Assembly (NCBI GenBank): GCA_024398105.1
Contig: JAKSJP010000027.1
Coordinates: forward strand, 1-34,881
Direction of reading: 5' to 3'
DNA length: 34,881 bases
DNA from: Bacteroidales bacterium
Lineage (GTDB): Bacteria > Bacteroidota > Bacteroidia > Bacteroidales > UBA932
Made by a program: the position numbers and the translations under genes
The notes under the pieces: model-generated
What the model was told of the DNA's origin: nothing
Seen by the model: only the letters and a program-made list of their open reading frames with translations
Databases searched by the model: none
Part shown: positions 1 to 34,881 of the stretch, piece by piece
How the letters are laid out: the number at the start of each line of letters is the position of its first letter
Numbering within the stretch: the first letter of the stretch is position 1

Positions 1-987
1 GATGAGCCTTCTGGCCTCATTGAGGATCACGGCTGTAACGTCAGTGGGATAAGTGATCGTATGCTGCTTGGACCGGCTGACGAAGTCCTTCGTCTTGACG
101 AAGACGGACACATTGCTTGCTGCGAAATGGTCCCTGCGTATCCTGTGCGCGACTATGCATGCCACATTGAAGAGCTGCCTGTCCAGCTGCTTCGGATCAG
201 TTATGTCGCTTGAAAATGTCCTCTCTGCGCTGTAGCTCTTTGCCTCGTCCTCCTCTGTGCTGACCGGTGAGTCATCTATGCCGTTGGCGCTGTCATGGGT
301 CGCCTTCGCACCCTTGGCTCCGAACAGATGAAGAAGAACGTTCTCTGGCGCTGCCGCCAGCTGCCCGATGGTCCTTATGCCGTATGCCGTCAGCTTCTCT
401 GCGCTCTTCTTGCCGACCCACAGCAGGTCGCCTACCGGAAGCGGCCACATCTTCTCCTCGATCTCGCTCAGCCACAGGCTGTGGACCCTGTCCGGCTTCT
501 CGAAGTCGGAGGCCATCTTTGCGAGGAGCTTGTTCGAGCCGACACCGACGTTTACAGTGAAGCCAAGTCTGGCCTTAATTTCCTCACGCAGTCTGTTCGC
601 AGCATCGACGGCATGTTTCATATCCGTTCTTCCGGTCATGTCGATGAAACACTCATCGATGGAGAACTGCTGGAGTAAAGGAGAATATGTCCTGCATATG
701 GCGATGAAAGCCTCGGAGCACTTCTTGTACCACTCCCAGTCTCCCCCTACCACTATCAGGTTCGGACATTTTCGCATGGCCATCGATACCGGCTCGGCGG
801 TGTTGATTCCGTATTTCTTTGCAGGGATGGATTTTGCAGTGACAATGCTCCTGCGGTCGTTCGGGTCTCCGGATACAACGGACGGGACAGTCCTGATATC
901 GAGCGTCTCTCCCCTGCTGAGTCGCTGCACCGCGGTCCAGGAGAGGAATGCCGAGTTGACATCGATATGGAAGATGATCCTGTGCAC
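1..987 (-). CDS. Y-family DNA polymerase (DinB/UmuC type), 3' end cut by window
   Basis: This is a translesion DNA polymerase of the DinB/ImpB/SamB family. The frame is open for 329 codons from a GTG start at 987 to the window edge, so the C-terminus is missing. Visible features are the palm motif HIDVNSAFLSW near residues 6-15 (metal-binding Asp, steric-gate Phe), SIDECFIDMTG near residue 110 (the catalytic Asp-Glu pair), a helix-hairpin-helix around residue 190 (LLWVGKKSAEKL) and the start of the little-finger domain after about residue 240. The GTG overlaps the TAG stop of the upstream acetyltransferase by one base (TAGTG), which decides the start and suggests coupled translation. It is the distal known gene of a ten-gene run. 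Such enzymes copy damaged DNA and are often damage-induced, but no separate promoter is visible here. The IDVNSAF variant is common in anaerobes. DinB versus UmuC naming is not certain. Confidence 0.9.
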   Translation of the reverse strand, partial: MHRIIFHIDVNSAFLSWTAVQRLSRGETLDIRTVPSVVSGDPNDRRSIVTAKSIPAKKYGINTAEPVSMAMRKCPNLIVVGGDWEWYKKCSEAFIAICRTYSPLLQQFSIDECFIDMTGRTDMKHAVDAANRLREEIKARLGFTVNVGVGSNKLLAKMASDFEKPDRVHSLWLSEIEEKMWPLPVGDLLWVGKKSAEKLTAYGIRTIGQLAAAPENVLLHLFGAKGAKATHDSANGIDDSPVSTEEDEAKSYSAERTFSSDITDPKQLDRQLFNVACIVAHRIRRDHFAASNVSVFVKTKDFVSRSKQHTITYPTDVTAVILNEARRLI

Positions 988-1532
988 TATTCGTTGAACT
1001 TGTCTTCTTCAAGATACCTTATGACCCTTGCAGGATTACCCACGGCAACGGCGTAATCCGGAACATTCTTCGTGACAATGGATCCGGCACCGACAATCGC
1101 GTATTTCCCAACTGTTACACCCGGAAGGATGGTGCTGCCGGCTCCTATCCATGCTCCTTTCCTGATCAGTATAGGCTTGCATGTTATGACGTCCCTGTTG
1201 TACGGGTCATGGTTGTTTGATATGAGTTGCGTGTTGGCGGCGATGCGAACATCGTCCTCGATGGTGATGCCTCCGGCCGACATCATCAGACAGCCGTTCA
1301 TCACAATGACGTTGCTGCCGATGCTGACCATATGCGGTCGCACAGCAGTGAGCGGAGACATGACGCGCGAGCCTTCACCTATCTTGCCCTTGAAAATTTC
1401 ATGCATCAGTTCAGTCCATTCCTCCGAGTATGGTTCTGCCATGTTGAAGCGGTGGACCAGCTTTGCGTGATATGCTGCCAGGGTCAGTTCCTCTGGCGTC
1501 TGCTTTTTTACATCTATGCGTATTTCTTCCAT
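987..1532 (-). CDS. Hexapeptide-repeat O-acetyltransferase (maltose/galactoside acetyltransferase type)
   Basis: A left-handed beta-helix acyltransferase that moves acetyl from acetyl-CoA to a sugar or similar hydroxyl acceptor. The C-terminal two thirds shows the hexapeptide pattern (IGSNVIVM, IEDDVRIAAN, IRKGAWIGAGSTILPGVTV) and the end IVTKNVPDYAVAVGNPARVIR typical of the LacA/Maa/NodL group. The His in ISNNHDPY fits the catalytic histidine. The N-terminal helical part is shorter than in LacA. The chosen start is the ATG at 1532 (MEEIRID). An in-frame ATG at 1556 would overlap the upstream aldo/keto reductase by 13 bases and adds an atypical hydrophobic octapeptide. The acceptor cannot be told from sequence. 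Confidence 0.88.
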   Translation of the reverse strand: MEEIRIDVKKQTPEELTLAAYHAKLVHRFNMAEPYSEEWTELMHEIFKGKIGEGSRVMSPLTAVRPHMVSIGSNVIVMNGCLMMSAGGITIEDDVRIAANTQLISNNHDPYNRDVITCKPILIRKGAWIGAGSTILPGVTVGKYAIVGAGSIVTKNVPDYAVAVGNPARVIRYLEEDKFNE

Positions 1533-1543
1533 TACTACAATCG

Positions 1544-2335
1544 TTAATACCTCCATGCGTCACTCGGCCATCCGTATTGCGAATGACCTGTGTCCAAGGC
1601 TCTGATCTTATTCATTTCATCCTCGGTCAATACAAAGTCGAGGATATCGATATTCTCCTTCATGTGTTCCGGATTCTGACTGCGAGGTATCACGCTGATA
1701 CCTTGCTGGACAAGGAATCTCAGGGCAACCTGTGCTGCTGTCTTCCTGTGAGCACTACCGATTTCTCTGATTGTTTCATTAGAGAAGATCTTTCTTGCTC
1801 CTTCTCCCAGTGGTTGCCAAGCCTGTACCATACAATCAGCCTTAGCCATGTATTCACGCATCGGACGTTGCTGATAGAATACATTGCATTCTATCTGGTT
1901 GAGACATGGTTTCACATTGACTGATTGACAAAGTTCTCCCCATTTCCCCGGATAGAAGTTGGAAACGCCGATGTGCTTGACCAGTCCAACACGTTGAATC
2001 TGTTCCAAAGCCTTCCAGGTCTCTGTTTCTCCTCCTTGTGGCCAATGAATGAGCATCAGATCAATGTAGTCGAGTTTCATCCTGTCGAACGACTGATGGA
2101 AGGAGTCAACGGCTGCTTGAACAGTACGACAAGGTGATGAGAGCTTTGTCTGGACAAAGAGCTCTTCTCGCTTTATTCCGCACTCACGCACAGCCACGCC
2201 TGTCTCTGCCTCATTGTTATACATCTGAGCTGTATCAATGAGACGATAGCCAAGTTCTATTGCCTGACGAACGCAACGTTCCGTATTCTTACGTGGAATG
2301 TCGTAAGTTCCGAAGCCGATTAATGGAATATTCAT
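1544..2335 (-). CDS. Aldo/keto reductase
   Basis: An NADPH-dependent oxidoreductase of the aldo/keto reductase superfamily, a cytosolic TIM barrel of 263 residues. The full catalytic tetrad is present: Asp34 and Tyr39 in LIDTAQMY, Lys64 in VQTKLS and His97 in MLIHWP. The cofactor-binding signature near the C-terminus is IPRSQNPEHMKEN. The start at 2335 (MNIPLIGFGTY) is preferred because family members begin right at this strand. A more upstream ATG at 2371 would overlap the flavoprotein gene by 32 bases. It lies 4 bases after the flavodoxin-fold reductase and overlaps or abuts the acetyltransferase downstream. It resembles the 2,5-diketo-gluconate reductase type. The natural carbonyl substrate is unknown. 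Confidence 0.92.
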   Translation of the reverse strand: MNIPLIGFGTYDIPRKNTERCVRQAIELGYRLIDTAQMYNNEAETGVAVRECGIKREELFVQTKLSSPCRTVQAAVDSFHQSFDRMKLDYIDLMLIHWPQGGETETWKALEQIQRVGLVKHIGVSNFYPGKWGELCQSVNVKPCLNQIECNVFYQQRPMREYMAKADCMVQAWQPLGEGARKIFSNETIREIGSAHRKTAAQVALRFLVQQGISVIPRSQNPEHMKENIDILDFVLTEDEMNKIRALDTGHSQYGWPSDAWRY

Positions 2336-2339
2336 CCGA

Positions 2340-2909
2340 CTATATGTTCTTGCCCATTTCGTAGGCTTCATTCAGTTTGTCGTTATCCTTGATATCGCCA
2401 GGAGATGTAACCCCACCGCAGAAGACTGATCCCTTCAGTGAACACTTAGGGAAGCAGTCGATCCATCCAGAAAGACCAGTTTCTGCACGCTTTGGCGTCT
2501 CAGGCTCATTCTCTGCCGCCGTCGTCAGGAGATAGATATCACGGAACTTGTAGTCTGTTGTGTATAGAGGGTTGCCACGGTCGATCATGACCTTCATCTG
2601 ACCGCTCATCTCATAGTAGTAGATTGGCGTTGCCCAGCAGATGACGTCGGCATCGTGCATCTTCTGAATGATAGATGCTGCATCATCCTTGATGACACAT
2701 GCCTTTGAGCAGTCCCCTGCCAGGAACATCTCCTTCACGTCTTCTCTCTGGCATGCAAGGCAGCCCTTGCAGAACTGGATGCTGCAGTCTCTGAGATTCA
2801 CCTTCTCGACATCGTGGTCTGCATCCTGAGCGCCACGGGCGAACTCGTTTGCCAGGGCATCGGAGTTGCTTCCGACCCTTGGACTTGCTGATATAACCAA
2901 TACTTTCAT
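2340..2909 (-). CDS. Flavodoxin-fold NAD(P)H:FMN reductase / iron-sulfur flavoprotein-like
   Basis: A flavodoxin-like oxidoreductase of 189 residues. The N-terminus MKVLVISASPRVGSNSD is the FMN phosphate-binding loop of the NADPH-dependent FMN reductase family, and ATPIYYYEMSGQMKVMIDR is the conserved second flavin loop. A cysteine-rich insert (CKGCLACQRED, then GDCSKACVI) matches the region that holds a cluster in iron-sulfur flavoproteins, so a [4Fe-4S] site is possible but not proven. It is flanked by the GNAT gene (17 bases upstream) and an aldo/keto reductase (4 bases downstream). Quinone, nitro-compound or metal reduction are all possible roles. The substrate is not evident. Confidence 0.88.
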   Translation of the reverse strand: MKVLVISASPRVGSNSDALANEFARGAQDADHDVEKVNLRDCSIQFCKGCLACQREDVKEMFLAGDCSKACVIKDDAASIIQKMHDADVICWATPIYYYEMSGQMKVMIDRGNPLYTTDYKFRDIYLLTTAAENEPETPKRAETGLSGWIDCFPKCSLKGSVFCGGVTSPGDIKDNDKLNEAYEMGKNI

Positions 2910-2926
2910 TTTCTATAGATAATCAA

Positions 2927-3451
2927 TTAAAGTGCGTAATCAAGTCTCATTATATGTACCGGCCGGTCATCACCATGGAACAAGTGGCTACACATGTTCT
3001 CCTTGCCGGTATCGACGAATCCGCATTTCTCCATCACGCGGCCAGATGCAGGATTGTCCACGAAGAAGTCTGACCACAGTGTGATGAATCCCTTCACATT
3101 GAAGCAGTAGTCAATCATCGCACGGAGAGCCTCGGTACAGATGCCTTGGTTCCAGTATGGCTTGGCAATCCAGTAGCCTATCTCGGCATCCTCCTCCCCT
3201 ATCTCGATGTTGCTTTCGCCGTGGACGTAGTACCCGATACAGCCGATCGGTTCGCTGGTTTCCTTTAACACTATTGCCCACGTCCGGTCATTGGCAAAGT
3301 ATGTCCTGATCACGGAAAGGCTTTCCGCGACATCCTTGTGCGGTGGCCATCCTGCGGCCAGTCCAACATCGGGGTCACAGGCGTACTTGAAAAGCGCCTC
3401 GGCATCGGATACCAGCCAAGGGCGGAGAATCAGTCTTTCTGTTTCCATCAT
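2927..3451 (-). CDS. GNAT N-acetyltransferase (RimJ/RimL type)
   Basis: A 174-residue acetyltransferase of the RimJ/RimL-like GNAT group, which acetylates protein N-termini or small amines. METERLILRPWLVSDAEALFKYACDP is the typical N-terminal strand and helix. The acetyl-CoA-binding segment is EIGYWIAKPYWNQGICTEALRAMIDY, followed by the NPASGRVMEKCGF motif. The start at 3451 overlaps the stop of the alpha/beta hydrolase by four bases (ATGA), which supports it and suggests coupled translation. The acceptor is unknown. Confidence 0.9.
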   Translation of the reverse strand: MMETERLILRPWLVSDAEALFKYACDPDVGLAAGWPPHKDVAESLSVIRTYFANDRTWAIVLKETSEPIGCIGYYVHGESNIEIGEEDAEIGYWIAKPYWNQGICTEALRAMIDYCFNVKGFITLWSDFFVDNPASGRVMEKCGFVDTGKENMCSHLFHGDDRPVHIMRLDYAL

Positions 3452-4182
3452 ATCAGTTCAATGATTCTTGCGGCTACCTCCTCTGGTCTGTCGGCGAGAA
3501 GCTGACCGTGATTCATTCCGTCGAATACTTCTACATGCACGTCGGGGTGAATCTGTTGAAGATGCTTAACCTGCGGTTTGGCGACAACGGATTCTTTTGT
3601 TCCGTGCCAGAAATGGATGTCGGTGTTTGCAATCGATTCCAGCTTGTGAGTGTATATATCCTTGTAGCCATCCAGTACCGCACGACCTTTCCCGTATGGC
3701 CAGACTTTTCTGCATTCATCGAGGATTACGTCAAAATAATGGGAGTGGAATACAAACTTCCAGAATCCCGTCCAGTGATAGCAGGTCCACACGTTACAGC
3801 ACTGGTAATACCGTAGCGGATCGATCAGCCACCCTGGCAACGGGAGCAGCGGTGCTGCATCCATAATTGCATGGCTGATTTCAATCTCGTCACGTTCCAG
3901 GATACGCGAGAGAATCTTCCCTCCCATAGAGAGTCCGTATGCACAGTCAAGCCGCCCATCCATGTTCTCCTTGACGTATGCGATTGCCTGCCCCGCCTGA
4001 TCATCAACGCTGGTGAAGCGGGTATATTCGCCAAGGATGAATCCATCGACTTCGATGGCGACAATGTAGAACCTGTCTTCCAGCATCTTGATGAGAGGCA
4101 GGAACATCTCATAGGAGACACCGAGGCCCGGCAGGAGCATCAGACTCGGATTTCCTTTTATACCATATGCATGTGTTTTCAT
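3448..4182 (-). CDS. Alpha/beta hydrolase
   Basis: A 244-residue cytosolic alpha/beta-fold hydrolase. The oxyanion-hole region is LMLLPGLGVSYEMF. The nucleophile elbow is YGLSMGGK with Ser85, and the catalytic His is probably His225 in MNHGQLL. The acid may be the Glu in FWHGTKESVV, which sits where the catalytic Asp usually lies, so the triad may be Ser-Glu-His. A lid of aromatic residues (YYQCCNVWTCYHWTGFW) suggests a hydrophobic acyl or aromatic substrate. It starts two bases after the HTH gene's stop and overlaps the GNAT gene by ATGA. Esterase or lipase-like activity is the best guess. No specific substrate can be named. Confidence 0.85.
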   Translation of the reverse strand: MKTHAYGIKGNPSLMLLPGLGVSYEMFLPLIKMLEDRFYIVAIEVDGFILGEYTRFTSVDDQAGQAIAYVKENMDGRLDCAYGLSMGGKILSRILERDEIEISHAIMDAAPLLPLPGWLIDPLRYYQCCNVWTCYHWTGFWKFVFHSHYFDVILDECRKVWPYGKGRAVLDGYKDIYTHKLESIANTDIHFWHGTKESVVAKPQVKHLQQIHPDVHVEVFDGMNHGQLLADRPEEVAARIIELI

Positions 4183-4183
4183 C

Positions 4184-4390
4184 TTACATCAAGAGCATTA
4201 TGCGTCCCTCAGCCTTTACGAAGACTTGGCTGTTTCTCATAACCACGGCATATACCTGGGCGCTGGTGACCGGTTGTCCGTCCTTACGGACATGCAGCTT
4301 GCGGCGGTTGATGATATCCGCTATCTGCTCCGTCTTCAGACCGCCGTTGCGCTCAGCGAGCACATATACTATCGCTTCCTCAATCTTCAT
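4184..4390 (-). CDS. Small HARE-HTH-like winged-helix protein
   Basis: A 68-residue protein starting MKIEEAIVYVLAERNGGLKT and continuing with IADIINRR and TSAQVYAVVMRNSQVFVKAEGRIMLL. The pattern of a first helix, a 'more of the same unit' helix, then Q-Y/N-P-x-F-x-k...G.I.L resembles the HB1/ASXL/restriction HTH (HARE-HTH) domain, which is seen alone or fused to nucleases and RNA polymerase delta. The start at 4390 is chosen because a GGAGG lies six bases upstream. An ATG at 4396 is possible. It overlaps the zinc-ribbon gene by 11 bases. It probably binds DNA or reads a chromatin or restriction-related signal. Family assignment is by eye. Confidence 0.68.
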   Translation of the reverse strand: MKIEEAIVYVLAERNGGLKTEQIADIINRRKLHVRKDGQPVTSAQVYAVVMRNSQVFVKAEGRIMLLM

Positions 4391-4529
4391 CGTCATCCTC
4401 CCATCCTTCGCTGTAGCAGTCTTCACAGATGATGTGGCCATCCCGGAGCTGATACATCTCATCCACAGGATAGGCCTCCCCGCATCTGTCGCAGGGACAC
4501 ATCTCTGATTCTCTGAACTCGTGACTCAT
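4380..4529 (-). CDS. 49-residue zinc-ribbon-like protein
   Basis: A very small open frame of 49 codons plus stop. It reads MSHEFRESEM, then CPCDRCGEAY, PVDEMYQLRDG and HIICEDCYSEGWEDDDED. The paired CxxC knuckles (CDRC with a preceding Cys, and CEDC) about 20 residues apart are the mark of a zinc ribbon. The acidic tail is distinctive. It overlaps the tocopherol-cyclase-like gene stop by ATGA (4526-4529) and overlaps the HTH gene by 11 bases, so it is embedded in a translationally coupled series, which supports it being real. A role as a partner or adaptor of the HTH protein is a guess from position only. Confidence 0.7.
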   Translation of the reverse strand: MSHEFRESEMCPCDRCGEAYPVDEMYQLRDGHIICEDCYSEGWEDDDED

Positions 4530-5683
4530 ACAGTGTATTCTCCCCATTCACACCCGATGTTCTCTGCATGAATGCGGTCAATAAGCTTGCCCCAATGATA
4601 AAGCTGGACTGATCCCTTGCCGTTACCGCCGTTCCAGAGGCGGTTGTGGCGTTTCTGCCCGTCCGGTGCCTCGTAGTTTACAAGAAGCATATCCTTCTTC
4701 TCACAGGTAATGTCTGTAATCATGCGTCTTGTCCATGTCCTCTGATCGACGTGCCAGATTATCTGCGTATCGGTTTCCCTGCAGTCGAACCTGGTGCGGC
4801 AGCAAGTCCAGAACTTCGAGAAGTTGAACTCGAATCCCCTGCCCTCGTACCAGAATGCGGATAGAAGTTTCCTGTCCAGGACTATCGGCCCGCACTTCGG
4901 CCGGCCTCCTCCGATATCGAACACTGAGTCAGCCAGTTTCTTTCCGGTGATTTCGCTGGTAAGGTTGCATGATGACAGCCATACCCACGGACTGGTAAAG
5001 TCCTTGCCCCAGTTCTTGTCGGCGTAGCCATAGCAGTCCTCGGGACGGACAAGGAACTTCCTTCCGTTCCACATGACATACCCATGGTATTCCGTAGCCA
5101 TACCTTCGGCATGCCAGAACATCTCAAAAAGCTGAAGCTTTCGGAATAGTCTGCCTGCTCCATAACCTACGTTGAAAGCTGTCTTCTTTGAGATGGTCAG
5201 GCTCCAGGACATCTCGCCAGACTGGCACATCCACTCGGGGTGGTCGATGCTGTCGTTCAGATTCACACGCACACTGCCTTTGGTGAAGGTCTCCCCCAAC
5301 TTGCAGTCATCAGCCTCTATGCTGAAAGGGCATCCCATGTCGACATGGATATCTTTCCAGCCGAAGAAGCGGTGAAGCTGGGCCTTGTCCTGGCTCCAAC
5401 TTCCGGCTTTCACCATAAGATACGAAGGCTTGATACCTTTCTCTTTGTTTTCCGGAATCTGCCCGAATACGGGATCGGATGTGCCCGATGCCGGATTACA
5501 AAGGAAGAACTCAATGAAGAACGGACGAGCCTCCCCCGTCTGGGCATCATATCCAGTGAATGAATGCCACCACCAGTCGTATCCCTGTTCTGCCTGCGCT
5601 CCCGTGAGCTGGCAGGTGTTGCGTGTGATATCGTGCTTGTTAAACATCTTTCCGGTTCTATTTAAGATTCTTTTGGATGACAT
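4526..5683 (-). CDS. Tocopherol cyclase-like (lipocalin-fold) protein
   Basis: A 385-residue soluble protein resembling bacterial relatives of plant tocopherol cyclase (PF14249). Family-like features are the N-terminal GYDWWWHSFTGYDAQTGEAR with PFFIEFFLCNPA, SYLMVKAGSW, the central WHAEGMATEYHGYVMWNGRKF, and the diagnostic YGYADKNWG followed by SPWVWLSSCNL. It is rich in tryptophan. No signal peptide is seen. In plants and cyanobacteria the enzyme closes the chroman ring of vitamin E. In an anaerobe it more likely acts on another prenyl or lipid substrate, or only binds one. The start at 5683 is taken, and an ATG at 5647 (MFNKHDI) preceded by GGAAAG is equally possible. It follows the NUDIX gene by 53 bases. 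Confidence 0.68.
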   Translation of the reverse strand: MSSKRILNRTGKMFNKHDITRNTCQLTGAQAEQGYDWWWHSFTGYDAQTGEARPFFIEFFLCNPASGTSDPVFGQIPENKEKGIKPSYLMVKAGSWSQDKAQLHRFFGWKDIHVDMGCPFSIEADDCKLGETFTKGSVRVNLNDSIDHPEWMCQSGEMSWSLTISKKTAFNVGYGAGRLFRKLQLFEMFWHAEGMATEYHGYVMWNGRKFLVRPEDCYGYADKNWGKDFTSPWVWLSSCNLTSEITGKKLADSVFDIGGGRPKCGPIVLDRKLLSAFWYEGRGFEFNFSKFWTCCRTRFDCRETDTQIIWHVDQRTWTRRMITDITCEKKDMLLVNYEAPDGQKRHNRLWNGGNGKGSVQLYHWGKLIDRIHAENIGCEWGEYTV

Positions 5684-5736
5684 CAGCGGAACAGGCTGCG
5701 ATTATACTTGTGAATCGACGAAATATAGATACATTA

Positions 5737-6300
5737 TCATCTCCTGAACAGTTCTGCAAAATATCTCCAAAGAGGAGCTGCCATCAGGGCCTGCTTTACC
5801 TGATCATTCAGCAAAAGGTCAAGGACATCATTCTTGTCCATAAGACAAACCACAAGATCTTCTGTACGGTCTAAGTTCTGACCTGAGATCTTGCGTACTC
5901 CTGTCGCAATGAAACAATGTGAAAGGTTATTCGTAGTGCTTGAATTTCCGGACACGGACATGAGCTCACGCCAGGTCCCCTCGCCATAGCCGGTTTCTTC
6001 CTGGAGTTCTCGCCTGGCAGCTTCAAGAGGAGACTCCCCTTTTTCGATTACTCCTGCTGGTATCTCATAGCAAGTCTTGCCAAGACCATGTCTGTACTGT
6101 TTCTCCAGAACGAACTGGCCTTCGTCAGTAATCGCGATCACATTCACCCAATCCGGGTATTCAAGGACATAGAACTCATCATTGACTTCACCACTTGGAA
6201 TCCTTACGCAGTCTTTTCTGACGGTGAGCCAAGGTCTGTTGAAGAGATACTCACTCTTCAGAACTTCCCATTTTCCTTCTTCTGTAATTGCATTTTTCAT
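5737..6300 (-). CDS. NUDIX hydrolase (ADP-ribose pyrophosphatase-like)
   Basis: A 187-residue NUDIX enzyme that probably splits ADP-ribose or a related nucleoside diphosphate derivative. The NUDIX box runs over residues 83-105 (G-V-I-E-K-G-E...R-R-E-L-Q-E-E-T-G) with all metal-binding glutamates. Upstream LEKQYRHGLGKTCYEIPAG is the usual ADP-ribose pyrophosphatase lead-in. It is the first gene of the ten-gene minus-strand run. The promoter box TACATTTG (6305-6312) ends only four bases before the ATG, so the transcript may be leaderless. A decayed copy of this gene's 5' end and promoter lies at 8802-8900. Confidence 0.92.
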   Translation of the reverse strand: MKNAITEEGKWEVLKSEYLFNRPWLTVRKDCVRIPSGEVNDEFYVLEYPDWVNVIAITDEGQFVLEKQYRHGLGKTCYEIPAGVIEKGESPLEAARRELQEETGYGEGTWRELMSVSGNSSTTNNLSHCFIATGVRKISGQNLDRTEDLVVCLMDKNDVLDLLLNDQVKQALMAAPLWRYFAELFRR

Positions 6301-6304
6301 AATG

Positions 6305-6312
6305 CAAATGTA
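6305..6312 (-). promoter_or_regulatory. -7 promoter box TACATTTG for the NUDIX operon
   Basis: On the minus strand the box matches the Bacteroidota consensus TAnnTTTG and is followed by CATT and then the ATG at 6300. The spacing places the transcription start at or next to the start codon. No clear -33 TTTG is seen. Confidence 0.6.
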
Positions 6313-6323
6313 CAGAAAAAAAT

Positions 6324-6331
6324 TACCTTTG
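6324..6331 (+). promoter_or_regulatory. -7 promoter box TACCTTTG for the GH35 gene
   Basis: A consensus TAnnTTTG box lies 35 bases upstream of the ATG at 6367. It sits only 11 bases from the opposing NUDIX promoter, so the two divergent promoters share their upstream DNA. Confidence 0.55.
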
Positions 6332-6366
6332 TTGATGTTTCGAATGTACAGTCAATACAACAGGAC

Positions 6367-8079
6367 ATGAATAGAATACTGACAATCATAACCGCAACAT
6401 TCATCCTACCATTGCTTGGATACGCCCAGCCACGAATTGAGCGTCTGGACAACAGCACGGCAAGAATCGTCGTCAACGGGAAGCCGATGCTGATGATCGG
6501 TGGCGAGCTTGGCAATTCTTCAGCCTCTACGCCTGAGGACGTCAAGCACAGCTTTGCGCATCTTCACAAGATGGGGCTGAACACTGTTCTGGCCCCGGTA
6601 TCATGGGAACTGATTGAACCCGAGGAGGGACAGTTCGACATGAGTTCGTTGGACGTAATCCTGACGGAAGCACGTCGCAATGAACTGAAGGTCGTCTTGC
6701 TGTGGTTCGGGACATGGAAGAACTCGATGAGTTGCTATGCACCGGAGTGGTTCAAGCGCGACACGAAACGCTTTCCACGTGCTCACACTCCTGAAGGCAA
6801 GCCTGTGGAAGAGGCATCTTCACTCAGCAAGAATGTTCTTGAAGCCGACAGGCGGGCTTTCTGTCGCATCATGGAATATCTTCGGGATCATGATGCAACG
6901 GAACAGACAGTGATCATGGTGCAGGTGGAGAATGAGATAGGTATGATCGACGTGCCTCGGGACTACTCCGCAGACGCTGAAAAGCTTTACCGAAGTGCCG
7001 TTCCTCGCCAGCTAGCGGATTACATAAGGAATAACCAGAAGTCACTGCACCCATACCTTAAGGAGAAGATTCAGACGCAGGCAAAAAACAATGTAACATG
7101 GACACAACTCTTTGGAGATGACATCTATACCGAAGAAATCTTCCAGACATGGACATATGCCACATATGTCGAGCAGATCGCCAAGGCAGGGCGTGCCGTC
7201 TACAATCTGCCGATGTACGTCAACGTTGCGCTCGACAGCCGAGACCGCAAGCCTGGCCAGTACCCTTCAGGTGGCCCCCTTGCTCATCTGATCGATCTAT
7301 GGCATTGCGGAGCACCATCCATCGATGTGCTTGGGGTCGACATATACGACAGCGGAATCAGATCCTGGCTCTCGAAATATCATCTGCCGGACAATCCGCT
7401 CTTCGTACCGGAGATACGTCTGGAGGACAAAGATGCCATGTATGCACTCTATGCGTTCGGCCATCATGGAGCTATGGGGTTCTGTCCGTTCAGCATCGAG
7501 GACTATCCACTCCATACAGACAGGAAGGACAGCGACATGAGCGGCATGGACCTGTCGCAGGATGATCAGCTGAACGCATTCTCTGCCGGAAGTACCTACA
7601 TCTCCCCTATTGTCGCCTCATACCGAATCCTTCGTCAAGCTGAGCCTCTTATTCTGGAGAGGCAGGGCACCAGCGACATGGATGCCGTGCTGCTTGACGA
7701 TGAACAACGTGAAGCGGATATCATCACCAATGACGACATCCGCCTCACTATAAGGCACAGCTACTCGCTGGGCTGGGAGCCTGGAGCCAGAGATGCAGAG
7801 TGGCCTGAGGCTGCCTGCATTATCCTACGCATCGGAAAGGAGGACTATCTTGTCATCGGAAGCGGAGTTGTCATCACTTGCACTGATGCAAAGTCTGGAG
7901 AGATATGGAAGCCCGGTGATGCACGCATAGGGATTGCGAAGTGCGAATCAGTCAGCATCACGGATGGAACCATGCATGTCAGGCGTCACCTCAATGGAGA
8001 CCAGACGCATCAGGGACGTCATGTCCGTATACCTGTCGGTGAGTTTGACATCCAACACTTCAGACTGTATCGATACTGA
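6367..8079 (+). CDS. GH35-type beta-galactosidase with DUF5597-like C-terminus, exported
   Basis: A 570-residue secreted glycoside hydrolase of clan GH-A. The signal peptide is MNRILTIITATFILPLLGYA with cleavage before QPRIE. The TIM barrel begins with MLMIGGELGNSSAS and KMGLNTVLAPVSWELIEPEEG, as in GH35. Glu190 in VQVENEIG is the expected acid/base and Glu349 in FVPEIR the nucleophile. A beta-rich C-terminal part (about residues 440-570) resembles DUF5597. The start at 6367 is chosen because it gives the signal peptide and follows a TACCTTTG promoter. The open frame continues upstream without stops but antisense to the NUDIX gene. It probably removes beta-linked galactose from plant glycans in the periplasm. 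Exact linkage is unknown. Confidence 0.9.
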   Translation: MNRILTIITATFILPLLGYAQPRIERLDNSTARIVVNGKPMLMIGGELGNSSASTPEDVKHSFAHLHKMGLNTVLAPVSWELIEPEEGQFDMSSLDVILTEARRNELKVVLLWFGTWKNSMSCYAPEWFKRDTKRFPRAHTPEGKPVEEASSLSKNVLEADRRAFCRIMEYLRDHDATEQTVIMVQVENEIGMIDVPRDYSADAEKLYRSAVPRQLADYIRNNQKSLHPYLKEKIQTQAKNNVTWTQLFGDDIYTEEIFQTWTYATYVEQIAKAGRAVYNLPMYVNVALDSRDRKPGQYPSGGPLAHLIDLWHCGAPSIDVLGVDIYDSGIRSWLSKYHLPDNPLFVPEIRLEDKDAMYALYAFGHHGAMGFCPFSIEDYPLHTDRKDSDMSGMDLSQDDQLNAFSAGSTYISPIVASYRILRQAEPLILERQGTSDMDAVLLDDEQREADIITNDDIRLTIRHSYSLGWEPGARDAEWPEAACIILRIGKEDYLVIGSGVVITCTDAKSGEIWKPGDARIGIAKCESVSITDGTMHVRRHLNGDQTHQGRHVRIPVGEFDIQHFRLYRY

Positions 8080-8140
8080 TTGTCACATTCGCCAGGCAAG
8101 TCATCCTGCGGACGAAGTCATATCCCCCTCATTTCTGAAA

Positions 8141-8782
8141 TCATCTGACATTTATCCAAGGATTCCCGTCAGGATCCGTCCTGTGCTCGTTCACATATAT
8201 GCCATAGTATTCCTTTGAGTCATCGTCGTACAGGTAGACCCTGGTGTCAGCATCGACCTGTGACAGTTCCTCGACGAGGAGACCTGAGGTGTAGTTGTCG
8301 AGTTCTTCGATCTCGTTGGACTCCAGGCAGAGACAGTCCTGCTCGTCCATGTAGACTGAGTTTACCGTGAAGTTTACGGTGCCGCTCTCGAAATACGGAA
8401 TGCTGTCCTTATCTTGACCGCAAAGGAGATCGGCAAGCTCGGATGCCCTGATCATCCTGAGTTCAGGATTCTGCCTGTCGCGGGTGCCGCCGTCCTTGAT
8501 GTTGTAGATATCACGCGATCCATCCGCGCCTATATACACGAAGTAGACAGTCTTGCAGCCATCGTACTTCCTCAGTTCGCTGGCGAGTTCAATGGCGCCC
8601 ATACACACCGGGCAGCGGCTGTCGCATTCCAGGCGCACGTCGCCGTCTTCATCGAGATCGACGGCCGTTATGCCCAGCGGCTCAGCGCCTTCAACGCCCG
8701 TGTCGAAGCGGAACTCGCTTTCATCCTCCTTAGCCGCCATCACAAGACGGAGGAACATGTTGTACAGATCTCCTACGGTCAT
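8141..8782 (-). CDS. Acidic protein of unknown function with four apparent repeats
   Basis: I do not recognise this 213-residue acidic protein as a named family. By eye it holds four units of roughly 50 residues, each with an LxxxL helix followed by a strand and an acidic hairpin: VGDLYNMFLRL...GITAVDLDEDGDVRLE, AIELASELRK...VYFVYIGADGS, ASELADLLCG...VNSVYMDEQDCLCLE and SGLLVEELSQ...YGIYVNEHRTDPDG. The fourth most clearly repeats the first. No signal peptide or membrane segment is present, so it is likely cytosolic. It begins 19 bases after the NUDIX remnant and is probably transcribed from the promoter that came with that remnant. Its four units suggest binding rather than catalysis. Confidence 0.75.
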   Translation of the reverse strand: MTVGDLYNMFLRLVMAAKEDESEFRFDTGVEGAEPLGITAVDLDEDGDVRLECDSRCPVCMGAIELASELRKYDGCKTVYFVYIGADGSRDIYNIKDGGTRDRQNPELRMIRASELADLLCGQDKDSIPYFESGTVNFTVNSVYMDEQDCLCLESNEIEELDNYTSGLLVEELSQVDADTRVYLYDDDSKEYYGIYVNEHRTDPDGNPWINVR

Positions 8783-8801
8783 AGCTACTTGTCGTTTTGG
8801 A

Positions 8802-8888
8802 TTACATCAATAACACTTCTGTACGGTCGAGAATCCTGACACAGTCCTTCACTTCCCATTTTCCTTCCTCTGTAATTGCATTCTTCAT
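8802..8888 (-). pseudogene. Remnant of a second NUDIX gene (5' end with internal deletions)
   Basis: This 28-codon frame reads MKNAITEEGKWEV, then KDCVRI, then LDRTEVLLM and stop. All three blocks match the intact NUDIX protein at 5737-6300: its first 13 residues, its KDCVRI (residues 29-34) and its NLDRTEDLVV segment. The DNA agrees too: TTCTGTACGGTC is identical in both. So a copy of the gene lost two internal pieces (about 15 codons, then over 100). The ATG is four bases after a TAACTTTG promoter box, as in the intact gene. It may now act as a short leader ORF before the gene at 8782. Confidence 0.75.
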
Positions 8889-8892
8889 GTTG

Positions 8893-8900
8893 CAAAGTTA
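8893..8900 (-). promoter_or_regulatory. -7 promoter box TAACTTTG retained with the NUDIX remnant
   Basis: A consensus TAnnTTTG box on the minus strand followed by CAAC and then the remnant's ATG at 8888, the same four-base spacing as at the intact NUDIX gene. It likely now serves the gene starting at 8782. Confidence 0.55.
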
Positions 8901-8928
8901 AGGAAATCTTATGAATTATGTCAGCATT

Positions 8929-9621
8929 TCAGAGAGCCAAACGCAGCCCGAGGCTGTTGATCCAGAACCCTCTTGGTGTCTCATTGGGAAGTGAGGGGTC
9001 GCAGTTCCTGGCATTGTGGATCCAGCTGCCGCCACGGCACATACCTGTACCATCATTCATGTCCTGACACCATTCCCAGACGTTTCCGCTCATGTCATAA
9101 AGACCAAGCTCGTTCGGCTGCTTCTGACCAACTGGATGAGTCTTTTCCTCGCTGTTGCCATCGTACCAGGCAACCTCGTCAATATCGTCGCTGCCGGAGT
9201 ACCTGTAGCCTCGTGACTTCTTACCACCTCTGCAGGCGAACTCCCATTCCGCTTCTGTGGGCAGACGGTAACTCTTGCCGGTCAACTCATTAAGCTTGGC
9301 AATGAATGCCTGGCATTGATCCCAGTTCACCTGTTCTACAGGCAGATCATCGCCTTGCATCTGCGAAGGGTTATCCCCCATCACCTCTTTCCATAATTTC
9401 TGGGTTACCTCGTACTTGCAGATGCTGAAGCTGCCGGAGTCAGTCTTGACAATGACCATGTCATCCGCAAGCATATCATAGATTGAATCAGATTCCTGAA
9501 CCTGGCCATAATGGCTGGCAGTCCTGCCATTGTTGCATGAACAGCTTTGGATGGTCAATGCCACTGCACAGATAAGGAGCAATGGCATATGGTTTTCGAG
9601 TTTCAGTGGATCAATCTGCAT
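8929..9621 (-). CDS. SUMF1/formylglycine-generating-enzyme-like lipoprotein
   Basis: A 230-residue exported protein of the FGE-sulfatase (SUMF1/EgtB/PvdO) superfamily. The signal region ends in LTIQSC, a near-lipobox, followed by SCNNGR. The domain is plain: FSICKYEVTQKLWKEVMG, LPVEQVNWDQCQAFI, YRLPTEAEWEFACRGG, LGLYDMSGNVWEWCQD, CRGGSW and the final SLGLRLAL. Many Bacteroidota lipoproteins carry this fold without being sulfatase activators, and a formylglycine-forming role is not supported here. The start at 9621 follows AAAGGA and overlaps the upstream membrane-protein gene by 19 bases. A shorter start at 9588 would not overlap but lacks a basic n-region. Confidence 0.85.
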   Translation of the reverse strand: MQIDPLKLENHMPLLLICAVALTIQSCSCNNGRTASHYGQVQESDSIYDMLADDMVIVKTDSGSFSICKYEVTQKLWKEVMGDNPSQMQGDDLPVEQVNWDQCQAFIAKLNELTGKSYRLPTEAEWEFACRGGKKSRGYRYSGSDDIDEVAWYDGNSEEKTHPVGQKQPNELGLYDMSGNVWEWCQDMNDGTGMCRGGSWIHNARNCDPSLPNETPRGFWINSLGLRLAL

Positions 9622-10028
9622 ATTCCTTTGATTATATATGTCAACGCGGCTTCGGACAGAGCAGTCCCAAGTCCGCAATAAAAGAATGCAATAAAGAACA
9701 CAGACGCTATGCCTGTGACCTTCAAGGCTATGCCTAGGCTCATCATGAACAGCAGGATCAGCCAGGATTTCAGGGGCATCATCTTCCAGAACGCGACGCG
9801 TTCTTCGGTCATCGAATCCACGCGCGAAACGTTCTTGCGGACAATGGAGCGAAACATGAAATGGAAGCCGATGAAGACCACCAGTGCCAACAATAACACC
9901 ACCGGCTTTCCATATTCTCTGACTGCATCTATGCCTGAAAGCAGGATCTTGGTCCCCGGAAAGGACCAGATCAAGCCATTGGCAATAAGCAACATAGGCC
10001 TAGGCCATATATAGAGTTTACTGAGCAT
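9603..10028 (-). CDS. Small integral membrane protein of unknown function
   Basis: A 141-residue hydrophobic protein not assigned to a family. By eye there are membrane segments around residues 12-30 (MLLIANGLIWSFPGTKILL, weak), 42-58 (PVVLLLALVVFIGFHFMF), 84-103 (SWLILLFMMSLGIALKV) and 105-130 (IASVFFIAFFYCGLGTAL). A basic loop (RSIVRKNVSRVDSMTEERVAFWK) lies between them. It starts five bases after the upstream lipoprotein gene and overlaps the SUMF1-like gene, so it belongs to the same transcript. It may be a membrane partner of these envelope proteins. Confidence 0.72.
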   Translation of the reverse strand: MLSKLYIWPRPMLLIANGLIWSFPGTKILLSGIDAVREYGKPVVLLLALVVFIGFHFMFRSIVRKNVSRVDSMTEERVAFWKMMPLKSWLILLFMMSLGIALKVTGIASVFFIAFFYCGLGTALSEAALTYIIKGICRLIH

Positions 10029-10033
10029 CTAAA

Positions 10034-10969
10034 TCAGGGAATCCATCTACGGTTGATCTCAGTGATCATCCCGTTTTCTATGGTGACAAGGGTGTTCAGT
10101 GAAAAGAATTCCCTGCGGCTGTCCTTGAGGCTCTCAAGGTAAAGCTTCTGGCCCGTGCGTATGGTGTCTGCAGGATCAGTCGGGAACTCACCGCAGTCAA
10201 TGATCACAAAGTCATCGGCCAGTGCGACCTCAGCAGTCCCAAGCTTTGTATAGGTAGCATGGTCATCCCAATTGCGGGCCACGTATGTGCCACCCTCATA
10301 GCCGGCAAGGCAACATCCACCGTTGTCGATGTCCCCGTTGATGGCAATTCCGCCATGGAGCTCTTCAATAGACTCGATGACCATCGGCTCGGCTGTGTAG
10401 ACAAGCGTGTCACCCACCTGCATCCGGGAGATCTCGACCGCATCGTAAAGGTCCTTGCTGTATACTGTCATCCTCAGGTTGCCTCCCATCCATCGGAAAT
10501 CATCCGAAGTGAATGCAGCAGGCACAGTGCAATCTTTCAGGTCTTCGATGTCAAGTCCTGATGGCAACGGAGCTATGAGCTTATGGTCGTCGGCGATATC
10601 CTCTATCATAGTCCTTCTACCTTCATGCGAGAGCCTTATCCTCTTCGTGAAGGTCAGGCCCATGTCCATGGCAACGTATCTGTACCATCCATTCCCCTGG
10701 TCCTCGATGCTTATAACCGAATGCTCGTCGCTCGGGCCATCCTGCGCACCGCTGCGGAATTCCCACACCGCGTATCCATCCCCCTCATAGTCGTATGCCT
10801 CAGAGAGTTTCGTCAGGAGACTCTCAGTACAATGCTGCTCAAGGAATCCATAGTCCTCGTACAGGACCTTCTCATACATGTCACGGATGAACTCCATGTC
10901 ATCCGGATTCTGTGTGCATGCCGTCGCAAGGGCGAACATGACTATTGACAATAACGCTATTCTCTTCAT
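10034..10969 (-). CDS. Lipoprotein of unknown function, DUF3828-like N-terminal half
   Basis: A 311-residue lipoprotein. MKRIALLSIVMFALATAC is a lipoprotein signal with Cys18 as the likely lipidated residue. The first half (DMEFIRDMYEKVLY...LEQHCTESLLTKLSEAYDYEGDGYAVWEFRSGAQDG...VISIEDQGNGWYRY) resembles DUF3828-type domains that follow an NTF2-like fold. The second half is a separate beta-rich domain ending in FSLNTLVTIENGMITEINRRWIP, which itself looks like the last strands of an NTF2-like fold. It sits five bases before the membrane-protein gene. Function unknown; envelope localisation is fairly sure. Confidence 0.8.
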   Translation of the reverse strand: MKRIALLSIVMFALATACTQNPDDMEFIRDMYEKVLYEDYGFLEQHCTESLLTKLSEAYDYEGDGYAVWEFRSGAQDGPSDEHSVISIEDQGNGWYRYVAMDMGLTFTKRIRLSHEGRRTMIEDIADDHKLIAPLPSGLDIEDLKDCTVPAAFTSDDFRWMGGNLRMTVYSKDLYDAVEISRMQVGDTLVYTAEPMVIESIEELHGGIAINGDIDNGGCCLAGYEGGTYVARNWDDHATYTKLGTAEVALADDFVIIDCGEFPTDPADTIRTGQKLYLESLKDSRREFFSLNTLVTIENGMITEINRRWIP

Positions 10970-10978
10970 TCAGGTTAT

Positions 10979-11362
10979 CTATAGGATCGAAGGATTGTGC
11001 TGGCAGACAGGCTTGGCCGCTGGCGCCGCGTTGTCCCTGTCGAATACAGGCATGTTGTCCGGAAGGTCGATGGCAAGTTCTATAAGGCCAGCTACTGTTC
11101 CGTTCTCATCAAACCATGGAGTCTGATGAAGAAGCTTGTGCTTTCCGTGGCGGATGATCTGGTAGGTATTGGTCGTACCTGTCTCGATCATGCGACGGAT
11201 CATCTGGCCAGCCTTCTCGCCATGGCAGTTGTAGAGGTTCTTTCCTGTAACATCACCGTCGCGCTGGATCGCGCGCTCATTCTGGTAAAGGACTATGCCT
11301 TCCCTGTCGCATACCGTCGCCGCGAAGTTCACGGTGTCAAGGTAACTGAATCTATCTTTCAT
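10979..11362 (-). CDS. PAS-domain protein
   Basis: A 127-residue cytosolic single-domain PAS protein. The PAS core is visible from NFAATVCDREGIVLYQNERAIQ through GKNLYNCH, MIRRMIETGTTNTYQI, KLLHQTPWFDENGTVAGLIELAIDLP. No kinase, cyclase or DNA-binding domain follows, so it may sense a ligand and act through a partner. Comparable stand-alone PAS proteins with an N-C-H and a GLxEL ending are frequent in anaerobes. It ends 9 bases before the lipoprotein gene and begins 16 bases after the GNAT-like gene. The ligand is unknown. Confidence 0.82.
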   Translation of the reverse strand: MKDRFSYLDTVNFAATVCDREGIVLYQNERAIQRDGDVTGKNLYNCHGEKAGQMIRRMIETGTTNTYQIIRHGKHKLLHQTPWFDENGTVAGLIELAIDLPDNMPVFDRDNAAPAAKPVCQHNPSIL

Positions 11363-11378
11363 ATCAACATAGCCGGTA

Positions 11379-12500
11379 TTAAAGTTCTTTTGTGTATACC
11401 CTCACCCTCTTGGTGAGGCTGCGGTCCATACGTGTCCACATGTTCTGTACGCGGTTGTTGTCTTCCAGCTCGCGTGTACTCTCGACATAGCGTATGCCGT
11501 TCTTATGGATTCCGTCACCGATCTTGCCAAGGATCATGGCATTGACACCCTTGTTCCTGTAGCTGTCACGCACTGCGATGAGCAAGGCGTCGACCGTGTC
11601 ATTTTCCTTGAGCGCTTTCAGCAGATGCATCCATCCGAATGGGAGATAATGGCCTCCGGCCTTCTGAAGCGCCTTTGAGAACGACGGCATTGCGATGCCG
11701 AAACCTACCACTTCATCGGCTGCGTCTACGATGATCGAGACATAGTCAAGTATGAGATTAGGCAGGAACTGTCTTTTCAGGTCTTCGCATTGTCCAGGAG
11801 AGAGCTCAGAGTAGCCATGGAGTCCTGAGTAAGCCTCATTCATGACCTTGAAGATACCGTCGGCATACTTTCTTACAAGTTCCTTCTTGCTGCTGTATTC
11901 AGCCTCATGGATACCGTACCTCTGCTTTGCAATCTCGGCGAAATTGTGGTAACGGTCGAAGTTGTCCGGGACAGTTATAAGATATTCCACATAGTCATTG
12001 CCTGGGTCATAGCCAGCTGCCAGCAGCCTGGCTGCGTAATATGGGTAGTTGTACTTGCCATAGGCAGTAGGCAGCTTGTCGAAACCTTCGACCAGGATGC
12101 CGGTGACGTCGAACTCGAGGAACCCGACAGGACCCTCCATCATCTCCATTTCCTTGGACCTGGCATAGTCCTCGACGACTGACATAAGGGCATCGACGAC
12201 TTCCTGCGAATCAATATAGTCGAGCCAGCCGAAACGGCAGATCTTATATCCGATCTTGTTGTTGTATCTGTGATTGATTATGCCGGCTACTCTGCCCACT
12301 ATGCTTCCCTTGTCATCAAGGGCTAGCCAGTATTTGCCTTCACATACCTGGAAAGCGGCGTTCTTGCTTGGAGACAGAGTATCGAGCTCCATTGATTCGA
12401 TCTGGGGGACATAGTATTCGTTGTCCTTGTAGAGAGTGTTCGGGAAGCGCACGAACTTCTTAAGGTCAGACCTTGTGGTTACTTCCTTTATCCTTATCAC
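11379..12500 (-). CDS. GNAT-fold N-acyltransferase-like protein
   Basis: A 373-residue cytosolic protein. It begins IRIKEVTTRSDLKKFVRFPNTLYKDNEYYVPQ, which is characteristic of a large Bacteroidota family with a GNAT-type fold. The C-terminal part carries ALLIAVRDSYRNKGVNAMILGKIGDG, an acetyl-CoA-loop-like segment, then ESTRELEDNNRVQNMWTRMD. The start is a GTG at 12500: an in-frame TAA lies 15 bases upstream and no ATG lies between. No good TAnnTTTG box is visible in the 56-base gap before it, so it is likely cotranscribed with the PD40 gene. The substrate is unknown. Some databases label relatives as GTP cyclohydrolase, which the sequence does not support. Confidence 0.82.
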   Translation of the reverse strand: MIRIKEVTTRSDLKKFVRFPNTLYKDNEYYVPQIESMELDTLSPSKNAAFQVCEGKYWLALDDKGSIVGRVAGIINHRYNNKIGYKICRFGWLDYIDSQEVVDALMSVVEDYARSKEMEMMEGPVGFLEFDVTGILVEGFDKLPTAYGKYNYPYYAARLLAAGYDPGNDYVEYLITVPDNFDRYHNFAEIAKQRYGIHEAEYSSKKELVRKYADGIFKVMNEAYSGLHGYSELSPGQCEDLKRQFLPNLILDYVSIIVDAADEVVGFGIAMPSFSKALQKAGGHYLPFGWMHLLKALKENDTVDALLIAVRDSYRNKGVNAMILGKIGDGIHKNGIRYVESTRELEDNNRVQNMWTRMDRSLTKRVRVYTKEL

Positions 12501-12556
12501 TGAGCAGAAAAATTAAAGAGTTATCCTAAAAACATATTGATTCTGCTAATATAACT

Positions 12557-14035
12557 CTAATAATTCATCACTGCAAATTTCTCTGCAACAGCTTCGTAAA
12601 GAGTCTTCGCCTCCTTTCCTGCCTTCATGCCTGTGCTGACGCGTCCGATGTCCGGGACATTGAATGACTTGAGGTTATTGATATAGAAACGTGAAGACTT
12701 CTGTGGAAGGACGAACGGCTTGCTCGGATTGCCGTATTCGTCCAGATGGCAGTAATATGCTTTGCTGAACTGTCCGTCTCCCCTCTTGCTGGCAAATACG
12801 AACCATCGGCCGTCAGACGACCAGCTATGGAATGTGTCAGAGTGATTTCCCTTGATTGACGCAAGATCATGGACAGCACCGGTGTGAAGATCGATCATCT
12901 GCAGCGCACTTTCGTCATGGTTGACAGGGAAAGTACCGTAGTCAGAGACAGTGAACATGATCCAGCGGCCGTCCGGAGAAGCCTTAGGATGGCAGATCGA
13001 GGTACCATGGTCCCTCGCATTCCAAAGTGTATCAACCTTTTCTCCGAGCTTTCCGGTACCGGCATCGAAGGAGACCTTGACCAGCGAATAGAGCAGGTTC
13101 CCTAGATCGCCAGGGACATGGACCGTATCTGCAACGCAGTAGAAGACTTCGCTTCCGTCTGCTGAGAAACATGGGAAAGTCTCGAAACGGTCTGCACGCG
13201 AGGTATGAGGCTGGTTGATCATCGTATTGCTGTCAAAGTCGGCTACAGTCAGGTCAGATGCCGTGTCGAATACTTCCGAGCGTCCACCTGCCATTGCATG
13301 GATTCCAGGGATTATGACGTTTGTGGAGAACACGCCGTAGCGTCCGGATGGATGCAGTTCGCCATAGACCGCGCCTGACAGCATTCCTTCGGCCCTGAGA
13401 TTCAGTTTGCGAAGCTTTCCGTCCCGATTGAGGACAGCGCCCCCTTTCGGACCGCGGACATAGTACATGGAGAGATTCTCGGGGCTGTTGCCATGGATAT
13501 GGCAGTTCATGCAGGAGTTTTCCGTGTATCGGTAGTCGTTGATTGTCAGTTCATCGAAGTTCTCTATGTTACGTTCGCGTATGCTCACGTTTGACCATGT
13601 CTGGTATGTCGGTTCGATCAGTCTGTACGTAAGGTAAGGGTCAATCTTGTCAGCGATGACAGATATTGACCAGCTGTCGCTTACATTCCGGCCTTCTACC
13701 TTGATGTCTACGCTGACTGTGATTGTCTTGCCTGCGGCTTCCGCGATGAATGATTTCCATTTCCTGAGGTTCCACTCAACTTTCAGGCCTCTGAACCTGA
13801 TGGTTCTTCCATCAAGACTGAAAGTGGTGACAGCAGAGGACGCTCCGGCCATTGCATAGTGATAATTGAGCGGAGCTATGTTGACCGGAATAGTGACATC
13901 CTTGTAGTCTGGGTATATTACAACCGGGCCTTCGCTGCCCGAGAGCGAGGTCGACGGCGTACCGCTGCAGCACGCGGCGGCAAGGCAGACAACTGCCAGG
14001 AGCATTGTCCTAATGAGCGATCGGCGAATTTGCAT
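12557..14035 (-). CDS. PD40/TolB-like beta-propeller lipoprotein with c-type haem motif
   Basis: A 492-residue lipoprotein with signal MQIRRSLIRTMLLAVVCLAAACC. After an N-terminal beta domain (to about residue 140) comes a CxxCH haem-attachment motif, CMNCH at about residues 174-178, in YTENSCMNCHIHGN. The rest is a TolB-like propeller with PD40 blades: LHPSGRYGVFSTN, PCFSADGSEVFYCV, PKASPDGRWIMFTVSDYG and WSSDGRWFVFASKRGDG. It overlaps the end of the upstream membrane-protein gene by 26 bases. The pair of large membrane protein plus PD40 protein appears to be a unit. Covalent haem is predicted from the motif only. The role could be electron transfer or sensing in the periplasm. Confidence 0.85.
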   Translation of the reverse strand: MQIRRSLIRTMLLAVVCLAAACCSGTPSTSLSGSEGPVVIYPDYKDVTIPVNIAPLNYHYAMAGASSAVTTFSLDGRTIRFRGLKVEWNLRKWKSFIAEAAGKTITVSVDIKVEGRNVSDSWSISVIADKIDPYLTYRLIEPTYQTWSNVSIRERNIENFDELTINDYRYTENSCMNCHIHGNSPENLSMYYVRGPKGGAVLNRDGKLRKLNLRAEGMLSGAVYGELHPSGRYGVFSTNVIIPGIHAMAGGRSEVFDTASDLTVADFDSNTMINQPHTSRADRFETFPCFSADGSEVFYCVADTVHVPGDLGNLLYSLVKVSFDAGTGKLGEKVDTLWNARDHGTSICHPKASPDGRWIMFTVSDYGTFPVNHDESALQMIDLHTGAVHDLASIKGNHSDTFHSWSSDGRWFVFASKRGDGQFSKAYYCHLDEYGNPSKPFVLPQKSSRFYINNLKSFNVPDIGRVSTGMKAGKEAKTLYEAVAEKFAVMNY

Positions 14036-15383
14036 AGTAATACCAATAGCTGTTCTTATATCTCTCTGGATTGCGGAAATAGTTCTGCATCCTCTTATAT
14101 GTCTGCGGATTTACACCTTCGCCCATGGCCCTTTCCTCACTCAGTCCATCTAAGCTCAATCCGATCAGGAATGCCTCGTCGTACATCCTTCCCGGGATCC
14201 TTCTGTCGTTGTAGTCCTCCATGAACGAAGGTACGTCGAAGTACATAAGATCATAGCAAAGGAGGTATTCCCTGGCAGCATGGTTCTCCGGATTCGATTC
14301 AACCAGTCCCTTCAGCACAGGCCGGTAGTCGGCATCTCCGTAGACGAAATCCGTCCTGGCGAGCTTCGAGCGTGACTGCTCGAGCCACTGCGTAATCTCG
14401 TCATCGTGGTTCTCCGGCATCATCCTCAGCGCCCATTTCCTATATCTCATCGTCTTGCTCAGCATTGTAAGGAACTTCTGGGCGGTCGCGGTCTCACCGG
14501 AAATAAGGTTCAGTTCGGCAAGACGCTTGAGGAAGCGGGTTCCCGTCTGCTTAGGCGAGGCCTGGAGCGCGATCATGGTACTTTGCTCGGCAAGACTCAT
14601 GTCCCCCAGCTGATACCATGCCTCCCCTGCCATTCCGTTCGTGAACGGAGATTCATCCTCGGCGACGGTGAGCAGGACACCGTTGGCATAGTTCTGGGAA
14701 TGGTCGAGCATCTTGTCTCCAAGCGCTCCCTTCATCGCCCATGCAAGGTTATAATAATAGTCGACCTCCGTTATGTGCATATCATTTCTGTCTGATATCC
14801 TGAGGACCTTGTCCCAGTTCTCACGCGAAGCTTCCACATCCATTCCTATCACTTTGTCATAGGTGAAATTAGGCCGACTCCAGAGTTTGCCATAATATTT
14901 CTGACATGGAACGCCGAATGCCCATATTCCTATCGAGAGGAAGACTGCAGCTGCCACAGGCTTCATCCATTTCTCCCTGAAATGCAAGGCCGCCATGAAG
15001 AGAGACAGGTAGCCCAGGGTCGAGATCGTATACTGGGAAAGGTAGCGGGAATCTGTCTCACGCATCACTGCCCAGACAAAGAAGAACGAAGCGACAATGC
15101 GGGAGACACCTGGACTGAACGCCTTTCTTGAAATCTTGTAGACTACCTCACCGACAGCGGTCAGGACGAGAGCGACCAGGATCGGGCCGACTATCCTGTA
15201 GCAAAGGAACTGGTCGAAGAAGTCGCCTGCGAAACGGGATAGCCATCCGACACCATGGTATGTTTCCCTGATATAGTCAGAATCGAAAAGGAAAAGATTC
15301 AGCTGCTCCCTTCTCATCAGACAATACGGAAGAGCCGTCGCAAAGAACACGAAAGCTGAAAGGAACATCAGCACTGCTGACAT
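14010..15383 (-). CDS. Large membrane protein resembling DUF6057
   Basis: A 457-residue protein. The first third is membrane-embedded, with about six hydrophobic segments (for example LMFLSAFVFFATALPYC, IVGPILVALVLTAVGEVVY, IVASFFFVWAVM, TLGYLSLFMAALHF, PVAAAVFLSIGIWAFGV). The rest is a soluble helical part with TPR-like spacing (YNLAWAMKGALGD, EAWYQLGDMSLAEQSTMIAL, LKRLAELNLISGETATAQKFL). It resembles proteins annotated DUF6057 in Bacteroides, a recollection not checked. The start at 15383 is preferred; an open frame back to a TTG at 15434 would place the start codon inside the TATCTTTG promoter box. It heads the region-2 transcript. Confidence 0.75.
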   Translation of the reverse strand: MSAVLMFLSAFVFFATALPYCLMRREQLNLFLFDSDYIRETYHGVGWLSRFAGDFFDQFLCYRIVGPILVALVLTAVGEVVYKISRKAFSPGVSRIVASFFFVWAVMRETDSRYLSQYTISTLGYLSLFMAALHFREKWMKPVAAAVFLSIGIWAFGVPCQKYYGKLWSRPNFTYDKVIGMDVEASRENWDKVLRISDRNDMHITEVDYYYNLAWAMKGALGDKMLDHSQNYANGVLLTVAEDESPFTNGMAGEAWYQLGDMSLAEQSTMIALQASPKQTGTRFLKRLAELNLISGETATAQKFLTMLSKTMRYRKWALRMMPENHDDEITQWLEQSRSKLARTDFVYGDADYRPVLKGLVESNPENHAAREYLLCYDLMYFDVPSFMEDYNDRRIPGRMYDEAFLIGLSLDGLSEERAMGEGVNPQTYKRMQNYFRNPERYKNSYWYYYANSPIAH

Positions 15384-15431
15384 TCCGGGGATGTTATGTC
15401 TTTTTGTCAAGTTCGTAAATACTAGGGATTT

Positions 15432-15439
15432 CAAAGATA
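15432..15439 (-). promoter_or_regulatory. Promoter TTTG-N18-TATCTTTG for the region-2 operon
   Basis: On the minus strand TATCTTTG (15432-15439) fits the -7 consensus, and a TTTG at 15458-15461 lies 18 bases further upstream, close to the Bacteroidota -33 element. The ATG at 15383 would be about 48 bases downstream. Confidence 0.6.
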
Positions 15440-15471
15440 TAATATAATTCCGTATTCCAAAAAGAAATATG

Positions 15472-15479
15472 TACCTTTG
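15472..15479 (+). promoter_or_regulatory. -7 promoter box TACCTTTG for the Ehr operon
   Basis: Consensus TAnnTTTG box 21 bases before the ATG at 15501. It faces away from the region-2 promoter 32 bases to the left, so RNA polymerases at the two promoters probably compete for the same upstream DNA. Confidence 0.6.
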
Positions 15480-15500
15480 CGCCGCATTTATTATCTCAAG

Positions 15501-17288
15501 ATGAAAGACATATTATCATCCTGGTTCAACCAGCCTCAGACAGGGCTTTCATTGTGGTTCATGGCAATTTTCACCCTCGTGTTCGCATGCGGTGCGGTCT
15601 ACGGAAGCGGTTACATGAAACACTACAGCGGAAGGCCCCTCAGGAACACCCTGCATTGGATCAACTACGCCGTCGCCTATGTCTCAATGATGGCATTGTG
15701 CGTAGTTCAGAATTCGATCGCGTTCCTCGTCAGCTGGGAAATCATGGCACTCAGTTCCTTCTTCCTCGTTATCTACGAGAGCGAAAAGCCGGAGACAATC
15801 AAGGCCGGCATCAATTTCTTCGTACAGTCACACATTTCTGTGATACTCCTTACCGCAGGCTTCATGATGATCGGAGTCAGGACAGGATCGTACTCATTCA
15901 GTGAAATCCCACGCTACTGCGCAGAGAACAACGGCATGGCAGCATTCCTGCTGCTTTTCGCCGGTTTCGCTGTAAAGGCAGGTTTCGTGCCGTTCCACAC
16001 CTGGCTGCCTTATGCGCATCCAGCCGCTCCTGCCCACATCTCAGGCGTCATGTCCGGAGTCATCATCAAGATCGGTATCTTCGGAATCCTCCGTATGATC
16101 ACCCTCTTCACCGTTGACTTCACGACTGCAGGCGTCATCATCCTGGCCGTGGCTGCAATATCCGGCCTCTATGGTGTGATGATGGCTATCCTTCAGCACA
16201 ATCTCAAGAAGCTGCTTGCCTACCATAGTATCGAGAACATCGGTATAATCGGAATGGGCATTGGTCTAGGCTGCATCGGCGTAGGTTCAGGAAACAGCAC
16301 GCTCGCAAGCCTCGGCTTTGCCGGAGCACTGCTGCATACGCTCAACCACGCTCTCTTCAAGTCAGTCCTTTTCTTCTGCTCAGGAAACGTCTATCACGGC
16401 ACCCACACGCTCAACGTCGAAAGACTTGGCGGACTTGCCAAGAAGATGCCATGGACAGCGGCTCTTTTCCTTATCGCATCTGTAGCGATCTGCGGACTGC
16501 CACCTATGAACGGCTTCATCTCGGAGTTCGTCATCTACAGCGGACTCTTCGGATGGATGCAGGGCGCTGACCTCAGCGCGACCACAGGTGCAGTGTTCTC
16601 GATCCTTGCACTCGTGATGATAGGCGGACTCGCCATCCTCTGCTTCACCAAAGCGTTCGGAATCATCTTCCTTGGAACTCCAAGGACTGAAGTCGAAGCC
16701 CATGAGATGGAAGCCTGCCGCATCGTGCCATTAGCAATCGAAGCGCTTATCATGCTTTCAATCGGTATCTTCCCTGCTTTCTATGCAAAACTTGCGGGCA
16801 ACGCCCTTGAGTGCTTCCCATACGCTGACAGCGCAGCGCTCGGCAGCGTGACCGACCTCAGCATCGTCGGTATCGCAAGCCTTGTGTTCCTCGCAATTGC
16901 CGCCTTCATCTATTTCGCGAAGAGCGGAGTCAACAGGAAACGTCAGGTCAGCGAAGGACCGACATGGGGCTGCGGCTACACCGAAGGTACTGCCAGGATC
17001 CAGTACACAGCGACTTCTTTCGTAAAGACATACGTCCAGCTATTCTCCTTCGTCCTTGGCACAAAGAAAGAGGAAAAACGTCCTGTGGAGATATTCCCTG
17101 CCTCAGGCCACTTCGAGTCCGAATCCTACGACAAGCTGGAGAACGCTCTGATCGACAAGCCTCTTGGACTATACCGCAGATTCACGGACATGTTCTCTTT
17201 CCTCCAGAACGGAAAGATGCAGTTCTATGTGCTCTACGGCATCATCTTCATTATCTGCACACTTATCATAACCTTCATATCCTGCTAG
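15501..17288 (+). CDS. Ehr complex antiporter-like subunit, HyfB/NuoL type
   Basis: A 595-residue integral membrane protein of the proton-conducting NuoL/M/N-HyfB superfamily, first gene of a six-gene complex. About 15 membrane segments are visible. Family marks are SWEIMALSSFFLVIYE, KAGFVPFHTWLPYAHPAAPAHISG (lysine of the channel), KKLLAYHSIENIGII, LHTLNHALFKSVLFFCSGNVYHGT, CGLPPMNGFISEFVIYSG, and the HyfB-type tail TWGCGYTEGTARIQYTATSF. The start is the ATG at 15501. The frame is open back to a TTG at 15477 but that codon lies within the TACCTTTG promoter. The next gene begins 5 bases after the stop. It should move protons or sodium across the inner membrane. Confidence 0.92.
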   Translation: MKDILSSWFNQPQTGLSLWFMAIFTLVFACGAVYGSGYMKHYSGRPLRNTLHWINYAVAYVSMMALCVVQNSIAFLVSWEIMALSSFFLVIYESEKPETIKAGINFFVQSHISVILLTAGFMMIGVRTGSYSFSEIPRYCAENNGMAAFLLLFAGFAVKAGFVPFHTWLPYAHPAAPAHISGVMSGVIIKIGIFGILRMITLFTVDFTTAGVIILAVAAISGLYGVMMAILQHNLKKLLAYHSIENIGIIGMGIGLGCIGVGSGNSTLASLGFAGALLHTLNHALFKSVLFFCSGNVYHGTHTLNVERLGGLAKKMPWTAALFLIASVAICGLPPMNGFISEFVIYSGLFGWMQGADLSATTGAVFSILALVMIGGLAILCFTKAFGIIFLGTPRTEVEAHEMEACRIVPLAIEALIMLSIGIFPAFYAKLAGNALECFPYADSAALGSVTDLSIVGIASLVFLAIAAFIYFAKSGVNRKRQVSEGPTWGCGYTEGTARIQYTATSFVKTYVQLFSFVLGTKKEEKRPVEIFPASGHFESESYDKLENALIDKPLGLYRRFTDMFSFLQNGKMQFYVLYGIIFIICTLIITFISC

Positions 17289-17293
17289 CGCCA

Positions 17294-18199
17294 TGACAAG
17301 TCTGATTCTAATTCTCATCTCAGCCTTATTCTTCAACGGCATCATCGGCCGTGTCAAGAGCATCTGCGCAGGCAGAAAAGGTCCAGGCATCATGCAGCCT
17401 GTATTCGACGTCGCCAGACTTCTCAGAAAGGGCAGCGTCTACAGCGAGACCACCGGTCCTGTCTTCAAGATCGCACCCGCAGTCTACCTTGCATCTGTCA
17501 TCGTCGCATGCCTCTGCGTGCCATTCGGCAACAAGGCCGGCCTCATAAGCTTCAACGGCGACTTCGTATTCTTCGCCTACGCTCTTGCGCTCGGCAAGTT
17601 CTTCTGCATCATCGGAGCGCTTGACACCGGTTCAAGCTTCGAGGGCATGGGTGCTTCGCGTGAGGCAACCTACTCAATGCTCGCCGAGCCGGCATTTTTC
17701 CTGATCATGGGATCTCTCGCGCTCATGACAGGCCATACCTCTTTCGAGAGCATCTTCGCAGACCTTCACCCAAGCAGCCCTATGAGCTGGGCCCTGGCGG
17801 TCATCGCAGCGTTCATATTCCTGATACTTGCCATGGTCGAGAACAGCCGTATGCCTGTGGATGACCCTAAGACCCACCTTGAACTTACCATGATCCATGA
17901 AGTCATGGTACTGGACAACAGCGGCGTCGACCTCGGTCTGATATTCGTGACAGGCTTCCTCAAGTTCGCCATGTACGCTGCTCTCATTGCAAACCTGCTC
18001 ATCGGCAGCATCCCTGTCGGTTTCGGAATTCCTGTATTCTTCGCAGTACAGTTCGTATCGGCTGTCATCATCGGCATCAACGAGTCATTCACCGCACGAT
18101 TCAGGATGAACCATAACCCTCAGTTCATATTCACTTTGGCTTGCATCGCTCTTCTCGCCGTATTCGGCGTGATGCTTATGTCAGGACAACTTATCTAAG
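17294..18199 (+). CDS. Ehr complex membrane anchor, HyfC/HycD/NuoH type
   Basis: A 301-residue membrane protein of the NuoH/HycD family that joins the membrane arm to the peripheral subunits. Marks are the cytoplasmic N-terminal loop GRKGPGIMQPVFDVARLLRKGSVYSE, then ALGKFFCIIGALDTGSSFEGMGASREATYSMLAEP, and MVENSRMPVDDPKTHLELTMIHEVMVLDNSG, which contains the acidic cluster of the quinone or connector channel. About eight membrane segments. The start is the ATG in GCC-ATG-ACAAGTC just after the upstream stop, and the stop precedes the HyfE-like gene by a few bases. In complex I and group 4 hydrogenases this subunit sits under the proximal cluster, so its conservation here while that cluster is lost is noteworthy. 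Exact boundaries within one or two bases are uncertain. Confidence 0.92.
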
Positions 18200-18204
18200 G
18201 AAAT

Positions 18205-18834
18205 ATGCTGGAAACATTCATTATCATATTCCTCGCTACCCTGTTCTATCTGGCGATCGCCAATAGAATGAGGAACTACATCAAGCTCCTCGTATACCAG
18301 GGTCTGCTGCTTTTCCTGGTGGCAGCGTTCCACCTCAAGGATTTCAACATCTTCAATCTGATCGTCATTCTCCTTGAGACCATAGTTTTCAAGGCCGTAG
18401 CGGTCCCATACTGCATCGAGAGGATCATCCGTCACAACGGCATCACCCGTGAGACAGAGCCGTTCCTGCCAAACTTCGTATCGCTTCTGATCACAGTGGG
18501 CATCGTAGTGGCTTCGATCCTTCTTTCCGGCAGCATCGACGACATCATCCTCGACAAGTTCTTCTTCGTAGGAGCTGTCTCAGCGATCTTCACCGGCCTC
18601 TATCTGATTGTCTCACGCCGTAAGATCCTCACCCATGTGGTCGGCTACTGTGTAATCGAGAACGGTGTCTTCATCCTTTCTCTCGCAGTAGGAAACGAGA
18701 TGCCTGCCATGGTGAACCTCGGTGTGATGCTTGACATCTTCGCATCAGTACTTATCCTAGGAATATTCGCTAACAAGATCGGAGACGTCTTCCATGACGT
18801 CGACATCGACGCTCTCAGCGGACTTAAAGACTAA
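18205..18834 (+). CDS. Ehr complex membrane subunit, HyfE type
   Basis: A 209-residue membrane protein like HyfE, whose C-terminal part is related to NuoK. About six membrane segments. VAAFHLKDFNIFNLIVILLETIVFKAVAVPYCIERIIRH has the conserved glutamate-lysine pair of this family, and VVGYCVIENGVFILSLAVG holds the NuoK-like buried glutamate. It ends in a cytoplasmic tail IGDVFHDVDIDALSGLKD. It begins a few bases after the HyfC-like stop and is followed after five bases by the HyfF-like gene. HyfE-like subunits are found in formate-hydrogenlyase-type group 4 complexes, so this points to the Hyf/Hyc branch as the ancestor. Confidence 0.88.
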   Translation: MLETFIIIFLATLFYLAIANRMRNYIKLLVYQGLLLFLVAAFHLKDFNIFNLIVILLETIVFKAVAVPYCIERIIRHNGITRETEPFLPNFVSLLITVGIVVASILLSGSIDDIILDKFFFVGAVSAIFTGLYLIVSRRKILTHVVGYCVIENGVFILSLAVGNEMPAMVNLGVMLDIFASVLILGIFANKIGDVFHDVDIDALSGLKD

Positions 18835-18839
18835 ATGCC

Positions 18840-20261
18840 ATGATTACAGCAATTTACCTCGCAGCAGTCGTCTGCATCGTCATCGGTCTGGCATTCAGCC
18901 GCTCAACAGTCCTCTCAGACATACTCGGAGTACTTTTCCTCGGAGTCCAGACCATGCTTACGGTCCATGGACTGATGAACCCGGGCCTCACTGAACTGAA
19001 CTATTTCAGCTTCGACGCGCTTGGACTCATCCTTCTCCTGACATTGAGCATCATCAGCTATCCGGCCCTGATCCACAGCCGCATATATCTTTCAAAGCCA
19101 AAGGCGACAGCTTCAAGCGCCGCTGCATACAACGCATCATGCGTACTTCTCATCGCAGCGATGACTATGGGCTATCTTGCAAACCATGCAGCAGTGACCT
19201 GGATCTTCACAGAGATCACCACACTCAGTGCCGCGATCCTTATCTATCACCACAGAAGCAAGCTTGCTCTCGAGGCGACATGGAAATATGTCTTCGTATG
19301 TGCGATCAGCATCTGCTTCGTGTTCGTGGGAATCCTCTTCATAAGCCTTGCGCTGCTCCATGACGGCTGCTCAGAGCTTTTCTACTCTGACCTCATGGCG
19401 CACACATCGACACTCAACGGATTCTGGATGACACTCGGCTTCATCTTCATCTTTGCAGGATACACAGCGAAGCTCGGACTCTTCCCTATGTTCACAGCCG
19501 GAGTTGACGCCAAGGACAAGGCCCCTGCACCGGCCGGTGCCCTCCTTGCAAGTGCACTGATGAATCTCGGATTCTGCGGAATCTTCAGGATCTACGCGTC
19601 GATCAACGGCACGCCTGTCGGAAACTGGGCACGTATGCTCATGCTCGTCACTGCGATCCTGACACTCTTCATCGCGACCATCTACATGGCAAGGATCAGC
19701 AATGTGAAGCGTATGCTCGCCTACTCCGGTATCGAGCACATGTCAGTCGTAACAATAGGTCTTTGCTTCGGAAAAGCCGGTTTCATCGCAGCCATGCTCC
19801 ACATGGTCATGCATACCTTCGTGAAGTCAGGCCTTTTCTTCCATTTCACGCAGATCTGGCGCACTTATTCGAGCAAGATGCTCGATGACATGGGTGACTA
19901 TCTCAAGCTCAATCCATTCGGTGCTCTCGTGCTTCTTTTCGGATTCATCAGCATCGCTGCAGTTCCGCCATCAGGTCTCTTCTTCAGCGAGCTTCTCGTA
20001 TTCAAGGCAATGATTGCAGAAGGCAGCTGGGTAGTATTCGCAATATCTGCATTCCTGCTCACAGTGCTTCTCTGGGCATTTGCCAGAAGCATGTTCCGCA
20101 TCATCTTCCTTCCTGCAGCAAAGCCAGTCGAAAAGATCAGCATCTCAGCATGGGAATCAGTTACCCAGCTCATCCTTTTCGCACTCGCTGCCTACATCGG
20201 ATTCAACCCACCTGCATTCCTGCTTGACTTCATCGAGCAGGCAGCAACAATGATTTCGTAA
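18840..20261 (+). CDS. Ehr complex antiporter-like subunit, HyfF/NuoN type
   Basis: A 473-residue membrane protein of the NuoL/M/N superfamily, the second antiporter-like subunit. Marks are NHAAVTWIFTEITTLSAAILIYHH, GYTAKLGLFPMFTAGVDAKDKAPAPAGALLASALM, RISNVKRMLAYSGIEHMSVV, MHTFVKSGLFFHFTQIWRTY and AAVPPSGLFFSELLVFKAM. About 14 membrane segments. The expected buried Glu and Lys residues of the pumping path are present. It lies between the HyfE-like and large-subunit genes with gaps of about five bases on each side, so all are cotranscribed. Two antiporter-like subunits suggest more than one ion moved per cycle. Confidence 0.92.
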   Translation: MITAIYLAAVVCIVIGLAFSRSTVLSDILGVLFLGVQTMLTVHGLMNPGLTELNYFSFDALGLILLLTLSIISYPALIHSRIYLSKPKATASSAAAYNASCVLLIAAMTMGYLANHAAVTWIFTEITTLSAAILIYHHRSKLALEATWKYVFVCAISICFVFVGILFISLALLHDGCSELFYSDLMAHTSTLNGFWMTLGFIFIFAGYTAKLGLFPMFTAGVDAKDKAPAPAGALLASALMNLGFCGIFRIYASINGTPVGNWARMLMLVTAILTLFIATIYMARISNVKRMLAYSGIEHMSVVTIGLCFGKAGFIAAMLHMVMHTFVKSGLFFHFTQIWRTYSSKMLDDMGDYLKLNPFGALVLLFGFISIAAVPPSGLFFSELLVFKAMIAEGSWVVFAISAFLLTVLLWAFARSMFRIIFLPAAKPVEKISISAWESVTQLILFALAAYIGFNPPAFLLDFIEQAATMIS

Positions 20262-20265
20262 CGTC

Positions 20266-21744
20266 ATGGACAACAAAGTATTAAATATCAAGAACGGAAG
20301 CTGTGTGAAAGTATCGGAGATACCGGTGCTCAGCTATGACTGCTTCCGTGCCACCACCCTTGAGCTCATGAGCGACAAGGCAAGGCATTGTTCAAGCTAC
20401 TTCGCATATCCATGTGCCGAAGGGCTGAGGCTCATGATGTGTATCGCTGACGACACTGCACACGACATCAAAGTCTTCGCATGCGATGTAAACAAAGGCG
20501 ATAGCCTTGTCTCTGCAGCCAAGGACTGTCTTGCACTCGAGCGCTACGAACGTGAGATCCACGAGAACTGGGGACTCGAGTTCGAGGAGCATCCATGGTA
20601 CAAGCCGGTACGCGATTTCATGCCCGGAAAATACAAGTTCTTCGAGATGGAAGGCGAAGAGCTCCATGAGGTCGGTGTAGGCCCTGTCCATGCCGGAGTG
20701 ATCGAGCCAGGTCATTTCCGCTTCATCTGCAACGGCGAGGACGTGCTTCACCTCGAGATCCAGCTCGGCTGGCAGCACAGAGGTGTCGAGCATCTGATGC
20801 TCAGCAAGAAACGTACGATCGAGCGTGTACTGCTCGCAGAAGGAATCGCAGGAGACACATCAGTAAGCCATTCGACCGCATTTGCAGGCGTATGGGAGGC
20901 GCTCTGCGGCATCCAGCCTGACAAGAGCGTTCTCTGGGCAAGGACCCTTGCTGCAGAACTCGAGCGCATGGCCAACCATACCGGTGACCTCGGCGCTATC
21001 TGCGGTGACGTGGCATATCAGCTCGGAGCAGCCGTCTACGGACGTCTCCGCACACCAATCGTCAACTTCTCGCAGCGCTGGTGCGGCAACCGTCTCGGCA
21101 AAGGCAATGTCCGCCCTGCATACGCACCGTACGCATTCACCGAAGAACTCAGACAGCAGCTCCTGAGCGACCTCAAGGCATATGAGCGTGACTTCCTCGA
21201 GATGAGTGACAAGATCCAGCATTTCCCTGGCGTCCTTTCCCGTCTTGACCGTACTGGAATCGTCACCACAGAACAGGCAGAGTCTATCGGAGCAGTTGGA
21301 ATGGCAGCCAAATGTGCAGGTGTATGCCGTGACACACGAGCATCGCATCCATACGGAGTATATGGTACCATGGACATAAAGCCGGTCGTCAAGGACACAG
21401 GCGACGTCCTGGCAAGGACCGAACTCCGCATCGACGAGGTCAAGCAGTCACTCGCCATCGTCCGTACCCTGCTTGAGGACATGCCGGCATTCAACACTCA
21501 GGTACGTCCTATGGGCGAGCCTATGGCTGATTGCTTCGCCATCTCACTTACAGAGGGCTGGCGCGGAGAAATCTGCCACTGCGCTGTCACAGACGCAGAC
21601 GGAGAGCTCGCCGCGTACAAGATCAAGGATCCGTCATTCCACAACTGGATGGCGCTTGCACTTGCAGTGCGTGGCAACGAGATCTCAGACTTCCCTATCT
21701 GTAACAAAAGCTTCAATCTGTCCTATTGTGGACACGACCTTTAA
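20266..21744 (+). CDS. Ehr complex large subunit, HyfG-like (NuoC-NuoD fusion) without NiFe ligands
   Basis: A 492-residue soluble subunit. Residues 1-125 are the NuoC-like domain (ALERYEREIHENWGLEFEEHPW). The rest is the NuoD/HycE-like domain (VGPVHAGVIEPGHFRF, EIQLGWQHRGVEHLM, LAAELERMANHTGDLGAI). In [NiFe] hydrogenases of this group the metal is held by RVCGIC before the conserved His and by DPCxxC at the end. Here the equivalent sites are Ala195 and Thr198 (IAGDTSVSH) and Ser486 and Gly489 (SFNLSYCGHDL), so none of the four cysteines is kept. A single Cys488 is shifted by two. There is no C-terminal extension for maturation cleavage. It therefore should not make or use hydrogen. The natural reaction is unknown; quinone- or ferredoxin-linked or conformational roles are open. 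Confidence 0.93.
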   Translation: MDNKVLNIKNGSCVKVSEIPVLSYDCFRATTLELMSDKARHCSSYFAYPCAEGLRLMMCIADDTAHDIKVFACDVNKGDSLVSAAKDCLALERYEREIHENWGLEFEEHPWYKPVRDFMPGKYKFFEMEGEELHEVGVGPVHAGVIEPGHFRFICNGEDVLHLEIQLGWQHRGVEHLMLSKKRTIERVLLAEGIAGDTSVSHSTAFAGVWEALCGIQPDKSVLWARTLAAELERMANHTGDLGAICGDVAYQLGAAVYGRLRTPIVNFSQRWCGNRLGKGNVRPAYAPYAFTEELRQQLLSDLKAYERDFLEMSDKIQHFPGVLSRLDRTGIVTTEQAESIGAVGMAAKCAGVCRDTRASHPYGVYGTMDIKPVVKDTGDVLARTELRIDEVKQSLAIVRTLLEDMPAFNTQVRPMGEPMADCFAISLTEGWRGEICHCAVTDADGELAAYKIKDPSFHNWMALALAVRGNEISDFPICNKSFNLSYCGHDL

Positions 21745-21755
21745 TCGAACCAGAA

Positions 21756-22502
21756 ATGTTTAAGAACCTCAAGATATTCCTCCATCAGGGCAAGCAGTTC
21801 ATTCCTGACGTACGTACTGCAAAGGCTCCAGGCGTATTCCGTGGCCGCCCTGTGATCTCAACAGAAGCTGTTGATGAGAAAGCATTCGCAGATACTTGTC
21901 CGAGCGGTGCGATAGGTACTTCTCCTGTCAGCATTGACCTTGGAAAGTGCCTTTTCTGCGGAGAATGCGAAAGATGTTTCCCGAACAAGGTCCACTTCAC
22001 AGACGACACACACCTCGCTACCAACGTACGCGAGAGACTTATCATCCGCGAGGGTGAGGACAAGCCTATCGAAGTCGACAAGGATGCAGTCCGTCCTGAG
22101 ATCCGCGGCATCTTCAGCAGGTCTCTGAAGCTCAGGCAGGTATCTGCAGGAGGTGACGCAAGCTGCGAGGCGGAGCTCAACGCCACAGGTAACGTACAGT
22201 TCGACCTCGGACGCTACGGTATCGAGTTCGCGGCATCGCCAAGACACGCCGACGGTGTGCTTATCACAGGCCCTATATCAGCAAATATGGCCAAGGCGCT
22301 GGAGCTTACATATGAAGCGTGCCCTGAACCTAGAATCGTGGTTCTTGACGGCACTGACGCCATCAGCGGAGGCATGTTCGCAGGTTCTCCAGACCTTGAC
22401 CGTTCATTCCTGGACAATCACCAGGTTGACCTTTACATTCCAGGCAACCCGGCGCATCCACTTACCGTAATCAACGGAATCCTTGACCTTACAAGGAAGT
22501 AG
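21756..22502 (+). CDS. Ehr complex fused ferredoxin-small subunit (HyfH-HyfI type)
   Basis: A 248-residue fusion. Residues about 25-85 are a polyferredoxin domain like HyfH/NuoI. TCPSGAI (Cys48) and CLFCGECERC (Cys65, 68, 71, 74) would hold one [4Fe-4S] cluster, while the first CxxCxxC is absent, so the second cluster is lost. Residues about 120-248 are the NuoB/HycG-type small subunit: FDLGRYGIEFAASPRHADGVLITG, PEPRIVVLDGTDAISGGMFAG, VDLYIPGNPAHP. Of the four proximal-cluster cysteines only Cys137 stays; the others are Asp134, Asp201 and Asn231. The start at 21756 (MFKNLKIF) follows the large-subunit stop by 11 bases. A start at 21726 would overlap that gene. The stop lies in a hairpin shared with the convergent GH5-like gene. 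Confidence 0.9.
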   Translation: MFKNLKIFLHQGKQFIPDVRTAKAPGVFRGRPVISTEAVDEKAFADTCPSGAIGTSPVSIDLGKCLFCGECERCFPNKVHFTDDTHLATNVRERLIIREGEDKPIEVDKDAVRPEIRGIFSRSLKLRQVSAGGDASCEAELNATGNVQFDLGRYGIEFAASPRHADGVLITGPISANMAKALELTYEACPEPRIVVLDGTDAISGGMFAGSPDLDRSFLDNHQVDLYIPGNPAHPLTVINGILDLTRK

Positions 22503-22526
22503 CCGTCCTGGCTACTTCTTGTAAGG
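22487..22526. terminator. Bidirectional hairpin overlapping two stop codons
   Basis: CCTTACAAGGAAGTAGCC (22487-22504), a loop of GTCCT, and GGCTACTTCTTGTAAGG (22510-22526) form a 17-pair stem with one bulged G. It covers the last codons and the TAG stops of both convergent genes, whose stops are nine bases apart. It likely stops transcripts from both sides, although no long T run follows on the plus strand. Confidence 0.72.
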
Positions 22527-23705
22527 CTTCATCATTGCATAGAATCTCTCAAGAAGATCCTTCATTTCCTTGAGGTCACCGCTCTTGCGAAGCTGGTTGA
22601 CCTGCCAGTTAGGTGCCTCACGCATAGGAGCGAGCTGACAAGCCTCGAGTGTATTTGCACTTACTTCAGCAAGTCTGATACCCTGGTCCCAGTCCTTTGC
22701 TCCGTCCTTCTTCCACTGATCGATTCCAGCGAGGGCCTTGGTGATCCTGTCCTCCCTGTCAGGGCTCTCGAGGACGATATCCTCACGGTTACGGAAGTAT
22801 CCCATGATAGCGGCAGGAATTGAAGGGTCACGCACTGTGCCGTCCTCGTAGAAGACGCCATGGATCATACCCCATCCTTTCCTTACGACCATAAGCTCCC
22901 AGATACACCAGCCCATGTTGGCCTTCATGTGCTCCTCGAGGGTCACGTCATAAGGATTTGCACGTCCGACACATCCCATCTCACCGTTGAAGATCTTCTT
23001 GCCGACCTGATCGGCATAGGCCTGAGCCCTTGCGATGGTGTCACGGACCTCGACTCTTGTCTCAGAATAGTCATGGAACTGAAGGATGTCAGCATAGTCA
23101 CCCATCTTGATCATGCTTGAGACGAGCTGGAAACCGATTGTAAGAGGTGTGTCAGGGTCCTTCTCCTTGAAGAGTGCATACATTCTCCTGCAGTTCTCGA
23201 AGTTAGCCTCACGCATCCTTACATTGAGGTCCGGCTCGTTCATGATGTCCCACATAGCGAGGTTAGGCTCGTCCTTGAGTGCACCTACAAGGAAATCCAC
23301 CCACTCCTCTGCCTGATATAGAAGAGTGCTGTCCCTGGTCCAGCGGCCACTGCCCACTACAGGCATCATCTTCATTCCCCTTTCGTCACACTTGTGAGCG
23401 AAATCGCGGAGCCTGCCTACCAATGTGTCACCGATCTCGGTATAGACCTGATAAGGGACGAATATTCTACAGAAATTGAGGTCAAGACCCTTTGCGAGGT
23501 CAAGGTCATGGGCGATAACCTCTTCGTCATACTTCACCCAGGTGTCGATATGGTGACGTGGCTCAGCCACACCTGCAGGGGTATAGTTGAATCCTCTCAT
23601 CTGGGTTGGATCGAAGGCATACTTGTCAACCTTTGGAGCTGGCTGGCTGCATGAAGCCATTGCTGCTACGAGCAATGACACGAGTACAGATTTAATACAC
23701 TTCAT
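22512..23705 (-). CDS. GH5-like (clan GH-A) glycoside hydrolase, lipoprotein
   Basis: A 397-residue lipoprotein (signal MKCIKSVLVSLLVAAMASC) with a TIM-barrel hydrolase of clan GH-A. After MRGFNYTPAGVAEP come LDLAKGLDLNFCRIFVPYQVY, then NLAMWDIMNEPD, whose Asn-Glu is the acid/base, FHDYSETRV, and the nucleophile Glu in KKIFNGEMG, followed by WCIWELMVVRKGWGMIHGVFYEDGTVRDP. This arrangement fits GH5 or a close relative. It is the last gene of the GH95-GH43 operon, 31 bases after GH43. The lipid anchor suggests work at the cell envelope on oligosaccharides. The target linkage cannot be read from the sequence. Confidence 0.85.
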   Translation of the reverse strand: MKCIKSVLVSLLVAAMASCSQPAPKVDKYAFDPTQMRGFNYTPAGVAEPRHHIDTWVKYDEEVIAHDLDLAKGLDLNFCRIFVPYQVYTEIGDTLVGRLRDFAHKCDERGMKMMPVVGSGRWTRDSTLLYQAEEWVDFLVGALKDEPNLAMWDIMNEPDLNVRMREANFENCRRMYALFKEKDPDTPLTIGFQLVSSMIKMGDYADILQFHDYSETRVEVRDTIARAQAYADQVGKKIFNGEMGCVGRANPYDVTLEEHMKANMGWCIWELMVVRKGWGMIHGVFYEDGTVRDPSIPAAIMGYFRNREDIVLESPDREDRITKALAGIDQWKKDGAKDWDQGIRLAEVSANTLEACQLAPMREAPNWQVNQLRKSGDLKEMKDLLERFYAMMKPYKK

Positions 23706-23736
23706 GGTCTGTTAGTTTTTGTCAAGCGATTTGAAT

Positions 23737-25125
23737 TTATTTGCTGAACTGCCACCAGTCAAGGTCAAAGAGCTGCTCGTCGTCTCCTCCACGGAAAAGG
23801 ATGTAGACGTCGTGCTTTCCGCTGACCTCACCGCGTACAGGTGCAGTGATGACCGTGCTTCCTTCCTCGACGTTGATCGTAGCGATAGGACGCACACGCT
23901 TTTCCTGGATGTAGAGGGTGTCAAGATAGAACTCAGCACGTCCAGGGTGCTTCACATTGAGTACTTCTGCAGTAAGTTCCTTCGGCTGCTCTGTGCCGAA
24001 ATCCACCTCGCGGATACAGATCCAGTCACCCTGATGGATCGATGTGATGTAGTGTCTCTTGCCAGCGAGCCTGTCATTCTTCACTCCGTACGACTGAGCC
24101 ATGGTCTCACCTTCTACCCTGTTGTATGGATTGAGAGTGCCCACTGGTGCCACACCTTCTGTCGTAGCCGGGATGAACGGGATTGAACCGTCTGGATTGA
24201 ACTTGAATTCCTCGACACATGCGCTGCGGCGGTAGCTGTTTCCGTTAGGAAGCATTCCGCTGTGGTAGAACATATAGTCGTGACCCTTGAAATTGACGTT
24301 TCCTCCATGGATGGTGAAACTGTTAGGTGCAATCTCCATGATCTTGTCACCGTAGGTCCAAGGACCATTGATGTTCTTCGCGGTAGAATATGCCATATGC
24401 TCAGGGACGCCGCCTGCAGGATAGCTCATATAGTAGATGCCGTTGCGCTTCATCACCCATGGGCCTTCCTCATAGCCGACCATCATCTCCATCTCGCCCT
24501 TTCCCCAGTTCATCTTCATGACAGCAGGACCGAAGCACTTAGGATCATGGAAGCCTGGCACTTCCTTGAAGCCGTTCTTGAATGAGACCATGTCAGGGTT
24601 GAGCTCGCCGTACCAGCAGCCCTTGTTTCCCCAGAAGAGGTATGCACGACCGTCGTCATCGACAAAGACAGTAGGGTCGATGAATGAGCCCTCGCCCTTT
24701 GCGAGAGGACCTCCGATAGCGTCTTTCCATGGTCCCATAGGATTGTCGGCCACGGCTACGGCGATAACCTGTGCCCTTGTAGCTTTCTCGATGATGCTGA
24801 GGTACCAGTACCATTTACCGCCGACCTCCACTGCCTGGCTGGCCCATGCGTTGTCTCCCTGGACCGCCCAGTCAAAGGTAGCAGTTGATACCTGTGCTCC
24901 AAGATGTGTCCAGTTGACCATGTCCTCAGTGCTGAAGACATGCCAGTCCTTCATGAAATAGAAGGTTGCATCCGGCTCGTCATGGTCGACGAAAAGATAG
25001 ACTTTACCGTCGTGGACATATGGTGCAGGATCCGGTGCGAACATACCGGTGATTATTGGGTTCTGGGCATTGGCGGCAAGACATGCCGCCGCCATTGTCG
25101 CAAGAATTGTTGCTGTTCTTTTCAT
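23737..25125 (-). CDS. GH43 glycosidase with CBM6-like C-terminus, exported
   Basis: A 462-residue enzyme with signal MKRTATILATMAAACLAANA. The five-bladed propeller of GH43 is clear: MFAPDPAPYVHDGKVYLF (base Asp), GEGSFIDPTVFVDDDGRAYLFWG (pKa-tuning Asp) and MMVGYEEGPWVMKRNGIYYMSY (acid Glu). After about residue 325 comes a beta-sandwich (NRVEGETMAQSYGVKNDRL, HQGDWICIREVDF, TLYIQEKRVRP, HDVYILFRGGDDEQLFDLDWWQF) that matches family 6 carbohydrate-binding modules. Family members release alpha-L-arabinofuranose, beta-xylose or beta-galactose. It is the third gene of the operon, 20 bases after GH95. Subfamily cannot be set by eye. Confidence 0.92.
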   Translation of the reverse strand: MKRTATILATMAAACLAANAQNPIITGMFAPDPAPYVHDGKVYLFVDHDEPDATFYFMKDWHVFSTEDMVNWTHLGAQVSTATFDWAVQGDNAWASQAVEVGGKWYWYLSIIEKATRAQVIAVAVADNPMGPWKDAIGGPLAKGEGSFIDPTVFVDDDGRAYLFWGNKGCWYGELNPDMVSFKNGFKEVPGFHDPKCFGPAVMKMNWGKGEMEMMVGYEEGPWVMKRNGIYYMSYPAGGVPEHMAYSTAKNINGPWTYGDKIMEIAPNSFTIHGGNVNFKGHDYMFYHSGMLPNGNSYRRSACVEEFKFNPDGSIPFIPATTEGVAPVGTLNPYNRVEGETMAQSYGVKNDRLAGKRHYITSIHQGDWICIREVDFGTEQPKELTAEVLNVKHPGRAEFYLDTLYIQEKRVRPIATINVEEGSTVITAPVRGEVSGKHDVYILFRGGDDEQLFDLDWWQFSK

Positions 25126-25145
25126 TATCGATGTTTTTTATATTG

Positions 25146-27509
25146 CTAGATTGTCTGGAGGTCAGCGCCAAGCTTTATGCTCTTTCCAGCTGCAAGGTTG
25201 AATTCCTTTGTCTTTTCGCCGTAGCGTACGGTGAATGGATGGCCGAGATTTGACTTGATCTCGCATGATTCCATCTTACCGTCCTTCCAGCTGATGCTTA
25301 CCTCGTAGTCACCCCTGGCCTTGAGACCTGTGACTGAACCATCCTTCCAGCTTACAGGAAGCGCAGGGAGAATGGAGATCTCGCCGGCATGGCTCTGGAT
25401 AAGGCTCTCCGCGATACCTGCAGTGATACCATAGTTGATGTCGGACTGGTTTGATCCAGAGTTATGGAGATTGTTTCCGAAGCCGCCTCTGCGGTTTGCA
25501 GGGAGCATGAATATCTTCCTGAGTATCTCATCTGTCTTCTCTCCGTTCTCGAATCTAGCCCAGTCGCTGATGTCGATGGCACTGTTCCATGATGAGAGGA
25601 CAGGACGAGGCTCCAACCATGTCCTTACAGCTTCTGCAAGCTCAGGAGTACCACGGAGGGTGATTGAATTTCCAGGATAGAAGCCGAAGGTTCCTGACCA
25701 GTTGTGGTTCTCAGTTCCGCGCTTCCAGTCCTCGATCCAGCCCTGGAGCATGCCGTTCTCGCCGATCATATATGGCGGAATCTTCTCGAGAGTCTCCGCA
25801 AGGGTCTTGCTGAAATCGCTGTCGATTCCAAGAAGGGACGCTGCCTCGATGCAATGAGGGAACAGATCTCTGATAAGGGCATTGTCCATGGTTGTGTTAG
25901 GCGCGAGAGTGTTCTCTACAGGATTGTCACCGATGAAGAATCCCTGCTCTGGAGACATAGAAAGCGGTATCGAGAGATAGCCATAGTTCGGATTGACCTC
26001 GAGGATGTCAAGAAGGAACTCGGCTGCACCCTTCATCACAGGATAATTCTCCCTGAGGAAGTCGATGTCTTCTGTGTAGAGATAATGTTCCCAGATATGC
26101 TGGCAGAGCCATACTCCACCCATTGGCCACATACCGAAGCGCGCAGCATCCACAGGAGCTGTTCCACGCCAGAGGTCTGTGTTGTGATGAGCTACCCAGC
26201 CCTTTGCATCATAGTAGACCTTCGCAGTCTCCGCGCCGTTCTCGGCGAGGTCTGAGATAAGTCTGAACAAAGGCTCAGTACACTCTGTGAGGTTGGTCAC
26301 CTCGGCAGGCCAGTAGTTCATCTGTGTATTCACATTGATAGTATACTTGCTGCCCCAGTTAGGAAGCAGTTCCTGGTCCCAGCGGCCCTGGAGATTCGCA
26401 GGCTCACTTCCCTTTCGGCTGCTGGCAACGAGGATGTATCGGCCGAACTGGAAAAGCTTTGCCTGAAGGTCGACGTCAGACTCGCCCTTCTTGAGGGCTG
26501 CGACACGCTCGTTGGTAGGGATGCTGTTCATGCTGCCGTCACCGACCTTGAGGTGGACACGTCCCATCAGTCCTGCAAAATCATCCAGATGGTCTGCCTT
26601 GAGCTGCTTGTAGCTCTTTCCCTTGACCTGGGCGAGAATCTTCTCGCAGCGCTCAGACGGATCAGCGCTGATATCCTTGTAGTTCACGAAGTCTGTGGCG
26701 ATCGTAAGCACGAACACAGCAGAGTTGGCACCTTTGATGACAAGGCTTGAATCTGTTGCCTCCACACTGCCCTTTTCTGTCTGGGCGATGAGATCTGTCT
26801 GGAAACTCATACCATCTCCCTCAACCTTGGCGATAAGGTCGAAGTTTCTCTGAGGAAGATAGCTCCATGTTCCGTTCATGGTAAGATGGTTGCCGTCTGC
26901 ATTAACCTTCCTGAGGAACGGGCTGTCGAGCCTTGCCTCCAGGTTCACCTTGCCAGGCTTGTCGGCAGACACCTTCATCACCATCACATGGTCAGGATAT
27001 GACATGAACACTTCCCTGGTCATCCTGACATCGCCTTCCATATAGCTGACCTTGACGATACCCGTCTCCATGTCAAGCTCGCGATAGTAGTCCTTGACTG
27101 CAGATGCATCGCTGTCGAAATCAAGAAGAAGGTCTCCGACAGGGACATATGTCTGCTGTGCGTGAGGAATGCCATAGAAATGCTGGTCAGCAAGTCTCTC
27201 AGCCTCGATGAACTTGCCCGCATACATAAGCTCCTTGATCTGTCCGTAGTACTTGCCTGCGTCCGGATCGTTGTAATCATGAGGACGTCCAGACCAGAAA
27301 GTCGATTCATTCAGGGCGATACGTTCGTTCTCTACCCTTCCGAATACATTGCCACCCATATAGCCGTTACCGATTATCAGACCGTCCAGCCATACATCGC
27401 CGGCAGGTTCATTGTACCAAAGCACCATTTCCCTGCTGGATTCAGGGACAGATGTCGAGCATGAGACTGCAGCGGCCAGGAAAGCCGCCAGAATAAAGGT
27501 CTTCTTCAT
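25146..27509 (-). CDS. GH95 alpha-L-fucosidase/galactosidase, lipoprotein
   Basis: A 787-residue lipoprotein (signal MKKTFILAAFLAAAVSC). It has the GH95 layout: N-terminal beta domain (MVLWYNEPAGDVWLDGLIIGNGYMG, ESTFWSGRPHDYNDPDAG), an (alpha/alpha)6 barrel with SEPANLQGRWDQELLPNWGSKYT, NVNTQMNYWPAEVTNL near residue 393 (catalytic Asn pair), WPMGGVWLCQHIWEHYLYTED, SMSPEQGF near residue 519 (general acid Glu), and GGFGNNLH with a C-terminal beta domain (LPALPVSWKDGSVTGLKARGDYEVSISW). Family members release alpha-1,2-fucose or, with small active-site changes, L-galactose from glycans such as xyloglucan, pectin or host mucin. It follows the plug protein by 56 bases. Confidence 0.95.
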   Translation of the reverse strand: MKKTFILAAFLAAAVSCSTSVPESSREMVLWYNEPAGDVWLDGLIIGNGYMGGNVFGRVENERIALNESTFWSGRPHDYNDPDAGKYYGQIKELMYAGKFIEAERLADQHFYGIPHAQQTYVPVGDLLLDFDSDASAVKDYYRELDMETGIVKVSYMEGDVRMTREVFMSYPDHVMVMKVSADKPGKVNLEARLDSPFLRKVNADGNHLTMNGTWSYLPQRNFDLIAKVEGDGMSFQTDLIAQTEKGSVEATDSSLVIKGANSAVFVLTIATDFVNYKDISADPSERCEKILAQVKGKSYKQLKADHLDDFAGLMGRVHLKVGDGSMNSIPTNERVAALKKGESDVDLQAKLFQFGRYILVASSRKGSEPANLQGRWDQELLPNWGSKYTINVNTQMNYWPAEVTNLTECTEPLFRLISDLAENGAETAKVYYDAKGWVAHHNTDLWRGTAPVDAARFGMWPMGGVWLCQHIWEHYLYTEDIDFLRENYPVMKGAAEFLLDILEVNPNYGYLSIPLSMSPEQGFFIGDNPVENTLAPNTTMDNALIRDLFPHCIEAASLLGIDSDFSKTLAETLEKIPPYMIGENGMLQGWIEDWKRGTENHNWSGTFGFYPGNSITLRGTPELAEAVRTWLEPRPVLSSWNSAIDISDWARFENGEKTDEILRKIFMLPANRRGGFGNNLHNSGSNQSDINYGITAGIAESLIQSHAGEISILPALPVSWKDGSVTGLKARGDYEVSISWKDGKMESCEIKSNLGHPFTVRYGEKTKEFNLAAGKSIKLGADLQTI

Positions 27510-27565
27510 ATTTATTGATTAGTTTGTCATATTCAGATAAAAGCTCTCAACAGCTGCGCTGAATT

Positions 27566-28237
27566 CTACTCCTCGCGTGTCACGATGAGGATGACACCGT
27601 TTGCACCTCTGGAACCGTATGCTACGGTCTCCGATGCATCCTTGAGGATAGTGACGCTCTTGACTGCATCCTGCGGAATATCACTGAGGCTTCCCATGAA
27701 CGGAATGCCGTCAAGTACAATGAGGGGCTGCTCACTCGCAGTGAGAGACTTCTGGCCGCGGATGATGATGTCGATCTGGTCGCCAGGCCTGGCCTCACCT
27801 ATCCTGACTCCGGGGATCCTGCCACGCAGAGCCGAGATGACGTCGGCCTCCTGGACCTGCTGGAGGTCCGCGCCGGAGATACGGGTGACAGAACCTAGGA
27901 TCTGGCTTTTCTTCCTCTTGCCATAGGCAATGTCCTCAGTGTCCCTTGCCATCACGATCTTATATACAGACTTCTTGCTGACCTTGGTCTCGATGGTCGA
28001 GAAACCCGAGCCTACGAAACGGATGACATTCTTCGCAGGTACGGAGATATCGAATCCTCCGTCGACATCGGTCGTTCCTAGAAGATACTCACCTGTATAT
28101 ACGAAGACGCCAGGAATTGCCTCACCGGCTTCATCCGAGACGATACCTTTGACATTTACGTGCTGAGCGAATGCTGAGATCTGTATCAGCAGAGCTGTGG
28201 CAGAGACTGCAAATAATCTTTTAAGACTGCGTATCAT
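27566..28237 (-). CDS. Plug-only SusC-like protein (carboxypeptidase-regulatory plus TonB plug domains)
   Basis: A 223-residue exported protein (signal ending ISAFAQ). Residues about 27-100 are a carboxypeptidase-regulatory-like beta sandwich (VNVKGIVSDEAGEAIPGVFVYTGEYLLGTTDVDGGFDI). Residues about 105-220 are the SusC-type plug (RISGADLQQVQEADVISALRGRIPGVRI, DIIIRGQKSL, PLIVLDGIPF, AVKSVTILKDASETVAYGSRGANGVILIVT). The frame then stops cleanly, so the whole 22-strand barrel is missing and only 56 bases separate it from GH95, leaving no room for a decayed barrel. It is first in the glycosidase operon. It may be a free plug that acts with a barrel elsewhere, a periplasmic binding protein, or a truncated SusC. 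Confidence 0.86.
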   Translation of the reverse strand: MIRSLKRLFAVSATALLIQISAFAQHVNVKGIVSDEAGEAIPGVFVYTGEYLLGTTDVDGGFDISVPAKNVIRFVGSGFSTIETKVSKKSVYKIVMARDTEDIAYGKRKKSQILGSVTRISGADLQQVQEADVISALRGRIPGVRIGEARPGDQIDIIIRGQKSLTASEQPLIVLDGIPFMGSLSDIPQDAVKSVTILKDASETVAYGSRGANGVILIVTREE

Positions 28238-28256
28238 ATTGATTTTCTTAGGTATT

Positions 28257-28264
28257 CAAATATA
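28257..28264 (-). promoter_or_regulatory. -7 promoter box TATATTTG for the glycosidase operon
   Basis: Consensus TAnnTTTG on the minus strand, 19 bases before the ATG of the plug-only gene at 28237. The region behind it is AT-rich. Confidence 0.55.
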
Positions 28265-28417
28265 CGCAATTTTTTTTATTCTGTCAGTCCCAGGCTGTCG
28301 ACAGCAACCAAGCTTAGGATGCTGCACGATGACGGGCAGAAGACATGGGCTGTACATTTCTATGCAAATTTAACAACTAAATTTATGTTTCCCTTTCATC
28401 ATGTTACAGATAAACGC
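28265..28417. other. Non-coding divergent spacer between plug-only and Rel genes
   Basis: About 215 bases separate these divergent genes, the longest gap in the window. It holds an A/T tract, a perfect ten-base palindrome CTGTCGACAG (28295-28304) that could be an operator, and otherwise no ORF or RNA that I can recognise. Confidence 0.5.
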
Positions 28418-28425
28418 TATATTTG
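28418..28425 (+). promoter_or_regulatory. -7 promoter box TATATTTG for the Rel gene
   Basis: Consensus box 27 bases before the ATG at 28453. No matching -33 TTTG was found at the usual spacing. Confidence 0.5.
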
Positions 28426-28452
28426 GTAATCGGTTAAGTCAATATTACTTTT

Positions 28453-30360
28453 ATGGAACAGGCATTCGACTTTGACATCCAGCAGTCGGCACAGAAGGTG
28501 TTCGATGTGATGGCTCCACGCATTTCTGCGGACGAGATGGAGCTTCTCAAGAAATCATACGAATTCGCACGTGAGGCCCACAAGGACCAGAAACGCAAGT
28601 CCGGCCATCCGTACATCATCCATCCAATCGCTGTCGCAAGGATCGCTGCAGAGGAGCTCAAGCTCGATCTCCATAGTGTAATGTGTGCGTTCCTCCACGA
28701 TGTGGTCGAGGACACTCCCCATACGAAGGAAGAACTTGCGGAACTGTTCGGCGAAGACGTGGCTTTCCTTGTGGATGTAGTCACAAAGAAGAAGAAAGAG
28801 ACCTACAAGGCATCCAAGCAGGTCGACAACTTCAAGCAGCTGCTCGACTCGATGCATTACGACATACGTGCCCTTCTCGTAAAGCTTGCCGACCGTCTGC
28901 ACAACATGCGTACCCTCGAGAGCATGCGTCCTGACAAGCAGATGAAGATAGCCGGAGAGACAGACTACTTCTACGCTCCTCTCGCCAACCGTCTCGGTCT
29001 TTTCGACGTAAAGAGCGACCTTGAGAACCTCGCCTTCAAATACCGCTGCGAGATGGAATACAACGACATCGTGCGCGACATCGAGGAGGACATGGCTCTC
29101 AACAAGGACAGGCTCGACGTATTCGTGAAGCAGATCGACGACATCCTGAAGAACTACGGCATAGACGGAAAGGCAGAAGTCTTCTACCGCCGTCCATACA
29201 GTATCTGGCGCAAGATGAAGGCGTCCAACGTCGACTACAAGCATGTAGAGAACCGTTACTACATCCGGGTGACATTCGACAGACCTAAGGACGTCAAGCT
29301 CACTCCTGTCCAGGAGGAGCACTCTGAGAAGAGCATGTGCCTGCGCATTTATTCCAAGCTTACAGACAGATTCAAGGAGAAGCCGCTCAGCTTCTACAAC
29401 CAGATCGACCAGGCTAAGGAGAACACCTACAAGTGCATCCAGGTCCAGCTTCTCAGCGACGAAGGCATATGGGAGGACGTCCAGATCTGTTCTGAGCGCA
29501 TGCTTGCGGTATCCAAGCTCGGCTGCATGGCCGAGTTCCAGGACGGCAACAACGTAGCTTCATGGATGAAGCGCTTCAAGATGGTGCTCGAAGACATGGC
29601 CGACAACTCCCTTGAAGGAGACTATATGGACAGCATCGTGTCTACCCTGTACTACGACGATATCATGGTCTTCACTCCAGAAGGCGACGCATATATTCTT
29701 CCTAAGGGTGCTTCAGCCCTCGATTTCGCATTCGAAGTCGATCCGGAGAAAGCCCAGCATGCAAAGTACGCGCGCATCAACGGCCACCTTTCATCAATCA
29801 AGACGATCCTGAACCGTGGCGACTGCGTTGAGATCGGAACTGACGACGGCATCACCGTCAAGCAGGGATGGCTCGAATGCGTGCAGACCTACAACGCCAA
29901 GCGTTCTATCCGCAAAGTACTCAAGGACATGGAAAAGGACGAGCCTGTCCGCCGCTGCCCTGTCTGCCAGCCTATTCCTGGCGGCGACATCATAGGATTC
30001 AGGGAGGCGAGCGGACATGTCATGGTCCACCGCCGCAGCTGCCCAAGCATAATCGAGCAGGCCTCACAGGCAGGCGACAGCGTCGTCAACATTGATTTCA
30101 AGGAGGATCCTGAAGTACACTACCCTGTCACCGTCGCTATCCGCGCGATCGACCGCTACCACCTTCTGATGGACATCATCGAGAAGATCAGCAACGGACT
30201 GGGTCTCTCCATCGACTCGATGACGACTACTACGAAGGACGACATCGTAGACTGCTCGATCACCTTCCTCGTCCACTCCGTAAGGGAACTGGTCATCGCG
30301 CTCCAGTCTCTCTACGAGATTGAAGGCATCGAGGAAGTCAAGGGTGACGGCATACGTTAG
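28453..30360 (+). CDS. Long RelA/SpoT homologue with intact hydrolase and degenerate synthetase
   Basis: A 635-residue RSH protein, shorter than the usual 730-750. The (p)ppGpp hydrolase (HD) domain is complete: His57 in YIIHPI, His82-Asp83 and Glu86-Asp87 in FLHDVVEDT, Asp147 and Asn151 in LADRLHNMRT. The synthetase region keeps YSIWRKM but otherwise departs: the Mg-binding Asp of the YDLLAIR motif is Asn267, GYQSLHT reads TYKCIQV (His to Gln330), EVQIRT reads DVQICS (Asp342, Cys346), and AAHW is AEFQ. TGS (VFTPEGDAYILPKGASALDFAF), a Cys-rich zinc-finger region (RRCPVCQPIPGG, HRRSCPSI) and a C-terminal ACT domain follow. It probably degrades (p)ppGpp and is a poor or inactive synthetase; a second RSH would then be needed. 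Confidence 0.9.
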   Translation: MEQAFDFDIQQSAQKVFDVMAPRISADEMELLKKSYEFAREAHKDQKRKSGHPYIIHPIAVARIAAEELKLDLHSVMCAFLHDVVEDTPHTKEELAELFGEDVAFLVDVVTKKKKETYKASKQVDNFKQLLDSMHYDIRALLVKLADRLHNMRTLESMRPDKQMKIAGETDYFYAPLANRLGLFDVKSDLENLAFKYRCEMEYNDIVRDIEEDMALNKDRLDVFVKQIDDILKNYGIDGKAEVFYRRPYSIWRKMKASNVDYKHVENRYYIRVTFDRPKDVKLTPVQEEHSEKSMCLRIYSKLTDRFKEKPLSFYNQIDQAKENTYKCIQVQLLSDEGIWEDVQICSERMLAVSKLGCMAEFQDGNNVASWMKRFKMVLEDMADNSLEGDYMDSIVSTLYYDDIMVFTPEGDAYILPKGASALDFAFEVDPEKAQHAKYARINGHLSSIKTILNRGDCVEIGTDDGITVKQGWLECVQTYNAKRSIRKVLKDMEKDEPVRRCPVCQPIPGGDIIGFREASGHVMVHRRSCPSIIEQASQAGDSVVNIDFKEDPEVHYPVTVAIRAIDRYHLLMDIIEKISNGLGLSIDSMTTTTKDDIVDCSITFLVHSVRELVIALQSLYEIEGIEEVKGDGIR

Positions 30361-30369
30361 TCCTGCACT

Positions 30370-32058
30370 CTACCCTACACCGAATATAATGATGATGAAC
30401 TGAGCCAGGAAGACCCTGAGGAAGGTCGCCAGAGGATATACCGACGCGTATGCCTCTGCTGAGTTGTCATTGTCAAGGAGACTGTTCGCATAAGCAAGTG
30501 CGTTAGGGTTGGTATAGCTTCCGCAGAGAAGTCCGACATTCTGGCTGAATTCAAGATGAAGCACTTTTTCGTTGAACACGGCGACGAGTAGGATCGGCAC
30601 AGCTGCGAGCACGACAGCAAGAATAGCCATTTCAAGTCCTCGGGCACAGAACACATTCTCCACAAAAGTACCGCCGACACTGAAGCCGAGGCTGGCGAAG
30701 AAGAAAGTGATGCCCAGCTGGCGTAGCATAAGGTTCGCCGCACGGGTCGTGTAGGTCGTGATATGGATCTTAGGTCCGAAAGCTCCCATGAGGATACCCA
30801 TGATTATAGGGCCGCCGGCGATACCGAGCTTGACAGGGCTGCTCATGCCTGGGATAGCCACAGGGATGCTGCCGAGAAGTACTCCGAGGAAGATACCTAC
30901 CAGAAGCGGGATAAGTCTCGGCTCGTTGAGCCTGGCCTCCTCATTTCCGACTGCCTTGCCGAGGATCTTGATCTTCTCCTCGTCGCCTACCACGGTCAGA
31001 CGGTCACCGAACTGAAGCTGGGTCCCGGCCTGAGGGACGATGGTCATACCAGCTCGGTTGATACGTGTGATATTGACTCCGAACTTGTTACGGAGCTTGA
31101 GCTTGGAGAGAGGAATTCCGACGACACTGTCCTGAGTTACTCTGAGATGCACGCTTACGAGTCTCTTGTCGATGATGTTCCAATCGATGTCAGGACGGTT
31201 CCAGTCTGTCTCCTCTTCCTGACCGAACAGAGGACCGAACTTATGTATGTCGTCCTTGCTGCAGATAATCATCAGATGGTCATTCTTATGGAGTACCGTA
31301 TCCGATACCGGAATCATCACCCCGCCGTTTCTCCAGAGGCGCGAGATGACGAAATGGAAGCCGCTGTTCGCGACGACGTCCTTCACAGCCATTCCATAGA
31401 AAGCCGGATTGAGGACGCGTACCTCAGTGACTGCTGTGTACTTGTCTCCAATGCGGCCGGACGAACGTTCCGCGCTCTCAGGGAAAATACGGCGGAGCAG
31501 CGCGACGCAAAGGATCACGGTCAGGACACTGAAAGGATAGCCCACCGCATAGGCAGATGCTACATTATGCGACGCCTGGATGGAAGAAGGATCGATGTCG
31601 AGAACGGTCTGCTGGGACGCGATCATGGCAGGTGTATTGGTAGTCGCACCCGAGAGGATACCCATCGCGTCAGGGATGCTCAGGCCTACGGCAAACGCAG
31701 CGGCGAGCGCTAGCAGAGAACCGAGGACGGTGACCAGCATGGCGCTGAGATTAAGCTTCACTCCCCCCTTTCGCAGAGAGCTGAAGAATCCCGGACCCAT
31801 CTGAAGTCCGAGAGCATACACGAAGATGACAAGACCGAAGTTCTTGGCCATGTCAAGCATCGAGGCGTTCGTCTGGACTCCCCACTGATTGGCGAAATGT
31901 CCCACAGCGATAGCTGCGAAGAACACGAAACTGCCTCCTAATGAAAACTTACCTATCTTGATCCTGCCCAGTGCCAGTCCGAGAATGGAGATCGCTGTAA
32001 GCAACAGCACGGTCTGCGCAGCGCTTTCCTGCGTAAAAATTTCCTTCAACCAAATCAT
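30370..32058 (-). CDS. AspT/YidE-family transporter with RCK_C domains
   Basis: A 562-residue inner-membrane transporter of the aspartate:alanine exchanger (AspT/YbjL/YidE) family. Two homologous membrane domains (about residues 10-185 and 385-560) carry the paired family motif, GLVIFVYALGLQMGPGFFSSL in the first and LGITFFFASLGFSVGGTF in the second. SGATTNTPAM and CGSYTNPNALAYANSL are the matching GxTNxPA/L signatures of the substrate site. Two RCK_C regulatory domains lie between (VRVLNPAFYGMAVKDVV..., VHLRVTQDSVVGIPLSKLKL...). The TAACTTTG box ends four bases before the ATG, so the mRNA may be leaderless. It is divergent from the VOC gene. Dicarboxylate or amino-acid exchange is likely, with the exact substrates unknown. 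Confidence 0.9.
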   Translation of the reverse strand: MIWLKEIFTQESAAQTVLLLTAISILGLALGRIKIGKFSLGGSFVFFAAIAVGHFANQWGVQTNASMLDMAKNFGLVIFVYALGLQMGPGFFSSLRKGGVKLNLSAMLVTVLGSLLALAAAFAVGLSIPDAMGILSGATTNTPAMIASQQTVLDIDPSSIQASHNVASAYAVGYPFSVLTVILCVALLRRIFPESAERSSGRIGDKYTAVTEVRVLNPAFYGMAVKDVVANSGFHFVISRLWRNGGVMIPVSDTVLHKNDHLMIICSKDDIHKFGPLFGQEEETDWNRPDIDWNIIDKRLVSVHLRVTQDSVVGIPLSKLKLRNKFGVNITRINRAGMTIVPQAGTQLQFGDRLTVVGDEEKIKILGKAVGNEEARLNEPRLIPLLVGIFLGVLLGSIPVAIPGMSSPVKLGIAGGPIIMGILMGAFGPKIHITTYTTRAANLMLRQLGITFFFASLGFSVGGTFVENVFCARGLEMAILAVVLAAVPILLVAVFNEKVLHLEFSQNVGLLCGSYTNPNALAYANSLLDNDNSAEAYASVYPLATFLRVFLAQFIIIIFGVG

Positions 32059-32062
32059 GGTT

Positions 32063-32070
32063 CAAAGTTA
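32063..32070 (-). promoter_or_regulatory. -7 promoter box TAACTTTG for the AspT-like transporter
   Basis: Consensus TAnnTTTG on the minus strand, followed by AACC and the ATG at 32058. The four-base spacing matches the NUDIX gene and its remnant and suggests a leaderless transcript. Confidence 0.6.
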
Positions 32071-32084
32071 ATCCAATTATTTAT

Positions 32085-32092
32085 TAAATTTG
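32085..32092 (+). promoter_or_regulatory. -7 promoter box TAAATTTG for the VOC gene
   Basis: Consensus box 44 bases before the ATG at 32137. It is 14 bases from the divergent transporter promoter box. Confidence 0.5.
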
Positions 32093-32136
32093 TCAGACTT
32101 GCAGTTTATCAGACATAGAGAAACAATCAGATAGAC

Positions 32137-33042
32137 ATGACAGACCCAAAACACATCCGCCCACAGAGGCCGAAGATTCTTGGAATCGCCCACTTCGGTG
32201 TGTATACCGACGATCTTGAAAACACCGCCGCTCTCTTCACCGACTATTTCGGATATGGAAAGCCATATTACGTCGAGCGTCCAGGTCAGCCTACCATCAT
32301 GTTCATCAAGATCAATGACAGGCAGTACATGGAGTTCGTCAAGGACGACGAGTGCAGAGAATGGAAATACCGCCACACCGCATTCGAGACCGACGACATC
32401 GAAGCCATGCGCATCTATCTCAGGATGATGGGTGTAAAGGTCCCTGACGGGACCATGGACCCTGGATTCGGTTTCAAGTGCTTCTTCATCAAGGACTTCA
32501 GTGGTCATGATGTCGAGTTCATCCAGTACATCGGCACCGGTCTTCTCGCCGAGCACAAGGGCCAGGACCTTCCTGACACACGTGTCTCAGACCTTATGCG
32601 CCATGTCGGCTGGCTCTGTGACGACTTCTCACGTGACCTCGCATTCTACAGCTTCATCCTCGGATTCGAGGAGTACTGGCGCGGCGGTCCTGACGACAAC
32701 ACCAGCAAGTGGATCAAGCTTGCCATGCCGGACAGTCCTACCAAGGAGTACATCGAGATCATGCTCTATGATTCAAAGCTCGACCAGACAGAGATGGGTT
32801 GCCAGAACCACATCGGTCTTGACGTCGAAGACGTAGACGCTTCAAGGGACATGCTTGCAAAGCGCGGCCTCATACCGGAAGGCTGCACCCAGGGAGAGCC
32901 GATGAAGGTCGGCGCATGCGGCTATGGCCAGAGCAACTACCTGACAAAGGACAAGACACGCATCGAGCTTATGACAAAAGTAGCAGTCGGAGGAAAGCCG
33001 ACCGCTACTATATATGGAATCCCAGCCAGATACGAGAAGTAA
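32137..33042 (+). CDS. Double VOC (glyoxalase/dioxygenase-fold) protein
   Basis: A 301-residue cytosolic protein with two vicinal-oxygen-chelate modules. The first (about 13-135) begins KILGIAHFGVYTDDLENTAALF with His19 as a likely metal ligand and ends SGHDVEFIQY with a Glu ligand. The second (about 150-285) has MRHVGWLCDDFSRDLAFYSFILGFEEYWRGG, TKEYIEIMLYD, NHIGLDVEDVDASRDMLAKRG and KTRIELMT. The layout matches metal-dependent lyases, dioxygenases or glyoxalases. No specific reaction can be assigned. Its stop is one base from the convergent stop of the DXS-like gene, with no hairpin between. Confidence 0.88.
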   Translation: MTDPKHIRPQRPKILGIAHFGVYTDDLENTAALFTDYFGYGKPYYVERPGQPTIMFIKINDRQYMEFVKDDECREWKYRHTAFETDDIEAMRIYLRMMGVKVPDGTMDPGFGFKCFFIKDFSGHDVEFIQYIGTGLLAEHKGQDLPDTRVSDLMRHVGWLCDDFSRDLAFYSFILGFEEYWRGGPDDNTSKWIKLAMPDSPTKEYIEIMLYDSKLDQTEMGCQNHIGLDVEDVDASRDMLAKRGLIPEGCTQGEPMKVGACGYGQSNYLTKDKTRIELMTKVAVGGKPTATIYGIPARYEK

Positions 33043-33043
33043 T

Positions 33044-34807
33044 CTATCTGGACAGAATCCTAAGGACGTCTTCTACGATCTGTCCGTCAAGCAGACGGTT
33101 ATCCGCAAGGATCTGCTGCTGGTCGAACCGGTCGTAGAAGTCTTTCTTTATACCTCCTACAAGGACCTTCATGTCGCTGTCACCATAGTATGAAGCGATA
33201 CGGTCTCCGAAACCTCCGTCCTTGCAGCCGTCCTCGAGAGTGACGACAAGCTTATGGCCTGCCTTGAGCGAATCAAGCACAGCAGCATCCACACTGTGAA
33301 GATATCTTGGATTTACCAGAGTCGCATCGATGCCCTTGTCCGCAAGCAGACGGACCACAGACTCGCCCTTCTGATAGAATGAACCGGCAGCTATTACAGC
33401 GACCTGGCTGCCCTTCTTCGCAATCTTGTATGAAGGCTCATAGCTGTATTCGGCGTCGACCTCGGCATCGCTATGCACGACACCGTTGCTCGGAACCCTG
33501 ATGGCTATCGGCTTCCTGTCCTGACGTACCGCCCAGCTGAGCATCGCGAAATACTCCTCACATGTCGTAGGAGCCATATAGATAAGGCCCGGGATGCTGC
33601 ACAGCATAGGAATGTCGAAAAGGCAGACATGAGTGATATCGTTCATGGTACCGATTCCGCCTAATGTCACATTGACGACCGCCGGGTTCTGGTTCACGCA
33701 AAGATCCTGGGCAAGCTGGTCATAGGTACGCTGGATGAAGGTAGAATGGACGGACCATACCGGACGGAGGCCACCTTTGGCCATTCCGCTGGCCATCGCG
33801 CAGGCCTGCTCCTCAGCGATGCCCACATCGACATGCTGAGCGCCTGCCAGTTCTCTCTTGGCAGCATCGAAACCGGCACCGATCGGCACTCCTGCAGAAA
33901 TGGCGACGATGGTCGGATCTGTCTTCATCTGCTCAAGCATCCAGTTACTGAAGAGCTCCTCATATGACTCAGATGCCGGACTTTCCGGACGGCTGCCATC
34001 CTTCGGGTCGAACGGATTGCCCCAATGCCAGCCTTCCTTGTCCTCGACAGCCGGAGCAAAGCCATGGCCCTTCTCAGTATGGACGTGCACGACAGTCGGC
34101 TTATCTGTATCCTTCACGCTCTGGAAAGCCGCGATAAGCTTCTCTACATCATGTCCTTCCTCGACATACTGATAATCAAAGCCCAGAGCCTTGAACCAGT
34201 TATGTCCGCACTGACCTTTGCTCTCACGCAGGGCGCGAAGATTCTTATATATGCCACCATGGTTCTCGGCAATGGACATCTCATTGTCATTGACGACTAT
34301 GATGATACCTGTTCCAAGCTCAGACGCTTCGTCAAATCCCTCGAAGGCCTCACCACCTGAAAGCGAGCCATCGCCTATGACCACTACGATGTTCTCTTTG
34401 GTTCCCTTGATGTCGCGGGCTTTCTGCAGGCCCGTAGCAAGACTTATCGAAGTCGAAGTATGGCCTATCTCGAAATTGTCGTAAAGAGGGCTCTCGGCAG
34501 GAGAAGTAAAGCCGCTGACGGCATTCATCTGGTCATCATCGCCATAGAAGCCAGATGCACGGCCGGTAAGGATCTTATGAGGATAACACTGATGGCTGAC
34601 ATCGAACACGAACTTGTCAGTCGGTGCGTTGAATACATAATGCAATGCTACGGTCGCTTCTACGAAACCAAGATTGGGGCCTACGTGGCCACCATGTCTG
34701 CTGACTCTTTTGATTATTGCCGCACGGGTCTCGTCGCATACTACTCGGAGAGCCTCGATATCCAGTCCTTTGAGATCGGCTGGTGAATTGATGTTTTCGA
34801 TATACAT
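33044..34807 (-). CDS. DXS-like thiamine-diphosphate enzyme (short form)
   Basis: A 587-residue transketolase-superfamily enzyme close to 1-deoxy-D-xylulose-5-phosphate synthase, which joins pyruvate and glyceraldehyde 3-phosphate for isoprenoid, thiamine and pyridoxal synthesis. Conserved parts are GGHVGPNLGFVEATVALHYVF, HQCYPHKILTGR, GHTSTSISLATGLQKA, the ThDP site IGDGSLSGGEAFEGF...VVNDNEMSIAENHGG, the catalytic Glu in VGIAEEQACAMASG, and HSTFIQRTYDQ. It is 30-50 residues shorter than typical DXS. The AEQH motif is AEEQ, and the SDE(N) motif after MAP is TTCEE, so a substrate-contacting Asp is changed. It may be a second DXS-type paralogue with altered substrate use; a canonical dxs elsewhere would support that. 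No TAnnTTTG box is seen upstream, only an AT-rich GTTAAA/TTTAAC inverted repeat. Confidence 0.86.
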   Translation of the reverse strand: MYIENINSPADLKGLDIEALRVVCDETRAAIIKRVSRHGGHVGPNLGFVEATVALHYVFNAPTDKFVFDVSHQCYPHKILTGRASGFYGDDDQMNAVSGFTSPAESPLYDNFEIGHTSTSISLATGLQKARDIKGTKENIVVVIGDGSLSGGEAFEGFDEASELGTGIIIVVNDNEMSIAENHGGIYKNLRALRESKGQCGHNWFKALGFDYQYVEEGHDVEKLIAAFQSVKDTDKPTVVHVHTEKGHGFAPAVEDKEGWHWGNPFDPKDGSRPESPASESYEELFSNWMLEQMKTDPTIVAISAGVPIGAGFDAAKRELAGAQHVDVGIAEEQACAMASGMAKGGLRPVWSVHSTFIQRTYDQLAQDLCVNQNPAVVNVTLGGIGTMNDITHVCLFDIPMLCSIPGLIYMAPTTCEEYFAMLSWAVRQDRKPIAIRVPSNGVVHSDAEVDAEYSYEPSYKIAKKGSQVAVIAAGSFYQKGESVVRLLADKGIDATLVNPRYLHSVDAAVLDSLKAGHKLVVTLEDGCKDGGFGDRIASYYGDSDMKVLVGGIKKDFYDRFDQQQILADNRLLDGQIVEDVLRILSR

Positions 34808-34838
34808 GTAATGCTATGTTCATTTATATCAATGATTC

Positions 34839-34852
34839 GTTAAAAATTTAAC
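34839..34852. repeat. Short AT-rich inverted repeat upstream of the DXS-like gene
   Basis: GTTAAA and TTTAAC flank a two-base centre about 32 bases before the ATG at 34807. It could be a protein-binding site or chance in an AT-rich spacer. Confidence 0.3.
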
Positions 34853-34881
34853 AATTATATAAATTTCAATTACTTACGTAT

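Follow-up and report, generated by a model that had tools for sequence, protein, structure and literature searches.

The window, by which we mean the whole stretch of DNA that was analysed (34,881 nucleotides), carries six closely spaced genes at 15501-22502, identified from open reading frames and profile matches, in the order HyfB-C-E-F-G followed by a ferredoxin/NuoB fusion. The first-pass annotation had recognised here the gene order and domain types of Hyf/Hyc, and this reading holds, with all six reading frames present and their families matching:

15501..17288, + strand: HyfB-like (NuoL/M-type) antiporter-like membrane subunit, 595 aa (PF00361, E=3.7e-56)
17293..18198, + strand: HyfC/NuoH-like membrane subunit with an acid-rich coupling loop, 301 aa (PF00146, 1.6e-35)
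18205..18834, + strand: HyfE-like membrane subunit, 209 aa (PF00420, 1.5e-05; NF008556, E=1.3e-19)
18840..20261, + strand: HyfF-like antiporter-like membrane subunit, 473 aa (PF00361, 1.6e-39)
20266..21744, + strand: NuoD/HyfG-like large subunit (EhrL) without NiFe ligands, 492 aa (PF00346, 2e-31)
21756..22502, + strand: fusion of a ferredoxin (HyfH-like) and a NuoB/HyfI-like domain (EhrS), with the reading frame open from TTG 21726 (PF01058, 3e-18)

The PF00420 match of the HyfE-like protein is slightly below the gathering score, and the NCBIfam model NF008556 describes the hydrogenase 4 membrane subunit. In relatives, the fusion gene begins at a Met equivalent to ATG 21756, 11 bases past the large-subunit stop, so that TTG 21726 is probably not the true start; residue numbers of the fusion subunit are counted here from TTG 21726. 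No NuoE/F/G and no HyfA-, HyfD- or HyfJ-type gene was found among the six, and the window's own genome has only one large-subunit match and one fusion/NuoB-type match.

The proteins were compared within a tree of 94 Ehr (energy-converting-hydrogenase-related) complexes, with sampling weighted to relatives of the window complex and with two outgroup rows, E. coli Hyf and Nuo. The best PDB alignment of the large subunit was obtained with HycE of the E. coli FHL (7z0s_E, 7.2e-38), and the following features were located by it:

20704..20706, + strand: Glu147, aligned to HycE Glu193, in the beta1-beta2 coupling loop
20848..20859, + strand: A195-G196-D197-T198, which replaces the first NiFe CxxC (D197 in 94/94 rows)
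21703..21738, + strand: N480-K481-S482 ... S486-Y487-C488-G489-H490-D491, the Ehr pocket signature, at the second NiFe CxxC site

At the latter site, the CxxC of HycE/HyfG has become SYCG (residues 486-489). Both NiFe CxxC motifs are absent from the large subunit, in agreement with the earlier claim that the complex cannot be a hydrogenase and belongs to the Ehr kind. Judged by its sequence, the six-gene complex is an Ehr complex without NiFe ligands. In the tree, the 94 Ehr rows are split from E. coli Hyf and Nuo (UFBoot 100, with only these two outgroup rows). Complexes from Geomonas (L092) and Geobacter (L115) lie inside the same tree; Geobacter sulfurreducens is absent from its rows, and the Ehr label of its cluster is taken from excerpts of PMC7894505.

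A group 4 [NiFe] hydrogenase was rejected on the missing motifs together with the absence of HypD (PF01924), which was not detected in the assembly (91.8% complete); the control search was positive in 4 of 14 genomes. A Pfam scan of 20 neighbouring genes in the window, three of them without a family, found no formate dehydrogenase, and to that extent the earlier remark that neither Hyp genes nor a formate dehydrogenase lie nearby stands. FeFe hydrogenase was looked for and not found, and two NQR2/RnfD-family genes were found. Complex I was also rejected, since the names NuoB and NuoD denote family membership only (the NCBIfam NuoB/NuoD matches fall under the models' curated cut-offs among the matches listed), there is no N2 ligand set, and the operon has no NuoE/F/G. 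True NuoA-N operons are present in the two genus-mates examined for this (G402 and G367).

The four proximal-cluster cysteine positions of the fusion subunit read CCCC in 47 of the 94 Ehr rows (C-form), while the other 47 rows are non-CCCC, mostly Asp-x-x-Cys/Asp/Asn (D-form). The window complex reads DCDN, with one cysteine of four (C147). The cluster positions of the fusion subunit are:

21897..21968, + strand: C58 and C75-x-x-C78-x-x-C81, the full ligand set of one [4Fe-4S] cluster (94/94 tree rows)
22155..22166, + strand: D144 and C147 at the first two proximal-cluster cysteine positions (Asp144 in 45/47 and Cys147 in 36/47 D-form rows)
22356..22358, + strand: D211 at the third proximal-cluster cysteine position (Asp in 44/47 D-form rows)
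22446..22448, + strand: N241 at the fourth proximal-cluster cysteine position (Asn in 42/47 D-form rows)

The non-CCCC rows constitute one clade, almost wholly Bacteroidota, with UFBoot 92 when the basal row L070 is included and 100 without it. The first-pass annotation had reported that the peripheral arm lacks half of the ferredoxin and the greater part of the proximal cluster, and had considered the form extreme. The absences were confirmed; however, the proximal ligands were replaced by near-fixed Asp/Asp/Asn and not plainly lost, and the ferredoxin was not halved haphazardly, as exactly one complete cluster is retained in every row. Nor is the form a one-off, because 47 of 94 rows share the state in a single clade. 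The ferredoxin domain thus keeps one predicted [4Fe-4S] site, which by its motif topology would be the medial, N6b-like cluster; the same four cysteines occur in 39/39 additional rows, of which 33 are not already represented in the tree. Ligands of the outer ferredoxin cluster are absent from the fusion subunit, as in 46 of the 47 D-form rows, and in that same number the medial cluster is stranded without both neighbours of the normal wire.

When the two forms were compared, conserved-but-different sites in the fusion subunit comprised three of the four ligand positions, those that went from Cys to Asp, Asp and Asn, and none other among 247 columns; the chance of these three hits by random draw is 1.6e-06 when the relatedness of the rows is ignored. 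The HyfF-like subunit has three such sites and the large subunit none. The second ligand position (C147) is variable, with C, A, V, D, H or Y in the tree and also S, G, Q or N in the additional rows. At the fourth, four Alistipes-type rows have Ala and one row has Ser, and the first is Ala in L068. With positions 4 and 1 varying in this manner, there is no support for a strict new metal site, and a mononuclear D/C/D/N site was rejected, with only the carboxylate pair near-constant. C147 persists in 36 of the 47 D-form tree rows, and a cluster with unusual ligands may still sit at the proximal site.

The many missing ligands, together with a short HyfB-like protein, could be read as the mark of a decaying relic or an assembly error. 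We regard this as exceedingly improbable: dN/dS is 0.049-0.080 in the five testable genes (against L046), and the same state recurs in 47 tree rows without near-duplicates (no pair of the 94 rows is at least 97% identical in the fusion subunit) and in 33 additional distinct rows, including Ancylomarina sp. 16SWW S1-10-2 (L072), a RefSeq record whose title has no MAG label. On the same two grounds, a pseudogene or sequencing error was ruled out. Among 295 genomes sampled from the order, 67 contain the fusion subunit, and all those read, from 30 of the 67 genomes (the window's own and 29 others), are of the Asp-form. A soluble form without the membrane arm was considered for the lone large subunits of L128, L129 and L132 and rejected, with HyfC-like and fusion genes lying elsewhere in the genomes; among 12 genomes of the family that were searched, 9 contain close versions of both HyfC and the fusion subunit, located away from the large subunit in the cases inspected. 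Based on these sequence comparisons, the D-form is neither decaying nor a one-off and is common to many relatives of this gut bacterium.

The large subunit revealed an invariant polar pocket in place of the NiFe site. N480, K481, S482, S486, Y487, G489 and D491 are each found in 94/94 Ehr rows, which with D197 makes eight predicted pocket residues fixed across both forms; the role of the pocket would accordingly have outlived the proximal cluster. Glu147, which was equated with HycE Glu193 through residue 205 of the 7z0s_E chain (the tag offset of 12 being inferred), is kept in 45/47 C-form and 47/47 D-form rows, and a role of HycE Glu193 on the coupling loop is described in excerpts of PMC9474812. 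In the HyfC-like loop, E183, R186, D191, H195, E197, H202, E203 and D208 are each present in 63/63 rows. The HyfB-like E80, K159, K190, K236, E245, H279, H283, K287 and E342 are among residues at or above 95% in both forms, counted in 32 C-form and 24 D-form rows. The six subunits therefore carry conserved residues of putative ion channels and coupling loops. The earlier statement that all membrane subunits look intact was slightly too strong, because in an untrimmed comparison with E. coli HyfB the HyfB-like protein is missing ~65-70 residues at its N-terminus; it is short in the same way in L137, L061 and L065 and, barring start-codon uncertainty, in L046.

Our preferred reading, which we hold tentatively and at somewhat less than an even chance, is that the D-form is an ion-translocating Ehr complex whose pocket works with no electron relay beside it, and that the stranded cluster serves either as a redox gate or structurally. 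The complex would assemble and move protons or cations across the membrane, as suggested by the conserved channel residues. Binding or turnover of a small polar ligand would take place in the D197/NKS/SYxGxD pocket; that event, instead of an electron from the proximal cluster, would shift the loops of Glu147 and HyfC and so drive the membrane arm. The Asp pair would retain negative charge at the cluster site and could hold a proton or divalent cation there, and the medial cluster could gate the complex by sensing ferredoxin or oxidants, or could serve in its structure. A more specific version, in which we place less confidence, holds that the core is no longer run by electrons: the cluster would have been exchanged for a carboxylate pair in one event, ligand binding or non-redox turnover in the pocket would either drive the movement of ions or be driven by it, and the medial cluster would act as a redox gate. 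The first-pass suggestion, in which some redox or conformational input may be linked to the movement of ions, fits everything found here.

The invariant four-cysteine medial set argues that electrons still matter somewhere. It is possible, although we consider it unlikely, that the complex is still an oxidoreductase in which electrons enter at the medial cluster and travel along some other path to the pocket or to a different acceptor, e.g., through a proximal cluster with non-cysteine ligands or by hopping via the aromatics Y251 and W272 of the large subunit. N6b-like ligands in 94/94 tree rows and 33 additional distinct rows fit such a route, as do the retention of C147 in 36 of the 47 D-form rows and the aromatic pair itself, which is fixed in the D-form and variable in the C-form. 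Against it, no thiolate is offered at three of the four proximal positions, the remaining position is variable, and removal of the proximal step would leave a longer gap, which we take to exceed 20 Å. In FHL, the relay distances are all below 14 Å in excerpts of PMC9474812. The redox proposals published for cluster-bearing Ehr complexes (PMC6349859; PMC7894505, excerpts) speak for an oxidoreductase.

A check of which relatives keep the operon and of what lies beside it, proposed together with the first-pass annotation, gave the distribution within the order stated above and no shared D-form partner. Among 1245 clustered neighbour ORFs, the most widespread family outside the core, an ABC-type ATPase (cluster 7) whose distance varies, occurred in six of the D-form or unassigned loci, and no immediate neighbour was common to more than three of these loci. 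A gene that we take to be RsmE-like lies upstream in L087, L093 and L095, and a sulfate-permease-family gene lies downstream in L068, L069 and L140 (one checked by Pfam). These 1245 ORFs tie the D-form to no ligand or ion. Of the C-form operons with sufficient upstream DNA, 11 of 25 had a PtsN-like regulator (HTH_17 + PTS_EIIA_2) nearby, as against 0 of 21 D-form operons.

These neighbours bear on two further explanations. EIIA-Ntr has a role in potassium homeostasis, and the PtsN-like gene, along with two Mrp/NuoL-M-type subunits that conserve Lys, Glu and His, would suit a simple Mrp-like secondary cation/proton antiporter, with the peripheral arm as a structural or redox-sensing cap and no turnover in the pocket. 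We consider this rather improbable, as an inert cap is not expected to hold eight pocket positions at 94/94 and the PtsN-like gene was found near none of the 21 D-form operons. By analogy with DAB complexes, in which a NuoL-like subunit is coupled to CO2 hydration, the pocket of Asp, Lys, Asn and Ser that replaces NiFe could instead perform vectorial non-redox chemistry such as hydration or decarboxylation; without a shared operon partner of the D-form, this appears very doubtful.

How redox chemistry in the peripheral arm is converted to ion movement is unsettled for complex I and its relatives. In the D-form, the electron wire beside the pocket is cut while the pocket, coupling loops and channels stay, so that a driving force different from normal electron flow may power the complex. 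Comparison of the cluster-bearing form with the Asp-form separates what coupling needs from what redox chemistry needs, and Ancylomarina sp. 16SWW S1-10-2, a named RefSeq strain, may offer a test system.

Among known systems, the closest are other Ehr (Ech-hydrogenase-related) complexes of the Geobacter GSU0739-45 type (EhrA-D, L, S; names from excerpts of PMC7894505), with the same subunit types and order and no NiFe ligands; several have two B genes, e.g., Geomonas L092. The window clade differs from them in having mostly Asp/Asp/Asn at the proximal cluster and in lacking the outer ferredoxin cluster in 46/47 rows, and no description of proximal-cluster loss in Ehr was found in the literature searched. 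Formate dehydrogenase-Ehr complexes have been proposed (PMC6349859), excerpts of PMC7894505 report Geobacter Ehr subunits as commoner on formate and suggest a formate dehydrogenase link, and Ehr function was still given as unknown in 2025 in excerpts of PMC12342949. MBS/Mbx of Pyrococcus furiosus is likewise a complex of the superfamily without NiFe. According to excerpts of PMC7684303, MBS pumps ions, its chamber is bordered by three coupling loops, catalysis is proposed to take place at its proximal cluster, which three Cys hold, and across MBH, MBS and complex I the proximal cluster either donates electrons or is the catalyst; with one Cys (C147) at the four proximal positions, the window form cannot work in the MBS way. 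E. coli hydrogenase-4/formate hydrogenlyase (Hyf/Hyc) has the same gene types and order, and its Glu193 equivalent is retained in the window complex, which in contrast has no NiFe cysteines, no proximal cluster and one instead of two ferredoxin-domain clusters. Complex I is kin by family (NuoB, D, H, I and antiporter-like subunits), and database models label the window subunits NuoB and NuoD; the NuoCD Tyr, aligned to G196, is missing from the window large subunit. The window membrane subunits were identified as B, C, E and F of the Hyf type; Mrp antiporters share the antiporter-like ones, to which the window complex adds HyfC, large-subunit and ferredoxin/NuoB parts.

The window constitutes the entire contig C20 of a 2.43 Mb source assembly that is 91.8% complete. 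ORF and family searches located the following feature:

15501-22502, + strand, six-gene operon for an energy-converting-hydrogenase-related (Ehr) complex

The operon products are two PF00361 antiporter-like proteins, a PF00146 NuoH/HyfC-like protein, a HyfE-like protein, a PF00346 large subunit and a fusion subunit that joins a ferredoxin domain to a PF01058 NuoB-like one. Gaps of 4-6 bases separate genes one to five; gene six overlaps gene five if TTG 21726 is its start, or follows an 11-base gap if ATG 21756 is. The HyfB-like subunit (15501-17288) lacks about two N-terminal helices, a shortening common to L137, L061, L065 and probably L046. The genes on either side are unrelated and on the opposite strand, with a DUF6057 protein gene upstream and a GH5-type glycoside hydrolase downstream, followed by GH43, GH95 and a TonB plug fragment. 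The TonB-dependent receptor ORF (27566-28237) consists of the plug domain alone (223 aa) and, together with the adjoining GH95, GH43 and GH5 genes, possibly represents a cut-short polysaccharide locus.

Relatives were collected by a profile search of genome contigs with a 20-sequence alignment, which matched at least 587 stretches, at least 575 of them encoding a relative; the best 80 of these were retained, and the set is therefore biased towards window-like sequences. Among the matches listed, the nearest named large-subunit relative (85%) was from 'Candidatus Cryptobacteroides caccocaballi' (Bacteroidales; L046), and the window therefore probably comes from a Cryptobacteroides-like bacterium of the Bacteroidales. 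The order HyfB-, HyfC-, HyfE-, HyfF-, HyfG-like and fusion subunit (B-C-E-F-G-fusion) was found again on contigs of sufficient length, though not on all of them: L094, for one, has large and fusion subunits only. Loci with this order were labelled Bacteroidetes, Planctomycetes, Myxococcales, Desulfobacterales, Acidobacteria, Melainabacteria, Spirochaetes, Verrucomicrobia and Geobacter/Geomonas; the complex they encode is Ehr. A tandem second HyfB-like gene is present in L047, L048, L050, L052, L053, L056, L057, L059, L060 and L071, the last having no fusion subunit on its contig, and likewise in Geomonas L092. Ehr complexes themselves are already known: one is named in Geobacter sulfurreducens (GSU0739-45; PMC7894505), formate dehydrogenase-Ehr complexes are proposed for some lineages (PMC6349859), and PMC12342949, PMC10432482 and PMC10284858 give Ehr function as unknown. 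A clade of Ehr complexes with a near-fixed Asp/Asp/Asn site instead of the proximal cluster, and with one cluster left, was not described in the open-licence PubMed Central papers that our searches reached.

When aligned to E. coli HycE (7z0s_E), the CxxC pair of the NiFe site reads AGDT and SYCG in the window large subunit, and alignment of the fusion subunit to MbhJ (6cfw_J) places D144, C147, D211 and N241 at the proximal-cluster cysteines. The ferredoxin half retains C58 and C75xxC78xxC81, which motif topology, following the cysteine sharing of 2[4Fe-4S] ferredoxins, assigns as all the ligands of the medial, N6b-like cluster, the absent set being that of the outer cluster; the names N6a and N6b are those of Thermus Nqo9. 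The medial/outer correspondence was supported by aligning the eight-cysteine Ehr ferredoxin of L088 to HycF, NuoI and MbhN.

The large and fusion subunits of the window and of 93 loci, 94 Ehr complexes in all, were placed in one tree, for which the E. coli pairs HyfG/HyfI and NuoCD/NuoB served as outgroups. Forty-seven rows have four cysteines at the proximal site (CCCC, the C-form), while the other 47 (the D-form) constitute one clade, with a UFBoot of 92 including the basal Cytophagales L070 and 100 without it; L004, which kept CCCC, adjoins this clade. Its tetrads are DCDN (35), DADN (3), DVEA (2) and, once each, DYDN, ADDN, EHDN, DDHS, DVDN, DCDA and DVDA. The named members are all Bacteroidota, apart from one Phycisphaerae-labelled contig (L074) deep among Bacteroidales sequences, which is either mis-binned or transferred. 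The medial ligands are complete in 94/94 rows; those of the outer ferredoxin cluster are all present in 26/47 C-form rows and in 1/47 D-form rows. All 39 further fusion subunits (33 distinct from the tree rows) have D.[DE]N with a medial CCCC. The topology thus argues for a single replacement of the proximal cluster that then became nearly fixed, and since L070 lacks the proximal ligands yet keeps all eight ferredoxin cysteines, the proximal site was probably lost before the outer cluster.

We compared sites conserved in at least 85% of each form with a residue differing between the forms (C-form/D-form rows: large and fusion 47/47, B 32/24, C 34/29, E 35/30, F 35/40). The fusion subunit has three such sites in 247 columns, namely C to D144, C to D211 and C to N241; the chance that three random columns would all fall in the four ligand positions is 1.6e-06, a guide only, as it ignores relatedness. 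No such site occurred in the large subunit, HyfB, HyfC or HyfE, and the only ones besides the cluster ligands were Y79H, A244G and G374A in HyfF (18840-20261). Large-subunit residues D197, N480, K481, S482, S486, Y487, G489 and D491 were each found in 94/94 rows; HyfG has just S482, Y487 and D491 of these eight, so that the old metal site has become a specific polar pocket, identical whether or not the adjoining cluster is present. Glu147, aligned to HycE Glu193 (β1-β2 loop), a residue described as proton-carrying in PMC9474812, is kept in 45/47 C-form and 47/47 D-form rows, and the HyfC coupling loop (E183, R186, D191, H195, E197, H202, E203, D208) in 63/63. NG86 dN/dS between the window and L046 was 0.080 (B), 0.072 (C), 0.049 (E), 0.069 (F) and 0.073 (G), covering these five genes as the L046 contig ends before the fusion subunit.

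A PtsN-like gene (HTH_17 and PTS_EIIA_2; four members Pfam-checked) lies by the first antiporter-like gene in 13 C-form loci (L079, L082, L088, L092, L096, L097, L101, L102, L104, L107, L115, L117, L121), overlapping the first operon gene or ending within 5 bases of it in nine. Among loci with enough upstream DNA it occurs in 11/25 of the C-form versus 0/21 of the D-form; a link between C-form Ehr and PTS or potassium control is possible.

The two forms thus share one level of constraint on pocket and coupling apparatus but differ in the cluster next to the pocket, which was exchanged; without a proximal cluster, the medial one presumably lies too far from the pocket for ordinary tunnelling. 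Because of this combination we infer that pocket function needs no electrons from the proximal site. In the FHL electron relay each step is below 14 Å (PMC9474812). Ligand binding or non-redox turnover in the pocket could shift the Glu147 and HyfC loops and so act on the membrane arm; alternatively, the membrane arm would drive these pocket events. The two new carboxylates would preserve negative charge where the anionic cluster sat. The medial cluster is invariant even though stranded, and its most plausible role is that of a redox gate or a structural element. The main rival explanation is that electrons take a rerouted redox path; the strongest points in its favour are the invariant medial cluster and the redox proposals published for cluster-bearing Ehr (PMC6349859, PMC7894505).

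A large-subunit match above 430 bits was present in 21 of 199 sampled genomes of the window's family, with fragments only in three more (G322, G333, G431). Twelve family genomes were searched for HyfC and the fusion subunit: seven opened at the large-subunit locus, none with a membrane-subunit gene close to it, and five unopened ones of the same genus. Close HyfC and close fusion matches were each found in 10/12, and both in 9/12 (G301, G302, G314, G319, G350, G364, G376, G410, G458); in-frame stops interrupt the HyfC matches of G364 (partial) and G376 and the G364 fusion match. G421 has HyfC only, G388 the fusion subunit only, and G441 (62% complete) neither. In some family members the operon is broken up (L128, L129, L130, L132, L133, L134 and L078): the large subunit stands alone or with the fusion subunit, and other parts were found elsewhere in most genomes searched (L078 was outside that search). 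At the level of the order, a fusion subunit at E<=1e-40 is present in 67 of 295 sampled genomes, counting the window's own, and all 29 read residue by residue from the other 66 were D-form.

The window's genome probably has further ion pumps, given its two PF03116 (NQR2/RnfD) genes (G000:C45:57594-58553 and G000:C23:36542-37525). Genus-mates often have complex I instead of Ehr: 10 of 19 listed same-genus genomes gave 25-27% matches in frames of 544-581 aa, and in the two opened (G402, G367) the match is NuoCD within a ten-gene NuoA-N operon, with no match to NuoE/F/G within the 19 kb read around it. Such ten-gene operons, with no NuoE/F/G in the stretch read, lie at L141, L142 and L143 (two from the window's genus, one from its family), in contrast to the window's genome, which has only Ehr.

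Three known systems were rejected as identities for the complex. A hydrogenase does not fit, as the NiFe ligands are absent and the 91.8% complete assembly has no HypD and no FeFe hydrogenase; nor does complex I, with a single large-subunit and a single small-subunit match in the window's own genome. Nor is it an MBS: the proximal cluster there, proposed as the polysulfide reducer (PMC7684303), is held by three cysteines, whereas the window site (D144, C147, D211, N241) has one, C147.
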